Assembly: GCA_017428495.1 (NCBI GenBank)
Contig: JAFRQS010000026.1
Span: 72,372-136,371 of the forward strand
DNA: 64,000 bases
Direction of reading: 5' to 3'
DNA from: Bacilli bacterium
Lineage (GTDB): Bacteria; Bacillota_I; Bacilli_A; RF39; UBA660
A program made the translations under genes and the position numbers. Positions 1-64,000 of this stretch are shown here, piece by piece; the first letter of the stretch is position 1; every line of letters begins with the position of its first letter. Under the pieces are notes generated by a model that was not told the origin of the DNA, ran no database searches, and saw only the letters and a program-made list of their open reading frames with translations.

Positions 1-3000
1 CTTTCATCAACTATTTTATTTGCAACAGTTGCACCAAGCCCTTCTATTGATGAGAATGGTGGATAAATAGTCAAATCATCATTTACTTTCCAAATTGTTG
101 CTTCACTCTTATACAAATCAATTGGTAAGAATTTTATACCTCTTGCTGTAGCTTCAAGCGCAACTTTTAAGCTTTCTAGCATTCCTGTTTCTTTATTAGT
201 AGCATCATACCCCTTATTTTGTATATCTATTATTCTTTCTTTTATTGCATCATATCCGCCAATCATAGCTTCTACATCTACATCTGTTGCTTTCGATGTT
301 AACCATGAAGCATAAAATGCTACTGGCATATGTACTTTATACCAAGCTATTCTAAATGCACTTATTACATACGCTGCAGCGTGTGCTTTAGGAAACATAT
401 ATTTTATTTTTTGACATGAATCTATATACCAATCTGGTATACCTGCTTCTTGCATTGTTTTTACATGATCCGCCCATCCTTCTGGATCTTTTGATGCTTT
501 TCCTTTTCTTACAAATTCCATTATTTTGAACGCTTTTATAGGCTTAACTCCATTATACATCAAGTATACCATTATATCATCACGGCAACCTATAACTTCT
601 TTAAAAGGTACAATATTATTTTTTATCAATTCTTGAGCATTACCAAGCCATACATCAGTACCATGTGATAAACCAGATATCTTAATTAATTCTGCAAATG
701 TAGTTGGTTTTGTTTCAGCAACCATGCTTATTGTAAATGGTGTACCAAATTCTGGTATTCCTAAAGTTCCAGTATCACACATTATTTGTTCATTAGTGAC
801 TCCCAATGCTTTTGTACTTGTAAATATACTCATAGTATCCGGATCATCTAGTGGTATTTTTGTTATATCTGTTTTAGTTATATCTTGAATCATTCTAAGC
901 TGTGTAGGATCCGAATGCCCTAATATATCTAGTTTTAGTACACATTGATCTATAGCATGATAATCAAAGTGAGTTGTTCTCCATGGTGATGTTGGATCTT
1001 CTGCTGGAAATTGAAATGGCGTAAAGTCAAATACTTCCATGTAATCTGGAATAACTACTATACCACCTGGATGCTGCCCTGTTGTCCTTTTTACACCTGT
1101 ACATCCAATTGCAAGTCTTTCAACTTCTGCACTTCTTCTAGTTAATCCTTTTTCTTCTAAATATCCTTTTACAAAACCATATGCTGTTTTATCTGCTACA
1201 GTACCAATTGTTCCTGCTCTATATACGTTATCTTCACCAAACAATACTTTAGTATATGCATGTGCACTTGCTTGATTTAAATCACTAAAATTCAAGTCTA
1301 TATCAGGCACTTTATCTGCATTAAATCCTAAGAATGTAGCAAACGGCATATCTTGACCATCTTTATATAATGGTTCTCCACATTTTGGACAGTTCATATT
1401 AGGCAAATCTATACCAGTAGAATACCTACTACCTAATGGACCATCTTCATCCTCGAATATACTATGTTTGCAATTTAAACATCTATAATGAGCAGGAAGA
1501 GGATTTACTTCTGTTATACCCATCATTGTTGCTACAAATGATGATCCAACAGAACCTCTAGAACCTACCAAATAACCTTCATCATTTGAATGTTTAACAA
1601 GTCTTTGAGCTATCAGATATATAGGATCGAATCCACCACCTATTATTCCACCTAATTCCTTCTTTACTCTTTTATCTAGTGATGAATCATTTAATTCTCC
1701 GTCTTCAGCACTCCATTTATTCTTAATATGATTTCTAAGTATTTCTTTAACACTATCAAATCCTTCTAATATTACTTTATGTATATTTTTAAATATTTCT
1801 TCTTCTAAAGATTCATTACTTATTTCAGGACTTGATTCTTTAATTTGTTCTTTAAAACAATTATATACTGCATCACCATATAATTCTTTTGATATACGTT
1901 CTTCAATATTATGAGGCAATGGATTCCCATACCATTCTAATGCCCTTTCATATACTAAGTCTGTTACTACTCTTGGGCAATCTAAATAATTTCCGTCCTC
2001 ACCTTTTACTCTTGGAGAAAAAGGTATCCCACCAGTATCAATTATTACCTCTATCTCATCAACCATATCTAATATCTTATTAGTATTTTCTATTACTATT
2101 TCTTTTGCTAATTCTTCGCCTATAAAATTAAAATCATTTAACATTTCAGATGTTGTCCTAAAGTGCATAGATGGTATTGATTTTATTTCTTTTTTTGCAA
2201 GAGGATGTCTTCCACCACCAGGTACTTTTTGATTTACAATTATTTCTCTATAAACCTTATCTTCTCTTGTAAAATGATGAACATCTCCAGTTGCAACTAT
2301 TATCTTACCGGCTTCTTTTGTTCTATCTATAATCTTTCTTATATGATCTTTTAATTCAAGTTCATTTTTAAAATCACTCAAATCTATTAAATGACTATAA
2401 CATTCTGGTGGCTGTACTTCAACATAATCATAGAAATTAATTATATTTGCAAGTTCTTCACCCTCTTTACTTCTAGCCTCAATAAACACTTCACTTTCAT
2501 AACAACCACTACCAATTAATAATCCTTCTCTTAATTCATTTAATTTACTTCTAATTATTCTTGGAGTTTTATAAAAATATGTGGTATTTGCAAGAGATAT
2601 TATCTTAAATAAATTTTTTAAACCTGTCTTGTTTTTTGCAATTGCATTAAAGTGATACGTTCTACCAAATTTATGTATTTCTCCTTTAGATATTAATTTA
2701 TCTAAATCGCTTATTTTCTTTAAATTTTGAGATGATAATTTTTCTACCATCTTATGAAATACATGTGCAGTACCTTCTGCATCATAATCTGCTCTATGAT
2801 GAGCATCTTCATCCCATGGTACATCATATCTTTTTACAAGTGCTGATAAACTATGCCTTGCAAACCCTTGATCTATTACTCTAGATAATTCTAAAGTATC
2901 AATTACTGTACTTTTAAAACTACCTAAATCATATTTTTTCATTGCCATTTCAATAAATGAAATATCAAATTTTGCATTGTGCGCAACTAATGGCAAATCA

Positions 3001-4451
3001 CCAATCCACTCTAAAAAATGCTTTGTGACTTCTTCTTCATTATTTGCATCTTTTACCATTTCATCAGTGATACATGTAAGTTCTGTTATCTTATCTGGAA
3101 TATGTTTACCTGGATTTATCAATTCATCAAATCTATCAATTATAACTCCATCTTTAATCTTAACTGCACCAATTTCGATCATTTGATCTTTCCCACCAGC
3201 ATTAAAACCAGTAGTTTCTGTATCAAATACTACATATGTGCTATCTTTTAAACTCTCATCTGTTGGTCTTACAACTATATTAACAGAATCATCTACTAAC
3301 GTAAGTTCTACTCCATATAATCCTTTGAAATGCTTAGATTTATCTTCTATCTTTTTATTATAGGAACTTATTATTCCATATGCAATTGGAAATGCTTGAC
3401 ATCCATTATGATCAGTTATAGCAACACCTTTGTATCCCATTTTAATTGTTCTTTCAACAAGTTCACATGTATGCTTAGTTAAATCTAATTTAGTGACTCC
3501 ATCCATTTGGCTCATCATAGTATGAGCATGTAATTCTACTCTTTTTAATTCAGAATCATCTACTATATCAATATCTTTAGATTCTATAAAGCTTATATCT
3601 CTAGCATTTAATACTAAATCATGTGAATATGGATCATTTTTGGTATATCCTCTTACTTTTATCCATTTACCATTTTTTAATTTAGAACAATACTTATTAA
3701 ATTCATCAGGATCTTTAGAAAATACTTTACAATAAATACTATCCGTATTATCACTTATTTTTAATGTAAGAATCTTAAAATTACTCTTAGATGATTCAAA
3801 AACATCGGTACCAAATATATAACATTCAACTACTACATTATTATCTTCTCCAATAATATCCTTTATTTCATAGTTAACTTTAATATTATCTATATCTTCA
3901 CCAACTACTACATTATTTACTACTTCTGTTTTCTCTATCACTATCTCTTTAGTTTCATTTTCTATTTCTTTTCTTATTTCCTCATTTTTACTTTTATTTA
4001 CAAATATTTCAATATCATTTTTAAAACCAGCATTACTCAATTCTTTCCTAATAATATCCATAAATTTATTTAACTTATTCTTCTCTACAGTATTTAATAC
4101 TTCAATTTTAATACTTTCATCAAACGTAACTAAATTATCTATAAACATAGAAGCTTTAGGAATACTTTCAATTGTATACTTATAATATTCATTTAATAAA
4201 TCATAATTTATATTATTACAAGTAATATCAACAGATACATCTTTTATTTTACTGTCAGTAAAACAAGCTTTAACCTTATCTTTAAATTCTTTATATAAAT
4301 CTAAAGGAAGTGTGTTTTCTACTGTAATTAAAAAGCAAGATCTACCTTCATTTTTATTTAATAATATTTTATTTAACTTACCACCATTAAAATAAGAGGA
4401 ATACTCTTCAAAACCTATTTTGTTCAATAAAATTTGTAATTTGTCTTGCAT
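1..4451 (-). CDS. polC: DNA polymerase III alpha subunit, PolC type (3' end outside window)
   Basis: Replicative DNA polymerase of low-GC Gram-positive bacteria, with a built-in proofreading exonuclease. About 1,483 codons are present and the last ~50 residues fall off the left edge. In order: an N-terminal domain, an OB fold (about residues 230-300), a PHP domain starting with ELHAHT (about 306), the exonuclease inserted in PHP with DTETTG at D410, a zinc module with CLNC and CPKC pairs (about 990-1020), and the polymerase motif DIDLNFSD near 1049. The C-terminal PPFSSIEGLG helix-hairpin-helix motif is cut by the edge. I chose the ATG at 4451 because AAGGTGG sits just upstream; an in-frame ATG at 4469 lacks a ribosome binding site. 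Family and type are certain. Confidence 0.97.
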   Translation of the reverse strand, partial: MQDKLQILLNKIGFEEYSSYFNGGKLNKILLNKNEGRSCFLITVENTLPLDLYKEFKDKVKACFTDSKIKDVSVDITCNNINYDLLNEYYKYTIESIPKASMFIDNLVTFDESIKIEVLNTVEKNKLNKFMDIIRKELSNAGFKNDIEIFVNKSKNEEIRKEIENETKEIVIEKTEVVNNVVVGEDIDNIKVNYEIKDIIGEDNNVVVECYIFGTDVFESSKSNFKILTLKISDNTDSIYCKVFSKDPDEFNKYCSKLKNGKWIKVRGYTKNDPYSHDLVLNARDISFIESKDIDIVDDSELKRVELHAHTMMSQMDGVTKLDLTKHTCELVERTIKMGYKGVAITDHNGCQAFPIAYGIISSYNKKIEDKSKHFKGLYGVELTLVDDSVNIVVRPTDESLKDSTYVVFDTETTGFNAGGKDQMIEIGAVKIKDGVIIDRFDELINPGKHIPDKITELTCITDEMVKDANNEEEVTKHFLEWIGDLPLVAHNAKFDISFIEMAMKKYDLGSFKSTVIDTLELSRVIDQGFARHSLSALVKRYDVPWDEDAHHRADYDAEGTAHVFHKMVEKLSSQNLKKISDLDKLISKGEIHKFGRTYHFNAIAKNKTGLKNLFKIISLANTTYFYKTPRIIRSKLNELREGLLIGSGCYESEVFIEARSKEGEELANIINFYDYVEVQPPECYSHLIDLSDFKNELELKDHIRKIIDRTKEAGKIIVATGDVHHFTREDKVYREIIVNQKVPGGGRHPLAKKEIKSIPSMHFRTTSEMLNDFNFIGEELAKEIVIENTNKILDMVDEIEVIIDTGGIPFSPRVKGEDGNYLDCPRVVTDLVYERALEWYGNPLPHNIEERISKELYGDAVYNCFKEQIKESSPEISNESLEEEIFKNIHKVILEGFDSVKEILRNHIKNKWSAEDGELNDSSLDKRVKKELGGIIGGGFDPIYLIAQRLVKHSNDEGYLVGSRGSVGSSFVATMMGITEVNPLPAHYRCLNCKHSIFEDEDGPLGSRYSTGIDLPNMNCPKCGEPLYKDGQDMPFATFLGFNADKVPDIDLNFSDLNQASAHAYTKVLFGEDNVYRAGTIGTVADKTAYGFVKGYLEEKGLTRRSAEVERLAIGCTGVKRTTGQHPGGIVVIPDYMEVFDFTPFQFPAEDPTSPWRTTHFDYHAIDQCVLKLDILGHSDPTQLRMIQDITKTDITKIPLDDPDTMSIFTSTKALGVTNEQIMCDTGTLGIPEFGTPFTISMVAETKPTTFAELIKISGLSHGTDVWLGNAQELIKNNIVPFKEVIGCRDDIMVYLMYNGVKPIKAFKIMEFVRKGKASKDPEGWADHVKTMQEAGIPDWYIDSCQKIKYMFPKAHAAAYVISAFRIAWYKVHMPVAFYASWLTSKATDVDVEAMIGGYDAIKERIIDIQNKGYDATNKETGMLESLKVALEATARGIKFLPIDLYKSEATIWKVNDDLTIYPPFSSIEGLGATVANKIVDE

Positions 4452-4509
4452 ATTATCCACCTTACCCATTACAATTTATTATATCATTTTTAAATATTCT
4501 ATCAAATAG

Positions 4510-4543
4510 AAAAAAATAAAAAAGTATAACTAAATATACTTTT
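4510..4543 (-). terminator. Intrinsic terminator after the second BspA-like prepilin gene
   Basis: Nine-base stem AAAAGTATA/TATACTTTT (4520-4528 with 4535-4543), followed on the minus strand by a T-rich run. It closes the tandem surface-protein pair before polC. Confidence 0.7.
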
Positions 4544-4560
4544 TATTATAGTATACACTA

Positions 4561-6123
4561 TTATTTAGCAGTAAAGTATCCAGGGGTACCACTAGCATCT
4601 ACTCTTGCATATTCTTTATCAACATGACTAGATGAATATGTTGTACCATTACCACCTACTAATTTTTTAGAATCAGTAAACATTGCGTCATGAATAGTAA
4701 CTTGATCAGTTACAAATTTATTAGATACATATATTGCTTTTAAATTATCACAACCTCTAAACATATGATGCATACTTGTTATTTTCGAAGTATCAAAACT
4801 AGTTATATCAAGTTCTGTAAGGCTATCACACTCTTGAAACATTCCTCCATATGTAGCGCCATTAGTCCTATTCATTGATGTAACAGAAGTAGTATTAAAA
4901 TTACTTACATTTAATCTTTTTAATTTTTTACAAAAAGAAAACATTTCAGTCATATTTGTTACTTTACTAGTATCATATTTACTTAAGTCAAGTTCTATAA
5001 CATTTGCATCTTTAAACATACTAGACATATTTGTTACATTTGAAGTATTTAAATTCCCAATTCCTTTTATCATACTAACTGAGCTATTATAAAACATACT
5101 AGACATATTTATTGCTTTAGAGGTATCAAATCCACTCAAATCCAATTCTTTTACTTTTGTTGATGTAAACATAGCAGTTAAATCAGCATTTTTACCTGTA
5201 CTCCATTTTTCAGGAAGTATTATTTCAGTTGCTGAAGAATTTTGAAACATATATGACATATTTTCGGCTTTTGATGTGTTAAAAGTACTTACATCTAACT
5301 TCTTAACTTTACTATTATTAAATATAGATTGTATCCATGAAACTTTCGATGTATTAAAATCCCCAAGATTTATTTTCGTGGCTTTACTATCATAAAACAT
5401 CCATGCCATATTTGTTACATTAGATGTATCAAAATTACTTAAATCCAAACTTGTTGCTTCACTATTATAAAACATATAAGACATATTATTTACTTTTGAT
5501 GTATCAAATCCACTTAAATCTATACTTGTAGCTTTACTATTCATAAAGGCACTGCGAGTATCACTTATTGGTTTGCCATTTATCTTTGTACAAGGTTTTG
5601 TTGTTACTGGATCTGTTGAAGTTTTATCAGTTAATGTAATTCCCCAAGCATTTGAAGATATATTACCCCATGAACTTCCATCAAAATATTGTTTATAATG
5701 GTATGTATATTGACCATCTATAAATTCTGCTCCTTGCACTAATTCTCCTTCATATGTACATTCTTTTACTGGTTTATACATAATTTCACAGTTTACTTTT
5801 TCATTCTCATCTAATGTGCATTTTACTCTAGAAAAGTTTTCTATACTATCTATATCATCTTGTTCTATTAATCCAGAGTCTACTAATCTTTTACCCGATA
5901 CAACATAATTATCCCCTTCATCAATTAATTTATTACTTAATCTAGGATTATATTTTTCTGTATATTCCATTGCCGATTCTACTAACTTATTTTTTATTAT
6001 CTCTATATTTACTTCTTTACCTCTATTTATTAAACTAGATAGTTTAGGAAAAATAAAGATAAATATAACTCCTAATATTATTATTACTGATAGTAATTCT
6101 ATTAATGTAAATCCTTTTTTCAT
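4561..6123 (-). CDS. Prepilin-like surface protein with BspA/DUF285 repeats (copy 2)
   Basis: 520 aa. Residues 1-9, MKKGFTLIE, form a class III (type IV prepilin) signal: cleavage would follow G4, leaving F at +1 and E at +5, then a hydrophobic helix to about residue 28. A helical stalk with Cys residues follows to about 170. The rest consists of ~25-residue repeats of the type FDTSKVTNMSYMF, the DUF285/BspA leucine-rich family, ending in DASGTPGYFTAK. AGGAGG precedes the ATG. It is a tandem paralog of the gene at 6136-7698, the first ~170 residues being almost the same. It is probably assembled or anchored by a type IV pilus-like machinery; a PilB-type ATPase lies at 21910. The ligand is unknown; other BspA repeats act in adhesion. 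Confidence 0.85.
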   Translation of the reverse strand: MKKGFTLIELLSVIIILGVIFIFIFPKLSSLINRGKEVNIEIIKNKLVESAMEYTEKYNPRLSNKLIDEGDNYVVSGKRLVDSGLIEQDDIDSIENFSRVKCTLDENEKVNCEIMYKPVKECTYEGELVQGAEFIDGQYTYHYKQYFDGSSWGNISSNAWGITLTDKTSTDPVTTKPCTKINGKPISDTRSAFMNSKATSIDLSGFDTSKVNNMSYMFYNSEATSLDLSNFDTSNVTNMAWMFYDSKATKINLGDFNTSKVSWIQSIFNNSKVKKLDVSTFNTSKAENMSYMFQNSSATEIILPEKWSTGKNADLTAMFTSTKVKELDLSGFDTSKAINMSSMFYNSSVSMIKGIGNLNTSNVTNMSSMFKDANVIELDLSKYDTSKVTNMTEMFSFCKKLKRLNVSNFNTTSVTSMNRTNGATYGGMFQECDSLTELDITSFDTSKITSMHHMFRGCDNLKAIYVSNKFVTDQVTIHDAMFTDSKKLVGGNGTTYSSSHVDKEYARVDASGTPGYFTAK

Positions 6124-6135
6124 ATGTCCTCCTAT

Positions 6136-7698
6136 TTAACTCTTTAATGTAAAGTATCCAGGTGTATCTGCTGTATCTACTCTTGCATATTCTTTATCAA
6201 CATGACTAGATGAATAAGTTGTACCATTACCACCTACTAATTTTGTAGATCCTGTAAACATAGTACCATCTATTGTAACTTGATCAGTTACAAACTTATT
6301 AGAAACATATATTGTTTTTAATTTGTCGCTATTTTTAAACATATTGTGCATATCAGTTACTAAAGAAGTATCAAAACTACTAATGTCAAGTTCTACAAGT
6401 GCATCACAATTTTGAAACATTCCACCTTCTGTATTTAGCTTATTCATAGTCGTGACAGATGAAGTATCAAAATTACTTACATCTAATCTTTTTAATCTTG
6501 TGCAATCATAAAACATTGATGTCATATTTGTTACTTTACTTGTATTAAAATTGCTTAAATCAAGCTCTGTAACTTTTGTACCTTTAAACATGAAACTCAT
6601 ATTAGTTACATTGGATGTATCTAATTTTTCAATTCCTTTTATCACAACGACAGAACTTGAATCAAATAAAGAAGCCATTAGTTTTACCTTTGATGAATCA
6701 AATCCACTTAAATCCAATTCTTTTGCTTTCGAATTGTAAAACATACTACTTAAATTAGCATTGCTACCAGTATTCCATTTCTCAGGAAAGATTATTTCAT
6801 TTATCATTGAAGTTTGAAACATATAACTCATATTAGTTACTTTTGACGTATCAAAGCTGCTTATATCTATACTTGTTGCGTAGGTAGTACTACCAAACAT
6901 ATAACTCATATTAGTTACTTTTGATGTATCAAAATCCCCTATATTTATTTTTGTTGCTTTACTTCCACGAAACATATTAGACATATTTGTTACATTGGAA
7001 GTATCAAATCCACTTAAATCTAAACTTGTTGCATTAGCAGTATAAAACATACCAGACATATTAGTTACTTTTGATGTATCAAAACTGCTTAAATCAATAC
7101 TTGTAGCTTTACTATTTTTAAACATATTGCGCATATCAATTATTGGTTTACCATTTATTGTTGTACATAGTTTAGATGTTACTGGATCTGTTGATGTTAA
7201 ATCAGTAAGTTTTACTCCCCATCCATTTGTTGAAATATTGCTCCATGAACTCCCACCAAAATATTGCTTATAATGATATGTATATTGGCCATCTATGAAT
7301 TCTGCACCTTGTGTTAAGGTACCGTCATATGTACATTCTTTTACTGGTTTATACATAATTTCACATTTTACTTCTTCATTTTCATCTAGTATGCATTTCA
7401 TTCTAGAAAAATTTTCTATACTATCTATATCATCTTGCTCTACTAATCCAGAATCTACTAATCTTTTACCTGATACTACATAATTATCTCCTTCATTAAC
7501 TAATTTTCTAATTAATCTTGGATTATATTTTCCTGCATATTCTTTTGTAGATTCTACTAGTTTATTTTCTATTATATCTATATTTACTTTTTTTCCTTTG
7601 CTTATTAAACTAGATAGTTTAGGAAAAATGAATATAAATATAACTCCTAATATTATTATTACTGATAATAATTCTATTAATGTAAATCCTTTTTTCAT
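6136..7698 (-). CDS. Prepilin-like surface protein with BspA/DUF285 repeats (copy 1)
   Basis: 520 aa, the same length and architecture as its neighbour at 4561: MKKGFTLIE prepilin motif, one hydrophobic helix, a stalk to about 170, then DUF285 repeats (motif DTSKVTNMSxMF) and a C-terminal DTPGYF. It is the promoter-proximal gene: its stop lies 12 bases before the next ATG, so both are probably one transcript. AGGAGG precedes the start. Divergence concentrates in the repeats while the anchor is conserved, as expected for surface proteins that vary after duplication. The prepilin plus BspA-repeat fusion can be read directly. The cell-surface location is inferred. Confidence 0.85.
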   Translation of the reverse strand: MKKGFTLIELLSVIIILGVIFIFIFPKLSSLISKGKKVNIDIIENKLVESTKEYAGKYNPRLIRKLVNEGDNYVVSGKRLVDSGLVEQDDIDSIENFSRMKCILDENEEVKCEIMYKPVKECTYDGTLTQGAEFIDGQYTYHYKQYFGGSSWSNISTNGWGVKLTDLTSTDPVTSKLCTTINGKPIIDMRNMFKNSKATSIDLSSFDTSKVTNMSGMFYTANATSLDLSGFDTSNVTNMSNMFRGSKATKINIGDFDTSKVTNMSYMFGSTTYATSIDISSFDTSKVTNMSYMFQTSMINEIIFPEKWNTGSNANLSSMFYNSKAKELDLSGFDSSKVKLMASLFDSSSVVVIKGIEKLDTSNVTNMSFMFKGTKVTELDLSNFNTSKVTNMTSMFYDCTRLKRLDVSNFDTSSVTTMNKLNTEGGMFQNCDALVELDISSFDTSLVTDMHNMFKNSDKLKTIYVSNKFVTDQVTIDGTMFTGSTKLVGGNGTTYSSSHVDKEYARVDTADTPGYFTLKS

Positions 7699-7748
7699 AT
7701 TTCCTCCTAATATAACTTAATTGTATATTTTTGAGATTTTTATGTCAA

Positions 7749-7771
7749 GAAAAAAAAGGACTACTCCCTTT
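7749..7771 (-). terminator. Probable terminator of cotE
   Basis: Short stem AAAGG/CCTTT around a seven-base loop, overlapping the TAG stop of cotE, followed by eight Ts on the minus strand. Confidence 0.5.
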
Positions 7772-8294
7772 CATTATTTATATAATTTTCATTTACTTCA
7801 TTATCTATTTGTTTATCTACATCTTCACTTATAATTTCCCATGGTTCTTCATCTTCTTCTACCAATATTTTTGCTTTAGTATCACCTATTATTTCTATTC
7901 CTAATTCTTTATCCACTGTATATATAATATCGTCATCTTTTATTTCTGCTTTTGAACATGTAGGCTGTTTTAAACTTCTTACTATTACTTCTGTTTCTTC
8001 TGTAATATTATTACTATCTTTTGCTTTGATACTGTTTGTATCGCTATATTTTATTTTTTTAGATACTACATTTGTTTTTGTATCATTATCATATGAATAC
8101 CATATATTCACATCAAAACTACCTTCTATAACTATTTTGCCAGCTTCTGGATATCCTTTAAAATTATGATTTATTATCCAACATCCAAGCACTGTTGTTG
8201 GTTTTACATCTAATGTCATAGTATAAGTATCATGATAATCTTTTTTTCCTTTACCTACTACTGCTTTAGTAACAATTTCTTTATATACTGCCAT
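7761..8294 (-). CDS. cotE: Spore coat morphogenetic protein CotE
   Basis: 177 aa, close to the ~180 aa of Bacillus CotE. It begins AVYKEIVTKAVVGKGKK and contains GCWIINHNF, IEGSFDVNIWYSY and the NTKTNVVSKKIKYSD segment typical of CotE; it ends in an acidic tail. In Bacillus CotE self-assembles around the forespore and recruits the outer coat. A longer reading frame begins at 8309, but its first codons (ATG AGG AGG G) are the Shine-Dalgarno itself, so the ATG at 8294 is the start. It lies beside ylmC and the sigE/sigG block. CotE marks the organism as a Bacilli-type spore former. Confidence 0.93.
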   Translation of the reverse strand: MAVYKEIVTKAVVGKGKKDYHDTYTMTLDVKPTTVLGCWIINHNFKGYPEAGKIVIEGSFDVNIWYSYDNDTKTNVVSKKIKYSDTNSIKAKDSNNITEETEVIVRSLKQPTCSKAEIKDDDIIYTVDKELGIEIIGDTKAKILVEEDEEPWEIISEDVDKQIDNEVNENYINNERE

Positions 8295-8339
8295 AGTATC
8301 CCTCCTCATTTTAATTTATGATTAAAACCCAAAAAGGTG

Positions 8340-8561
8340 TCAGTTATTTTTTACTAATATTACATCATCACCAATTTTTACTATTTGATCAAAATATATT
8401 TCTATTTCATTAGTATTAGAAAAAAATTTAAAAGTAGTTCTATCTGCTATTAATGATGTAATAATACCTTTATCATTTATATTTACATCTATTATATTAC
8501 CTATTTTTACTCCATCGCTTATGTTTATAATATCCTTTTTTTGTAAATCTGATAGTCTCAT
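8340..8561 (-). CDS. ylmC: YlmC/YmxH family PRC-barrel protein
   Basis: 73 aa: MRLSDLQKKDIINISDG, then GNIIDVNIN and a predicted small beta barrel, the pattern of the YlmC/YmxH family of PRC-barrel proteins. The function is unsettled. In Bacillus ylmC lies just after spoIIGA-sigE-sigG, and the same order holds here. The ATG at 8561 is preferred over an in-frame TTG at 8573 because GGTGA sits five to six bases before it. Confidence 0.85.
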   Translation of the reverse strand: MRLSDLQKKDIINISDGVKIGNIIDVNINDKGIITSLIADRTTFKFFSNTNEIEIYFDQIVKIGDDVILVKNN

Positions 8562-8609
8562 ATACTTCACCAATAAATTATATTTATAAAAATTTGTATT
8601 TATTCATAG

Positions 8610-8625
8610 TATAATATGATATAAT
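8610..8625 (+). promoter_or_regulatory. Candidate -10 elements of the small RNA
   Basis: Two TATAAT boxes (8610-8615 and 8620-8625) sit just before the first hairpin of the candidate RNA at 8631. No clean -35 at standard spacing is visible; TTGTAT at 8594 is 20 bases from the second box. Confidence 0.45.
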
Positions 8626-8630
8626 GATCT

Positions 8631-8723
8631 TATGAGGAAAACCTCATAAAAAATGGATACATCCATTGTACTGGATGCTTTCCAAGTTGGTTAGCCCAAT
8701 ATCAATGTATTGGGCGTTTTTTT
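8631..8723 (+). ncRNA. Candidate small RNA (three hairpins, antisense to local gene direction)
   Basis: A ~93-base element on the plus strand between two minus-strand genes. It reads hairpin TATGAGG-AAAA-CCTCATA (8631-8648), hairpin CATCC/GGATG (8660-8677), then a strong intrinsic terminator, GCCCAATA/TATTGGGC (8694-8715) with seven Ts. TATAAT boxes lie directly upstream and no plus-strand gene follows, so a riboswitch is unlikely. The only reading frame is 13 codons (from 8652). I do not recognise the family. A partial inverted copy of its middle section lies at 8760-8784. Confidence 0.55.
8694..8723 (+). terminator. Intrinsic terminator of the candidate small RNA
   Basis: Perfect eight-base stem GCCCAATA/TATTGGGC with loop TCAATG, then GTTTTTTT. 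It has the shape of a Rho-independent terminator on the plus strand. Confidence 0.8.
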
Positions 8724-8925
8724 ATTTAAATAGTAGGATTAGTACTATAGAGAATAAAAGGAAAGCGCCCAATATGATGTATCCGTATAATTTATATCAA
8801 TTATTAATTACGTTAGCGAACTACAAAAATTAAATTTTTGTAATTAAAGATATACTAAAAAAGATACAACTGTTATATTAAAATATGATTATTGTACCTT
8901 TTAATTTAATATTATTTTATTTTTG
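8724..8925. other. AT-rich spacer with inverted partial copy of the small RNA motif
   Basis: No gene seen. GGAAAGC (8760-8766) and GATGTATCC (8776-8784) are the reverse complements of GCTTTCC (8677-8683) and GGATACATC (8655-8663), and GCGCCCAATA lies between them. A short palindrome, CAAAAATT/AATTTTTG, follows near 8823-8841. The remainder is the 3' flank of sigG. Confidence 0.5.
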
Positions 8926-9702
8926 CTATTTTATTAGTTTTTTTACATTTTTAATTGCATCCTTTTCTAATCTTGATACTTGTGCCTGACTTATACCTAT
9001 TTCTTCACTTATTTCAACTTGAGTTTTACCCATTAAATATCTATCTATTAATATTTTTCTTTCTTTTGCTTTTAATTTATCTATAGCATCCTTTAAATAA
9101 ATACTTATATCCCAACTATTTATATTTTCTTTCTTATCTTCTAATTGATCAGATAAATATATTGTATCACCACCATCATTATATATAGGCTCAAACATAC
9201 TTACTGGTTCTTTTAATGAATCAAGTGCAAGTGCTATATCTATCTCATCTACTCCTAATAATTTGGCAACTTCTTCATTAGTTGGTTCAACCCCATTCCT
9301 TGTTGTAAGTTCATCTTTCAATTTTATTGTTTTATATGCTATATCTTTTATACTCCTTGAAATTCTTAAACTATTGTTATCTCTTAAATATCTTTTTACT
9401 TCTCCCAATATCATAGGTACTGCATATGTACTAAATTTTACATTATGTGATAAATCAAAATTGTCTATTGCTTTTATTAATCCTATGCATCCAATTTGAA
9501 ATAAATCATCCATATTATCTGATCTGTTATTAAATTTTTTTAATAAACTTAATACCAACTTAAGATTACCATTTACTAGCTTTTCTTTAGCATTCTTATC
9601 ACCACAACTTAATTTAAAGAATAGATCATTCATTTCTTTATTACTTAACACTTTCAAATCATTTGTATTAATACCTGTTATATCTACTTTACTTTTTGCC
9701 AT
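8926..9702 (-). CDS. sigG: Forespore RNA polymerase sigma factor SigG
   Basis: 258 aa, as in Bacillus (260). It begins with a region resembling SigG (KVDITGINTNDLKVLSN). Region 2 carries LFQIGCIGLIKAIDNFD and VKFSTYAVPMILGE; region 3 RSIKDIAYKTI; region 4 ends with the helix-turn-helix VEISEEIGISQAQVSRLEKDA. The GISQAQVSRLEK sequence and the position directly after sigE identify SigG rather than SigF. It directs late forespore gene expression. Confidence 0.93.
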   Translation of the reverse strand: MAKSKVDITGINTNDLKVLSNKEMNDLFFKLSCGDKNAKEKLVNGNLKLVLSLLKKFNNRSDNMDDLFQIGCIGLIKAIDNFDLSHNVKFSTYAVPMILGEVKRYLRDNNSLRISRSIKDIAYKTIKLKDELTTRNGVEPTNEEVAKLLGVDEIDIALALDSLKEPVSMFEPIYNDGGDTIYLSDQLEDKKENINSWDISIYLKDAIDKLKAKERKILIDRYLMGKTQVEISEEIGISQAQVSRLEKDAIKNVKKLIK

Positions 9703-9749
9703 AATATCCCTCTAAGAAAATTATGGCTTTTTTTATATTTTTCTATTCA

Positions 9750-10436
9750 TTAAGCTTTAACAATATTTTTTAATTTTTTTATTACTTTTTTTTCAATTCT
9801 AGATATATAGCTCTGACTTATTCCAAGCATATCAGCAACATCTTTTTGTGTTACTTCTTCATGGCCAAATAATCCATATCTAAGTATCATTATTTTTTTA
9901 TCTCTTTCATTTAACTTATCTATTTCTTCTACTAGTAATTTTCTATCTATTTTATCTTCTAATTCCCTTGGTACAATGTCCTTATCAGTTCCTAAAACGT
10001 CTTCTAGATGTAATTCATTTCCTTCAGCATCATAACTTAAAGAATCTTCAAATGATATCTCTGTTTTTCTTCTTTTGTTTTTTCTTAAAAACATAAGTAT
10101 TTCATTATCAATACACCTAGATGCATATGTTGCAAGTTTTATATTTTTACCTCTTTTATATGTATTTATTCCTTTTATTAAACCAATTGTACCTATACTT
10201 ACTAAGTCTTCTAAATCAACACCAGTATTTTCATATTTTTTTGCTAAAAATACAACTAATCTTAAATTATGCTCAATCAATTTATTTTTTGCTATTTCAT
10301 CACCGAATGATGAAAGCTCTAAAGCCTCATCTTCTTCTTCATTAGATAAAGGTGGTGGCAGGATATCACTACTTCCTACATAATAAATTCCTCTTTTAAA
10401 CAATCTACTAATTAAATATCTTATTTTTTCTAACAT
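9750..10436 (-). CDS. sigE: Mother-cell RNA polymerase sigma factor SigE (pro-sigma E)
   Basis: 228 aa. An N-terminal pro-like segment of ~25 residues ([21 protein letters not shown]) precedes region 2 ([36 protein letters not shown]) and the region 4 helix-turn-helix ([22 protein letters not shown]). The segment fits pro-SigE, which is cut by SpoIIGA in the mother cell. Its start overlaps the end of spoIIGA by seven bases (GGATTATGTTAG), implying translational coupling. Confidence 0.95.
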
Positions 10437-11221
10437 AATCCCTCCATATTATTATTTAATATACAATCTATTCCATCCAGTCTTATTTTATTAATTGAAA
10501 ATCCAAGCAATATATTTTTATATTCAACATCATTTATTACTACTTTATTTACTTTTATACATCTCATAATACTATTGTTATTTATATTTGAATAAGGTAC
10601 AAGTAATTCTTTTTCATTTAATACATACTTTCTTATTTTATTATAATTAACTATTATTATTGGCCTTTTCTTATATGGATCTATTAAATTATTACCTGTA
10701 TCTAAAAAGCCATTAAGTAGTATATTTTTTTTACTCTTAAAATATATGTTTACTTTATAATATTTAGAATAATTATTTTTTAAATCTTTCATTTCTTTTA
10801 CATAAAAGTATAGTATTATTGGTGTTACTATTATTATTAAAATTATATTTATACTTAATCCATTATGATAAAATATTAATCCATTATTTTTATAACTAAA
10901 TTCGATATTTAATAGATATAAAGCACCTCCTAATAGTACGCTTATTAAATATAAAAAAATTATATTTTTTATTGTATATTTAATATCTTTATAATTAAAT
11001 GCAGTAATACACATAAGTATTGCTATTATTATCTTTAAAAAAAATAATGTTATCTTATTTATTGGTAAAAATAAAAATAATATTGATATTCCACCTACAA
11101 TACTCCCTAATATAATTTTATATATTTTCACATTCCTTCTTAAAATAAGTGATACAGATAAAAGTAATATAAAATCAAAAAATATATTTATAAAGAATAT
11201 TACGTCTATATATACTTTCAT
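10430..11221 (-). CDS. spoIIGA: Sigma-E processing aspartic peptidase SpoIIGA
   Basis: 263 aa. About five membrane segments occupy residues 1-140; the C-terminal half is a retropepsin-like domain with the catalytic [10 protein letters not shown] motif (D174). In Bacillus SpoIIGA sits in the septum and cuts pro-SigE when signalled by SpoIIR from the forespore. An ATG 12 codons upstream (11257) has no ribosome binding site, whereas AGGTGATAAT precedes the ATG at 11221, so I took the latter. Cotranscribed with sigE. Confidence 0.93.
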
Positions 11222-11242
11222 ATTATCACCTAAGTTATTGTA

Positions 11243-11271
11243 TAAAAAAAAAGACAAATAATTTGTCTTTT
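11243..11271 (-). terminator. Intrinsic terminator of mltG
   Basis: Stem AAAGACAAA/TTTGTCTTT (11250-11258 with 11262-11270), then a T run on the minus strand, directly after the mltG stop. Confidence 0.85.
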
Positions 11272-11272
11272 T

Positions 11273-12340
11273 TTAGAAATTACATCCACTTCTTTTTATT
11301 CTACTTACTGCATTTACATGATCATTATAATTAGTTGTAAATACTGTTTTACCTGTTTTACAATCTGCAACATAATAATAACTTTTCGTTTCTTTTGGAT
11401 TAATACATGCTTCTATAGCACTTTCTCCAGGATTCCCTATAGGACCAACTGGAAATGCTACATTAGGATGTCTTGTATTATATGGATTATAAGTATTATA
11501 TTGCTGATAAGTAAGAGGCCCTGTCATGTCTTTTTTTAATGCGTAATATGTGGTTGCATCACATCCCAAACTATCTCCAGCATTAATTCTATTATATAAA
11601 ACTCCTGCTATTTCTTTTCTATCTTCTTTATATAATCCTTCTAATTCTACTACACTAGCAAGTGTCATAAACTTATGTATATTTAGTTTTTTACTTTCGA
11701 TATCTTTCTTATATTTTGTTAATACTCTGTTTGTTTCATTTAACATTGTAGTAAATATCTCTTCCACTTTTACATCTTTATCTTTAAATGTATATGTATT
11801 TGGATATAAATATCCTTCTAACGGATAATATATGTCTTTATTTTTTATATCTTCTGTCAAAAACCAATAGTTTTCTATTAATGAATTTATATATTCTTCA
11901 CTACTAAGTAAATTATATACATCTTCTTCTGTATTATTTGTATTATTAGCTATTACTTTTACATAATCTCTTATATTTTTTCCTTCTATAAATGTAAGAT
12001 TTATATTATATTTATTAGTTACTTTACCTAATGATATACTTTTTATTATCTCTTTTGAACTCATAGATGAGGATAATTCATAAGTACCCGCCTGCATATT
12101 ATACCCGCCTAATTTTACATATACTTTTGAATAAAATTTACTTCTTATAAGATTATTTTCTTTTAACATATCAAGTATTGAATCTACACTCATACCTGGA
12201 TTAACCACTATTTCAATCTTAGTATTATTATTATCTACCTTTCTTAGTCCAAAATTATATATTACTAGAATTACATTAAACATTAATATCATTAAGATTA
12301 CTATTGCTATAATAACTCTACCTATTCTTATTCTTTTCAT
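11273..12340 (-). CDS. mltG: Endolytic murein transglycosylase MltG
   Basis: 355 aa. One N-terminal membrane anchor (about 7-30), a LysM-like region, then the YceG catalytic domain with the proposed catalytic glutamate E232 in ASVVELEG and the conserved YNTR...FPVGPIGNPG signature. MltG cuts nascent glycan strands near the membrane and sets their length. The start at 12340 has GGTGAG five bases before it; in-frame ATGs further up (12358, 12352) lack this. A promoter-like TATAAT lies right after the upstream terminator, giving a very short leader. Confidence 0.92.
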   Translation of the reverse strand: MKRIRIGRVIIAIVILMILMFNVILVIYNFGLRKVDNNNTKIEIVVNPGMSVDSILDMLKENNLIRSKFYSKVYVKLGGYNMQAGTYELSSSMSSKEIIKSISLGKVTNKYNINLTFIEGKNIRDYVKVIANNTNNTEEDVYNLLSSEEYINSLIENYWFLTEDIKNKDIYYPLEGYLYPNTYTFKDKDVKVEEIFTTMLNETNRVLTKYKKDIESKKLNIHKFMTLASVVELEGLYKEDRKEIAGVLYNRINAGDSLGCDATTYYALKKDMTGPLTYQQYNTYNPYNTRHPNVAFPVGPIGNPGESAIEACINPKETKSYYYVADCKTGKTVFTTNYNDHVNAVSRIKRSGCNF

Positions 12341-12365
12341 ACTGCTCACCATAGACATTATATCA

Positions 12366-12391
12366 TAAAAAAAAGAGGTTTTAAACCTCTT
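12366..12391 (-). terminator. Intrinsic terminator of the RNase J gene
   Basis: Inverted repeat AGAGGTTT/AAACCTCT built around the TAA stop of the RNase J gene, then eight Ts on the minus strand. Confidence 0.8.
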
Positions 12392-14024
12392 GTATTACAG
12401 TAATTATCATTGGCTTACATTCTGTCTCTAAATATAAGTATTTACCTACTTCTTCTCTTATAGCATTCTTTATTTTATTGTATTCTACATAATTATTTGT
12501 TGTATTTTCTATTATTTTTTCTAGTGATATTCTTTCGATTTCTTTTATCAAATCCGCACTATCCTTTACATACACAAAACCTCTTGTAAGAATAGTTGGA
12601 CCTGCTAAAACTTCTTTTGTTTTTTTATCTAATGTTGCACATACAACTACTATACCATTGTCACTAAGCATTTCTCTATCTTTTAATACTAGAGCTCCTA
12701 TATCTTCACTTGATGTACCATCAATCATTATATCTCCAGCTTCAATATGTTCAAAATTATCAACTAAATTACCATTTTCAAATGTTATTACATCTCCATT
12801 TAATTTTAATAATATATTTTCTTTAGGTACACCTATCTTACTTGCAACATCAGCATTTGCAACTTGGTGTCTATATTCACCAGTTATAGGAAAATAGTAC
12901 TTTGGATTTATCAAGTCTAGCATAAGCATTAAATCTTCACTTGATGCATGATATGTAATACTTGTTCTAGGTAAAGTAATTACTTCTGCACCTATTCTTG
13001 AAATATTGTCCATTATTCTTACAGCTACTTTTTCTACAGAATCTGTTATTGAATCCAAGAAAAATACTGTATCTGTATTTTTTATTTTTATATATTTATC
13101 ATATCCATTTAATATTCTTTCCAAATTAGAAAATGGTCTTTCATTGTCAGATGAAGTTAGTATTACAGCATCTCTATCATCTAAATTAGATAAATCTCCT
13201 ATTTGCTCTCTATTAATAAATATATAATTATTATCTAATAAATACTTAATCATACTTTGTAATGATTTTCCCATTATTATTAATTTTCTATGAGTCTTAG
13301 ATACCTCATCAAACAATTCTTGTATTCTACATACATTATTAGAAAATATATTAAATATTATTCTATTTTCATTTCTAATTAAAGCTTCTTTTATTACATT
13401 TGCAATTCTATGATTTGGGCTTGTATAACCTTTTTTATCTGCATATAGTGACTCAGCCATAAGACATAATACTCCTTGTTTTCCAACATATGCAAGTTTA
13501 CCTATATCAGTCTTAAAACTACCCCTCATAGTTGGATCAAATACAAAGTTACCTGTATATACAATTGCACCATCTTCAGTATTTATAACATATCCAACAT
13601 TGTCTGGAAGTGAATGTGTTAAGCTTATTGGAAATACACTTATACTACCAAAATTAATTTTCTTATGAGGAGATATTTCTACTAAGTTATTAGCAACTAC
13701 ACCTGTTTCATTTAAAATGCTTTTTATAAAGTCTAATGTAAATTTTGTTGCAAACACTTTAATATTAGGTATTTCCTCTATTATATTTTTTAATGCCCCT
13801 ATTTGTTCTTGATGAGCATGTGATACAAATATTCCTTTTACCCTTTTTATATTATTCTTTATATATGTATAGTCTGGTATAATGTAATCTACTCCCAAAA
13901 ATTTTTCATCCGCATATTTAAGGCCAGCTTCAAATACAAATATATCTTGATTAATTTCTACTACATACATATTCTTTGAGTTTTCATTCAATCCACCCAA
14001 AGCAAAAATTTTAATTTTACTCAT
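12381..14024 (-). CDS. rnjB: RNase J2-like ribonuclease, catalytic motifs degenerate
   Basis: 547 aa metallo-beta-lactamase/beta-CASP protein of the RNase J family (KIFALGGLNENSKNMYVVE at the N-terminus, full length). The metal-binding motif HxHxDH reads HAHQEQ; the usual TGDF reads TGNF; the usual HGEYRH reads TGEYRH. Several metal ligands are therefore lost. Known RNase J2 (RnjB) proteins show similar decay and partner an active RNase J1, so I call this J2-like; its partner would lie outside the window. It acts in mRNA turnover in the cytoplasm. The stop is embedded in its own terminator. Confidence 0.85.
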   Translation of the reverse strand: MSKIKIFALGGLNENSKNMYVVEINQDIFVFEAGLKYADEKFLGVDYIIPDYTYIKNNIKRVKGIFVSHAHQEQIGALKNIIEEIPNIKVFATKFTLDFIKSILNETGVVANNLVEISPHKKINFGSISVFPISLTHSLPDNVGYVINTEDGAIVYTGNFVFDPTMRGSFKTDIGKLAYVGKQGVLCLMAESLYADKKGYTSPNHRIANVIKEALIRNENRIIFNIFSNNVCRIQELFDEVSKTHRKLIIMGKSLQSMIKYLLDNNYIFINREQIGDLSNLDDRDAVILTSSDNERPFSNLERILNGYDKYIKIKNTDTVFFLDSITDSVEKVAVRIMDNISRIGAEVITLPRTSITYHASSEDLMLMLDLINPKYYFPITGEYRHQVANADVASKIGVPKENILLKLNGDVITFENGNLVDNFEHIEAGDIMIDGTSSEDIGALVLKDREMLSDNGIVVVCATLDKKTKEVLAGPTILTRGFVYVKDSADLIKEIERISLEKIIENTTNNYVEYNKIKNAIREEVGKYLYLETECKPMIITVIQEV

Positions 14025-14076
14025 TATATAACCTCCATTTCAAATTAAAAAGACAATGCGTAAAAATTATATCAAA

Positions 14077-14101
14077 ATAAAAAGACTTTTACAAGTCTTA
14101 T
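14077..14101 (-). terminator. Terminator of the truncated surface-protein gene
   Basis: Stem AAGACTT/AAGTCTT (14082-14088 with 14093-14099) followed by T-rich sequence on the minus strand. It is retained although the gene it served is broken. Confidence 0.65.
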
Positions 14102-14109
14102 ACTTTAAT

Positions 14110-14265
14110 TTATTCTGCAAAAACATATGGATCAGCAGTTGTTCCAGATCCCTTCATTTGAACTCCTGGAATTAGATAAACAGAAGGGCGAACTGCACGA
14201 GCCGAAAATGAACTATACCTAACTACAGCACCATTTTTAGCATAAAAAGTACCATAAGTCGTAGT
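14110..14265 (-). pseudogene. 3' remnant of a surface/pilin-like protein gene
   Basis: About 50 codons stay open up to a TAA at 14110 and read like the tail of a secreted protein: GTFYAKNGAVVRYSS, then ARAVRPSVYLIPGVQMKGSG and a TADPYVFAE end. The VRPSVYL...GSGTxxDPY ending resembles C-termini of gut-Firmicutes prepilin-type or DUF6273-like surface proteins. There is no start codon with a ribosome binding site, and the frame runs upstream into the valS terminator, so the 5' part is lost. The family assignment is tentative. Confidence 0.55.
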
Positions 14266-14275
14266 ATACGGTGTT

Positions 14276-14324
14276 ATATAAAAAAGTACAAACGTTAGAT
14301 TATTATTCTTTTGTTTGTACTTTT
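14276..14324 (-). terminator. Intrinsic terminator of the HD hydrolase-valS operon
   Basis: Twelve-base stem AAAAGTACAAAC/GTTTGTACTTTT (14282-14293 with 14313-14324) with a 19-base loop and a T run on the minus strand, just after the valS stop. Confidence 0.8.
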
Positions 14325-14331
14325 AATTTAT

Positions 14332-16860
14332 TTATTTTTGCAATTCTGCAAGCTTTTTCTTTTCTTCCTCTAATTTTTGTCTATCCATTTCCACTATTTT
14401 AACTGGCGCTTTGTTAACATAGTTTTCATTAGAAAGAAGTTTTTCTCTTCTACTTATTGATTCTGTAAGTAACTTTATTTGTGCTTCTTTTGCAATTTTT
14501 TCTGCTTCTGTTTCTATTTTTTCAAAGAAAATTGTTGCTTTTATTTTATTTGAAAATACTTTATATGCTTTAATTCCTAGAGGTTCTTTTACCAAGTTAT
14601 TATCTAATTTTAACATCTTTACAATTAAATTATTATCATCTTCTGTATCAAACATTACTTTAGCTTCTTTTGTAATATTATTCTCTGCTTTTATATTTCT
14701 AAATTTTTTAATAAATTCAACAGCATCATCTACTGCTTTTTCTTCAGTTTCAAATATTAGTTTCTTATCATATTTTGGATATTCTGATATCATTATATCT
14801 TTGCTATCTTTAACAGGTAACATATTATATATTTCATCTGTTACATAAGGCATAAATGGTTGTAACATTTTTAATATACCTGTTAATACATAACATAATG
14901 TTGATTTTGTACTTTCCTGCTCTATAGAATATTTTGCCATTTCTATATAATAATCACAAAAGTAATTCCATGTGAATTCATATATAGAAGCTCCTGCATT
15001 ATTAAATTCATATTTATCCATAAATTTTTTTACTTCATGTAGTGTATGTTCAAATTTAGAAAGTATCCATTTATCTTCATTTTTTAAATTTGCTAGATTA
15101 ATATTTTTTAAATTTTCAATATTACTTAAAACAAATCTTGATGCATTCCATATTTTGTTTATATAGTTCCATGCGGATTTTATTTTTTCTTCATCAAATC
15201 TCATATCTGTTCCTGGAGCGACATCTGTTGCAAGATAATATCTTAATGCATCTGCTCCATACTCTTTTACCATATCAAATGGATCTATTCCATTGCCTAA
15301 ACTTTTTGAAAATTTTCTGCCTTGTTTATCTCTTATAAGTCCGTGTATTAAGCAATCTTCAAATGGTCTTTTTCCTAATAGTTTTTCCCCTTGGAAAGTC
15401 ATTCTATTAACCCAAAATGGAATTATATCATAACCTGTTACTAATACACTATTTGGATAATATCTTTCTAATAACTTTGTATTATCTGGCCAACCTAATG
15501 TTGCAAAAGGCCACAATGCACTAGAAAACCAAGTATCAAGTACATCACTATCTTGTACCCATCCATCTTCTTTTGGTGCTTCCATTCCTACATATATTTC
15601 ATCATCCTTATACCAAGCTGGTATTCTATGTCCCCACCATAATTGTCTTGAAATACACCAATCATATGTTATTTCCATCCAGTGATTCATAGTTTTTTCA
15701 TATCTAGATGGTACAAAATTTACTTTCTCATTTTTCTTTTTTTGAGTTTCTAGTACTGTGTCTGCAAGAGGTCTCATTTTAACAAACCATTGTTTTTTTA
15801 CCATTGGTTCTACCATTACTCCTGTTCTTTCAGAATGACCAACTTCATGCACTAATGGTTCTACATTAAGTAATAATCCTTCTTTTTCTAAATCTTTTAA
15901 TACTGCTTCTCTACATTCTTCCCTTGTCATACCTTCATATTTAAATGCATTTTCATTCATAGTAGCATCATCATTCATAACTACTACTCTTTCTAAGTTA
16001 TGTCTATTTCCTACTTCAAAGTCGTTAGGATCATGTGCTGGTGTTATTTTAACACAACCTGTACCTTTTTCCATATCAGCATGTTCATCTGTTATTACTG
16101 GTATTAATTTATTTACTAGTGGTAATACTACATTTTTACCTACATATTTTTTGTATCTTTCATCTTTTTCATTAACCGCTACTGCAGTATCTCCAAATAA
16201 AGTTTCAGGTCTTGTTGTGGCAACATCTAAATATTCTTCACTATTCTCTAACTTGTATTTTATATGATAAAAAGCACTTTTTTCTTCACCATATATAACT
16301 TCTTCATTAGATAAAGCTGTTTTTGCCACTGGATCCCAGTTAATAATTTTTTCTCCTCTATATATTAATCCTTCATTATAAAAGTCTACAAATACCTTTT
16401 TTACAGCTTTAGACATTCCTTCATCTAAAGTAAATCTTTCTTTAGTATAATCAAGTGCAATTCCTAGTTTAGCCCATTGTTCTCTAATTATATCTCCATG
16501 TTCTTTTGTCCAATCAAAGCATGCCTCTAAAAATTTATCTCTACCATATTTATATTTATCTATACCTTTATCCTTTAATCTTTTTACTACCTTAGCTTCA
16601 GTAGCTATAGCAGCATGATCCATTCCTGGAAGCCATAAAGTATCATATCCTTCCATTTTTTTGTAACGAATCATAATATCTTGTAATGTTACATCCCATG
16701 CATGACCAAGATGAAGAACTCCTGTAACATTTGGAGGTGGTAATACTATACAATATGGTTTCTTATCTGAATTTTCCTGACATTTAAAATAATCTAGTTT
16801 TTTCCACTTATTATATTTTCCTTCTTCTACTTTTTCATGATTATACTTTGTTTCTAACAT
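14332..16860 (-). CDS. valS: Valyl-tRNA synthetase
   Basis: 842 aa, slightly short of the usual ~880. Class I signature PPPNVTGVLHLGHA (HIGH motif) at about residues 41-54; KFSKSLGNG (KMSKS); the CP1 editing domain with TTRPETLFGDTAV; an anticodon-binding domain; and a C-terminal tRNA-binding coiled coil (about 780-842). It charges tRNA-Val (a TAC tRNA gene lies at 58313). The start is one base from the stop of the HD gene upstream, so both are translated from one T-box-controlled message. Confidence 0.97.
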   Translation of the reverse strand: MLETKYNHEKVEEGKYNKWKKLDYFKCQENSDKKPYCIVLPPPNVTGVLHLGHAWDVTLQDIMIRYKKMEGYDTLWLPGMDHAAIATEAKVVKRLKDKGIDKYKYGRDKFLEACFDWTKEHGDIIREQWAKLGIALDYTKERFTLDEGMSKAVKKVFVDFYNEGLIYRGEKIINWDPVAKTALSNEEVIYGEEKSAFYHIKYKLENSEEYLDVATTRPETLFGDTAVAVNEKDERYKKYVGKNVVLPLVNKLIPVITDEHADMEKGTGCVKITPAHDPNDFEVGNRHNLERVVVMNDDATMNENAFKYEGMTREECREAVLKDLEKEGLLLNVEPLVHEVGHSERTGVMVEPMVKKQWFVKMRPLADTVLETQKKKNEKVNFVPSRYEKTMNHWMEITYDWCISRQLWWGHRIPAWYKDDEIYVGMEAPKEDGWVQDSDVLDTWFSSALWPFATLGWPDNTKLLERYYPNSVLVTGYDIIPFWVNRMTFQGEKLLGKRPFEDCLIHGLIRDKQGRKFSKSLGNGIDPFDMVKEYGADALRYYLATDVAPGTDMRFDEEKIKSAWNYINKIWNASRFVLSNIENLKNINLANLKNEDKWILSKFEHTLHEVKKFMDKYEFNNAGASIYEFTWNYFCDYYIEMAKYSIEQESTKSTLCYVLTGILKMLQPFMPYVTDEIYNMLPVKDSKDIMISEYPKYDKKLIFETEEKAVDDAVEFIKKFRNIKAENNITKEAKVMFDTEDDNNLIVKMLKLDNNLVKEPLGIKAYKVFSNKIKATIFFEKIETEAEKIAKEAQIKLLTESISRREKLLSNENYVNKAPVKIVEMDRQKLEEEKKKLAELQK

Positions 16861-16861
16861 A

Positions 16862-17596
16862 TTAGCACTTCCTCTCTATGTATTCTTTTGCTTTATCTAT
16901 ATAATACTTAAATACTTCTTTGTTATTTAATTTATTTAACATTTTATCCATAAATTTATTATCTTTATAATATTTATATGAATACTTAAAATTTAAATCA
17001 AATACAAATGCAATCATAGTTATTACTGAATCATTCTTATATTGTTTATATTTTCTATCTATTATTTTTTCACTATCAAATTGTTCTTTTACTTTGCCAC
17101 TTACTCCATTTGCATCCTCATTTATTTTAATATTGCCTAAATTTACAACATCATTTATTATATCTATTTTATCAGCATCTCTTATTATTTTTGAATGTAA
17201 TAGTTCTTCTTCATTACATTCTCCTATTTCATATTTATTGTGATATAAAATAGATTTTCTAATTATTTCATCATATTTATTATCTTTTATAAATCTTCTA
17301 ATTAAACCATCTTCAAATAATATTTTACATCCAAAATCAGCGTGATCTATGCTTTTTAAATCATTAAATGTCTTATATACTTTTGCTTGCTCAAATCTTC
17401 CTATATCATGCAACATAGCTATAGCATATGCAATATTTGTATTTTCTTGATTTAAATTTAAGCTTTTACAAATTCCCTTTGAATTCTCAGCAACTCGATA
17501 TGTATGGTAATATTTCAAACTTATTAATTCATCATTCATATCATAACTTTTAACATAATCATCAAAAGTTTTATTAATTCTATTAATATCTATCAT
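16862..17596 (-). CDS. HD-domain phosphohydrolase, cotranscribed with valS
   Basis: 244 aa soluble protein. HD-domain metal ligands are visible: H at YYHTYRVA, HD in AMLHDIGRFEQ, and D in IRDADKIDIIND. HD hydrolases of this type cleave phosphates from nucleotides or similar substrates; the substrate here is unknown. It is the first gene after the T-box leader, so it should rise with valS when charged tRNA-Val is scarce. GGAGG precedes the ATG. Confidence 0.8.
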   Translation of the reverse strand: MIDINRINKTFDDYVKSYDMNDELISLKYYHTYRVAENSKGICKSLNLNQENTNIAYAIAMLHDIGRFEQAKVYKTFNDLKSIDHADFGCKILFEDGLIRRFIKDNKYDEIIRKSILYHNKYEIGECNEEELLHSKIIRDADKIDIINDVVNLGNIKINEDANGVSGKVKEQFDSEKIIDRKYKQYKNDSVITMIAFVFDLNFKYSYKYYKDNKFMDKMLNKLNNKEVFKYYIDKAKEYIERKC

Positions 17597-17605
17597 AATA
17601 CCTCC

Positions 17606-17825
17606 AAAAAAAATCTATGATCTAAGGGTCCAATTGGACGGTTCCACCTTAGTTCATAGATTCTATGCACTTAATTCTTAACGCGAATAACGTCATTATT
17701 TACTCTATTCAATAATGATACTCCCAAGCTACATAATATATATTCTTTATTAGTTTACACCAACCACTAACTCTCTATAAAATTATATATAAAACCTCTT
17801 GATCACAGTAACATTTGCTATTATA
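17606..17825 (-). promoter_or_regulatory. T-box riboswitch (valine) upstream of HD gene-valS
   Basis: On the minus strand a TATAAT (17820-17825) starts a ~210-base leader. It holds a stem I with a terminal GGTTGGTGTAAAC loop and a lower helix CAAG/CTTG, beside which ATGTAG offers GTA as the valine specifier. The T-box sequence AAGGTGGAACCG (17639-17650) follows. A terminator pairs ATCTATGA-CTAAGG with CCTTAG-TCATAGAT and is followed by eight Ts (17606-17613). Uncharged tRNA-Val would favour the antiterminator. T-box identity is secure; the specifier is inferred. Confidence 0.9.
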
Positions 17826-17854
17826 GCACATTTTTATTATATGTAAATATTTCA

Positions 17855-18250
17855 TTATGGATTTTCATTAACTTGAACAACTCTATGAAGTTTATAAGTT
17901 TTTCCATTATATGTAGCCGAGTAATATATTAAGTATCTACCCGCAACGTATATATTTACTTTTGAATTTACTACCACTTTATCAGTTAAATCTTTACCAG
18001 ATGCTGTTTTAAAACTATATCCAGGTTCATTATATTTTTGGCCAACCAAAATATTTACTTCTGCATCTCCAAGTAAAACAAAGTCAACTTCATCATTATT
18101 AATACCCGATGATTCAAAAACATCATTTTTAAGTTTATTTGATAGTAACCTATTGTTATTCATTACTAAAAGCATTGTACCTAGCAATAGGAGAAAAAAT
18201 GTAAGCAAAATATAAACATATGTTGACATTATAAAACCATTGCGTTTCAT
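17855..18250 (-). CDS. Small prepilin-like protein with DUF5011 Ig-like domain
   Basis: 131 aa. MKRNGFIMSTYVYILLTFFLLLLGTMLLV is a short basic leader plus one membrane helix, resembling type IV minor pilins, though the position after G5-F6 lacks the usual Glu at +5. Residues ~55-131 form a DUF5011-type Ig-like fold: VLLGDAEVNILVGQKYNEPG, then GYSFKT, and AGRYLIYYSATYNGK. Predicted single-pass and exposed outside the cell. AGAGGTG precedes the ATG. The role is unknown; with the PilB-type ATPase at 21910 it may belong to a reduced pilus-like system. Confidence 0.7.
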   Translation of the reverse strand: MKRNGFIMSTYVYILLTFFLLLLGTMLLVMNNNRLLSNKLKNDVFESSGINNDEVDFVLLGDAEVNILVGQKYNEPGYSFKTASGKDLTDKVVVNSKVNIYVAGRYLIYYSATYNGKTYKLHRVVQVNENP

Positions 18251-18292
18251 ATATACACCTCTACTCTACAAATTATAATACCATAAATTAAA

Positions 18293-18319
18293 TAAAAAAT
18301 CATTATTTAGTAATGATTT
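18293..18319 (-). terminator. Terminator of the spoVID-ysxE operon
   Basis: Nine-base stem AAATCATTA/TAATGATTT (18297-18305 with 18311-18319) overlapping the ysxE stop, with a T-rich tail on the minus strand. Confidence 0.75.
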
Positions 18320-19190
18320 ATTTAATTTCATTTATTAAAATTTCACTTTTGTATATATAATCCACAATTTTTTTTACTTTTTTACAATTTTTAAGCTCAT
18401 CATATGTAAATTCTATTTTATCTGGTATTGATATTAAAGTATAAAATAAAATTTTTTCACTTTCTTGTAAAGGATATTTATCTTCATAGTGTTTTAATAA
18501 TAAAGAAAAATCAACTATATTATAATTAGTATTATAAAAATTATAAATATCATATATAGGATTACCTTTTATAGATTTTTCCCAACTTATTAAATATAAT
18601 TTATCATTTTTAATTATATGATTTAAATCCATATTATTATACAGCGTTACTACTCTATTTTTATTATTTGTTTTAACAATATCATACCACTTAATAATAC
18701 TTTCTTTAGAATAATTTAATGCACCTAATATTTTATTTATGTTCCTTGCTACAAGATACTCTGAAGGACTCATAAACATATGATTTTCAATTGAATCCAT
18801 TAGTCTATTATAGTACTTATTTACATCATCTATTTTATTTATGACATCTTCAAATATCTTTTTATAATCATTAATGTCTCCCTCTTTATAATAGGTTGTC
18901 TTTTCATGTAATAAACTTATTAAGCTAATCATATCATAAGCTTTTTGCTCTATAGGTGAATCTATATTTTCTATATATTCATAAACATTATACCTTGAGT
19001 TACTTAATAATAACTTTGGATAAGAATTAAAATTCCTAGAACTTAGATATTTATATATGTCATTTATATCACTAGTATTTACTTTTATTACATATTTTTT
19101 ATTATCTAATTCTACAATTAAACTTTTTCCTTTTCTTTTTACATTTGTGCAATTTGAATTGATTCCAAATAATTCATTAACAATTCTCAT
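18318..19190 (-). CDS. ysxE: YsxE-like spore coat protein, kinase (CotS/APH) fold
   Basis: 290 aa. The N-terminal lobe has KRKGKSLIVELDNKKYVIKV, like a kinase beta sheet with its Lys, and the C-lobe has LYNNMDLNHIIKNDKLYLISWEKS and NPIYDIYNFY, matching the CotS/aminoglycoside-phosphotransferase layout with altered catalytic residues (HxD replaced by NMD). In Bacillus ysxE follows spoVID and precedes valS, the same order as here. The start overlaps the spoVID stop by four bases. It probably acts in coat assembly; enzymatic activity is doubtful. Confidence 0.75.
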   Translation of the reverse strand: MRIVNELFGINSNCTNVKRKGKSLIVELDNKKYVIKVNTSDINDIYKYLSSRNFNSYPKLLLSNSRYNVYEYIENIDSPIEQKAYDMISLISLLHEKTTYYKEGDINDYKKIFEDVINKIDDVNKYYNRLMDSIENHMFMSPSEYLVARNINKILGALNYSKESIIKWYDIVKTNNKNRVVTLYNNMDLNHIIKNDKLYLISWEKSIKGNPIYDIYNFYNTNYNIVDFSLLLKHYEDKYPLQESEKILFYTLISIPDKIEFTYDELKNCKKVKKIVDYIYKSEILINEIK

Positions 19191-19810
19191 TTTTTATATG
19201 TTGGAACTATCAATTTATCACCTAATTTTATACTACTTATATCATTATAATAAGATAATTCCTCTTTATCTACTCCATATTTTTGGCATATTGAATCTAT
19301 ATTATCATCATCTCTTACTATATGTACATTATAAGTAACATATGTTTCATTGTTAGAATCAAATGTCTTATAAATTGGTACTTCAACACTTTTTATTTCC
19401 TCATCCTTTTCTAAAAACAAATCTGTATCTTCACTATCTATAACTTTTTTACTATGTCTTTCAATTATATTCTCAATTTCTTTATCATCATATGTAAGAT
19501 TATCTACTAATATATCAATATGAAGAATAACCTCCCTATCATTAATTTCATAATAAAAATCGTCTATATCTACTGTTATATCATTAAGAGCATACCTATC
19601 ATCTATAACTATATCGAAAGGTATGGATTCATTATATTTTTGAACATTTACACTTATATCATTCTCTTTATATTCTAAATATAAATCCAATGTTCCAACT
19701 ATATGTCCATCTTTTATTTCACTAACTTTTTTATCCAATGATATACTTATAATTTCATCTACATTTGTATCAAAATCAATATTCTTTGTAAATGGCACTA
19801 TTTGTTTCAT
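19187..19810 (-). CDS. spoVID: SpoVID-like spore coat assembly protein with C-terminal LysM
   Basis: 207 aa, much shorter than Bacillus SpoVID (~575). The N-terminal beta-rich domain resembles SpoVID (FDTNVDEIISISLDKKVSE, HIVGTLDLYLEY). The low-complexity middle is reduced to an acidic segment, and residues ~160-205 are a LysM domain (HIVRDDDNIDSICQKYGVD, LGDKLIVP). SpoVID links coat layers to the forespore surface. It is translationally coupled to ysxE downstream. The call rests on the N-terminal pattern, LysM and synteny. Confidence 0.8.
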   Translation of the reverse strand: MKQIVPFTKNIDFDTNVDEIISISLDKKVSEIKDGHIVGTLDLYLEYKENDISVNVQKYNESIPFDIVIDDRYALNDITVDIDDFYYEINDREVILHIDILVDNLTYDDKEIENIIERHSKKVIDSEDTDLFLEKDEEIKSVEVPIYKTFDSNNETYVTYNVHIVRDDDNIDSICQKYGVDKEELSYYNDISSIKLGDKLIVPTYKK

Positions 19811-19859
19811 ATATTCCTCACTTTCATTAATTAATATGTAACAAATAATAATAATATGA

Positions 19860-20852
19860 TTATTTATTTAAATAATCTATTGCATCTTTAATATTTTTAA
19901 CTGACACAAGCTTAAATTTATAATTCCTTTGTTCCATAACTTTTTTAGCTTCATAGTAATTTTCCTCAGGAATAAAAAATAAATCAACTTTATTTTTGTG
20001 TGCTGCAATAATTTTATATTTTACTCCATCAATTGCACCAACACTGCCATCCAATTCTATAGTACCAGTACCAGCAATTTTTTTACCCTTGGTTAAATCA
20101 TATGGAGTAATGTAATCATAAATAGATAAAGCTATCATAAGACCACCAGAAGATCCATATTCATTTTTATCATAATTATATTTAATATCCATATCATACT
20201 CATAATTGCAAATTAAATATATTGATAATTCTTTTTTATTACTTGTATTTATAACTTCTATAAATTTTTCCCCATTCTCAGTATCTACAACAATCTTATC
20301 TCCAATTTCTTTCTTGTCTATATATTCTTTAATTTCTTCAAAACTTTCTATTGCTTTTCCATCTAGTTTATTTATTTTATCTCCTACTTCTAAATTAGTT
20401 TTTGCCTCAGGCGTTATATAAATAACATATATATTACTATTTTTAATATTTATTTTTTTATTTGCAATATTATGAGATACAAAATATGCATTAGAAAATG
20501 AATTATAAATCAATAATTTATCCCTTTTTCTTGCAGTTTTTATATTATCACTAGAATATTCTGATACTGGCACTGCATCTAAATTACTATTTATCTTAGA
20601 AATTAGATATTTCCATAAATCTGCCTGATATTCTTTAATAAAAGTTGTATTATAACTCCCTTGAAATTTATATTCATTATTTGCTGTTATTTTGCTTGAT
20701 AAATCAGTAATTCCACCGGGTGCTTCAATATAATATGGTAAATGTATATTATGACCCAATATAACTATACTCATAAATATAGTTGAAATAAGTATATGTA
20801 TCTTATTTTCTTTTATAAATTTTTTAATATTTGAATATATTTTATTAAACAC
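19860..20852 (-). CDS. ylbL: YlbL-like membrane-anchored PDZ/Lon-type protease
   Basis: 330 aa. One N-terminal membrane helix (about 17-33) is followed by PYYIEAPGG, typical of YlbL. A PDZ-like region (about 145-200, NLEVGDKINKLDGKAI) precedes a Lon S16 domain with the catalytic Ser in YGSSGGLM (S235) and the Lys in GVKYK (K278). In Bacillus YlbL is a membrane protease linked to DNA-damage checkpoint recovery. It is divergent from ylbJ, which is also nearby in Bacillus. Confidence 0.9.
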   Translation of the reverse strand: MFNKIYSNIKKFIKENKIHILISTIFMSIVILGHNIHLPYYIEAPGGITDLSSKITANNEYKFQGSYNTTFIKEYQADLWKYLISKINSNLDAVPVSEYSSDNIKTARKRDKLLIYNSFSNAYFVSHNIANKKINIKNSNIYVIYITPEAKTNLEVGDKINKLDGKAIESFEEIKEYIDKKEIGDKIVVDTENGEKFIEVINTSNKKELSIYLICNYEYDMDIKYNYDKNEYGSSGGLMIALSIYDYITPYDLTKGKKIAGTGTIELDGSVGAIDGVKYKIIAAHKNKVDLFFIPEENYYEAKKVMEQRNYKFKLVSVKNIKDAIDYLNK

Positions 20853-20893
20853 TTAACTCACCAAAATAAGTATAACAAGAAAGGATGTATTTT

Positions 20894-21832
20894 ATGAAAA
20901 AAAGTATTAATAATTTACTATTTATTACATTATTATTACTAATTTCATTTGAAGTTATAAAAGAAAATCAAATAGTAATCTCTTCTGTTAAGTTTTCTTT
21001 GAAAATTTGGCAAGAAAATATATTTCCATCTTTATTCCCATTTTTTATTATTTCTAATATTTTGATATCACTACATTTTCCGGAAATTTTGGGAGAAATT
21101 TTTAAAAATTTTATGCTTAAAGTATTTAAAATAAATGGCAACGCTGCTTTCATATTATTTTTGAGTATGTTAAGTGGTTTCCCTAGTAGTGCTAAATATA
21201 CAAAAGAATTATTAGAAAATAAATTAATTGATAATGATGATGCTAGTAAAGTTCTTACTTTCACACACTTTTCAAATCCTTTGTTTGTTATAAGCACTTT
21301 AAGTATGTTTATTGCTGATAATAAGATTATTGTAGCTGTATTATTATCACATTATATAGGTAATTTTGTGGTTGGATTATTATTTAGAAATTACAAATGT
21401 AAAAATTTCTTACCATCAAAATCAAATATATCTGCTATTACTACTTCCACAGAAAATTTTGGTATTATTATAACTAAAAGCATAAGTAGTGCAATAAATT
21501 CACTACTATTAATTCTTGGTACAGTTAGTACCTTTCTTATTATTACTACATTAATAAATGATATTTTTCAATTTAGTGGGATATCAAAAGCAATAATAAA
21601 TGGATTATTTGAAATCACTCAAGGACTAAAAAGTTTAGAGTATTTAAATATATCTCACTCTATTAAAGGATTAATATCTACATTTATTTTATCTTTTGGT
21701 GGATTATCGGTTCATATGCAAATATTAACAATAATCAGTGATACTAAAATCAAATATTTCCCTTATTTTATATCTAGAATAATACATTCATTTGTATCAT
21801 CATTACTTTTTTTCTTGTTAATTATGCTATAA
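20894..21832 (+). CDS. ylbJ: Sporulation integral membrane protein YlbJ (SpoVV)
   Basis: 312 aa with about eight hydrophobic segments. It carries the SGFPSSAKYTKELL motif and ENIFPSLFPFFIISNIL, hallmarks of YlbJ/SpoVV, a nucleoside-transporter-gate type protein of the mother cell needed for dipicolinate movement into the forespore. The ATG at 20894 is preceded by AAAGGATG; another at 20885 lies within that site. Position beside ylbL matches Bacillus. Confidence 0.88.
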   Translation: MKKSINNLLFITLLLLISFEVIKENQIVISSVKFSLKIWQENIFPSLFPFFIISNILISLHFPEILGEIFKNFMLKVFKINGNAAFILFLSMLSGFPSSAKYTKELLENKLIDNDDASKVLTFTHFSNPLFVISTLSMFIADNKIIVAVLLSHYIGNFVVGLLFRNYKCKNFLPSKSNISAITTSTENFGIIITKSISSAINSLLLILGTVSTFLIITTLINDIFQFSGISKAIINGLFEITQGLKSLEYLNISHSIKGLISTFILSFGGLSVHMQILTIISDTKIKYFPYFISRIIHSFVSSLLFFLLIML

Positions 21833-21909
21833 TACTATTTATTTTTAATCATTGATATTATGAAAATATTGGTATATAATATATATGATAAGAATAAATT
21901 GGAGGGCAT

Positions 21910-23322
21910 ATGATTAAAACTTTTGATTATGAAAAATTACCTATAGTTGAAGTTGTAAATGAAATAATGTATGATGCTGCCAAACGTGGTGCTAGTGATA
22001 TTCATTTTGACCCTGAAGAAAATGAAATGATTGTTAGGATTCGTATAGATGGTCAATTAATGAATTATACAACTATTCCAAATACTTTAAAGAAAAATTT
22101 AATAACTCGTATAAAAATTATATCTGGTATGAATATAACTGAAACTAGATTACCTCAAGATGGTGCAATTAAACAAACAATTAAAGATCAGAACTTAGAT
22201 CTTCGTGTTAGTGCATTACCTACAAATGAAGGTGAAAAAATAGTTATTCGTATTTTGGATTATTCTATGAGTTTAAAAGGAATTGAATATTTAGGTTTTA
22301 GTGAAAGAAACTTTAAAAAGATTTCAAAACTTATAAATATTCCTTCTGGAATTATATTAGTTACTGGTGCTACTGGTACTGGTAAATCTACTACAGTTTA
22401 TTCAATTCTACAAAAATTGAATAGAACTGAAACAAATTTAATTTCCGTTGAAGACCCAATAGAAATGAACATTGAAGGAATTAACCAAGTTCAAGTCAAT
22501 AGTGAAATTGGTCTTAACTTTGCAAATGTACTTCGTTCTGTGTTAAGACAAGACCCTGATGTAATAATGATCGGAGAGATTCGTGATAATGAAACAGCAA
22601 GAATTGCAGTTAGAGCATCTATTACTGGTCACTTAGTATTATCAACAATACACACTAATAACTCTCTTAATACTATTGAACGTTTGCTTGATATGGAAGT
22701 TGAAAGATATCTTCTTGCGAGTGCCTTAGAGGGAATTATATCTCAAAAATTAGCTAGAAGATTATGTGATAAATGTAAGAAAAAAAGACCTACAAATGAC
22801 TATGAAAAAGAAATATTTAAAAAAGTATTTGGTATGGAAGTAAATGAGGTATATTCTGCTGTAGGATGTGAGGAATGCGGCAATGGATATAAAGGTCGTA
22901 TTGCAATTCATGAAGTTTTACTTATTACACAAGAAATAAGGGATGCTATAAGTAATAATATGCCTAAAGATCAATTGCGTACTTTAGTTTATAATACTGA
23001 TGTTAATACTTTATTACAGGATGGTCTTGAAAAAGTTATAGCTGGATATACAACTTTTGAAGAAGTAGTTAAATTAATTGAGTTAGATGATGATATTGAT
23101 GATAATAGAGTCGCTGCTTATAAATTCAATTTAAATAAGGCTTTAGAACAAGCTGAAATTTCAAAAACAAGTAGAATTAATACCGAAGAAATAAAACAAG
23201 CTTTAGAAAAAGATGATAGTAATTCCTTATTTAAGGATAATCCATCCGTAAGTCTATTTAAAGATGATGCTGTATCAACTCCTAAACCTGTAATTGATGA
23301 TGTTGAAGAATTAGATATTTAA
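21910..23322 (+). CDS. Type II/IV secretion (PilB/GspE-type) assembly ATPase
   Basis: 470 aa. N-terminal GASDIHFDPEENEM, Walker A GATGTGKST, Asp box EDPIE, Walker B VIMIGEIRD, His box HLVLSTIHTNNS, and a C-terminal four-Cys zinc site (CDKCKK, CEECGNGYKGR). It would power assembly of prepilins such as those at 4561-7698 and 17855. It lacks the N1 domain of long PilBs and ends in an acidic tail of ~70 residues. No pilC, pilD or pilT is next to it, so the rest of the machine must be elsewhere. GGAGG precedes the start. Confidence 0.92.
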   Translation: MIKTFDYEKLPIVEVVNEIMYDAAKRGASDIHFDPEENEMIVRIRIDGQLMNYTTIPNTLKKNLITRIKIISGMNITETRLPQDGAIKQTIKDQNLDLRVSALPTNEGEKIVIRILDYSMSLKGIEYLGFSERNFKKISKLINIPSGIILVTGATGTGKSTTVYSILQKLNRTETNLISVEDPIEMNIEGINQVQVNSEIGLNFANVLRSVLRQDPDVIMIGEIRDNETARIAVRASITGHLVLSTIHTNNSLNTIERLLDMEVERYLLASALEGIISQKLARRLCDKCKKKRPTNDYEKEIFKKVFGMEVNEVYSAVGCEECGNGYKGRIAIHEVLLITQEIRDAISNNMPKDQLRTLVYNTDVNTLLQDGLEKVIAGYTTFEEVVKLIELDDDIDDNRVAAYKFNLNKALEQAEISKTSRINTEEIKQALEKDDSNSLFKDNPSVSLFKDDAVSTPKPVIDDVEELDI

Positions 23323-23323
23323 T

Positions 23324-23363
23324 AAAAAACTTGTTTCAATTATGAAACAAGTTTTATTTTTTT
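23324..23363. terminator. Bidirectional terminator between the PilB-type gene and FemX
   Basis: Twelve-base stem AAACTTGTTTCA/TGAAACAAGTTT (23327-23338 with 23343-23354), T-rich on the plus side and A-rich before it, so it can serve both convergent genes. Confidence 0.85.
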
Positions 23364-24616
23364 ATTTTTCTTAAATATTTATAAAATTTAAGCATCATAT
23401 TATATGTTGAATAATAAAATTTACTTATAATTAAATCAAACTCTCCAATTAATTCTACTACATCAGAATTAAATCCTCTTTTAAAATCAAACAATCCATA
23501 GTTTTCATTATCTTTACTGAAATTACCATCTATACCATAAAAATTTAATCTATCATATCCATTTTCCTTGGCATATTCAATCATTTCATATTGCATTAAA
23601 TATTGCGCTCCATAACCCATAAATTCTTTATATGATCCCCCGAATAAGTATACTATCTCTTTACCATAGCTTAAATATAAACCAGCTGCTATTGTAGGAC
23701 TAGAGCCATATAATTTAATATCTTCTTCTAACGCTTTTAATCTCTTCTCTATCGCTTCTATTTGAGAATTATATTCATTTACTTGATTTTGCTTTTTAAA
23801 ATTACTTTCAATATTTTTTATTCTATCTTTTAAATGTTCTATATCTAATATCATAGATTTCTTTAAATCATCCAAGTTTATACTTGCCAACATAATTCTT
23901 ATCATACCATGTTCTTTAAGTGTATTGTACATAGTCTGATAATATGACAAAGATCTATCAGAAAACTCTCTTCTTTCCGCTGTATGATTCATTATCTTTT
24001 TAAATTTTTCTATATCATCATAAGAAGCTACAGTAATTGATATACAATTTTTTCTACTTTTATTTATCATCCATCTAGTTGTTTGTCTCATTTCTTTTAA
24101 TAGTTGCTCAGTTGATTTATCTTTTAAATCAAGCACTGATATCCATCTAGGTTCTAAATCTTTTTTATCTTTAGCATCTTTATAAAATCCGTAATGCACA
24201 TATCCTAAAGATTTTAAATAATCTACCAATTTATCATTACCTTCTGATAAAGCATTACCATCTTTATCTCTCTTTATATATTCTATATATGGATTTATTT
24301 TTAAAAATATTCCTGAATTTGATTTTATATATGACTTCAATTGTTTTGTAAATTCACCTAATAATTTAAAATCATTATAATCAATTGCAAAACCTCTAGG
24401 TGCATAATACATCTTTTTATTAATTATAGGTAATTTCCTACTTAATAATGTAGTAGCTGCTACTAATTTTTTATTATCAAATAATCCTACTACATTCATT
24501 TCCCATCCAGTTTTAGATTTAAACTTTGCCCATTCTATACTTTGAAAAAAATTATATTTATCAATCTTCTTTATAAATTGATTATACTCCTTCTCTTCTA
24601 TTTCAACTAATTTCAT
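23354..24616 (-). CDS. FemABX/MurM-type peptidoglycan bridge aminoacyltransferase
   Basis: 420 aa. Two GNAT-like halves: FFQSIEWAKFKSKTGW at the start, YYAPRGFAIDYND, then TTRWMINKSRKN and, near the end, LYLSYGKEIVYLFGGSYKE and RLNFYGIDGNFSKDN. A coiled-coil arm (about 240-300) divides them. Such enzymes add amino acids from aminoacyl-tRNA to lipid II. It lies 50 bases after the second bacteriocin peptide on the same strand. A separate promoter-like TAAAAT lies between, so it may be a housekeeping gene; a resistance role is possible (see findings). Confidence 0.9.
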   Translation of the reverse strand: MKLVEIEEKEYNQFIKKIDKYNFFQSIEWAKFKSKTGWEMNVVGLFDNKKLVAATTLLSRKLPIINKKMYYAPRGFAIDYNDFKLLGEFTKQLKSYIKSNSGIFLKINPYIEYIKRDKDGNALSEGNDKLVDYLKSLGYVHYGFYKDAKDKKDLEPRWISVLDLKDKSTEQLLKEMRQTTRWMINKSRKNCISITVASYDDIEKFKKIMNHTAERREFSDRSLSYYQTMYNTLKEHGMIRIMLASINLDDLKKSMILDIEHLKDRIKNIESNFKKQNQVNEYNSQIEAIEKRLKALEEDIKLYGSSPTIAAGLYLSYGKEIVYLFGGSYKEFMGYGAQYLMQYEMIEYAKENGYDRLNFYGIDGNFSKDNENYGLFDFKRGFNSDVVELIGEFDLIISKFYYSTYNMMLKFYKYLRKIKK

Positions 24617-24665
24617 ACATTCACCCTATTCATATTTTACCATATAATATGACTTTTTACATTAC

Positions 24666-24821
24666 TTAACAAAATCTTTTTGTAACAAATCTTCTTATAG
24701 CACTTCCTATTCCCCTACCTATTTCATATATTTGACCAATCCCACGAATTATACTAGTAACTAATGCTCCTGGAATTGATCCACCATTTATTTCTTTTAA
24801 TTCTTCTTTTGTTAATTCCAT
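24666..24821 (-). CDS. Double-glycine leader bacteriocin-like peptide B
   Basis: 51 aa, too short for routine ORF callers. Leader MELTKEELKEINGG ends in the GG that C39 exporters cut after. The 37-residue core starts SIPGALV, is cationic (RRF, TKR) and contains GRGIG, a GxxxG helix-packing motif, plus the related GIGSA. It has a single Cys, the last residue. A perfect AGGAGG lies seven bases before the ATG. The leader is almost identical to that of the neighbour peptide; the exporter gene lies just upstream. Likely one half of a class IIb two-peptide bacteriocin. Alternative: a signalling peptide. Confidence 0.88.
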   Translation of the reverse strand: MELTKEELKEINGGSIPGALVTSIIRGIGQIYEIGRGIGSAIRRFVTKRFC

Positions 24822-24830
24822 AATCTCCTC

Positions 24831-24968
24831 CTAATTACATTTTAATGGCCTTGTATATCCATCAATTATCCCTGCTATAAATGATATTATTCCACCAAAT
24901 ATTAAAAATTTATATTTTAATATTCCCCCACCATTTATTTCTTTCAATTCTTCTTTTGATAATTCCAT
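24831..24968 (-). CDS. Double-glycine leader bacteriocin-like peptide A
   Basis: 45 aa. Leader MELSKEELKEINGG, then a 31-residue core of hydrophobic, membrane-active character with GIIDG (GxxxG) and SFIAG (SxxxG), ending RPLKCN with one Cys. AAGGAGG precedes the ATG. The TAG stop is nine bases before the next peptide's ATG. The gene starts ten bases after the stop of the peptidase-containing exporter, so the order is exporter, peptide A, peptide B on one message. The GxxxG motif in both partners is a hallmark of two-peptide (class IIb) bacteriocins. Activity is inferred, not shown. Confidence 0.88.
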   Translation of the reverse strand: MELSKEELKEINGGGILKYKFLIFGGIISFIAGIIDGYTRPLKCN

Positions 24969-24977
24969 AATTCCTCC

Positions 24978-26972
24978 TTAATTATCTATAGTTAATTTCT
25001 TTTCAAACAAACTATTACATTCTTTTGAATGACTAATATAAATAATAGTTTTATCAATATATGCATTCAATATATTTTTTATAATATTAAATTCATCTGT
25101 GTTCTCTAATCCACTCAAAGATTCATCTAATATCAATATCTTGCTGTTTTTTAGTAGTGCTCTAGATACTATTATTCTTTCTCTTTCACCAATACTCAAG
25201 TTACTTCCATTTTCTTCTATAATACTATTCAAATTTAAATTTCTATATTTTAATACTTTATCTAATCCTGTTAATTGCAATATTTTATTTAAATTTTCAT
25301 CATTATTATTTAAAACAATGTTATTGTATAATGTATCATTGAATAATTTTTCATCTTGAGAAACATACGTAATATAATTTGACACATCAATACTATTTAT
25401 TTCTTTTTGACCAATATATATCATATTATTAGTCTTATAATCTTTATTTAACAATTTAAAAATAGTTGATTTACCACTACCAGATGTACCTGTGATTAAA
25501 ATCTTATCGCCATCTTTTATCTTTAAGTTAAAATTATTCAATATATTAGTATAGTTATCATATGAAAATGTAAGATTTCTAAAATCAATATCATAATTAT
25601 CTAAATAATCACTATTACTTTCATCACTTTTATGAGCATATATTTCACTAACTCTTTTAATAGCATTTATTCCATTTTTTAATACTGGACTTAAATCACA
25701 TATATCTTTTAGTGGTTCTATAAAATAAACAATTAATGCATCAAATAATATCAATTCACTAAGTAATATAGTATTCTTATTTACTAACATAATTCCTAAA
25801 TATAAAAGTATGTTTATTCCAATGTATAAAATTAAATTTTTTATATAATTCATATTATTATACAAATTATTATATTTTTTATTAATATTGATGTTTAAAT
25901 TATAACTTTCTTTAAATATATCATGTCTATAATTTTTTAAATTTAGATTTTTAATACTGCTGATTAAATTAATATTTTCTAAGAGTACTTCATTCTTTAT
26001 TGAATTTGTTTCTTGATTCTTTTGAATTATTTTTTTTAATCTTTTATCAAATACTATTAATACTAAAAAATATAAGAAACATATCAAAAAAAATATAATA
26101 GAAAGCTCTAAATTAATATTTATTAATATTACAGAAGTAATGATTATAAGACTTAAATCTATGAATATAAATATTGGAAATCTTATTAGCAAATCTTTTA
26201 TATATTTTATATCTTCAAACTTGGTAATTATATCTCCAGAGTTCCTACTAACAAAATAATAACTAGGAAGTGATAACATTTTTAAATGCATAGTAAGAGT
26301 CATACATTTATCAACGTTCTTTTCTAATCTTATCAGAATTTTATTCCTAATAAATTCTATAAATTCTTTTAATAATATAATAGTAATAAAAAATAGAACA
26401 ATGCTTATAGTAGTAAATCCATCTATTAATACTTTAAAATAATGATTACTAACTAGGGTAAAAATAATTGAGAATATTGAGAGTAATATTATTAGTATAT
26501 AACTTTGTTTGTTTTTAATAATTATGTTTAAATAAGTTTTATAATTTTTTTCTTTTATTACGTCTAATTTTCTTACTGGTATTAACTCTATAATTATATT
26601 ATCCCATAATTTTAAAAAGTCTTTCTTATTATACTTTTTAATTCCATAATATGGATCAAATATAATTACATATTTAATAGTAAATTTGTATAGTACTACA
26701 TAATGATTATAACCATTTTCAAAAACTATATGGCATATTGAGGGTTTTATTATTTTATCTAATTCTTCATATTTACATTTTAATCCTCTAGCTTTAAATC
26801 CTAGTTTATTTGAGGCCTCAATTAAATTTAAAGCTGTAATACCTTTGTTATTGCACTTAGTTAAATCTCTAATATTATTAAAAGTATTGTCACCATTGTA
26901 ATATTTAATTATTGATAAAAGGCATGCTGCACCACAATCTTTTAAATTACGCTGATAAACTTTTTTATACAT
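24978..26972 (-). CDS. Peptidase-containing ABC exporter (C39 bacteriocin processing and secretion)
   Basis: 664 aa. Residues 1-130 form a C39 peptidase with Q7, C13 (QRNLKDCGAACL), H90 (GYNHYVVLY) and D106 (IFDPYYG), the full catalytic set. A six-helix exporter membrane domain follows (about 150-420), then an ATPase with Walker A GTSGSGKST, Walker B ILILDESLS and a signature reading LSIGERER instead of LSGGQ. It should cut the GG leaders of the two peptides downstream and export the cores. AGGAAGTGA precedes the start; a terminator isolates it from the gene upstream. Confidence 0.95.
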   Translation of the reverse strand: MYKKVYQRNLKDCGAACLLSIIKYYNGDNTFNNIRDLTKCNNKGITALNLIEASNKLGFKARGLKCKYEELDKIIKPSICHIVFENGYNHYVVLYKFTIKYVIIFDPYYGIKKYNKKDFLKLWDNIIIELIPVRKLDVIKEKNYKTYLNIIIKNKQSYILIILLSIFSIIFTLVSNHYFKVLIDGFTTISIVLFFITIILLKEFIEFIRNKILIRLEKNVDKCMTLTMHLKMLSLPSYYFVSRNSGDIITKFEDIKYIKDLLIRFPIFIFIDLSLIIITSVILININLELSIIFFLICFLYFLVLIVFDKRLKKIIQKNQETNSIKNEVLLENINLISSIKNLNLKNYRHDIFKESYNLNININKKYNNLYNNMNYIKNLILYIGINILLYLGIMLVNKNTILLSELILFDALIVYFIEPLKDICDLSPVLKNGINAIKRVSEIYAHKSDESNSDYLDNYDIDFRNLTFSYDNYTNILNNFNLKIKDGDKILITGTSGSGKSTIFKLLNKDYKTNNMIYIGQKEINSIDVSNYITYVSQDEKLFNDTLYNNIVLNNNDENLNKILQLTGLDKVLKYRNLNLNSIIEENGSNLSIGERERIIVSRALLKNSKILILDESLSGLENTDEFNIIKNILNAYIDKTIIYISHSKECNSLFEKKLTIDN

Positions 26973-27028
26973 GCTATCACTTCCTAATTAAATATTAGTG
27001 ATTTGTCCCTTCTTAACCTCTATATAAT

Positions 27029-27058
27029 AAAAAAAGGATATTATTTTTTAAAATATCC
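27029..27058 (-). terminator. Terminator of the UPF0316 gene
   Basis: Stem GGATATT/AATATCC (27036-27042 with 27052-27058) overlapping the stop codon, then seven Ts on the minus strand. It separates this gene from the bacteriocin operon. Confidence 0.8.
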
Positions 27059-27544
27059 ATTTTCTACATAATTTGTTTCATTTTCTACAATAAATGCCTT
27101 AGCATCTACCTGCTCAACTATACGTCTTACCTCACGTTCTTTTTTCTTATCAATTCCAATATAAAGCATATATTTAGCAGTTGTATTATACGCATTACAA
27201 TCAATTATAGTTACTGCATAACCAGCATCTCTTAGTATATCAGCTAATACAATATTTTCTGTAAAAACCTGAATTGCTATTTTACCTTTAATTAGTTTAC
27301 CTGCTAAAAATCCACCAATATATGTTCCTGTAGCGAATCCTAAAGCATATGAAATTGCTATATAAATGCTTTTATCATCTGTAGATAATGCCTCTCTTAC
27401 TACCAAAAACCAAATTAAAACCTCAATAAAACCTATTAATGCTGCTATTAATCTTTTACCCTTCACTGTAAACATTGTTCGAATAGTTCCCAACGTAACA
27501 TCTGTTATTCTTGCCAAAAATACTTTAAGACATAAAAAAAGCAT
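27041..27544 (-). CDS. UPF0316/DUF2179 membrane protein (YebE-like)
   Basis: 167 aa. Three membrane helices in the first ~85 residues (LARITDVTLGTIRTMF is characteristic), then a cytoplasmic DUF2179-type alpha/beta domain (IQVFTENIVLADILRDAGYAV). A conserved Firmicutes family without a firm function. Divergent from the gene at 27644. Confidence 0.85.
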   Translation of the reverse strand: MLFLCLKVFLARITDVTLGTIRTMFTVKGKRLIAALIGFIEVLIWFLVVREALSTDDKSIYIAISYALGFATGTYIGGFLAGKLIKGKIAIQVFTENIVLADILRDAGYAVTIIDCNAYNTTAKYMLYIGIDKKKEREVRRIVEQVDAKAFIVENETNYVENGYFKK

Positions 27545-27643
27545 ATCATCACCTCTATTTAGTTTGCCAAATTATTAAAATTATATTATTATTATAATAT
27601 AATATTATTAGATAGTAAAGTTTTATGTTTTGAAGGTGACAAA

Positions 27644-28168
27644 ATGAAAAAATATATTCCTAATTTGCTTACAACGTATAGGCTAATAACTGCTTTCCTA
27701 ATTCCGGTATTTTTCTTTTTAGGAAATTATAATACATTAGCAATTATGTTTATTATTGCTATAATATCTGATGCTTTAGATGGATATTTAGCAAGAAGAT
27801 GGAATGTAACTTCTAACTATGGAAAAATTGTTGATATAATTGGAGATAAAGCTCTTGCAATTATGGCTTCAATAACTTTTATAATATCTATTAATAATCT
27901 TTTTATTCTGACTCTTATACTTGAGATAATGATTATTCTTGTTAATTCTATCGATTATATAAAATCTAATAAAGGTTTAGAAGAACACTTAAGTTCTAAA
28001 TTTGGAAAAATTAAAACATGGTTTTTATTTACAGCTTTATTTGTAGGCTTTTTAAGCTATAAAATCAATTTTTTTAAATACTTACTATTTCCTTTAATTA
28101 TTATCACTGCAATTGCACAAATTATAACTTTTATTGATTATTTTAAAAAAAAGTATATTATCAAGTAA
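27644..28168 (+). CDS. CDP-alcohol phosphatidyltransferase family protein
   Basis: 174 aa integral membrane enzyme. The CDP-OH-P motif is complete: DGYLARRWNVTSNYGKIVDIIGD fits D-G-x2-A-R-x8-G-x3-D-x3-D. It transfers a phosphatidyl group from CDP-diacylglycerol to an alcohol; the acceptor cannot be read. A second, longer homologue of the PgsA type lies at 62963, so this one may make another phospholipid such as cardiolipin. GAAGGTG precedes the ATG. Confidence 0.88.
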   Translation: MKKYIPNLLTTYRLITAFLIPVFFFLGNYNTLAIMFIIAIISDALDGYLARRWNVTSNYGKIVDIIGDKALAIMASITFIISINNLFILTLILEIMIILVNSIDYIKSNKGLEEHLSSKFGKIKTWFLFTALFVGFLSYKINFFKYLLFPLIIITAIAQIITFIDYFKKKYIIK

Positions 28169-28179
28169 TATACTTTTTA
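28151..28179 (+). terminator. Terminator of the CDP-alcohol phosphatidyltransferase gene
   Basis: Nine-base stem AAGTATATT/AATATACTT (28151-28159 with 28167-28175) followed by TTTT. Confidence 0.75.
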
Positions 28180-29400
28180 TAAACTATTTTTTATGTCTGT
28201 TTTAGAAAATTTTTTAAAACAGATAATAGACAAAATTATTAAATATAATACACATATACATATTGATATATTCAAATTTTTATCATAAATTTTGTTTATA
28301 ATATTTGATGATATATCCCAGTGTATATTCATAAAGATTTTTAAAAATTTCATAGACTCCATATTTGAATATACTATTAATATCTTAGATGAAATATATA
28401 ATACGAATGAAAATAAAACTACAAATGTTGTACTTTTAGTAATGTTGTTTAAAAATATTATCATAAGTGGCAGTAATAATATCATTGGTATTTTTCCTAA
28501 TAATATCATCAGCATGTATTTGTATATACTATAAACTTGCACTGTACCATTATATATTACTACTGGTATTTTTAAACTTTGTAATCCAAAAAACATTGTA
28601 CCAATTATAATTTGAAATAAAAATATAAATAAAAATAGTAATATAAATATTATAATTGTTGTTATATACTTAGATAACAATATTTTTCTTCTACTACAAG
28701 GAAGTATTAGTAATTGTTTAATTGTTCCATGACTATATTCTTCAATTAATATACCACCACAAATGATTAATAACATGACAATTATTAATATTTCATATTC
28801 ATTAAAAAAATTAATTAAAATCCCTCTTAAATCATTAATTTTATTTATATCATTCTTAGTATCCAATATATACTTATTTATTTGTTCTTCTTCGATTGAA
28901 TTAGAACTAATATAATTATCTATAGCTTTATTTATATAATCATATCCATATTTTATATTATTATTTAATCTATAATTTAACATTTCTATATATTTTATAT
29001 TGTTTTTATTTTTTTCAATTTCATCATATACAAAACTTTTCCAATTATCCTCTTTAAATTTTTTTAAATATGATTGATCTTCAAAATTCAATATATTTTC
29101 AAACACATATGATTGCCATGAATTATATCCATATTGTTCCTTTATTCTATTTAATTCAATCATATACTCATATTCATTTATTTTTTCAACTGTGCAAAAC
29201 GTACAGTTTTCTATTTTATTTTTATATATCTCTTGTTCTTTTCTATAATCTATTTCTTCCTTAAAATTTCCTATATCATCTAGCTTATATTTATATATTA
29301 AATTTGTACCAATAATAAATAATAACATTATAACTACACATACATTTAGTTTTTTATTTAACATTTTTGATAATTCATTTTTTATAAGATTAATTAGCAT
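28177..29400 (-). CDS. ABC-2 type transporter permease
   Basis: 407 aa. One helix near the N-terminus (about 18-38), a long extracellular segment to about 195 with a CTFC pair, then five helices in the C-terminal half (IVMLLIICGGILIEEYSHGTIKQ is typical for ABC-2 permeases). It overlaps the stop of the ATPase gene upstream by 11 bases, with GGAAGTGA as ribosome binding site before the ATG at 29400. Similar pairs export or resist antimicrobial peptides; the substrate here is unknown. Confidence 0.85.
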   Translation of the reverse strand: MLINLIKNELSKMLNKKLNVCVVIMLLFIIGTNLIYKYKLDDIGNFKEEIDYRKEQEIYKNKIENCTFCTVEKINEYEYMIELNRIKEQYGYNSWQSYVFENILNFEDQSYLKKFKEDNWKSFVYDEIEKNKNNIKYIEMLNYRLNNNIKYGYDYINKAIDNYISSNSIEEEQINKYILDTKNDINKINDLRGILINFFNEYEILIIVMLLIICGGILIEEYSHGTIKQLLILPCSRRKILLSKYITTIIIFILLFLFIFLFQIIIGTMFFGLQSLKIPVVIYNGTVQVYSIYKYMLMILLGKIPMILLLPLMIIFLNNITKSTTFVVLFSFVLYISSKILIVYSNMESMKFLKIFMNIHWDISSNIINKIYDKNLNISICICVLYLIILSIICFKKFSKTDIKNSL

Positions 29401-30286
29401 AGTCACTTCCTATTGTCTCCAAAAATTTATCTTCCAAAGTTTTTAACTTAGGATATACTGAATATATATCTATATTACTTTTTACTAAACTTTGTATTAT
29501 TATTGGTATAAATTCCTTATTACAAATTACTTCAAATTTATTTTTTGAAATTATAATATTATCAAACAATAAATTTATATTGTCAGTATTAGATACTTCA
29601 AATATATATTTTATATTTCCTACATCACTTTTATAATCTTTTTCTAAGGTTTCTATTATTTTCCCATCTTTTATTATGCAAATTTTATTACATATGGAAT
29701 CTAATTCACTTAAGATATGACTAGATATTAATATACCTACTTTCTTATTTTGTAACTTTTTTAATACTTCTCTTAGCATGTTAAATCCTTCTATATCTAG
29801 ACCATTTGTAGGTTCATCCAATACCAATAATTTAGGATTATTTAATAAAGATAATGCTATTCCAAGTCTTTGTTTCATTCCAAGTGAATATTTTGATACT
29901 TTTTCATCAATTTCTTTGCTTAATCCAACTAAATCAATTATTTCATTTACATCTTTATCACTAATATTATATATTTTTGATTTTAATTTCAGATTTTTTC
30001 TGCCTGATAAATTTTCATAGAACGCTGGTGTTTCTACTATAGCACCAACTTCTTTTATTGCCGCAACATAATTTATATCATTATCAAAATTATTTATTAT
30101 TATTTTACCAGAATCTTTATGTTGCAAATTTAATATTAACTTTATTATAGTTGTCTTACCACTACCATTCATTCCAACAAATCCTACTATTTCACCAGCA
30201 CTTATATCAAATGAAATATTATCAATAATTTTCTTCTTACCAAAACTTTTGGTTAAATTTTCGCAATGTAAAATAAGATTGTTCAT
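29390..30286 (-). CDS. ABC transporter ATP-binding protein (BcrA/LanF-like)
   Basis: 298 aa. Walker A GMNGSGKTT, signature YSLGMKQRLGIALSLLNNPK, Walker B LLVLDEPTNGLD, and a C-terminal ~80-residue extension as in BcrA- and LanF-type ATPases of antimicrobial-peptide resistance. Coupled to the permease at 28177. It lies 2.4 kb upstream of the bacteriocin exporter, with two unrelated genes between, so an immunity role is possible but not shown. Confidence 0.9.
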   Translation of the reverse strand: MNNLILHCENLTKSFGKKKIIDNISFDISAGEIVGFVGMNGSGKTTIIKLILNLQHKDSGKIIINNFDNDINYVAAIKEVGAIVETPAFYENLSGRKNLKLKSKIYNISDKDVNEIIDLVGLSKEIDEKVSKYSLGMKQRLGIALSLLNNPKLLVLDEPTNGLDIEGFNMLREVLKKLQNKKVGILISSHILSELDSICNKICIIKDGKIIETLEKDYKSDVGNIKYIFEVSNTDNINLLFDNIIISKNKFEVICNKEFIPIIIQSLVKSNIDIYSVYPKLKTLEDKFLETIGSDYAN

Positions 30287-30308
30287 GAATCACCTCTATT
30301 TATATATT

Positions 30309-30344
30309 AAATAAAAAGTAATTAGTTACCTCTAACTAATTACT
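30309..30344 (-). terminator. Terminator of the PFOR gene
   Basis: Twelve-base perfect stem AGTAATTAGTTA/TAACTAATTACT (30317-30328 with 30333-30344), containing the TAG stop of the PFOR gene, then TTTTTATTT on the minus strand. Confidence 0.85.
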
Positions 30345-33300
30345 ATTTTCCATATTTTTATAAAATTCATATCTTTCTTTTACATCTTCTTTTAACTTTT
30401 TAAATAATTCTTCTGCTCTTGCTTCATTAACTATTTTTAATGCTTTAAATCTTGTCTCATTATCTATGAACTTATCTAATAAATCAAAATCAGGTTCTTT
30501 CATGTCTAAATTAAATTCCTTAGTTTTAGCATTATATCTAAATATTGGATAATATCCAGATGAAACTGCTAATTTTTGTTCTTCAATAGCACTTTCCATA
30601 CCACTCTTTATTCCATGATTTATACAATGAGCATATGCAATTATTATTGCTGGGCCATCATGTTTATCAGCTTCTATAAAAGCTTTTATTACTGCATTCA
30701 TATTAGCAAGTGACACTTGTGCTACATACGTATTTTTATAGCACATTGCTATCCTAGCTAAGTCCTTTTTAGAATTATCTTTACCATTCGATGTAAATTT
30801 AGCTATAGATCCTCTATTAGATGACTTAGAGGATTGTCCTCCAGTATTTGAGTAAACTTCTGTATCTAATATTAAGATTTTAGCATTATCATTTGTAGAA
30901 AGTATATGATCAATTCCACCAAATCCAATATCATAAGCCCAGCCATCTCCTCCAATGGTCCATATATTTCTTGCAATTATATATTCTTTCAAAGGCAATA
31001 ATTTACTATCAGTATAATCTATATTTTCATATACTTCTTTTGTAATATCATAATTATCATAATTTTCTAACCACTTATTAAATAAATCCTTATTCTTACT
31101 ATTTATTTCTTCTTCCATTATTTGTTTTATTTTAGCCCTATTTCTATTATATGAAAGTAATAAACCATATCCAAATTCTGCATTATCTTCAAATAATGAA
31201 TTAGCCCATGGTATTTTATATGGTATGCTTGGGAATGAAGCTCCATAAATTGATGAACAACCAGTTGCATTAGATATTGCTATCTTATTTCCAAATAATT
31301 GCGTTAATAATTTTATGTAAGGAGTTTCACCACAACCAGCACATGCACCACTAAATTCAAATAATGGTTTTTTAAATTGAGTTCCTTTTACTGTACTATT
31401 TATTTGATCAACTTTTTCAGTTACTTTAGTTAAATAATCAAAATTATTATTATCTTTTACTTTTTCAAATGGTTCCATTGTTATGGCACCTGATGGACAT
31501 ACATGTGAACATAATGAACAACCAGTACAATCTAATTTAGATATACCTATTGTATATTGATATTTTGATCCAATAGCTTTTCTTAAATTATCTTTTAATG
31601 ACTTAGGTGCTTTATTTACTTCATCCTCATTAAGTAAATATGGTCTTATTACGGCGTGAGGACACACAAATGAACATTGATTACATTGTATACACTTGTC
31701 TTTATTCCACACTGGAACATTCTCTGCTATACCTCTTTTTTCATGTTCAGTAGTGCCAATAATATAGCTACCATCTTTATATTCTTTAAAATCACTTACT
31801 TTTAATTTGTTACCATCTAATGAACTAATCATATCAAATACTTTATTATATTTTTTCTCTTTAGTATCTATAAATTCAATTTCATTAAACTTAATTTTTA
31901 TTTCTTTTAAATAATCTAATGCTTCATCTATAACTGCTTTATTTGAATCTATTACATCTTTACCCTTCTTTAAGAATCTTTTTTCAACACTTTCTTTTAT
32001 TTTTTCTATAAAATCATATCCTAATATATGCAATATACATACTTCTAATATTGTACTTATTTTATTCTTTAAACCATGCTTATTAGCAAGACTATATGCA
32101 TCAATTGCATAGAATTTGATTTTTCTATCAATTATTATTTTTTTTATATTACCATCTAATAAGTCATCTATTTCTTTTTCACTTAAAGATGTTACAAAGA
32201 TAAATGTACCATTTTTCTTTATATTAGATAGCATATCATATTTACCCATATAAGATTCTTTTGAACATACTACTAAACTTGGATTATCAATATAATATTC
32301 GCTTCTAATTGGTTTATCTGATAATCTTATATGACTTCTAGTAATTCCTCCACTTTTCTTTGAATCATATTGAAAATAGCCTTGAACGTATTTCTCAGTA
32401 TTATCTCCTACTAACTTTAATATATCCTTTGATGCACTTACCATTCCATCAGAACCATAACCATACACTAAAAATTCATCTTTTTGTTCTTTTGTGTGAT
32501 AATCTTTCACTGGTATACTTAAATTTGTTACATCATCTTCTATACCAATAGTAAACCCGTTAAATGAATTCTCTCCTAAAAAATCATATACTGCTTTTAT
32601 ATGAGAAGCGTTTGTATCTTTACTAGATAGTCCATATCTACCTCCTACTATTTTAGGTTTGGATTTTCTATCATTAAATAAACTTACTACATCCAAATAT
32701 AGTGGCTCTCCAATACTTCCTGGCTCTTTTGTCCTATCTAAAACTGCTATATCAGTTACTGTTTCTGGCAATACATCAAAGAAATACTTTGATGAGAAAG
32801 GTCTGTAAAGATGTACTTCTATCAATCCTAATTCATCATTTAAATCATCTATTACTTCCCTTATAGTTTCACATACTGATCCCATTGCTACTATTATTTT
32901 TTTAGCAGTTTTCGAACCATAATATTCAAATGGTGCATAATTTTTACCAGTTTTCTTATTTATTTTTTTCATATAATCATTAACTATATCTGGTAATTTT
33001 AAATAATCTTTATTTCTTACCTCAGCCATTTGAAAATATACATCTTCCATCATAGCTGTACCTTTTACTTTTGAATTTATACTCAATGCTTTATTTCGAA
33101 ATTCATTTATTTTTTTAAAATCAACTATATCAATAATATCTTCTTTTTCAAGAATATTTACTTTTGATAATTCATGACTAGTTCTAAAACCATCAAAGAA
33201 ATTTATAAATGGTAGACTAGCTTTTATTGATGATAAATATGATACTATTGTTAAATCCGAAACGCTTTGAACAGAAGATGATGCCATAATTGCAAATCCA

Positions 33301-33701
33301 GTAGGACGTATAGCATAGATATCTTGATGATCTCCTAATATACTTAGTGCATGAGTTGCTATACTTCTTGCTGCTACATTTATTACACAAGGTAGCATTT
33401 CTCCAGCTATTTTATACATATTTGGTATCATTAATAGTAACCCTTGACTTGCAGTAAATGTTGTCGCAATACTACCGTTAGTAAGTGCACCATGAACAAA
33501 TCCAGCTGCTCCTGCCTCGCTTTGCATTTCAATTACTTTTACAGGCATATCAAAAATATTTGTCATTCCTTTACTTGCCCATTCATCTATATGCTCAGCC
33601 ATTGTACTAGAAGGTGTTATAGGATAAATCCCTGCTATGTCTGAAAACATATATGCACTTTGTGCACAAGCTTCATTTCCATCTATTGTCTTACGTTTCA
33701 T
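30336..33701 (-). CDS. nifJ: Pyruvate:ferredoxin (flavodoxin) oxidoreductase
   Basis: 1121 aa, single-chain PFOR. It converts pyruvate and CoA to acetyl-CoA, CO2 and reduced ferredoxin. Domain order: pyruvate-binding domain I (YPITPSSTMAEHIDEWA), domain II, the gamma-type domain, two 4Fe-4S clusters (CIQCNQCSFVCPHAV and CTGCSLCSHVCPSGA), then the TPP domain with CAGCGETPY, GGDGWAYDIGFGG and NTGGQSSKS. Oxygen-sensitive enzymes of this kind mark a fermentative anaerobe. It is monocistronic between terminators. Confidence 0.97.
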   Translation of the reverse strand: MKRKTIDGNEACAQSAYMFSDIAGIYPITPSSTMAEHIDEWASKGMTNIFDMPVKVIEMQSEAGAAGFVHGALTNGSIATTFTASQGLLLMIPNMYKIAGEMLPCVINVAARSIATHALSILGDHQDIYAIRPTGFAIMASSSVQSVSDLTIVSYLSSIKASLPFINFFDGFRTSHELSKVNILEKEDIIDIVDFKKINEFRNKALSINSKVKGTAMMEDVYFQMAEVRNKDYLKLPDIVNDYMKKINKKTGKNYAPFEYYGSKTAKKIIVAMGSVCETIREVIDDLNDELGLIEVHLYRPFSSKYFFDVLPETVTDIAVLDRTKEPGSIGEPLYLDVVSLFNDRKSKPKIVGGRYGLSSKDTNASHIKAVYDFLGENSFNGFTIGIEDDVTNLSIPVKDYHTKEQKDEFLVYGYGSDGMVSASKDILKLVGDNTEKYVQGYFQYDSKKSGGITRSHIRLSDKPIRSEYYIDNPSLVVCSKESYMGKYDMLSNIKKNGTFIFVTSLSEKEIDDLLDGNIKKIIIDRKIKFYAIDAYSLANKHGLKNKISTILEVCILHILGYDFIEKIKESVEKRFLKKGKDVIDSNKAVIDEALDYLKEIKIKFNEIEFIDTKEKKYNKVFDMISSLDGNKLKVSDFKEYKDGSYIIGTTEHEKRGIAENVPVWNKDKCIQCNQCSFVCPHAVIRPYLLNEDEVNKAPKSLKDNLRKAIGSKYQYTIGISKLDCTGCSLCSHVCPSGAITMEPFEKVKDNNNFDYLTKVTEKVDQINSTVKGTQFKKPLFEFSGACAGCGETPYIKLLTQLFGNKIAISNATGCSSIYGASFPSIPYKIPWANSLFEDNAEFGYGLLLSYNRNRAKIKQIMEEEINSKNKDLFNKWLENYDNYDITKEVYENIDYTDSKLLPLKEYIIARNIWTIGGDGWAYDIGFGGIDHILSTNDNAKILILDTEVYSNTGGQSSKSSNRGSIAKFTSNGKDNSKKDLARIAMCYKNTYVAQVSLANMNAVIKAFIEADKHDGPAIIIAYAHCINHGIKSGMESAIEEQKLAVSSGYYPIFRYNAKTKEFNLDMKEPDFDLLDKFIDNETRFKALKIVNEARAEELFKKLKEDVKERYEFYKNMENSN

Positions 33702-33772
33702 ATCATCACATCCTAATGAATATTATAATACATTTTTGCTATTTATACAATTAAAGAAAAAGAGATATTTGA

Positions 33773-34618
33773 TTATCCCTTATCTTTAATTTCTTCAATT
33801 TTTTCTATAAAATATTTTGATCCAACTATTTTAAATGTGTACTTATAAGATTTATATAAATCCCAATTTGCTGGTATTTTATCTACATCTATGTCTTTAT
33901 AATCTCCAACTTTTAACATTTCTTTTTGATTTGTCCTTTTATAATCATCATAATACTCAACCACATCAAAATCATACAATCCGAAAGCATTAGTAGAATA
34001 TATATATAATTTATTATTATCTTTTTCTGCCTTTGTTATTTTTTTATTAATAAAAGTGAATCCTCCTCCGCCATCACATGGAGCACTTACATAAACTTTA
34101 CTATCTTCAATTTGAATATCATAAATACCGAGAGTGCGCATCTTACTTCCAGGTTCAGATTCTTCACTATTATTCTCAATATCTTTTAAACTAATATTAT
34201 AATTATAATTAAATATTTCTTTTAATTTTGAATTTATTTCTTCTAAAGTGAGAGCTTCTGATTTTTCAAAACTACATGCACTTTTTATAATACCTTCTTC
34301 AAGCATCTCAGAAAAAGCGGTATCTAATAATTCATAATTAGATATATTTTTAATATCAAATTGTTTACCATACGCTGATTCCTCTGTAATTTTTATTTTT
34401 TCAAAAGAATTCATTGCATCTTTTACCATTTTTGAGCTTATTGCTATATCCTCAATTTTAATTTCAGGAACATTTTCTTCTTCAGTTACATTATTTTCTT
34501 TTAAATCATCATTTTTACTATAAAAATATTTTTTATATAACAATAATCCAAATATAATGCATAATAATATAATCGCTACAATTATTAATAACTTCAATTC
34601 ACTATTTTTATCTTTCAT
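33773..34618 (-). CDS. Single-pass membrane protein of unknown function
   Basis: 281 aa. Residues ~10-28 are one membrane helix after a lysine-containing N-terminus, so most of the protein should face outside. No family is recognised. The exposed part begins acidic (NDDLKENNVTEEEN) and contains SAPCDGGGGFTFI and two lone Cys residues. GGAGG precedes the ATG. It stands alone between the PFOR and tsf genes. Confidence 0.7.
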   Translation of the reverse strand: MKDKNSELKLLIIVAIILLCIIFGLLLYKKYFYSKNDDLKENNVTEEENVPEIKIEDIAISSKMVKDAMNSFEKIKITEESAYGKQFDIKNISNYELLDTAFSEMLEEGIIKSACSFEKSEALTLEEINSKLKEIFNYNYNISLKDIENNSEESEPGSKMRTLGIYDIQIEDSKVYVSAPCDGGGGFTFINKKITKAEKDNNKLYIYSTNAFGLYDFDVVEYYDDYKRTNQKEMLKVGDYKDIDVDKIPANWDLYKSYKYTFKIVGSKYFIEKIEEIKDKG

Positions 34619-34666
34619 AATTCCTCCTTATTTGTATTATACCAAATAAAGTTATTTGTTTTCAAT

Positions 34667-34691
34667 TAAAAAAAGAACGGATTAACCGTTC
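34667..34691 (-). terminator. Terminator of the rpsB-tsf operon
   Basis: Stem GAACGG/CCGTTC (34675-34680 with 34686-34691) around the TAA stop of tsf, then seven Ts on the minus strand. Confidence 0.85.
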
Positions 34692-35554
34692 ATTTGTTTT
34701 GCTACTTCTTCAGCAAAATTTTCATTTTTCTTTTGAAGACCTTCACCAACTTCATATCTTACCATAGATACTATAGAACCACCATTTGCTTTTACATATT
34801 CAGAAACACTTTTTTCATCATCTTTAACAAATGGTTGTTCAGTTAAACATACTTCTTTATAGAATTTCTTTATTCTGCCTTCTACCATCTTAACTGCTAT
34901 ATTTTCAGGCTTTCCCTCATTTATAGCTATTTGTTTTTGAATTTCTCTTTCATGGTCTACATCTTCAGATGGTACTGATTCTATATTTAAGTATTTTGGT
35001 CTCATTGCTGCAGCATGCATAGCTACATCTTTAGCAACTTCAGTATTAGCACCATTAAGTACTACTAAAACACCAATTTTTCCACCCATATGGATGTAAG
35101 AACCAAATGTCTCATTATCACTTTTTTCAACTAATTCAAATCTTCTAAAACTAATCTTTTCACCAATTTTAGCAATTTTATTAGTTATTGTATCCTCTAA
35201 AGTTCCATCTTCTGTAGTTAATTTTAATGCATCTTCTACAGTGTTTACATTTGATTTAACTAATAAATTTGAAATTGTATTCATTAAATCTTTAAATTCA
35301 TCATTCTTAGCAACAAAATCTGTTTCTGAATTTACTTCAATTATAACAGCTTTATTACCTTCTATAAGTATATTAACAAGTCCTTCAGCAGCTATTCTAT
35401 CAGCCTTTTTAGCAGCTTTTGAAATACCTTTTTCTCTTAGCCATTCACTTGCTTTATCTAAGTTACCATCAGTTGCTTCTAAAGCTTTTTTACAATCAAG
35501 CATACCAGCACCAGTTAATTCTCTTAATTCTTTTACCATACTTGCAGTAATCAT
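34682..35554 (-). CDS. tsf: Elongation factor Ts
   Basis: 290 aa, normal length. The N-terminal UBA-like domain has VKELRELTGAGMLDCKKALE, and the TDFVAKND signature is present. EF-Ts recycles EF-Tu from GDP to GTP. It follows rpsB by 19 bases, the standard rpsB-tsf operon, with GGAGG before the start. Confidence 0.97.
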   Translation of the reverse strand: MITASMVKELRELTGAGMLDCKKALEATDGNLDKASEWLREKGISKAAKKADRIAAEGLVNILIEGNKAVIIEVNSETDFVAKNDEFKDLMNTISNLLVKSNVNTVEDALKLTTEDGTLEDTITNKIAKIGEKISFRRFELVEKSDNETFGSYIHMGGKIGVLVVLNGANTEVAKDVAMHAAAMRPKYLNIESVPSEDVDHEREIQKQIAINEGKPENIAVKMVEGRIKKFYKEVCLTEQPFVKDDEKSVSEYVKANGGSIVSMVRYEVGEGLQKKNENFAEEVAKQMNG

Positions 35555-35573
35555 AAAAATCCTCCTTTAGCAA

Positions 35574-36548
35574 CTATTTTAAACTTTTAATTAATTCATC
35601 TTTTTTCATCTTTGAATATCCTTCGATATTCTTTTCTTTTGCCAATTTTTTTAATTCAATAACTGTTAATTTATTTAAATCTACTTTTTCTTCGACTTCG
35701 GCTTTTTTAGATTTAACAGCTTTCTCTTTCTTTGGCTTATCTTCTTTTTTAGTTTCTTTTTCTTCTTTTACTTCTAATTCTTTATTTACATTTTCTTCTT
35801 CTAAATTCTCATTTTCTTTCTTAGGATGTACTCCTTTATCTTCTTCACTAATTAAGTCTACCATAGGGCATCCATAAACTTCTGCAACAGCATTGTTTAA
35901 TGCTCCCATAACAACTTTAACAGCACGTATTGCATCATCATTAGCAGGGATTACAAAATCAACATCATCTGGATCACAATTAGTATCTACTATACCAAAT
36001 ACAGGAATATGTAATCTTCTAGCCTCTTTAATAGCATTTATTTCCTTTCTTGGATCAACAATTATTAAAGCTTCAGGAACTTTCTTCATGTTTCTAATTC
36101 CACATAAATACTTATTCAATTTCTCATATTCTTTACGAATTTTAACTACTTCTTTCTTTGGTAATTGTTCAAATACACCATCTTTTTCCATTTTTTCAAT
36201 TTCATCAAGACGATTTATTCTTTTTCTAATTGTTCTAAAATTAGTTAATGTTCCTCCTAACCATCTCTCATTTACATAGAACATATTTGTTCTTTCTGCT
36301 TCTTCTTTTGCAGCTTCTTGTGCTTGTTTTTTAGTTCCTACAAATAATACCTTTCCACCATTTTCACAAATCTTTTTGATTTCAGCATATGCTTCCTCTA
36401 TTAATTTTTGTGTTTTTTGAAGATCAATAATGTAAATATCATCTCTTGCAGTAAAGATGTATTCTTTCATTTTTGGATTCCATCTTTTTGTTTGATGTCC
36501 AAAATGAACTCCAGCTTCTAATAAATAACTCATTGAAACTACTGTCAT
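35574..36548 (-). CDS. rpsB: Ribosomal protein S2 with C-terminal SAP/Rho_N-like extension
   Basis: 324 aa against ~235-250 for usual S2. Residues 1-235 are S2 ([49 protein letters not shown]). A highly charged Lys/Glu linker follows (about 240-290), then a small helical domain, [20 protein letters not shown] (about 294-324), resembling SAP or Rho N-terminal folds that bind nucleic acid. AAAGGAGAG precedes the start. Confidence 0.97.
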
Positions 36549-36648
36549 AAAATCTCTCCTTTCGTTTTTTCCTCTGAATACTTCTAAAAAATATCACCAA
36601 TTTGGCACTAGATATTTAAATCCATATTCATGTGTTTTTAAAAAAGCC
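36549..36648 (-). promoter_or_regulatory. Leader of rpsB with conserved-looking hairpin
   Basis: About 100 untranslated bases lie between the promoter and rpsB. A hairpin pairs AAATATC with GATATTT (36611-36617 with 36589-36595), with an inner CCAA/TTGG helix. It could be an S2 autoregulatory site; I cannot show this from one sequence. Confidence 0.4.
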
Positions 36649-36654
36649 GAAATT

Positions 36655-36683
36655 ATTATATCAAAATATATAATTTAATACAA
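36655..36683 (-). promoter_or_regulatory. Promoter of the rpsB-tsf operon
   Basis: On the minus strand: TTGTAT (36678-36683), 17 bases, TATAAT (36655-36660). Confidence 0.75.
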
Positions 36684-36692
36684 TATTTTATT

Positions 36693-36718
36693 AAAAAAAG
36701 AAGTGTTATTTCACTTCT
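36693..36718 (-). terminator. Terminator of the glucosaminidase gene
   Basis: Stem AGAAGTG/CACTTCT (36699-36705 with 36712-36718) overlapping the stop, then seven Ts on the minus strand. Confidence 0.85.
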
Positions 36719-39315
36719 AATTCTATTCTAAATCTTTGATTTTTATTAATTTTTAATGAATAATTAGTATCTTTTACTTTAATTGCTCTTTCAAATATAT
36801 CATTTAATTCTCCATAATCTTTTACGTTAGAATCAGTTTTTATATATATTGCATATGTTCCTTTCCCTAAATCACTTAAATCTATATTATTTTTAAACCA
36901 CGCTCTTACTTTAGAATAATTATCTGGCACTACCAAAGTTATATTGTATGCCCCATTATCTATATATCCCAAATCATACTCAAATCTCTCATATGTATTT
37001 ATATTTTCAAACACAATTTTTCTATCTATTTCTTTATCAGTAGAATATATACCACCTACGTTAAATGATGAACCATATATATCTAATTTACCATCAACAA
37101 TATCAATTGATTCATATTGATTAAACATATTATCTTTTGTAGGTGTATTTGTATCACTTATAAGTCCTTCATCTCTTATAAATAATTCTACTGGTATAGT
37201 TTTTAAATAATAATTAGTTCTAAATTGATATCCTCTATTATTATTTGTAAATTTTGATGCAATATCTACTGATAACATATTACTTAATATTTCTAAGGAT
37301 TCATATTGTCCACTTCTTGCTCTTACATATAAAGAATAATTACCTTGTGGAATATCACTAAAATCTAAATTACCTGTAAACCACGAATATTCATTACTAT
37401 ATTTACTCACACTTGGTATTTGATATGGCATTTGTTTTGAATCTAAAATTCTATTAAGATTCTTTTCATAAGTTTTTCCATTTGTTTCATCTTTTAAAAT
37501 TAAATCATATTTTATATTTCTATCTTTAGTATTATTTAAATCACTTATAGCAAGGTATCCAGTCAATTTAACTAATTTTTCACTGCTTACACTTAACTCC
37601 TGTAATCCAAACAAACCAGCTTTTTTTGTATATACTTTTTTTACATTTTCATCCATAAGTGTAATATATGATGAATGAACATATCCATAATTATTATCTC
37701 TATTATATAAATTATCTGCTTTGGATACTTGTATTACATCAGTTCTATCATCATTTAACAAAGCATCTGTCTGTACTTTATACCAAATATCACTATTATT
37801 TATCTTCTCACCTTTTACTTTTTCCAATATAATAACTGGAATATTGGTAACCTTGTGAGCTTTTGATTCAAGTGAATAAAGTTCTATAGATTTTGTTGAA
37901 GCTTCTTTCATAACCTTTACACTATCATCAGATATTTTTACACCTATTGTGTATTTATTAAAATCTTTATAATCTGCATATGCATCTAAACTTCTATACA
38001 TAGATGCTATTTTCTCGCCCCAATATGGATCTGAAGCATACTTTACATTTATTCCACTATTCTTATTTCCCAAGTGACTGCCATGATAGTTCCCAGAATA
38101 ATCTTTTGTTTCTGCAAATAAAGTATTTATGTAGTAATATGCATGCCTATATATTCCATCTGCTACTGTATTATATCCATTTGCTGATGTCATAACGCTA
38201 GAATCATATGCACTATGCCCAAATAGATTGTTTTTTGTCCTTGCAAGAGCACTGGTTCCCCAACCACTTTCATTAATAGCAGTTGAAATAGAAATAGCTG
38301 CATTTACTCCATATTTATTCTGGGCATCAATAAATGTTAACTCTTCACCATATAACGCTGATTTTTCCTTTGAATTATAACCTCTTGACTCTAAAAAGTT
38401 TTTAATATCATCAGATGTTATATTTGAATTAGTTCTTATTGGTGAATACATATAATAATTATAATATGGTATTACATTGACAGCTTTTTCACTACTATCA
38501 CTCTTATAATCTAATAGCATATTTTCCAATGTTGTATAAAAATAATTACCATCAAAACTATAATATTTTATTATTTCTCCATTTTCATCTTTTGCTTTTA
38601 ATGAAGTTGGTGCTTGACCTAAATTTATGTATGTTGAATAGCAATTGCTTGCTGTTATTTTCTTTGATAATCTATGTACTAAATCCCCATTATCATTTAC
38701 ATAATAGTAGCTAGGACTTCTAACCATTGTAATTGGTACTACTTCATATCCATTATATTTTTTACCATTTAAAGACAATAGTGAGTTAATCCAACCAGTT
38801 ACACCAGATATTTTCATATTAATTCTAGAAGTTCCATTATTATAATCTATAAACGCTGCATCTACTCCTCCAAATGCACCATGTCCATTTATATAAGTAT
38901 ATGAACTATTATTAGTAGCAGTAGTATAAACTAGTGATATAGTCATTGTAGTATTAGTAGTATTTAAGTCTACCAAAGCATATTCACTATTTAATACCTT
39001 ATCTACATAATTACCTTTTTCATCTTTTCGCTTGCCTATTATTGCTAAAACTTTATCTTTTTCACTCTTTAACTCATGCATATATTTTAATGCATCATCA
39101 TATGATTCAAAAGTCTTTAAATATTCAACATTTGATTCATCATAAACTATAGTAGATACATTATCACACTTTGTATTTGATTTATTGTCTTTTATATATA
39201 CGACTTGATATCCTTCACTACCAAATTTATAATTTACTTCTGCAAAAACAGTTACAAGAGGTGTAAAAAAATCAAACAAAACACATATCAACAAAATATA
39301 TGCTATTTTCTTCAT
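36706..39315 (-). CDS. Secreted N-acetylglucosaminidase-type autolysin (GH73, LytD-like)
   Basis: 869 aa. A signal peptide (MKKIAYILLICVLFDFFTP...) is followed by a ~300-residue N-terminal region. The glucosaminidase domain (about 320-450) has INESGWGTSALARTKNNLFG with the catalytic Glu and YASDPYWGEKIASMYRSLD. The C-terminal third holds repeated beta-rich domains that probably bind the wall. The start at 39315 has GGAGGTG before it; the frame's first ATG (39330) overlaps that site. It cleaves peptidoglycan glycan strands outside the cell. Divergent from the LCP gene. Confidence 0.88.
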   Translation of the reverse strand: MKKIAYILLICVLFDFFTPLVTVFAEVNYKFGSEGYQVVYIKDNKSNTKCDNVSTIVYDESNVEYLKTFESYDDALKYMHELKSEKDKVLAIIGKRKDEKGNYVDKVLNSEYALVDLNTTNTTMTISLVYTTATNNSSYTYINGHGAFGGVDAAFIDYNNGTSRINMKISGVTGWINSLLSLNGKKYNGYEVVPITMVRSPSYYYVNDNGDLVHRLSKKITASNCYSTYINLGQAPTSLKAKDENGEIIKYYSFDGNYFYTTLENMLLDYKSDSSEKAVNVIPYYNYYMYSPIRTNSNITSDDIKNFLESRGYNSKEKSALYGEELTFIDAQNKYGVNAAISISTAINESGWGTSALARTKNNLFGHSAYDSSVMTSANGYNTVADGIYRHAYYYINTLFAETKDYSGNYHGSHLGNKNSGINVKYASDPYWGEKIASMYRSLDAYADYKDFNKYTIGVKISDDSVKVMKEASTKSIELYSLESKAHKVTNIPVIILEKVKGEKINNSDIWYKVQTDALLNDDRTDVIQVSKADNLYNRDNNYGYVHSSYITLMDENVKKVYTKKAGLFGLQELSVSSEKLVKLTGYLAISDLNNTKDRNIKYDLILKDETNGKTYEKNLNRILDSKQMPYQIPSVSKYSNEYSWFTGNLDFSDIPQGNYSLYVRARSGQYESLEILSNMLSVDIASKFTNNNRGYQFRTNYYLKTIPVELFIRDEGLISDTNTPTKDNMFNQYESIDIVDGKLDIYGSSFNVGGIYSTDKEIDRKIVFENINTYERFEYDLGYIDNGAYNITLVVPDNYSKVRAWFKNNIDLSDLGKGTYAIYIKTDSNVKDYGELNDIFERAIKVKDTNYSLKINKNQRFRIELEVK

Positions 39316-39475
39316 AAAATACACCTCCATATCATATATATTATAACATTCAATACATAAAATGTGATATTTGTAAACATATTTTTACATATTAAGTGTA
39401 AATTATACAATAATATTTTTAATATTGAGTTAATAATAAAATTAAGATATAATTATATAAGTTATTGGAGGCATT

Positions 39476-41353
39476 ATGAAAAAAATATTAAAAAGACTTA
39501 AGAAAAAACCAATATTAATTTTTACTTCTATATTTTTTTGTTTGTTTTTAATGAGTTCAATATGTTTACTATACTCTATTTTAAGAGTTGCAAATATAGA
39601 AAACACTCTAAGATATTTAGTAAGTGGTATATTAATATTACTTATAATGTATTTTTTCTTTGGAATGATAAAAATTATATTTAAAGGAAAAAATGCTGGC
39701 ATAATTATGTATGACATTATTTTTATTCTACTTTTTGTAATAACAGCTTATTTAACAACTACCATAAGTGGAATATATAATTCTATTTCTAGAATGTATA
39801 GAGATAATTACAAATACTCAGTTAGTTTAATTACATTATCAAAAAGTGATATAAATGATATTAAAAACTTTAAGGATTTAAAAATTGCTATCTCAAATGT
39901 AGAAAATAGTAGTGAATTAAATGAGGTATCTAATTCAATCATCACAGAAAATAAATTAAATGAGTCAAATACAATAGTAGAATATGATAATAATACTACT
40001 ATGTTGAATGATTTATATAATAAAAAAGTGGATGCTGTTATGTTACCTTCTAACTATGTATCAATATATGAGTCTATAGATGATTATAAAGATATTAAAG
40101 AAGATACAAAAGAAATTATTAGTAAATCAAAAACAGTAAAAAAAGAAAATGTTACATCTAAGAAAAATGAATCCGAACCATTTACTTTACTTATTTTTGG
40201 AATGGATTCTACAATAAAGGACATATCTACAGTAACTTCTTTTAATGCGGATTCACTAATACTTATAACTTTTAATCCTAAAACATATAATTCTACTATA
40301 TTAAGCATACCTAGAGATACTTATGTACCTATAACATGTATAAACAATTCTCCTGAAAGTAAAATAACTCATTCTGGATGGAGAGGAGAATCCTGTGTAA
40401 TAAAGACAATAGAAGATTGGATGGATATAAAAGTAGATTATTACTTAAAAGTAAATTTCACTGCTGTTGTTAATTTAGTAGATGAAATTGGTGGAATAAA
40501 AGTTAATGTGCCATATAGTTTTTGTGAACAAAATTCTAATAGACAATGGGGTGCAAATACTGTTTATGTAAAAAAAGGTGAACAAACATTAAATGGTGAG
40601 CAAGCTTTAGCATTAGCAAGAAATAGACATCCTAACCCAAAATGTGGTGCAGAATGGGCTAATTACCAATCTAATGATTTAGTAAGAGGAGATAATCAGC
40701 AATTAATTCTTAATGCAATAACAAATAAACTAGTTAAGAATCTATCAATCGATAAAATTCGTTCAATACTTGATATTATTGGTACAAATGTCGATACAAA
40801 TATGCATATAAATGAAATTACTAGTTATTATAATACAGCTAAACAACTTGCATTTGATAATGAAAATATTATAAATTTTGAAAAACTTCAATTAAGTACA
40901 TATGGTAAAAGTTTATATGATCCATTACTTAATATGAATGGAATGTCAATGCAAATATATTATAAAGATAGTTTTAATCAAGTAGTAAAAGAAATGAAAG
41001 TTAATCTTGGATTAGAAGAACCAGAATTAATTACTACATTCTCTTTTTCAATAAATAATCCTTACAAAGAAACTATTATTGGAAAAGGAACATTCAATCA
41101 AGCTGATATACAAACGGTACCTTACTTTAGAGGTAAAAATATATCAGAATTACAATATTGGGCAAATGAAAATGGTATCAATTTAAATATTACATATCAA
41201 GATACAAATGAGCAACTTGACAATACAATAATTAATCAAGGTGTTCCATCTACATATAGAATGGATAAACTAGACAAATCAAATACATATACTGTAATTG
41301 TAGCAAGAAATATAAGTGGTACTATAGAAAATAGTTCTGATATAAATGAATAA
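39476..41353 (+). CDS. LytR-CpsA-Psr (LCP) family protein with C-terminal PASTA domain
   Basis: 625 aa. Three membrane helices (about 14-95), then an extracellular region resembling a periplasmic-binding fold (about 120-215), then the LCP domain (about 235-430: SLILITFNPKTYNSTILSIPRDTY, and VKVNFTAVVNLVDEIGGIKV, LALARNRH). A PASTA-like domain sits at about 545-605 (TVPYFRGKNISELQYWANENGI). LCP enzymes attach anionic polymers to peptidoglycan; PASTA domains bind muropeptides. GGAGG precedes the ATG. Confidence 0.92.
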   Translation: MKKILKRLKKKPILIFTSIFFCLFLMSSICLLYSILRVANIENTLRYLVSGILILLIMYFFFGMIKIIFKGKNAGIIMYDIIFILLFVITAYLTTTISGIYNSISRMYRDNYKYSVSLITLSKSDINDIKNFKDLKIAISNVENSSELNEVSNSIITENKLNESNTIVEYDNNTTMLNDLYNKKVDAVMLPSNYVSIYESIDDYKDIKEDTKEIISKSKTVKKENVTSKKNESEPFTLLIFGMDSTIKDISTVTSFNADSLILITFNPKTYNSTILSIPRDTYVPITCINNSPESKITHSGWRGESCVIKTIEDWMDIKVDYYLKVNFTAVVNLVDEIGGIKVNVPYSFCEQNSNRQWGANTVYVKKGEQTLNGEQALALARNRHPNPKCGAEWANYQSNDLVRGDNQQLILNAITNKLVKNLSIDKIRSILDIIGTNVDTNMHINEITSYYNTAKQLAFDNENIINFEKLQLSTYGKSLYDPLLNMNGMSMQIYYKDSFNQVVKEMKVNLGLEEPELITTFSFSINNPYKETIIGKGTFNQADIQTVPYFRGKNISELQYWANENGINLNITYQDTNEQLDNTIINQGVPSTYRMDKLDKSNTYTVIVARNISGTIENSSDINE

Positions 41354-41378
41354 AGAGTTCTAATTGAACTCTTTTTTT
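41354..41378 (+). terminator. Terminator of the LCP gene
   Basis: Perfect stem AGAGTTC/GAACTCT (41354-41360 with 41366-41372) followed by seven Ts. Confidence 0.9.
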
Positions 41379-41574
41379 ACTTATATCTTTTTACTTTTGA
41401 TTTTATTTCATAACTTGACAAATCCACATTATTACTATTTGCAATATCTAATAACTACTCTGGAGTTGCATTCTCTACTCTACTTACATCTAAAAATGCA
41501 GCTGGATAAAAAGGAGTTGCACTACCATAATAATCCATTAAATCTTTTTTTAATTTATCTCCATCAATAATCAT
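41377..41574 (-). pseudogene. Small conserved-looking gene interrupted by an in-frame TAG
   Basis: From an ATG with AGGGAG upstream (41574), 39 codons read MIIDGDKLKKDLMDYYGSAT...FLDVSRVENATPE, then TAG (41455-41457), then 25 codons in frame (LLDIANSNNVDLSSYEIKSK) to a TAA. A single CAG-to-TAG change would restore a 65-residue protein with a sensible helix (ATPEQLLDIANSNNVDL). TAG is a true stop elsewhere in the window, so this is probably a nonsense mutation or assembly error. The small protein resembles an uncharacterised Firmicutes type; no function known. Confidence 0.65.
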
Positions 41575-41575
41575 A

Positions 41576-42178
41576 TTAATCTCCCTTGTATTTCATATAT
41601 AACAATATTAAAATACTATTTATTACATATGTCAATGTAAATATAATCATAAACCACATAAATGATATATATATCGATTGTTTATATACAAATAGAAATG
41701 GATATGGTCCTTCTAATACTTTTAATATATTTAATACTAATAATACAACTGCATATATAAATGTTACTGAAACACTATATAAATAATCCTTTTTATTTAC
41801 ATTAATATTATCAAAAAATATTAGCGTTAAAGCAGAAAATGTTGGACATAATAAATGATGATATAATAATGGACCTGTAAATAGCATATAATCATAATTA
41901 AAATTATGCATAGGAGCTAGAATAAATACAACTACTATAAATGTAAGCATCAAGCATGAAGTTGTAACATATTTAAATATTTCTAACCATCTAGGTATTT
42001 TTTTATTAAATAATAGGTATATCAAAAATAGTAATGATGATATAAGTGCAAGTAAATTGCTATCCTCGGTATAATATTCTATAGATATTTTATTTGTATA
42101 TTTATAACAAATAATAAAGCCAATTATCTCTAATATAACTATTAATAAATTAAAAGCAATTGCATACTTCCTTTTCAT
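41576..42178 (-). CDS. Six-helix membrane protein, Pr6Pr/FAR-17a-like
   Basis: 200 aa with six hydrophobic segments spanning nearly the whole length. The pattern EYYTEDSNLLALISSLLF, PLLYHHLLCPTFSALTLIFFD resembles the Pr6Pr (FAR-17a/AIG1-like) family of bacterial membrane proteins. Function unknown. It overlaps the MazG-like gene upstream by four bases. Confidence 0.65.
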   Translation of the reverse strand: MKRKYAIAFNLLIVILEIIGFIICYKYTNKISIEYYTEDSNLLALISSLLFLIYLLFNKKIPRWLEIFKYVTTSCLMLTFIVVVFILAPMHNFNYDYMLFTGPLLYHHLLCPTFSALTLIFFDNINVNKKDYLYSVSVTFIYAVVLLVLNILKVLEGPYPFLFVYKQSIYISFMWFMIIFTLTYVINSILILLYMKYKGD

Positions 42179-42492
42179 TTTTTTACCCCACTTAAATATA
42201 TCTTTTTAACAAAAGCACCTCTTTTTTCTCTTTTACTATCACAAGTATTAATTATATCTTCTAATGATTTATTCTCTAATTTTGCAAGTGCTATCATTAC
42301 TTCCAACATATCAGCTAATTCTTCAATTCTATCAGTTCCAGTAGATGATAAAACTTCTTCTAATTCTTCTTTTAATTTCTTTTCTAATTCTAATTTATAT
42401 TCCTCATTAGATAATATCCTTGTAATTGGAATTTCTCCGTTATTTTCGATTATTTCAGGTATTTTATCTCTTACTAATTTGTTATAACTCAT
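42175..42492 (-). CDS. MazG-like nucleotide pyrophosphohydrolase
   Basis: 105 aa. It starts YNKLVRDKIPEIIE and has LKEELEEVLSS and RIEELADMLEVMIALAK, the EExxE and ExxD metal motifs of the all-alpha NTP pyrophosphatase (MazG/HisE) superfamily. It probably removes unwanted nucleotides. Coupled to the membrane protein downstream by a four-base overlap. Confidence 0.85.
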   Translation of the reverse strand: MSYNKLVRDKIPEIIENNGEIPITRILSNEEYKLELEKKLKEELEEVLSSTGTDRIEELADMLEVMIALAKLENKSLEDIINTCDSKREKRGAFVKKIYLSGVKK

Positions 42493-42537
42493 AACATCAC
42501 CAATTTAATTTTACCATTAAAATTATAAAGTTACAAA

Positions 42538-45183
42538 TTACTTTATATTTTCTTCTTCTTTAATTAAAGCAGAATTTACATAATCAGTTACAATTTTCAA
42601 TATTTGCTCTTTTGTAAAATTATATCTATTATTTGAATCTGGTTGTATATCAAAATATGATAAGCATGTTTCAAAGCATATACCACTATATAGATATTTC
42701 ATTGAAATATCTATACTTAATCCTTCACTTACTTCAATTTTTGTATTATTGGGAAAATTAACATATACTTTCCCATCTATGTCTAATAATATATAAACTT
42801 TTCGAGTATAGTCTTCTTCACCATCTATTACTATTCTTGTAGGATTTATAAAATTAATATTTGGTTTTAATACTCCATCATCACTTTGTTCATAATTAGA
42901 TACTACAGCCGGAAGAACTGGTGTAAGGTCTATTAATGTTAATTCTATATTCTCTTGAGATAAGAATTCATCTAAAAAACTATTTGTTACTATATTACAG
43001 CCATCTAAATATTCTTCATATGGCAATGATACATAATTTCCTATTATTATTCCTTTTTCATATATGGTTTTATCTTCATTAATAATTTTATATGCAAATT
43101 CTCCATCTTTATCTTTACCAATAAGTAATATAACATTATCACTTAGTTTTTCATTATATACATTCATTCCATTTACTAATGTAAAGGCATTAGGATACTT
43201 AGATAGTTCTCTTATATTAGAAAGTTCCATATAACCTTCTATGTTCTCTTTAGTTAATTTTTCACTAGATTTAATATTATAAAAATATTCTATCATTTTA
43301 TCATATTCATCATCTGTAAACCAATAAGTATTAAATACTTGTTTATTTGTTTCTAACATAAATTTACCATCGGCACCTACACATTCTATATTTACTTTAT
43401 ATGGTGAGGCAATGATTGTCTTTGCAAATTTTGAATCTAAATATCTATATTTTTTATATGTGAAAATGCTATCAACCTCATTAGTAGAAAAGTAATATAC
43501 ACCATCTTTTTCTACTATACTTTTAATACTTCTTATTAATTCTAATTCTTCTAATGTAAAATTTCCTTTATCTGCTATTACATAATCAAACTTATTTTTA
43601 TACTTTATCCAATATTTGTTTTTTAAATCTCCATTTCTAAAAAATATAGATTCAAAGGTTCTATACAACCACGTAAGTTCTGTATAATCATCTGTTTCAT
43701 TTATTATCATATCAAACATCTTATCTAATAAAATTTGTTGTTGATCTTCAGGCAAATTTGCTATAAAACCAGCTATATTTCTATCATATAATACATTTGA
43801 TAAAAACATATCATAAACAAACTTTTTAGAATATACATCTCTATTATTTGATATTCCAATTATTAAATCTTCTTTAAAATCATTATCCGTTGGTATAAGT
43901 ATATAAGAACCATCAAGTTCTCTTTCAATACCATCATAATCTAAATATTTATTATCACTTGATAAATACACATTATTATTTATCAATACTAAATGATCTA
44001 TATTTTTTATTATGTGTATTGAATTTTCACTTATATATCCTTGTATTTTTAAAGCTTCAATATATAGTTCAAAATATTTTTTTCGCACGTTTTCATTATT
44101 ATCGGTTAATTTCATAAATTCTCTAAAAGACTCAAATAAATCATTTGTATTAATATTAGCAATTGCTATTTTAAATAATTCATTTAAAATATCATCCTCA
44201 TTACTTAATACCATATTATAATTACCCAAATTTATAGCTGTATCTGTACTAGTTTGAAAAAAATCTATAATATAATCTATATCAACATCTTTATACTTCT
44301 CTTTCAATTCATCAATTAAAGCTGTAACACCATATTCATTATAGATATGATAATCAAATTTATCCGTATTATAAATAAAATAATCTAATATTAATCCCTC
44401 TAAATAATATGAATAATTATATGAATATGATATTCCAGCAACTTTATTAGTCATTGCTTCTTTCAGAAAATCACCCTCAAGATCACATATAATCACATAA
44501 TCAATACCTACTCTTCTAACCAAACTATGTGAACAATGAACAATTTCATGTGCAATTACAAAATCATCCGCATCATCTACTGCTCTTATGTAATTATTTC
44601 TACTATCATAATATCCTGCTATATGTTGATGTGTTTCATCATACAAACTATCATGAGAAACATACTCTATTCTTAAACTTCCGATATTTTCATAGAATAC
44701 TCTAAGATTCATGTCTGGATCTAATTTTAACATATCATCTAATACTTTTAAAGCAATTGTTCTCTCTCTTTCACCCAAATTCTCATTACTATTTATTGCT
44801 TTTATAACATCAACTTTTGTAATTTCATGCTCAAATTTACTTGAATAATAAATTTGAGATTCAGAGTAATTTCTAGATAATGCTTTTGCTTGTGGAACAA
44901 GTACAAAAGGAGAAATAACTAGTATTCCTAATGAAATAGCAGTTTGTAAATCAATTGTTTTATTTTTATATTTAACTTTCTCATCATAATTATATTTTTT
45001 TACATATGAAATCAAAGGATCTTTTTCATTATATATCTTATTTAAAAATTTAAAATCTTCTATTGTTGGATATGAATATTTTCCGTTTGCTAAGACTTCT
45101 AAAAAAGTTCTTCGATGATTAGTATCGACTAAAATTAAAAAAGTTTTATTATTATAATTTATATTAAATAGTTTTTTAAACAT
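42538..45183 (-). CDS. Large HExxH (zincin-like) protein of unknown family
   Basis: 881 aa. Residues ~82-100 form a hydrophobic segment in an otherwise soluble sequence. HEIVH at 212-216 in DDFVIAHEIVHCSHS fits a zinc metallopeptidase; a plausible third ligand is the Glu in EAMTNKVAG, about 28 residues on. The remaining 600 residues are not recognised, are rich in Asn, Asp and Tyr, and include beta-rich repeats near the C-terminus. AGGTGATATAA precedes the ATG. It may be a membrane-tethered protease acting outside or at the membrane. Confidence 0.7.
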   Translation of the reverse strand: MFKKLFNINYNNKTFLILVDTNHRRTFLEVLANGKYSYPTIEDFKFLNKIYNEKDPLISYVKKYNYDEKVKYKNKTIDLQTAISLGILVISPFVLVPQAKALSRNYSESQIYYSSKFEHEITKVDVIKAINSNENLGERERTIALKVLDDMLKLDPDMNLRVFYENIGSLRIEYVSHDSLYDETHQHIAGYYDSRNNYIRAVDDADDFVIAHEIVHCSHSLVRRVGIDYVIICDLEGDFLKEAMTNKVAGISYSYNYSYYLEGLILDYFIYNTDKFDYHIYNEYGVTALIDELKEKYKDVDIDYIIDFFQTSTDTAINLGNYNMVLSNEDDILNELFKIAIANINTNDLFESFREFMKLTDNNENVRKKYFELYIEALKIQGYISENSIHIIKNIDHLVLINNNVYLSSDNKYLDYDGIERELDGSYILIPTDNDFKEDLIIGISNNRDVYSKKFVYDMFLSNVLYDRNIAGFIANLPEDQQQILLDKMFDMIINETDDYTELTWLYRTFESIFFRNGDLKNKYWIKYKNKFDYVIADKGNFTLEELELIRSIKSIVEKDGVYYFSTNEVDSIFTYKKYRYLDSKFAKTIIASPYKVNIECVGADGKFMLETNKQVFNTYWFTDDEYDKMIEYFYNIKSSEKLTKENIEGYMELSNIRELSKYPNAFTLVNGMNVYNEKLSDNVILLIGKDKDGEFAYKIINEDKTIYEKGIIIGNYVSLPYEEYLDGCNIVTNSFLDEFLSQENIELTLIDLTPVLPAVVSNYEQSDDGVLKPNINFINPTRIVIDGEEDYTRKVYILLDIDGKVYVNFPNNTKIEVSEGLSIDISMKYLYSGICFETCLSYFDIQPDSNNRYNFTKEQILKIVTDYVNSALIKEEENIK

Positions 45184-45225
45184 TTATATCACCTACTATG
45201 ATAAGTATATCATTTTAATCAAAAT

Positions 45226-45247
45226 AAAAAAAGGATTTTCATCCTTT
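45226..45247 (-). terminator. Terminator of the trxB-trxA-SDR operon
   Basis: Stem AAAGGAT/ATCCTTT (45230-45236 with 45241-45247) overlapping the SDR stop, then seven Ts on the minus strand. Confidence 0.8.
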
Positions 45248-46004
45248 ATACACAAGTATATCCTCCATCTACAGGAAGTATTACTCCTGTTACATAACTT
45301 GCTTCATCACTTGCTAAGAATATAGCACTTGCATTAAGTTCTCCTTCTTTACCATATCTTTTCAATGGTACATGAGTTTTAGCAAATTCTTGGAATCTTT
45401 CAGTATCTAATACTGCTGTTGTAAGTTCTGTATAAAAATATCCAGGACATATAGCATTTACTGTAATATTATATTTTGCAAGTTCTGCTGCTGCTGCTCT
45501 TGTAAAGTTTACTACTCCACCCTTACTTGAATGATATGCTATAGTAGGTATTTCATCATTCCCCACAAGTCCATACATACTTGCTATATTTATTACTCTA
45601 CCATAATTATTCTTTTTCATTAATCCAGCAAATGCTCTTGTCATTTTAAATACTGATGTTTGATCAGTAGCAATGGTAAAATCCCACTCATCATCAGTCA
45701 TTTCTAGCACTCCTGCATCCTTAGAACTACCTGCACAATTAACTAATATATCTACTTTACCAAATCTTTCTTCAGATAACCTAGCAGCATTATTAATATC
45801 TTCTGTAGATGTTACATCACATTTTACTGGTAATACTTCTACTCCTAATTTTTCCAATTCTACTTTTAATTCCTCTAATCTTTCAATTCTTCTTGCAAGT
45901 AATACTAGATTAGCACCTTGATTTGCAAACGCATAACTCATTTGTTTCCCTAATCCTGAACTTGCACCGCTTATAACAGCAACTCTTCCTTTTAAATTAA
46001 ACAT
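45246..46004 (-). CDS. Short-chain dehydrogenase/reductase (SDR)
   Basis: 252 aa classical SDR. NAD(P)-binding GASSGLG at 13-19, NCAGS, and the catalytic S142, Y157, K161 (YHSSK). The C-terminal VTGVILPVDGGYTC is typical of gluconate 5-dehydrogenase and FabG-like enzymes. The substrate cannot be told from sequence. It follows trxA by eight bases, last gene of the trxB-trxA operon. Confidence 0.9.
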   Translation of the reverse strand: MFNLKGRVAVISGASSGLGKQMSYAFANQGANLVLLARRIERLEELKVELEKLGVEVLPVKCDVTSTEDINNAARLSEERFGKVDILVNCAGSSKDAGVLEMTDDEWDFTIATDQTSVFKMTRAFAGLMKKNNYGRVINIASMYGLVGNDEIPTIAYHSSKGGVVNFTRAAAAELAKYNITVNAICPGYFYTELTTAVLDTERFQEFAKTHVPLKRYGKEGELNASAIFLASDEASYVTGVILPVDGGYTCV

Positions 46005-46012
46005 ACATCCTC

Positions 46013-46312
46013 CTACTTCAATAACTCTATTAATTCATTTTTAGATTTTAATCCAACTATTTTATTTTTTAATTTGCCTTCTTCAAATATCAGTAATGTT
46101 GGTATAGACATTATTCCATATTCCATACTCACATTTTCTGCTTCATCTACATCTAATTTATAAAACTTATAATTAGTTACTTCATTAGAAATATCATCTA
46201 ATACCGGTGAAAGCATCCTGCAAGGTCCACACCAAGTAGCAAAGCAATCTACTAATACTTTACCTCCTTTTATTTTTTCATTAAATTCACTCTCTTTAAT
46301 TTGCACTACCAT
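46013..46312 (-). CDS. trxA: Thioredoxin
   Basis: 99 aa with the redox motif WCGPC (C28, C31) and the cis-Pro segment SIPTLLIF. It reduces protein disulfides and is itself reduced by the neighbouring TrxB. The ATG at 46312 shares its A with the TAA of trxB, and AAGGAG lies just upstream within trxB. An earlier ATG at 46333 would place that site inside the coding region. Confidence 0.96.
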   Translation of the reverse strand: MVVQIKESEFNEKIKGGKVLVDCFATWCGPCRMLSPVLDDISNEVTNYKFYKLDVDEAENVSMEYGIMSIPTLLIFEEGKLKNKIVGLKSKNELIELLK

Positions 46313-47178
46313 TATATCATCTCCTTTATGCATATAGTTGCAGCAATACTACCATCTGATACAGCAGTTGTAAGCTGTCTTAAATCTTTTTTTCTAACAT
46401 CACCAGCTACATAAATATCTTTATTAGTAGTATGTACTCCATCAATTGATTTTATATACCCATCTTCTAATTCTATTATATTAGAAAATATATCATTATT
46501 TGGTACTTGTCCTATAGCAATAAATAAACCTGCTATCTCTATTTTCTTGCCAGTATCTAATTCTATACCTTCTAATTTATCCACTCCATTTAATTTAATA
46601 ACATTACTATTTGTAATTATTTCTATATTACTCTTATTTTTTATTTCATCTAAATACCTTATCTCACCCTTAAAAGTATCTCTTCTATGTATCAAGTATA
46701 CTCTTTCACATATATTAGATAAATATAATGCATCTTCTAATGCCGTATTACCACCACCAATTACAGCAACAATTTTATTTTTATAAAAATTACCATCACA
46801 AGTAGCACAATAACTAACACCTTTACCAATATATTCATCTTCTATACCTAATTTCTTATTAACTACACCTGTAGCAATAATAATCTTTTTACATTCATAA
46901 GAATTATTACTAGTTATTACCTTAGTACCTTCTATTTTTATTACTTTCTCGTTTTTATAATCTACTCCTAATTCTTTAATTTGATTAAATAAATTAGTTG
47001 CGAAATCAAAACCACTAATATTAGGTATTCCTGGATAGTTTTCTACTAAGTTAGAATTTATGATTTGACCTCCATATACTTTTTCTTCTAATAGTAATAC
47101 TTTTTTATTAGCTCTTAGTAAATATAAAGCACTAGTCATTCCAGCAGGTCCTGCTCCTATAATTATTACATCATACAT
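46312..47178 (-). CDS. trxB: Thioredoxin reductase
   Basis: 288 aa, slightly short of the usual ~305-315. FAD motif GAGPAGMTSA near the N-terminus, redox-active CATC (C124, C127), NAD(P)H-binding GGGNTALEDA, and the C-terminal FAD contact VYVAGDVRKKDLRQ. It passes electrons to the thioredoxin made from the overlapping gene. Whether it uses NADPH or ferredoxin cannot be settled here; the NAD(P)H site is intact. Confidence 0.95.
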   Translation of the reverse strand: MYDVIIIGAGPAGMTSALYLLRANKKVLLLEEKVYGGQIINSNLVENYPGIPNISGFDFATNLFNQIKELGVDYKNEKVIKIEGTKVITSNNSYECKKIIIATGVVNKKLGIEDEYIGKGVSYCATCDGNFYKNKIVAVIGGGNTALEDALYLSNICERVYLIHRRDTFKGEIRYLDEIKNKSNIEIITNSNVIKLNGVDKLEGIELDTGKKIEIAGLFIAIGQVPNNDIFSNIIELEDGYIKSIDGVHTTNKDIYVAGDVRKKDLRQLTTAVSDGSIAATICIKEMI

Positions 47179-47204
47179 TATATATACCTCCTATATTTAT
47201 TTTA

Positions 47205-47897
47205 CTACAAATATTGTAAATATTTAATAACTAAGTTATTCTTTTTGGTATTATTTACAATATCAATGTATTTATATTTACCATATCTTTTAATACTAAA
47301 AATATCATTTTCTTTTAATATATATGAATTTTTAGTTAATACTTCATGATTTAATAATACTTCTTTATTTTTAATTTTATTTATTACTTCTTCTCTATTA
47401 ATTTTAATAATTCTAGATATAACTGTATCTATTCTAATACTTGATACTATTGTTTCTAATTCTTTATATTTTCTTTCATAATTTTCTAATAAAGATAAAT
47501 CTATTTCCTCTAATAATACTTTACTATTACCTATAATATTTAAATTATTTTTAATAAAATCACTTAAATCACCAATAATATAGAAATAATAATTATCATT
47601 ATCTATAATTATATCTCCTAAATAACTACTAGATATATTTAGACTTAATATTGCTCCTAATATATCCTGGTGTCTTAATTTAGAATAGGATTTGATTTTA
47701 AACAAAGTTACTTTAGGTATACTTTTTACATATAATATAACTTTTTCAGAATCTTTATATGGATAATATACATTATAATCTTTCTTCTTTAGTTTGCTTG
47801 CTACAAGTTTAAATTCATTTACATCTAAAAATAATGTATTTTTACCATTAAGAATCTTTTCAACACTATTGTCTATCTTATAAATATCTTTTCTCAT
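47205..47897 (-). CDS. ylmH: YlmH-like S4-domain RNA-binding protein
   Basis: 230 aa. The middle has LRHQDILGAILSLNI and YLGDIIIDNDNYYFYI, typical of YlmH/RqcP2. The C-terminal S4 domain starts near residue 165 (INREEVINKIKNKEVLLN, LKENDIFSIKRYGKYKY). YlmH helps in ribosome quality control in Bacillus. Here it lies just behind a DUF1848 gene rather than in the ylm-div cluster. Confidence 0.82.
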   Translation of the reverse strand: MRKDIYKIDNSVEKILNGKNTLFLDVNEFKLVASKLKKKDYNVYYPYKDSEKVILYVKSIPKVTLFKIKSYSKLRHQDILGAILSLNISSSYLGDIIIDNDNYYFYIIGDLSDFIKNNLNIIGNSKVLLEEIDLSLLENYERKYKELETIVSSIRIDTVISRIIKINREEVINKIKNKEVLLNHEVLTKNSYILKENDIFSIKRYGKYKYIDIVNNTKKNNLVIKYLQYL

Positions 47898-47898
47898 A

Positions 47899-48777
47899 TT
47901 ACTTAATTCTTTCTTTAATTATATCATCATTATTTAATTCTCCAATTAATAGTGATGAATTAGGATTATGTCTTTCAATATTATTTTTTACACTTTTCTC
48001 ATCATAATTTGCATAACAATACTTACAAAAATGCTTACAGGTATTATACATTCCTATATCTACCATTTGCACACAATTACATTTTCTTGCACTCCAATTT
48101 GGATATTTTTTACCTGTAAGTATATATGCAAGTTCATGAGACAAACATTCTCCTACTTTAAAACCATATTCACTCAAATTTCTATCTTCAAAACATGTTT
48201 GTACAGTCATGTTGTATTTTTCTGCACTTTCACTAAATGATATACCTATTTCTCTATAATCATTTTCAGTAAAATCTCTATATTTAATATATTTCATGTT
48301 ATTTCTTACATTTTTATAATCATCTATAAAAGATACTATTATGTTTTTTACATATCCATTTAATAATAAACACATTCTTTCGAACATTTTCTTATGATAA
48401 TCTATATTATATTTATCACTCAAAAATACTGGATCATATCTAACAAATAAATTATCTATCCCTACAATATCAGATATTTTTTTTATATCTTCTATTACTT
48501 CTTTTTTATTAGGTACATTTGGTTCAATATCCTTTAGATAAGGTGTTAGTGTTACATGAAATACTATTGGTTTATTTATTTCTTTAAGATAAGAAATAAT
48601 TGGTCTTGGATTTTTAGTACAAAACATAATTAAATCTACATTAGAAAAATTAATTCTACTTACTAGCTTAGGATTAAATGGATTTCTAACATCTATAAAT
48701 CCTTCATGATATCTATTCATAAACCAAGGAGTGTAGAATGCTACTACATCAGTTCTTCCGCTAACATTTAATATCAT
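47899..48777 (-). CDS. DUF1848 family protein with C-terminal Cys cluster
   Basis: 292 aa. It begins MILNVSGRTDVVAFYTPWF, and has the DLIMFCTKNPRP and FVRYDPVFLS motifs of the DUF1848 family. The C-terminal cysteines (CNCVQMVDIG, CKHFCKYCYAN) suggest an iron-sulfur cluster, and the family is thought related to radical SAM enzymes. Reaction unknown. GGTGATATT precedes the start. Confidence 0.85.
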   Translation of the reverse strand: MILNVSGRTDVVAFYTPWFMNRYHEGFIDVRNPFNPKLVSRINFSNVDLIMFCTKNPRPIISYLKEINKPIVFHVTLTPYLKDIEPNVPNKKEVIEDIKKISDIVGIDNLFVRYDPVFLSDKYNIDYHKKMFERMCLLLNGYVKNIIVSFIDDYKNVRNNMKYIKYRDFTENDYREIGISFSESAEKYNMTVQTCFEDRNLSEYGFKVGECLSHELAYILTGKKYPNWSARKCNCVQMVDIGMYNTCKHFCKYCYANYDEKSVKNNIERHNPNSSLLIGELNNDDIIKERIK

Positions 48778-48799
48778 AATATCACCAATTAAATTATAA

Positions 48800-48827
48800 C
48801 ATAAAAGTAGAGATACTACTCTACTTT
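48800..48827 (-). terminator. Terminator of the Nudix-controlled four-gene operon
   Basis: Nine-base stem AAAGTAGAG/CTCTACTTT (48804-48812 with 48819-48827); the T run is weak (TTTTATG). Confidence 0.65.
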
Positions 48828-49375
48828 GGTCTTTTGTTTAAATATTTCTTTTTTATTTTATTTACCGCTTCTTCTTGCCCATGTTCTAGGGCTTCTTCTA
48901 TAAATTCTTGTCTAATACTATGATAATTACTACTTAAATATATAACATCATGTGTTCTTTCAAATTCATCACATTTTTTAATAGGTACTTCAATAGCATA
49001 ATGTTGTTCTATATCCCAGTAATCTCTATGTGTTGCAAATGGGTAATCTCTTTCTACTCTTATATCTGATGGGCCATGTACTATATCGCAACAGTTATCA
49101 ACCATATATGTACCTTTATATACATATATACCATTTGTATCTTTTTCATCAATTCTCCATATGATTCTTTCAAATACACGTTTAACAATCTTATACTCAT
49201 CTATAACTTTGTGCTGTAATCTAATTGGTTCTCTACCAACTAATTCAAAATATTCTTTTACATCATCACTCTCTAGTAAAGCGTTTACTCTATCTACATC
49301 TTTATTATGCCTAGCTATTTCCGCTTTTTCATTATTTATTTCACTTTTTATTAATTCCAGTGTACTATCTTTCAT
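48821..49375 (-). CDS. Unknown protein, family member 3 of the four-gene operon
   Basis: 184 aa, soluble, no recognised family. An N-terminal helical segment (IKSEINNEKAEIARHNKDVD) is followed by EYFELVGRE, then TNGIYVYKGTY, ECDEFERTHDVIYLSSN and a basic tail (EEAVNKIKKKYLNKRPK). The same order of motifs occurs in the proteins at 49745 and 50342, so the three are paralogs. It overlaps the gene upstream by 11 bases. Transcription should come from the operator-bearing promoter near 51080. Confidence 0.8.
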   Translation of the reverse strand: MKDSTLELIKSEINNEKAEIARHNKDVDRVNALLESDDVKEYFELVGREPIRLQHKVIDEYKIVKRVFERIIWRIDEKDTNGIYVYKGTYMVDNCCDIVHGPSDIRVERDYPFATHRDYWDIEQHYAIEVPIKKCDEFERTHDVIYLSSNYHSIRQEFIEEALEHGQEEAVNKIKKKYLNKRPK

Positions 49376-49745
49376 ACTTTTTCCTTTTAACTTTACTCTT
49401 AGATACTATAACAGGTTTACCAATATCACTTGCAATTACTTCAAAACCAATATCTTCGCTGCTAAAATCTAAACCAATAGTAAATCTTTCTTCTTTGGAA
49501 GGTAATTTTCCTATTATAATTCTTTCACATTTTTTCCATTCTCTTTTTAATTTACTTACTTCTATTTTTAAATATTCAGTAGAATCCAAATCTTTATCTA
49601 TATTCATTTGTAAAGTTGCAATATCGCTATCTATACACACTATAGTAGCAATTTCACCAGTATTTATATTTTCAACATTTCCACCCACTCTATATGGATT
49701 ATAAAATTCACTTAAATCTATTATTTCATCTCTAGTATTAAACAT
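49365..49745 (-). CDS. Unknown small protein of the four-gene operon
   Basis: 126 aa, predicted mostly beta with a charged C-terminus (SKVKRKKYER). It has no clear likeness to the three paralogs around it: NPYRVGGNVENINTGEIATIV could be a small barrel-like domain. The ATG at 49745 overlaps the TGA of the gene upstream (TGATG), with AGGTGA as ribosome binding site; the in-frame TTG one codon earlier is less likely. Confidence 0.75.
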   Translation of the reverse strand: MFNTRDEIIDLSEFYNPYRVGGNVENINTGEIATIVCIDSDIATLQMNIDKDLDSTEYLKIEVSKLKREWKKCERIIIGKLPSKEERFTIGLDFSSEDIGFEVIASDIGKPVIVSKSKVKRKKYER

Positions 49746-50338
49746 CAATATTCACCTAACTTTCTATTTCCATATCTTTTTATCATTTGTTTTACTGCTC
49801 TTTCTTGGCTTTCTTTAATAGCAATTGTTGCAAATTCCATTTGTATTCTTTTAGCATTATCTTTAGCATCATTTTTATAATACTCTTCATCATCGCTTAA
49901 ATATAGAATTATATTTTCAGTTTCAAAATCATCACATTCTTCTATTGAAACAGAAACAATTTCTCTTTGCTCAAGATTTAAATATTCTCTTTTATATGCT
50001 CTTTTATCCTCTCTTCTAACCAATTCATCAACACCATCATCATATTCAGATAAATCTATGTATCTATATGTTCCTAAATATACATAAATACCATTGGTAG
50101 ATTCTTTATGTATTTTACGCATTGCATAATAGTATATAGTGTCTATAGTATCTTTTTCATCAAATTGATGTGCTTCTATATCATCTTTCCCATAATGACT
50201 AACTAATTTCAAATACTCTTGTACTTTCTCATCTTTTTTTAATTCTTTTAATCTAGCAGCATCTCTATTATATTGTTCATTATCCCTTTTAGCCGATTTT
50301 AACTCTTCTCTCATTTCAATTAATATTTTTTCTTTCAT
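49745..50338 (-). CDS. Unknown protein, family member 2 of the four-gene operon
   Basis: 197 aa, soluble. Paralog of the proteins at 48821 and 50342: helical N-terminus, VQEYLKLVSHYG, TNGIYVYLGTYR, ECDDFETENIILYLSDD, and ending QERAVKQMIKRYGNRK. The conserved NGIYVYxGTY and the QExAVxxxxKRY tail define the family. Function unknown. Coupled to the next gene by a TGATG overlap. Confidence 0.8.
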   Translation of the reverse strand: MKEKILIEMREELKSAKRDNEQYNRDAARLKELKKDEKVQEYLKLVSHYGKDDIEAHQFDEKDTIDTIYYYAMRKIHKESTNGIYVYLGTYRYIDLSEYDDGVDELVRREDKRAYKREYLNLEQREIVSVSIEECDDFETENIILYLSDDEEYYKNDAKDNAKRIQMEFATIAIKESQERAVKQMIKRYGNRKLGEY

Positions 50339-50341
50339 ATC

Positions 50342-51004
50342 CTATTTACCTATTCTTTTGCTTTCATATTTTTTAACAAATCTTTTTACTGCTTCTTCTT
50401 GACTAGTTTCTAACATATCTCCAATTAATTCAACTTGTAATTTATCAAAATCAAATCCATCTTTAAATTTAAATACTCTATGTGTTCTTTCAAACTCTGG
50501 AACTGATATTGTATGTACAACTTTTTCAACTTCATCTAATTCATATCCATCCTCTACATGATAATATCTATGTGGTTTTGGTAATTCTAAATTCCAATAA
50601 ACATTAAATTCTGGATGATAATCTGTTTTATGTAGTTCACCAAATGGTGTACTATAACTTCCTTCAAACACATATATTCCATTTGTTTCTTGATCATTTA
50701 CTTTTATAGATTTTAAATATGAACATAGCGATGAAGAAAGTACTGTTTTTTCAGTAACTTCTCTACTTCTTAATTTTTCAATTTTAGAATCATCTAATCC
50801 ATAGCAATAACGTCCCTTTCTATCTATCATACTTAATATTTCTAAATATCTTCTAACAGTTTCATCTTCTTCTAATTTACTTTTTTCTAACAATAAATTT
50901 CTATATTCTTCATATCTTTGTATTTTTTCTTTTGCACTTTCTTTTTCTTCTATTATTCCACTTTCTAATTGCATTTTTATTAATTTTAATTGATAACTAT
51001 TCAT
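50342..51004 (-). CDS. Unknown protein, family member 1 (first gene of the four-gene operon)
   Basis: 220 aa. The N-terminal ~60 residues are a predicted coiled coil (MQLESGIIEEKESAKEKIQR). Then come VRRYLEILSMI, TNGIYVFEGSY, VPEFERTHRVFKFKDG and QEEAVKRFVKKYESKR, matching the two paralogs downstream. AGGAGGG precedes the ATG. About 75 bases upstream lies a perfect palindromic operator (51078-51096) shared with the Nudix regulator's own promoter, so the operon is probably under its control. Confidence 0.8.
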   Translation of the reverse strand: MNSYQLKLIKMQLESGIIEEKESAKEKIQRYEEYRNLLLEKSKLEEDETVRRYLEILSMIDRKGRYCYGLDDSKIEKLRSREVTEKTVLSSSLCSYLKSIKVNDQETNGIYVFEGSYSTPFGELHKTDYHPEFNVYWNLELPKPHRYYHVEDGYELDEVEKVVHTISVPEFERTHRVFKFKDGFDFDKLQVELIGDMLETSQEEAVKRFVKKYESKRIGK

Positions 51005-51077
51005 ATTTCCCTCCTATTTTTATTTCCCCTACTTTTCTTTTTCATATTTTTTAGTTCAAGTCATTTTACCTCCTTTT

Positions 51078-51096
51078 ATGTGTATTTTATACACAT
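51078..51096 (-). promoter_or_regulatory. Palindromic operator before the four-gene operon
   Basis: ATGTGTAT-TTT-ATACACAT, two perfect eight-base arms. On the minus strand it overlaps a -10-like TATAAAAT. Sixteen bases (GTATAAAATACACATA on the minus strand) recur exactly at 51818-51836 before the NrtR-like gene. Confidence 0.75.
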
Positions 51097-51120
51097 TGTA
51101 TCGTTTTTTTTAAGACAAAG

Positions 51121-51801
51121 TTAAAAAATTTCTTTGTCTTCAATTACTTCTTTAAATTTATATATCTTTGCTGGTTTATTACCACCAAATTTACCTAATT
51201 TATTAGTATCGATCAGCAAATCTAAACCTAGCATCTTTTTTCTAAAATTTCTTCTATCAAATTTTTTATTTAAAATGGCTTCATAAGTCATTTCTAGTTC
51301 TGGCATTGTAACACCATCTGGAAATAAGCTTTTAAGAATATTTGACTTAATTATTTCTTTTCTGAGTTCTATTATTGCATCCTCTAATATTTCATTATGG
51401 TCATATGCGAGTTTTGGTATATTATCTAATGTGAACCAATCTGCATCTTCTGTATTTCTACTTTCCCTTAGAATTTGTACTCTCTTTGAATCTATTACAC
51501 CAATAAATCCAATTGCTACCATTCTCATTTGTGGTGATCTATCAATTTTACCAAATGCTTTAAATTGTTTAATATTAACATCAGTAATACCTGTCTTTTC
51601 TTTTAATTCCCTATATGCTCCATACTCTAATGATTCATTATTATAAAGTGCTCCTCCAGTAAGTGCCCATTGCCCATAGAATGGTTTGTTTTTTCTTTTA
51701 ATTAGCAATACCTTTACTATGCCGTTTTCTACTGTAAATAAACATGTTATAACATGTATACCCTGATTTTTATATAATTTATTATTTACTTCCAATTTCA
51801 T
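51121..51801 (-). CDS. NrtR-like Nudix-family transcriptional regulator
   Basis: 226 aa. A Nudix domain (about 15-140) with a box GALYNNESLEYGAYRELKEK, in which the usual REUXEE reads RELKEK, so one catalytic Glu is lost. A winged-helix domain of NrtR type follows (about 150-225: LEMTYEAILNKKFDRRNFRKK). NrtR proteins sense ADP-ribose or related NAD metabolites and repress target promoters. The operator copies at its own promoter and at the next operon fit this. The ATG at 51801 or a GTG at 51804 could start; neither has a proper ribosome binding site. Confidence 0.85.
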   Translation of the reverse strand: MKLEVNNKLYKNQGIHVITCLFTVENGIVKVLLIKRKNKPFYGQWALTGGALYNNESLEYGAYRELKEKTGITDVNIKQFKAFGKIDRSPQMRMVAIGFIGVIDSKRVQILRESRNTEDADWFTLDNIPKLAYDHNEILEDAIIELRKEIIKSNILKSLFPDGVTMPELEMTYEAILNKKFDRRNFRKKMLGLDLLIDTNKLGKFGGNKPAKIYKFKEVIEDKEIF

Positions 51802-51812
51802 CACCCAATTTA

Positions 51813-51841
51813 ATTATATGTGTATTTTATACGCTTGTCAA
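51813..51841 (-). promoter_or_regulatory. Promoter of the NrtR-like gene with embedded operator
   Basis: On the minus strand TTGACA (51836-51841), 17 bases, TATAAT (51813-51818). The operator half-sites (51818-51836) fill the spacer, so repressor binding would block polymerase. The expected transcription start (about 51806) is only a few bases before the start codon. Confidence 0.85.
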
Positions 51842-51843
51842 TA

Positions 51844-51869
51844 TAAAAAAAGAAAAAATTAATTTTCTT
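51844..51869 (-). terminator. Probable terminator of apt
   Basis: Imperfect stem AAGAAAA/TTTTCTT overlapping the end of apt, followed by seven Ts on the minus strand. Confidence 0.5.
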
Positions 51870-52398
51870 CATTTATATCTATCAATGAATATATATCATC
51901 ATTGTTTAGCTCTTTAATATTTAATACAACGCCTGCTCCTACTACAAATCCTCCCAATGATTCTATAGCATTAGTTATAGCTTTTACAGTATTACCTGTA
52001 GCATATATATCATCTATTATATAAAATCTTTTACCTTTATATTTGGCATGCACTAATTTAGGTAATTCAAGTATATCTACTCCATACTCTTTTACATATT
52101 CAAATCTTTTTTCTACTACACTTTTTGGCAACTTACCCATTTTCCTAACAGGAATACATCCAATATTAAGTTTTACAGCTACAGCTGTACCAAATATAAA
52201 TCCTCTAGCTTCAGGTGCAACTATATAATCAATTTTTTTATCTTTAATCTCATCTACAAATTTATTAGTTATTTCACTTAATATATTTTTTTGGAGAATT
52301 AATGGTGTTATATCTATGAATTCTATTCCTTTTACTGGAAAATCTTTTTCAGTTCTTAAATTCAATTCATTAGTTAAAACATTTCTTAATATTTTCAT
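51859..52398 (-). CDS. apt: Adenine phosphoribosyltransferase
   Basis: 179 aa. PRPP-binding motif FYIIDDIYATGNTV, and the Apt-type VAPEARGFIFGTAVA and PVRKMGKLP segments. It makes AMP from adenine and PRPP in purine salvage. Length is normal (~170-180). AGGTGATAG lies before the ATG. It has its own promoter region and terminator. Confidence 0.93.
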   Translation of the reverse strand: MKILRNVLTNELNLRTEKDFPVKGIEFIDITPLILQKNILSEITNKFVDEIKDKKIDYIVAPEARGFIFGTAVAVKLNIGCIPVRKMGKLPKSVVEKRFEYVKEYGVDILELPKLVHAKYKGKRFYIIDDIYATGNTVKAITNAIESLGGFVVGAGVVLNIKELNNDDIYSLIDINEEN

Positions 52399-52440
52399 TC
52401 TATCACCTATTATAATAATATATTAAAAATAAAAATATTT

Positions 52441-52980
52441 CTAGTAATTATCACAATTTAATTCATGATCATCAATAATACCAATTGCTTGCAAATAAGA
52501 ATATATTATTGTACTACCTACAAACTTCATACCTCTATTCTTTAAATCTGAAGATATTTCATCTGATAAACTTGATGTTGTTCTAAATATATTAGTTTTA
52601 TTTTTTATTACTTTATTATTAGTAAAATGCCATATATAATTAGAAAATGTCTTATATTCTTTTTGAATATTCATAAATATTTTTGCGTTATTGATTGCAG
52701 CATTTATTTTCAATTTATTTCTAATTATATTTTTGTTATTTAATAATTCCTCTATTTTATCATCATCATATTTTGATATCTTTTTATAATCAAAATTATC
52801 AAATGATTCTTTAAAATATTCTCTTTTATTTAAAATACATTCCCATGATAATCCAGCTTGAAATGATTCAAGCAATAACATTTCAAATAAGTATGTGTCA
52901 TCATATGATGGTATCCCCCATTCCTTATCATGATATTTTACATACAAATTATTTTTTTCATTAACCCATTTACATCTCAT
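52441..52980 (-). CDS. tag: DNA-3-methyladenine glycosylase I
   Basis: 179 aa. RCKWVNEKNNLYVKYHDKEW with the conserved N-terminal Cys, FEMLLLESFQAGLSW, and the C-terminal GMKFVGSTIIYSYLQAIG followed by DDHELNC, whose His and Cys bind zinc with the N-terminal ones. It removes 3-methyladenine from DNA. The ATG overlaps the stop of the gene upstream (TAATG). Confidence 0.95.
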   Translation of the reverse strand: MRCKWVNEKNNLYVKYHDKEWGIPSYDDTYLFEMLLLESFQAGLSWECILNKREYFKESFDNFDYKKISKYDDDKIEELLNNKNIIRNKLKINAAINNAKIFMNIQKEYKTFSNYIWHFTNNKVIKNKTNIFRTTSSLSDEISSDLKNRGMKFVGSTIIYSYLQAIGIIDDHELNCDNY

Positions 52981-53849
52981 TAATTAAGTTTATCCTCATT
53001 ATTTATACCTATTAATTTTTCATTATTAAAAATATATGTAACTTCATTTAAATATTTCTTATAATTAGATAAACTATCCTTCTTATAATCTTTTACTTCT
53101 TCATTATTAACTATGTTATATAATTTTTTATTTTTAACTAATCCCTCAATAGTTGTTATAACCACTTTATCATCAGACTCTGCTATACTTACTATTTCTC
53201 TTTTAATATTTGGTTTTTCTTTAGATAAAATTGTATTAGTTATATATGAATTCAATTTTTCTATATAACTGATTTTAACACTATTATATACAAAACTATC
53301 ACTTTCATATTCATCATCAAACAATTTAATATATTCTTCTTTTAATACACTATTGTCTATAACACTATAGTCATCTAATACTAATTTATCAAAATCAATA
53401 TTATTTAATGCAATATATTTCTTTAAACTACTTGTTAAATTTCCATTATAATAATCATTAATATATTCACTATTTTCACTTATAATTACATTGTCTAATA
53501 AATAACCATATTCTTCTTTTAATGCATCAAAAGTCTTTTCTTCTATTTGTTCTCCTTTATGTTCTTCTTTTTCTATAATCTTAGTTGATTCTTTCTCATC
53601 TATAAAAAATTTATCAAAATAATCAACACTATTCAACAAATATAGTAAAAATGCTATTAAACATAATAATATAATAATAACAACATTCTTAACAAATATT
53701 TTTTTATTTTTTTCTCTAATAACTTTCTTATTAGCTTTTTCTAATTCCTCATTAAAACCTTTCTTTATTTGAGTATCAACATAATTAGTCAATTCTTTTT
53801 TTAATTTTGTTACATCAATACCTTCTTTTGCTTCAACTTTCTTTACCAT
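52980..53849 (-). CDS. Single-pass membrane protein of unknown function
   Basis: 289 aa. A basic, coiled-coil-like N-terminus (~1-50) faces the cytoplasm, a helix spans about 53-73, and an acidic exterior domain follows. No family recognised. The ATG at 53849 has GGGAGGAATT before it; an ATG 15 codons earlier has none. Translationally coupled to tag, though a functional link is not evident. Confidence 0.75.
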   Translation of the reverse strand: MVKKVEAKEGIDVTKLKKELTNYVDTQIKKGFNEELEKANKKVIREKNKKIFVKNVVIIILLCLIAFLLYLLNSVDYFDKFFIDEKESTKIIEKEEHKGEQIEEKTFDALKEEYGYLLDNVIISENSEYINDYYNGNLTSSLKKYIALNNIDFDKLVLDDYSVIDNSVLKEEYIKLFDDEYESDSFVYNSVKISYIEKLNSYITNTILSKEKPNIKREIVSIAESDDKVVITTIEGLVKNKKLYNIVNNEEVKDYKKDSLSNYKKYLNEVTYIFNNEKLIGINNEDKLN

Positions 53850-53901
53850 AATTCCTCCCTTATTAATTTGTATTGTAACATATGATATTACCATTTACAA
53901 T

Positions 53902-53925
53902 AAAAAAAGATAGTATACACTATCT
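53902..53925 (-). terminator. Terminator of mgtE
   Basis: Stem AGATAGT/ACTATCT (53908-53914 with 53919-53925) followed by seven Ts on the minus strand. Confidence 0.85.
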
Positions 53926-53931
53926 ATAAAC

Positions 53932-55269
53932 TTAAATACCTAGTAGTAGTCCAGCTATTTTAAAATAAATTAGTAATGAGCAAGCATCAACTATTGTTGT
54001 AATAAATGGGCTTGCCATTACAGCTGGATCAAATCCAATTTTTTTAGCTAATATTGGAAGAGAACTTCCTATTAATTTAGCAACAATTACAGTAATAATA
54101 AGAGTAAAACATACTATAAATGCTACTACTAAAGTTACTTTATCTATTAATAACAGTTTAATAAAATTTGCAAGTGCAAGTGTTATTCCACAAAGTATAC
54201 TAACACCCAATTCTTTAGTTATTACTTTAAAAGTATCTTTATATTCTATTTCATCCAATGATAAACCACGTATTATAGACACACTAGCTTGGCTGCCAGC
54301 ATTACCGCCTGTATCCATAAGCATCGGTATAAATGCAGTAAGTATTACATATGTTGCAAGAGCTTCTTCAAAATGAGATATTATTTTTCCAGTAAATGTA
54401 GCAGATATCATAAGAAGTAATAACCATGGGATCCTTTTTTTCCATGTTTCAAAGATACCTGTCTTCATATATGGTTTGTCTGTTGGTGTTATAGCAGCCA
54501 TCTTTTCTATATCTTCTGTTGCCTCTTCTTCTAATATATCAATTACATCATCAATAGTTATAATTCCTACTAATCTATCTTCAGAATCTACTACAGGTAA
54601 TGTACTATAATCATAATCTTGGAAGATACCCGCAACTTCTTCCTGATCCATCATTGTAGTAAGAATGTGCTCACACTCATGCATTATATCATCAACTAAA
54701 GAATCCATATCACTTATAATTAAATCTTTTATTGTGACATATCCTAATAATTTTCTTTCATTATCAGTTACAAAACAAGAATCATAAGATACGAAATCAT
54801 CTTTTTGCTTCCTTATTCTATCTATACATTCTTTAACGGTTAAACCTTTCTTTAAATGAATATATTCTATAGCCATCAAAGAACCAGCAGAATTATCAGG
54901 ATACTTTAACAATCTATTTATAGACATTCTTGTATCTTTAGATACATTACTAAGTATTTTTTTCACCATTATTGCAGGCATTTCTTCAAATAAATCAGCA
55001 GCATCATCAGAATACATATCTTCGATTATATTAGTAGCTTCATTACTACTTAATGCAGTTATAAGTTTTACTTGAACGTCTTCATCCATATTAGAAAAAA
55101 CATCTGCAGCAATATTTTTAGGCAATAATCTAAACGCTTGAACAAGTAAATTTTCTGGCAAATCCTCAATAAGTTCAGCAATATCATACTCATTCATATC
55201 TTTAAGAATCTTTTTTATCTCTGTTAACTTTTTTTCTTCTAATAACTCTTTAATACTTTTTTCTTCCAT
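53932..55269 (-). CDS. mgtE: Magnesium transporter MgtE
   Basis: 445 aa. Cytosolic N domain (DIAELIEDLPENLLVQAFRLL), two CBS domains (about 135-255), a connecting helix, then five membrane helices with FIPMLMDTGGNAGSQASVSIIRGL, the pore signature. It is a Mg2+-gated channel. The start at 55269 has GGGAGTTGG upstream; an in-frame TTG lies three codons earlier. No Mg2+ riboswitch is visible in the ~100 bases before it. Confidence 0.95.
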   Translation of the reverse strand: MEEKSIKELLEEKKLTEIKKILKDMNEYDIAELIEDLPENLLVQAFRLLPKNIAADVFSNMDEDVQVKLITALSSNEATNIIEDMYSDDAADLFEEMPAIMVKKILSNVSKDTRMSINRLLKYPDNSAGSLMAIEYIHLKKGLTVKECIDRIRKQKDDFVSYDSCFVTDNERKLLGYVTIKDLIISDMDSLVDDIMHECEHILTTMMDQEEVAGIFQDYDYSTLPVVDSEDRLVGIITIDDVIDILEEEATEDIEKMAAITPTDKPYMKTGIFETWKKRIPWLLLLMISATFTGKIISHFEEALATYVILTAFIPMLMDTGGNAGSQASVSIIRGLSLDEIEYKDTFKVITKELGVSILCGITLALANFIKLLLIDKVTLVVAFIVCFTLIITVIVAKLIGSSLPILAKKIGFDPAVMASPFITTIVDACSLLIYFKIAGLLLGI

Positions 55270-55337
55270 ACAATCCAACTCCCAAATAACACTACAATGA
55301 TTATACCAATTTATTATTAAATATAAAAGAATAAAAT

Positions 55338-55360
55338 AAAAAAACCCTTATAAAATAAGG
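55338..55360 (-). terminator. Terminator of the first tRNA array
   Basis: Stem CCTTAT/ATAAGG (55346-55351 with 55355-55360) with GTTTTTTT on the minus strand, after tRNA-Pro. Confidence 0.85.
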
Positions 55361-55374
55361 ATTAGATAACTTAA

Positions 55375-55451
55375 TGGTCGGGAAAACAGGATTTGAACCT
55401 GCAACCTCATGGTCCCAAACCACGTGCACTACCAAGTTGTGCTATTTCCCG
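55375..55451 (-). tRNA. tRNA-Pro (anticodon TGG)
   Basis: Cloverleaf with acceptor CGGGAAA/TTTCCCG, anticodon loop TTTGGGA, T arm GCAGGTTCAAATCCTGT and an encoded CCA end. Confidence 0.95.
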
Positions 55452-55454
55452 GTA

Positions 55455-55531
55455 TGGCGCGCCCAATAGGAGTCGAACCCATAACCTTTTGATCCGTAGT
55501 CAAACGCTCTATCCAGTTGAGCTATGGGCGC
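55455..55531 (-). tRNA. tRNA-Arg (anticodon ACG)
   Basis: Acceptor GCGCCCA/TGGGCGC, anticodon loop CTACGGA, encoded CCA. The A34 would be edited to inosine to read CGN codons. Confidence 0.95.
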
Positions 55532-55555
55532 ATAAAATGGGCGTTTATTTTTAAA

Positions 55556-55631
55556 TGGTGGCTCCGATTGGAATAGAACCAACGACACGAGGATTTTCAT
55601 TCATCTGCTCTACCGACTGAGCTACAGAGCC
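55556..55631 (-). tRNA. tRNA-Phe (anticodon GAA)
   Basis: Acceptor GGCTCTG/CGGAGCC, anticodon loop ATGAAAA, encoded CCA. The anticodon stem is GATGA/TCCTC, with a T-C mismatch at the middle pair (29-41); TCATC would be expected. Confidence 0.92.
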
Positions 55632-55636
55632 ACAAA

Positions 55637-55713
55637 TGGCGGTTCCAACGGGACTCGAACCCGCGATCTCCTGCGTGACAGGCAGGCGTGTTAACCAACT
55701 ACACCATAGAACC
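55637..55713 (-). tRNA. tRNA-Asp (anticodon GTC)
   Basis: Acceptor GGTTCTA/TGGAACC, anticodon loop CTGTCAC, T loop TTCGAGT, encoded CCA. First tRNA of its array. Confidence 0.95.
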
Positions 55714-55778
55714 AATAAACAATTGCTTTTTTAGTATACTAAATTTAAATACTTTTTGTCAATACTTTTGTTATCATT

Positions 55779-56558
55779 TTATCTTTTAATTAAAGGTATC
55801 CCTAATGATAGCACTATTCCTATTAACATTATTAATATTGCTGAAAAATTTATAGTATTTGGATATAGAGTAATCAAAGAGCCAATAACAAAGCCCAATA
55901 TAACACTATATGTATTACTATAATATTTTTTTAATAAATATGAAATCAACTTAAATGTAATTATTGTACCTACTATAAATCCAATAAAAATTATTATAAA
56001 TTCAAATGTATTATTTATTATATATTCAACAGGATTAGATAAAACCATTAAAAACATATTATATTTACCAATTAAATTTAATAATACAGAACTACTAATT
56101 CCAGGTATAATTTTTCCAACAGAGAATAAAAATCCACTTATAAATAGTAATAATATATTATTACTTGTACTTACTAAATTATTTTTTATGTAATATGAAA
56201 AAAATATAGATAATAACATAACTATCACTAATAAATAATAATTAAATTTATTACTACATTTTTTATTATAATCATTTATAAACATTGGTATTGTTCCTAG
56301 TATAAGTCCAATAAACAAATAACTCATTTCTACAAAATACTTATTAAAGAAATATACTAATATATTAGATGATATTATTATACCAAATAATACACCAATA
56401 CTTATTTTAAATAAGAACATAAAATTCTTTTTCTTATCTTTTTTAAAATCATTTAATGAAAATATTATTTTATCATAAACTCCTAATATTACTGCTATTA
56501 CTCCACCACTAACTCCAGGCATTATAGCGCCTATTCCTATTAGTAATCCAGCAATCAT
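55779..56558 (-). CDS. DUF368 membrane protein (PopT-type polyprenyl-phosphate translocase)
   Basis: 259 aa with about eight membrane helices. GLLIGIGAIMPGVSGGVIAVILG and a second GKIIPGISSSVLLNL form the pseudo-repeated DUF368 signature. Members of this family (PopT) have been shown to help return undecaprenyl phosphate across the membrane for wall synthesis. It is cotranscribed with yerB, which lies 11 bases upstream, between two tRNA arrays. Confidence 0.9.
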   Translation of the reverse strand: MIAGLLIGIGAIMPGVSGGVIAVILGVYDKIIFSLNDFKKDKKKNFMFLFKISIGVLFGIIISSNILVYFFNKYFVEMSYLFIGLILGTIPMFINDYNKKCSNKFNYYLLVIVMLLSIFFSYYIKNNLVSTSNNILLLFISGFLFSVGKIIPGISSSVLLNLIGKYNMFLMVLSNPVEYIINNTFEFIIIFIGFIVGTIITFKLISYLLKKYYSNTYSVILGFVIGSLITLYPNTINFSAILIMLIGIVLSLGIPLIKR

Positions 56559-56569
56559 TTATTATCCTC

Positions 56570-57601
56570 CTATTTTATAGTAGCAGAATCAATAGGTGCA
56601 ATTTGAATATATGTATTACCATCATTTACAATAATTTCTTCACCATTTTTATATTTATATACTGTTTGCTCACTTCTTGAAGACTTTGACCATGTTATTG
56701 GTAATGCATATCCATTTGTAATATAATATCCATTACCTGTACCAATATCATTCAAATTTTGTCTTCCTTTTGTATCATTAGGTATAGCACTGTTTGACAC
56801 ATATGCAATTATTATATTCTTTGCTGTATTTTGTTTTTTAGTAACATAATCAGTATGTGGTTTATCATTAACACTTCTATAGTATAGTTTTTCATTTTTA
56901 TTATAAACATAATTTGTAATTGATGATGATGAATACTTAACATCTATACTATTAGCTTCTTTACTATCTTCTTTATCACTTAAATCGATTTCTTCAGCTG
57001 AGTACTTTAATAATAAATCTTTATTAGTATTTTCTCTATATTTTTTAGATTTAACTACTTTCCCTATTTTTTCAGTACTTGCAAATGCTGTATGCTCATA
57101 TGCTATTGGTAAATCTTCTCTCCAATAAAATTCATCATACAATCCGTTAATATTATTTACGCCCAATTTAGATATATCTGATTCAGCTTGTGGACTCCAA
57201 CCAAAGTGTACATAAATCGCATCATTTTCAAGTGCATAATCAAGAAAATAATGTCTTGCACTTCTTACTGGACCAACTCTACTTAATACCTTATCTTTAT
57301 ATATTGCCATAAGTCTAGTTATACCACCCTCTACAACCATTTCATAAACTATATATGCATCCTGTAATCCTGATTGATATGGTCTTGCGACACTCAAATT
57401 GTTTATCATTATAGCATATGGTCTACTATTAGAATCTACATCTACTATATTTAATTTCTCTTTATTTTTTTTATTAATTACTTCCTCTATTTTATTCTCT
57501 TCTTTAGAATCATCTTTTCCTTTAACATCATCCTTTTTCCCACATCCTGAAACAATTAAAATACAAAACAAAATACTAAATACTAACAAAAACTTCTTCA
57601 T
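56570..57601 (-). CDS. yerB: DUF3048 (YerB-like) lipoprotein
   Basis: 343 aa. Lipoprotein signal with lipobox VSGC (Cys 20), a Lys/Asp-rich linker, then the DUF3048 N-terminal domain (RPYAIMINNLSVARPYQSGL, YEMVVEGGITRLMAIY, VGPVRSARHYFLDYA) and the C-terminal part near the end. Anchored outside the membrane; function unknown in the family. GGAGG precedes the ATG. Confidence 0.92.
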   Translation of the reverse strand: MKKFLLVFSILFCILIVSGCGKKDDVKGKDDSKEENKIEEVINKKNKEKLNIVDVDSNSRPYAIMINNLSVARPYQSGLQDAYIVYEMVVEGGITRLMAIYKDKVLSRVGPVRSARHYFLDYALENDAIYVHFGWSPQAESDISKLGVNNINGLYDEFYWREDLPIAYEHTAFASTEKIGKVVKSKKYRENTNKDLLLKYSAEEIDLSDKEDSKEANSIDVKYSSSSITNYVYNKNEKLYYRSVNDKPHTDYVTKKQNTAKNIIIAYVSNSAIPNDTKGRQNLNDIGTGNGYYITNGYALPITWSKSSRSEQTVYKYKNGEEIIVNDGNTYIQIAPIDSATIK

Positions 57602-57656
57602 ACTTCCTCCAACTATATAATAATTATATCATTTTTTTTTAATTATATGAATATAA

Positions 57657-57683
57657 AATAAAAAACTAATCAAAAGATTAGTT
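57657..57683 (-). terminator. Terminator of the second tRNA array
   Basis: Stem AACTAATC/GATTAGTT (57664-57671 with 57676-57683) and TTTTTTATT on the minus strand, after tRNA-fMet. Confidence 0.85.
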
Positions 57684-57691
57684 ATAATCAT

Positions 57692-57767
57692 TGGTTGCGG
57701 GGGAAGGACTCGAACCAACAACCTCCGGGTTATGAGCCCGGCGAGCTACCAACTGCTCCACCCCGCG
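57692..57767 (-). tRNA. Initiator tRNA-fMet (anticodon CAT)
   Basis: First base pair C1-A72 is unpaired (CGCGGGG against CCCCGCA) and the anticodon stem ends in three G-C pairs (GGG CTCATAA CCC), the two marks of an initiator. CCA is encoded. Confidence 0.96.
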
Positions 57768-57783
57768 ATATAAAAAACAATAA

Positions 57784-57876
57784 TGGCGGAGGAAAAGGGA
57801 TTCGAACCCCTGCGCCGCTCACACGACCTCTCGGTTTTCAAGACCGATCCCTTCAACCGGACTTGGGTATTCCTCC
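57784..57876 (-). tRNA. tRNA-Ser (anticodon TGA)
   Basis: Long variable arm (GAGGTCGTGTGAGCGGC), acceptor GGAGGAA/TTCCTCC, anticodon loop CTTGAAA, encoded CCA. Confidence 0.95.
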
Positions 57877-57883
57877 ACTAAAA

Positions 57884-57972
57884 TGGTGCCTGAAACCGGA
57901 ATCGAACCGGTACGGGATTTGACTCCCGCAGGATTTTAAGTCCTGTGCGTCTACCTATTCCGCCACTCAGGC
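57884..57972 (-). tRNA. tRNA-Leu (anticodon TAA)
   Basis: Acceptor GCCTGAG/TTCAGGC, anticodon loop CTTAAAA, a long variable arm (CGGGAGTCAAATCCCGT), encoded CCA. Confidence 0.95.
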
Positions 57973-57978
57973 ATAAAA

Positions 57979-58054
57979 TGGTGTCCCGTTGGAGATTCGA
58001 ACTCCAGACCCTTTGATTAAAAGTCAAATGCTCTACCGACTGAGCTAACGGAAC
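57979..58054 (-). tRNA. tRNA-Lys (anticodon TTT)
   Basis: Acceptor GTTCCGT/ACGGGAC, anticodon loop CTTTTAA, encoded CCA. Confidence 0.95.
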
Positions 58055-58062
58055 ATAATTAA

Positions 58063-58137
58063 TGGCTGCCTCGGCTAGATTCGAACTAGCGCATGTCAGA
58101 GTCAAAGTCTGATGCCTTACCACTTGGCTACGAGGCA
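58063..58137 (-). tRNA. tRNA-Gln (anticodon TTG)
   Basis: Acceptor TGCCTCG/CGAGGCA, anticodon loop CTTTGAC, encoded CCA. Confidence 0.95.
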
Positions 58138-58142
58138 AACAC

Positions 58143-58226
58143 TGGTGGAGAGAGATGGATTCGAACCATCGAACCCGAAGGAACAGATTTACAGTCTGTC
58201 GCGTTTAGCCTCTTCGCTATCTCTCC
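58143..58226 (-). tRNA. tRNA-Tyr (anticodon GTA)
   Basis: Acceptor GGAGAGA/TCTCTCC, anticodon loop CTGTAAA, long variable arm, encoded CCA. Confidence 0.95.
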
Positions 58227-58233
58227 ATAAAAA

Positions 58234-58309
<76 letters not shown>

Positions 58310-58312
58310 ACA

Positions 58313-58389
58313 TGGTGGAGGATATAGGACTCGGACCTATGACCCCCTGCTTGTAAGGCAGGTGCTCTAACCAACTGAGCTAATCCTCC
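58313..58389 (-). tRNA. tRNA-Val (anticodon TAC)
   Basis: Acceptor GGAGGAT/ATCCTCC, anticodon loop CTTACAA, encoded CCA. It is the natural ligand for the GTA specifier proposed in the T-box at 17606-17825. Confidence 0.95.
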
Positions 58390-58411
58390 AAAATCTCAAT
58401 TGACGTATACT

Positions 58412-58441
58412 AATATATCATTTTATTTATAAAATTGTCAA
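58412..58441 (-). promoter_or_regulatory. Promoter of the second tRNA array
   Basis: On the minus strand TTGACA (58436-58441), 18 bases, TATATT (58412-58417), just before tRNA-Val. Confidence 0.8.
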
Positions 58442-58444
58442 TAC

Positions 58445-58801
58445 CTATAATTTCATTTCATCAAGTTTTTTTTCTATCCAATTTTCTAAGTTATTACTTA
58501 AAATTGCAAAACCACTACCTGTTTCCTTAATTTTGGATTTACTATACTTTTTACTTATCCTATAATCTATGTCTTTAATAGACAATTTGACATGGTTAGT
58601 TTTTTCATCTACTTCTATAACTTTTACATATATTGTTTCACCAACTTCTCCAAAATATGATGGATCTTTAACAAAATCATTTGATATCTCAGATATATGT
58701 ATAAGTCCACTATAAAAATTATCTAAACTAACAAATATCCCATACTTTTCTACCCCTGTTATATTACCCTTTACTATTTTTCCTACTTTATATTGACCCA
58801 T
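58445..58801 (-). CDS. yugI: S1-domain RNA-binding protein (YugI/CvfD-like)
   Basis: 118 aa. Residues 1-75 are one S1 domain (VGKIVKGNITGVEKYGIFVSL, GLIHISEIS, KVIEVDEKTNHVKLSIKD), then a basic linker and a helical tail, as in YugI (general stress protein 13) and CvfD. It binds RNA and probably ribosomes. AAAGTAGG lies before the ATG. Confidence 0.88.
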   Translation of the reverse strand: MGQYKVGKIVKGNITGVEKYGIFVSLDNFYSGLIHISEISNDFVKDPSYFGEVGETIYVKVIEVDEKTNHVKLSIKDIDYRISKKYSKSKIKETGSGFAILSNNLENWIEKKLDEMKL

Positions 58802-58855
58802 AAAAGGACACCTCTAAACAATTATACCATTAATTATTGGTTTTGTCCAAAGTGA

Positions 58856-58884
58856 TTTACATATTTACTAAATAAGTGTATAAT
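58856..58884 (+). promoter_or_regulatory. Promoter of the NifU-like gene
   Basis: TTTACA (58856-58861), 17 bases, TATAAT (58879-58884). Confidence 0.75.
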
Positions 58885-58903
58885 TTCCTTGGAAGTGAAA
58901 AAG

Positions 58904-59140
58904 ATGAAAAAAACAGAAATAGAAACTAAAATTAAAGAAATAATTAATAAAATCAAACCATTCTTAAATAATGATGGTGGAGATGTTGAATTCATAAAGT
59001 TTGAAAATGGAACAGTTTATGTAAAATTACTTGGAGCTTGCGTAGATTGTGCTCTTGCTGATAACACAATAAAAGATATGTTAGAATATACTTTAACATT
59101 TGAAATACCAGAAGTTAAAGAAGTAATTAATATTGATTAA
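58904..59140 (+). CDS. NifU C-terminal-domain Fe-S scaffold protein (YutI-like)
   Basis: 78 aa. KIKPFLNNDGGDVEFIKFEN, then CVDC, the two cysteines that hold a transferable Fe-S cluster, in GACVDCALADNTIKDM. The ATG at 58904 is six bases after GGAAGTG; a TTG five codons upstream is an alternative. It is convergent with the yutH-like gene, as yutI and yutH are neighbours in Bacillus. Confidence 0.9.
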   Translation: MKKTEIETKIKEIINKIKPFLNNDGGDVEFIKFENGTVYVKLLGACVDCALADNTIKDMLEYTLTFEIPEVKEVINID

Positions 59141-60044
59141 TTTGTAACCATCCAATAGTTTGTAGGTTACATTTTTTTATTAAATTTTTAATAAAGTCTT
59201 CATATAATGAAGATTTTTTTGTTATATTCATGATACTATTCTCATTTTTATTACAATATACAATACTTTCAAACATATCAAAAAAATATGATGGAAATAA
59301 TAGACGCGATATAAGTAATGATAAATTTAGTTTATCAAAGCTAAATCTAGCAAATATTTTATTAATAATATTATATATATTATTACTATTGTAAAAAAAA
59401 TATGATTTTAGATATTCTGATATATCCCTTACTTTATAATCTATTACTAAATTTAGTGGATTATATAAATCAAACAATGAAGAATCAGCATCAATCCTAT
59501 TATGACATACTCCAATATCAGCAATACCAAAATAATTTGGTGCAATCATTTTAAAATATTGAATTGCATTTTCTCCTAATCCTATATAATAATCAATAAT
59601 ATTGTATAAAACAGGATATTTTTTTATAACATGCAACATTTGATATTCAAAATAATCTATTTTTACTTCCCATAATTTAGGCCAATTAAATCTATTTAAT
59701 ATATTCTTCCTATTAATATTTATATTACCTTCATTAAGCATAAATAAAATATCTTCTATTTCTACTTTTTTTGTATCATTAACAAAAACTTTTAATAATA
59801 AATAGTTTATACCATTATATGTAGATAATGATTTATTAAATTTATTAAAAATTATCTCATGTATTAAAGATCCATTATTAATCATTTCTCTATTTAATTC
59901 TATTAAAGCTTCTAATTCATTTATTTCACCATCATATTGCACTAAATAGTATTTCTCATCATCAACATAAAATATATATTTTTGATTTTTCTCATCTATA
60001 TCTATTGGATACAAATTATAATAATAATTAATAAAATCAAGCAT
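59127..60044 (-). CDS. yutH: YutH-like spore coat-associated protein, degenerate kinase fold
   Basis: 305 aa. The pattern fits the CotS/YutH group: an N-lobe with EKYYLVQYDGEINELEALIE, then GIADIGVCHNRIDADSSLFDLYN and LVIDYKVRDISEYLKS, where kinase catalytic and metal-binding loops would be but with key residues changed (HNRID in place of HxDxxxxN). YutH is a coat-associated protein in Bacillus and lies beside yutI. The last 14 bases overlap the convergent NifU-like gene. The assignment relies on weak similarity plus synteny. Confidence 0.68.
   Translation of the reverse strand: MLDFINYYYNLYPIDIDEKNQKYIFYVDDEKYYLVQYDGEINELEALIELNREMINNGSLIHEIIFNKFNKSLSTYNGINYLLLKVFVNDTKKVEIEDILFMLNEGNININRKNILNRFNWPKLWEVKIDYFEYQMLHVIKKYPVLYNIIDYYIGLGENAIQYFKMIAPNYFGIADIGVCHNRIDADSSLFDLYNPLNLVIDYKVRDISEYLKSYFFYNSNNIYNIINKIFARFSFDKLNLSLLISRLLFPSYFFDMFESIVYCNKNENSIMNITKKSSLYEDFIKNLIKKCNLQTIGWLQINQY
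59143..59179 (+). terminator. Terminator of the NifU-like gene, inside the yutH-like coding region
   Basis: Stem TGTAACC/GGTTACA (59143-59149 with 59165-59171) followed by eight Ts. It doubles as codons of the convergent gene. Confidence 0.75.
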
Positions 60045-60094
60045 ATCATCACCTATACTCTAGTTATATATATGCATAAATTACTTTTATATGT

Positions 60095-60118
60095 AAAAAA
60101 AGAAGCTATTTTGCTTCT
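60095..60118 (-). terminator. Terminator of rny
   Basis: Stem AGAAGC/GCTTCT (60101-60106 with 60113-60118) overlapping the stop, then seven Ts on the minus strand. Confidence 0.85.
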
Positions 60119-61659
60119 TCTACTGCTCTAGTTTCTCTAACTACAGTTACTTTTACAGTACCTGGATATTGCATTTCAGCTTCAATCTTATTCTTTATAT
60201 CACGAGCTAATTTAAAACTCTTCATATCATCAACTTCTTCAGGTTTTACAATTACTCTTAATTCTCTACCTGCTTGTATTGCATATGACTTATCAATACC
60301 ATCAAAACCATTAGCTATTTCTTCTAATTGTTGTAATCTCTTAATATAGTTTTCTACAGAATCATTTCTTGCACCCGGTCTTGATGCAGAAAGAGCATCT
60401 GCTATTGCTACTATAACAGATATAATAGATGTTGGTTCAACATCTCCATGATGTGATTCAATAGCATTTATTACAACCTTATCTTCATGATATTTTTTTG
60501 CTAGTTCTAATCCAATTTGTACGTGACTACCCTCTGTTTCAAAATCTATTGCTTTACCTATATCATGTAACAAACCAGCTCTTTTAGCAAGAGTAACATT
60601 TTCACCTATTTCAGCAGCTATTATACCAGATAAATGAGCAACTTCTTTTGAATGTTGTAACGCATTCTGACCATAACTAGTTCTAAAATATAACTTTCCT
60701 AATATCTCAACCAATTCTGGTGCTATCTTTGATAATCCTAATTCAAATGCTGCTTGATTACCATACTCAACAATCTTTTGATTAAACTCTTTACATGTTT
60801 TATCATACAATTCCTCAATTCTAGCTGGATGAATTCTTCCATCTTTTATCAAGGTATCAATTGTTTGCTTTGCAATTTCCCTTCTTAAAGGATCAAAACT
60901 TGATAAAACAATTGCCTCAGGAGTATCATCAATAATTAAATCTACTCCCGTAACAGCTTCTATAGTTCTTATATTTCTTCCTTCACGTCCAATTATTCTA
61001 CCCTTCATATCATCATTAGGTAAAGTTACAACAGAAACTGTTTTCTCATTAGTAACATCTGAAGCATACTTTTGCATTGTCATCACAAGCATATCCTTTG
61101 CTTTTCTATCAATTTCAAGTTTAGCTTCATTTTCTCTTTCTTTAATCATAGAAGTAATTTCAACTTCTAAATCTGATTCGACACGTTTCATAATCATATC
61201 ACGTGCTTTTTCTTTAGAAAAGCCAGAAATACTCTCTAGTAATTCCATTTCTTTTCTCTTCAATTCTTCCATTTCTTCTTCTGCTTTTTGGATTTCTTTT
61301 TGTTTTAAAACAAGAGAATTATCTCTTTCTTCTAACATTTTATCTCTATTTTGTAGGATTTCATCTCTTTTATCTAAGTTTTTCTCTCTTTGTAAAAGTT
61401 TATCCTCTAATACAGTAATCTCTTGCTTTCTCTCTTTTATTTCTTTATCTGTCTCTAATTTTAATTTATGACTCTCTTCTTTTAATTCAAGTATAGAATC
61501 TCTCTTAGCCTTTTCTGCATCTTTCTTTGCTTTTTCTATAATATCATCCGCTTTTTTTAAAGCATTATTTGATCTACTATTATTATATACAAGTACAGAT
61601 GCTGCACCTACTCCTAATCCAATTACAGAGGTTAAAATGGAAACAATAATACCTTCCAT
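60106..61659 (-). CDS. rny: Ribonuclease Y
   Basis: 517 aa, normal length. N-terminal membrane anchor (about 3-25), a long coiled coil (30-195), a KH domain ([19 protein letters not shown]) and an HD domain ([30 protein letters not shown]). It is the main mRNA endonuclease of Bacilli. GGAGG precedes the ATG. Placed behind recA as in Bacillus. Confidence 0.97.
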
Positions 61660-61746
61660 ACTTCCTCCTTAACGTATCACAAACATACAATTCTATTGTA
61701 AAATTGATTTCAAATAAAGTCAAGTATTAAGTATCCCTAGAACATT

Positions 61747-61780
61747 TAAAAAAAGAAACATATTATTCTGTTTCTTTTTT
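61747..61780 (-). terminator. Terminator of recA
   Basis: Stem AAAGAAACA/TGTTTCTTT (61752-61760 with 61769-61777) in the end of recA, with T run on the minus strand. Confidence 0.85.
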
Positions 61781-62800
61781 ACTATTTTGTTCTTTTTTAT
61801 TTGAAATACCATAATATTCTCTAACTTTTTCATATATTTCATTACACAATGATTCATTTTCTTTAAACAACAATTTTACATTTTCTTTACCTTGGCCTAT
61901 CTTTTCACCATTATAAGAATACCATGCTCCACTTTTATTAATGATATTAGCGTCACTTGCTAAATCAATAAGTTCTCCTTCCTTACTTACACCTTCACCA
62001 TACATGATATCAACAGTCGCTGTCTTAAATGGAGGCGCAACTTTATTTTTAACCACTTTTATTACAGTTTTATTTCCAATAACAGAATCTCCTAATTTTA
62101 TTTGTTCTGCTCTTCTAACATCTAACCTTATTGATGAATAAAATTTAAGTGCTCTTCCACCAGGTGTTGTTTCTGGATTACCAAACATAACTCCAACTTT
62201 TTCTCTTAATTGATTTATAAATATTACTATTGTATTAGTTTTATTGATTGTTCCAGATAATTTACGCAAAGCCTGAGACATAAGTCTAGCTTGTAAACCT
62301 ACGTGAGAATCCCCCATTTCACCTTCTATTTCAGCTTGTGGAACCAAAGCAGCAACTGAATCTATTACTACTATACTTATTGCGTGACTCTTAACAAGTG
62401 CATCACATATTTCTAAAGCTTGTTCACCTGTATCTGGTTGTGATAACAACAAATTATCAATATTTACTCCTAATTTTTTAGCATATATTGGATCCAATGC
62501 ATGCTCAGCATCGATAAAAGCTGCTCTACCTCCATTTTTTTGAACTTCTGCTATTGCATGTAAAGCAAATGTAGTTTTACCACTTGACTCTGGACCATAT
62601 ATCTCTATTATTCTTCCCTTAGGATAACCTCCAACACCAAGTGCTATATCTAGAGCTAGTGACCCTGTACTACTTACATCTATTTCAATACTGTCATGGC
62701 TTCCCAATCTCATTATTGCACCTTTACCAAATTGCTTTTCAATGTCAGCTAAAACTTGATCTAACATCTTATCTTTGTCTAATTCTTTTTCTTTTGCCAT
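61763..62800 (-). CDS. recA: Recombinase A
   Basis: 345 aa. Walker [11 protein letters not shown], Walker [12 protein letters not shown], the L1 and L2 DNA-binding loops ([36 protein letters not shown]) and a short acidic tail. It forms filaments on ssDNA for recombination and SOS induction. GGAGG precedes the start. A LexA-type box lies just upstream of its -35. Confidence 0.98.
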
Positions 62801-62827
62801 ATTTCCTCCTCTGTCTATTACAATTTA

Positions 62828-62856
62828 ATTTTACTATATATTAAAAAAATAATCAA
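62828..62856 (-). promoter_or_regulatory. Promoter of recA
   Basis: On the minus strand TTGATT (62851-62856), 17 bases, TAAAAT (62828-62833). Confidence 0.8.
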
Positions 62857-62865
62857 GTACTTTTT

Positions 62866-62879
62866 CGAACATTTGTTTG
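62866..62879. promoter_or_regulatory. LexA (SOS) box before recA
   Basis: CGAACATTTGTTTG matches the Gram-positive SOS box CGAACRNRYGTTYG closely, with one base of the second arm off. It lies ten bases upstream of the recA -35, where LexA could interfere with polymerase. Confidence 0.8.
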
Positions 62880-62902
62880 AATAATTGTTTTTTTATTTGC
62901 AC

Positions 62903-62941
62903 AAAAAAAGAGAAACTATATAATAAAATATATATTTCTCT
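62903..62941 (-). terminator. Terminator of pgsA
   Basis: Imperfect long stem with arms GAGAAAC/GTTTCTC-like ends (GAGAAA 62910-62915 with TTTCTC 62935-62940) and seven Ts on the minus strand. Confidence 0.75.
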
Positions 62942-62962
62942 CAATAATAATCCACAATTTAA

Positions 62963-63565
62963 TTATTTTTGTGTAAATAATAATTTTTTATTATTATAGT
63001 AATATTCAATACCTGAATATACTGATAAAATTGTTGCTATAACTAATAAAACTGTTGAAACATCTATATTCCATATTTCAAATGGTAAATTATAAAAGAA
63101 AGTTAATGTCAAACCAACCATCATACAAGCTGTTTTAACTTTACCAGCTTTACCAGCTGCAATTACAATTCCCTTATTTGAAGCCATCATTCTAATTGAA
63201 TCAACTATTGTATCTCTAAATATTATTATTACTGGAATAATTGGACTAATTACGCCATTTACAGCAAATATTATTAATACGCTATTTACTAATACTTTAT
63301 CTGCTATAGCATCAATAAATTTACCAAAATCAGTTACCATATTTTTCTTTCTAGCTAAATATCCATCTAAAAAATCCGTAAGTGATGCTAATAAAAATAA
63401 TATACCACCAAATATATATCTGCTATCTATTTCAATAACTTCCCCAACATTAATTGCCCACATAGGAAAATTAAAATTGACTTGGTAAAATGGAAACAAA
63501 AATAAGATTATAATGAATATTGTAAATAATATTCTAGTTATAGTTAATTTATTAGGTAAATTCAT
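62963..63565 (-). CDS. pgsA: CDP-diacylglycerol--glycerol-3-phosphate 3-phosphatidyltransferase
   Basis: 200 aa, integral membrane. It starts MNLPNKLTITRILFTIFIII and carries DGYLARKKNMVTDFGKFIDAIADK, the complete CDP-OH-P motif. It makes phosphatidylglycerol phosphate. Position between the rodZ-like gene and recA is as in Bacillus. GGAGG precedes the start. Confidence 0.95.
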   Translation of the reverse strand: MNLPNKLTITRILFTIFIIILFLFPFYQVNFNFPMWAINVGEVIEIDSRYIFGGILFLLASLTDFLDGYLARKKNMVTDFGKFIDAIADKVLVNSVLIIFAVNGVISPIIPVIIIFRDTIVDSIRMMASNKGIVIAAGKAGKVKTACMMVGLTLTFFYNLPFEIWNIDVSTVLLVIATILSVYSGIEYYYNNKKLLFTQK

Positions 63566-63574
63566 AATTCCTCC

Positions 63575-64000
63575 TTACATTAACATTGATATTGCAGTAT
63601 TGTTAGAGTGCCTACTTTTACTAATTGCAATCCCAGTCATTATAGAAACAAAAAGTAAAATAATTACTATAATTGCTATTAATAATTTTTTATTTACCTT
63701 CTTTTTACTAATTGTATATGGGGACAATGGTCCTTTAGCTTTTTCCTCTGCTTCTTTTTGTTTACTTATTCTTTCTATGGCATCTACTGGTATCTTAGAT
63801 GTATATTCAAACATATATTCATTAAATTCCCCTACCATTTCCTCATAATCAAGGCCCAAATATTTGGCATATTCATGAATATATTCCCTTAGCATATAGA
63901 CATCTGCAAATGCTTTTCTATTCCCTGACTCTATATTTTGCAATTCTTTTACAGTTATCTTTAAATCCCCCGCAACTTCTTCTAGAGATAAACCTTTCTC
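63575..64000 (-). CDS. RodZ/YmfM-like helix-turn-helix membrane protein (5' end outside window)
   Basis: At least 141 residues; the frame is open to the right edge. The N-terminal part is an HTH_25-type domain (EKGLSLEEVAGDLKITVKEL, then SGNRKAFADVYMLREYIHEYAK), a Lys-rich linker follows, and one helix (KLLIAIIVIILLFVSIMTGIA) crosses the membrane, with only ~15 residues outside. RodZ links MreB to the wall machinery; YmfM is the Bacillus homologue beside pgsA. The usual C-terminal beta domain is missing. Confidence 0.87.
   Translation of the reverse strand, partial: EKGLSLEEVAGDLKITVKELQNIESGNRKAFADVYMLREYIHEYAKYLGLDYEEMVGEFNEYMFEYTSKIPVDAIERISKQKEAEEKAKGPLSPYTISKKKVNKKLLIAIIVIILLFVSIMTGIAISKSRHSNNTAISMLM

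Follow-up and report, generated by a model that had tools for sequence, protein, structure and literature searches.

A two-peptide export operon of class IIb plan, near-universal in an order of uncultured small-genome bacteria

Among described systems, the operon analysed here is closest in plan to the class IIb two-peptide bacteriocins, of the lactococcin G / enterocin 1071 type and the lactobin A / cerein 7B type (TIGR03949), with which it shares an adjacent pair of short genes, GG leaders, a C39 exporter, GxxxG motifs in both cores and a pair of helical peptides of which one is more amphipathic and cationic. Two-peptide bacteriocins are expected to be accompanied by a small membrane protein that serves as the immunity protein (PMC2806384). 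GG peptides and C39-type exporters also have non-killing uses: the gonococcal GG peptides of the Neisseria nap island promote autolysis, antimicrobial activity not being detectable (PMC11798529), and cell differentiation in Nostoc requires the C39-type exporter HetC (PMC10986499). The nap island was horizontally acquired and is unrelated to the present system, which looks vertical, and the HetC locus is likewise unrelated. Compared with class IIb, the present cores are unrelated by sequence, each peptide carries one conserved cysteine, the operon contains no immunity or accessory gene, and the system is order-wide and apparently vertically inherited.

In the window, meaning the whole 64-kb stretch of DNA that was analysed, the operon occupies exactly the coordinates of the preliminary description, on the minus strand and in the order exporter, alpha and beta. 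The exporter, a C39-peptidase ABC protein (PCAT) of 664 aa (24978-26972, minus), contains the Pfam domains Peptidase_C39, ABC_membrane and ABC_tran, with the peptidase domain matching PF03412 at an E of 1.3e-29. Its catalytic residues C13 (26934-26936), H90 (26703-26705) and D106 (26655-26657), described earlier as intact, are present and, like the core residues of Walker A and B, do not vary in 94-95 of 95 related exporters, and by the search used it is the only full-length C39-ABC protein of the window genome, a 1.24 Mb draft that is 93% complete. The two tiny genes do follow the exporter directly, with both intergenic gaps being 9 bp. Alpha encodes a 45-aa precursor (24831-24968, minus) consisting of a 14-residue GG leader (24927-24968) and a hydrophobic core of 31 residues (GILKYKFLIFGGIISFIAGIIDGYTRPLKCN), and beta encodes a 51-aa precursor (24666-24821, minus) consisting of a 14-residue GG leader (24780-24821) and a cationic amphipathic core of 37 residues (SIPGALVTSIIRGIGQIYEIGRGIGSAIRRFVTKRFC). 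The leaders, MELSKEELKEINGG and MELTKEELKEINGG, had been called near-identical and differ at one of 14 residues, the other 13 being the same. Alignment and column conservation place the GxxxG motifs at residues 33-37 of alpha (GIIDG, 24858-24872, minus) and 35-39 of beta (GRGIG, 24705-24719, minus). The strong ribosome binding sites reported for both genes are AAGGAGG for alpha (24969-24979, minus), overlapping the exporter stop codon, and AGGAGG for beta (24822-24833, minus), overlapping the alpha stop codon region, and they precede the start codons as AAGGAGGAATT-ATG and TAGGAGGAGATT-ATG. The genes had been placed below the length cut-off of most ORF callers; the minimum gene length of Prodigal is 90 bp, and alpha (138 bp) and beta (156 bp) are longer. 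Among the 168 window ORFs of 35-80 aa, the GG-leader pattern matches two, alpha and beta, which together with the presence of each in 85 of 86 loci rules out chance ORFs. The next gene, encoding a FemAB-family protein (23354-24616), starts 49 bp past beta, and a DUF5698/DUF2179 protein and a CDP-alcohol phosphatidyltransferase are encoded upstream of the exporter. A PilB/GspE-like ATPase gene (21910-23322, plus) lies convergently downstream of the operon in the window and in six related loci, and a SpoIIR-like ORF was read by eye in the window genome.

Comparison with curated families gave matches that lie in, or lean on, the leader for both alpha and beta among NCBIfam models. The window beta exceeds the cut-off of the class IIb model TIGR03949 (24.8 against 21.5 bits), with the match confined to residues 2-25, that is, the leader, and ten leaderless cores searched against curated families matched no bacteriocin model, in line with the earlier statement that neither core was recognised. 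PDB profile searches with alpha, beta and the accessory ORF of relatives (described below) returned nothing meaningful, the CtA leader peptide appearing at E 0.28-0.56. Adjacent genes for two different peptides, GG leaders with an intact C39 exporter and GxxxG motifs in both peptides were thus all found, whereas the cores showed no homology to any curated class IIb family; a cognate immunity gene was sought in the window operon and, with the profile of gamma, its candidate in relatives, in the genome, and was not found. With neither an immunity gene nor core homology, the pair is not classed as a class IIb member. A literature search returned no report of such a system in RF39 or mollicutes, subscription papers lying largely outside its scope; the system is one for which no prior description was found, and its cores match none of the curated families.

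The leader of the window beta also matches the pheromone VP1 weakly (E 0.031), and some of the GG peptides that C39 transporters export are signals (PMC7018657). One or both mature peptides might on these grounds be a pheromone sensed by other cells of the order, but no histidine kinase or response regulator, the sensor and regulator that a pheromone calls for, was seen by eye among the window ORFs of 20000-32000 or the recurrent neighbours in relatives, and two membrane-active-looking peptides with paired GxxxG motifs better fit membrane action, which leaves signalling a very unlikely role.

The operon is not an orphan, as the peptides are near-universal in the order and conserved across about 100 genera. 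Of the 291 genomes of the family, 247 contain an exporter match at E 1e-60 or better, and the beta profile matched 270 of 288 genomes (about 94%) and 97 of 102 genera of the order, for which the search returned one family only. Linkage was counted in 86 fetched related loci with at least 800 bp downstream of the exporter, and alpha lies behind the exporter in 85 of them and beta likewise in 85. In a class-wide sample the beta profile matched 51 of 54 family members and eight of 341 genomes outside the family, all eight by the leader part, and in a phylum-wide sample the matches outside the family reached profile position 41 of 55 at most; the alpha profile matched 34 of 38 family members and four of 258 genomes outside it, again by the leader part. 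A plasmid collection searched with the window alpha and beta gave no match for either, and phage records searched with the beta core of one relative gave none. Recent acquisition from a plasmid or phage was rejected on these two results. Exporters encoded on plasmids of Staphylococcus, Enterococcus and lactic acid bacteria show about 32% identity, and several of them adjoin annotated bacteriocin or accessory genes. Judged by these profiles, an entire order of uncultured Bacilli with small genomes, most likely the gut order RF39 (family UBA660), seems to count the peptide pair among its core genes, a distribution that points to a conserved task more than to a weapon under rapid change. The FemAB gene and the SpoIIR-like ORF fit this placement.

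Pairs of bacteriocin-like peptides are commonly regarded as patchy and fast-changing. The near-universal, apparently vertical and conserved peptides of this order look unlike a typical bacteriocin locus, although widespread occurrence is in principle possible for a bacteriocin too. In pairwise comparison alpha cores share on average 43% identity, beta cores 40% and exporters 37%. In alpha the conserved residues are an F, the GxxxG glycines, D, P and C, with column conservation of 97% (G), 87% (D), 98% (G), 97% (P) and 97% (C), and in beta they are the GxxxG glycines, two arginines and C, at 96% (G), 98% (G), 90% (R), 93% (R) and 98% (C); the GxxxG motifs singled out in the preliminary description therefore hold glycines that are among the best-conserved core residues order-wide. 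Most cores have exactly one cysteine, and both C-terminal cysteines are present in 86 of 88 pairs. Within genera, where dS is close to saturation, alpha has dN/dS values of 0.18-0.59, beta of 0.14-0.64 and the exporter of 0.22-0.34; dN/dS is below 1 in every within-genus comparison, and the peptide values are not lower than those of the exporter. Purifying selection acts on alpha, beta and exporter alike, with no greater strength on the peptides. Distances between exporters are correlated with those between alpha cores (r 0.42, p 0.0005) and between beta cores (r 0.32, p 0.0005), and for 20 of the 23 exporters that have a same-genus partner in the set the nearest neighbour is a same-genus exporter; vertical inheritance of the exporter together with its peptides would fit these correlations and nearest neighbours. 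One locus, L077, contains two tandem alpha/beta pairs, of which the second lacks the C-terminal cysteine in both peptides, which would be expected of cysteines that pair with each other. Two others, L054 and L128, have 0.85 and 1.4 kb of extra DNA between alpha and beta, and the L128 insert encodes 266 aa or more of a protein without family assignment.

The position of the locus is also recurrent, the rsmD-, ylbD-, yqeY- and yqfD-like genes and rpsU, ybeY and era being named by eye. In many genera the locus is located downstream of rsmD-like (26 loci) and ylbD-like (25 loci) genes and upstream of a yqeY-like gene (35 loci), sometimes of a yqfD-like gene, with rpsU often in between. A simple pattern found rpsU adjacency in 15 of 61 loci against the 35 with yqeY downstream, so this site is common, not universal, and in the genus of the window the locus adjoins DUF5698 and a pilB-like gene.

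The operon had been presented as complete, yet relatives often possess two further operon genes that are absent in the window. The first, an accessory ORF of some 145 aa whose N-terminus contains a hydrophobic stretch, lies between exporter and alpha in 58 of 86 loci, and 13 of 22 tested copies match the MAG1140 family (NF045999; best E 8.8e-6). An assignment of this ORF as an HlyD-type protein was dropped, as it has no Pfam support and MAG1140 is its sole family match. The second, gamma, follows beta in 45 of 86 loci (for example L023:4260-4424 and L127:9760-9915) and is a membrane protein of about 55 aa with a hydrophobic helix and no GG leader, which usually overlaps the end of beta and bears a C-terminal GRxxGTxIR motif homologous to beta. 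The motif-based choice of gamma being partly circular, any small ORF starting next to beta was also scored, and 40 of 73 exceeded 5 bits against the beta-core model, compared with 12 of 2441 background ORFs; the profile comparison of gamma with beta gave E 1.6e-8. The accessory ORF and gamma tend to co-occur (odds ratio 8.6, p 2.6e-5), and roughly half of the loci retain alpha and beta but no gamma. In the window operon no accessory ORF, gamma or immunity-like gene was found, and the gamma profile run against the window genome reached E 0.004 at best, through the hydrophobic stretch only; a gamma elsewhere in that genome was rejected since this best-scoring locus has no gamma-like ORF. In loci that have it, gamma may shield the producer by mimicking beta as a membrane-anchored protein. 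An ABC pair upstream of the exporter (28177-30286, minus), comprising a lantibiotic-protection-like ATPase and an ABC-2 permease, could be a source of self-protection. Its ATPase scores 215 bits against TIGR03740, below the cut-off, and the pair is upstream of the exporter in four of four species of the window's genus, all of which lack gamma.

Gamma bears on two of the readings of the system, which overlap in part, and the likelihoods attached to them need not sum to one. As an ordinary antagonistic class IIb bacteriocin, the pair would form pores as a weapon against competing strains and the producer would be guarded by an immunity protein; the operon plan, the GxxxG motifs, the TIGR03949 score above the cut-off and a small membrane protein behind beta in about half of the relatives, as for immunity proteins (PMC2806384), speak for it. 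This reading is unlikely, as the TIGR03949 match falls in the leader and the cores alone match nothing relevant, the distribution is near-universal and vertical instead of patchy, the window peptides have no plasmid match, and the peptides persist in about half of the loci without gamma, which was not found in the window genome. Alternatively, the peptides may have a non-toxic physiological role at the cell's own envelope or in contact with kin, such as remodelling, kin recognition or timed autolysis, and may never have been, or no longer be, a weapon. Core-gene status in genomes of roughly 1 Mb, the location among housekeeping genes, the persistence without an immunity-like gene and the precedents of the gonococcal GG peptides (PMC11798529) and Nostoc HetC (PMC10986499) favour such a role, while an anatomy close to class IIb and the immunity-like look of a gamma beside beta in about half of the loci tell against it, and we consider it possible but somewhat doubtful. 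In anatomy the operon follows the class IIb two-peptide plan, but it evolves like a core gene; of the earlier assignment as a class IIb bacteriocin, the two-peptide, GG-leader, C39 and GxxxG plan holds, and the near-universal, apparently vertical occurrence of the peptides and the lack of an immunity-like gene in the window operon count against the rest.

The physical character of the peptides supports, as far as prediction goes, an action on membranes. A transmembrane-like stretch is found in 99% of alpha cores, beta cores are cationic, carrying a mean charge of +3.4, and show a strong helical moment, and AlphaFold2 models of single chains, made from single sequences, are helices. The reading preferred here, which we hold to be slightly more probable than its negation, is that the window operon is the local version of a vertically inherited system that exports two peptides, and that these act on membranes as an alpha/beta heterodimer under constant selection. 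The C39 domain would cut both precursors after GG during ATP-driven export, after which alpha, as a hydrophobic membrane-spanning helix, and beta, as a cationic amphipathic helix, would pair in the membrane through their GxxxG faces, perhaps locked to each other by a disulfide between the single conserved cysteines, and the pair would permeabilise or remodel the membrane like class IIb pairs. Disulfide formation may fail in the anaerobic gut. Given that the cores stay constant and that alpha and beta are often retained where gamma or the accessory gene is missing, the target is more probably a constant one, for instance kin or sibling cells, the producer's own envelope or a permanent competitor, than a changing set of rivals. 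A bacteriocin-like pair in the core gene set of an uncultured small-genome order would offer a handle on a scarcely known cell biology and pose the testable question of what a conserved peptide pair does in an organism that retains few genes; gamma could be a case of immunity via a membrane-anchored mimic of one peptide, and the system warns that a GG leader and a C39 exporter are insufficient to call a bacteriocin.

A link with mollicutes is suggested by the exporter and the accessory ORF. The window exporter scores 296.7 bits against NF045998, the Mbov_0121-family model of mycoplasmas, below the cut-off of 500, and TIGR01193 is the better match; the mycoplasma exporter has a MAG1140-family neighbour (NF045999), the family that the relatives' accessory ORF matches, and common descent with the Mbov_0121-family exporter system is suggested. 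In mollicute-like families of the class the C39 exporters adjoin ybeY and era, and five of nine listed loci have a neighbour of 123-137 aa in the accessory position, of which that of L175 alone was clearly matched by the accessory profile (E 0.0003-0.0014). These positions suggest one ancestral exporter location common to the order and the mollicute-like families. In the exporter tree the order, the mollicute-like group and the lactic-acid-bacteria group are each whole, and with an unrooted tree and long branches this leaves common descent undecided. A fuller and rather unlikely proposal is that a secreted, possibly disulfide-linked alpha/beta heterodimer serves the normal biology of the order in envelope remodelling, kin recognition or programmed lysis, that the exporter's ancestor stood in a ybeY-era neighbourhood before the RF39-like and mycoplasma lineages split, and that gamma, as a leaderless membrane-anchored beta homologue, restrains the pair by mimicry. 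The GG-leader peptides of mollicute-like genomes exceed alpha and beta in length, differ from them in their cores and are unlinked. The unlinked GG-leader-type proteins observed in L163-L172 and L174 are about 78-130 aa long, and several of them share a GEIK...WDD-like stretch.
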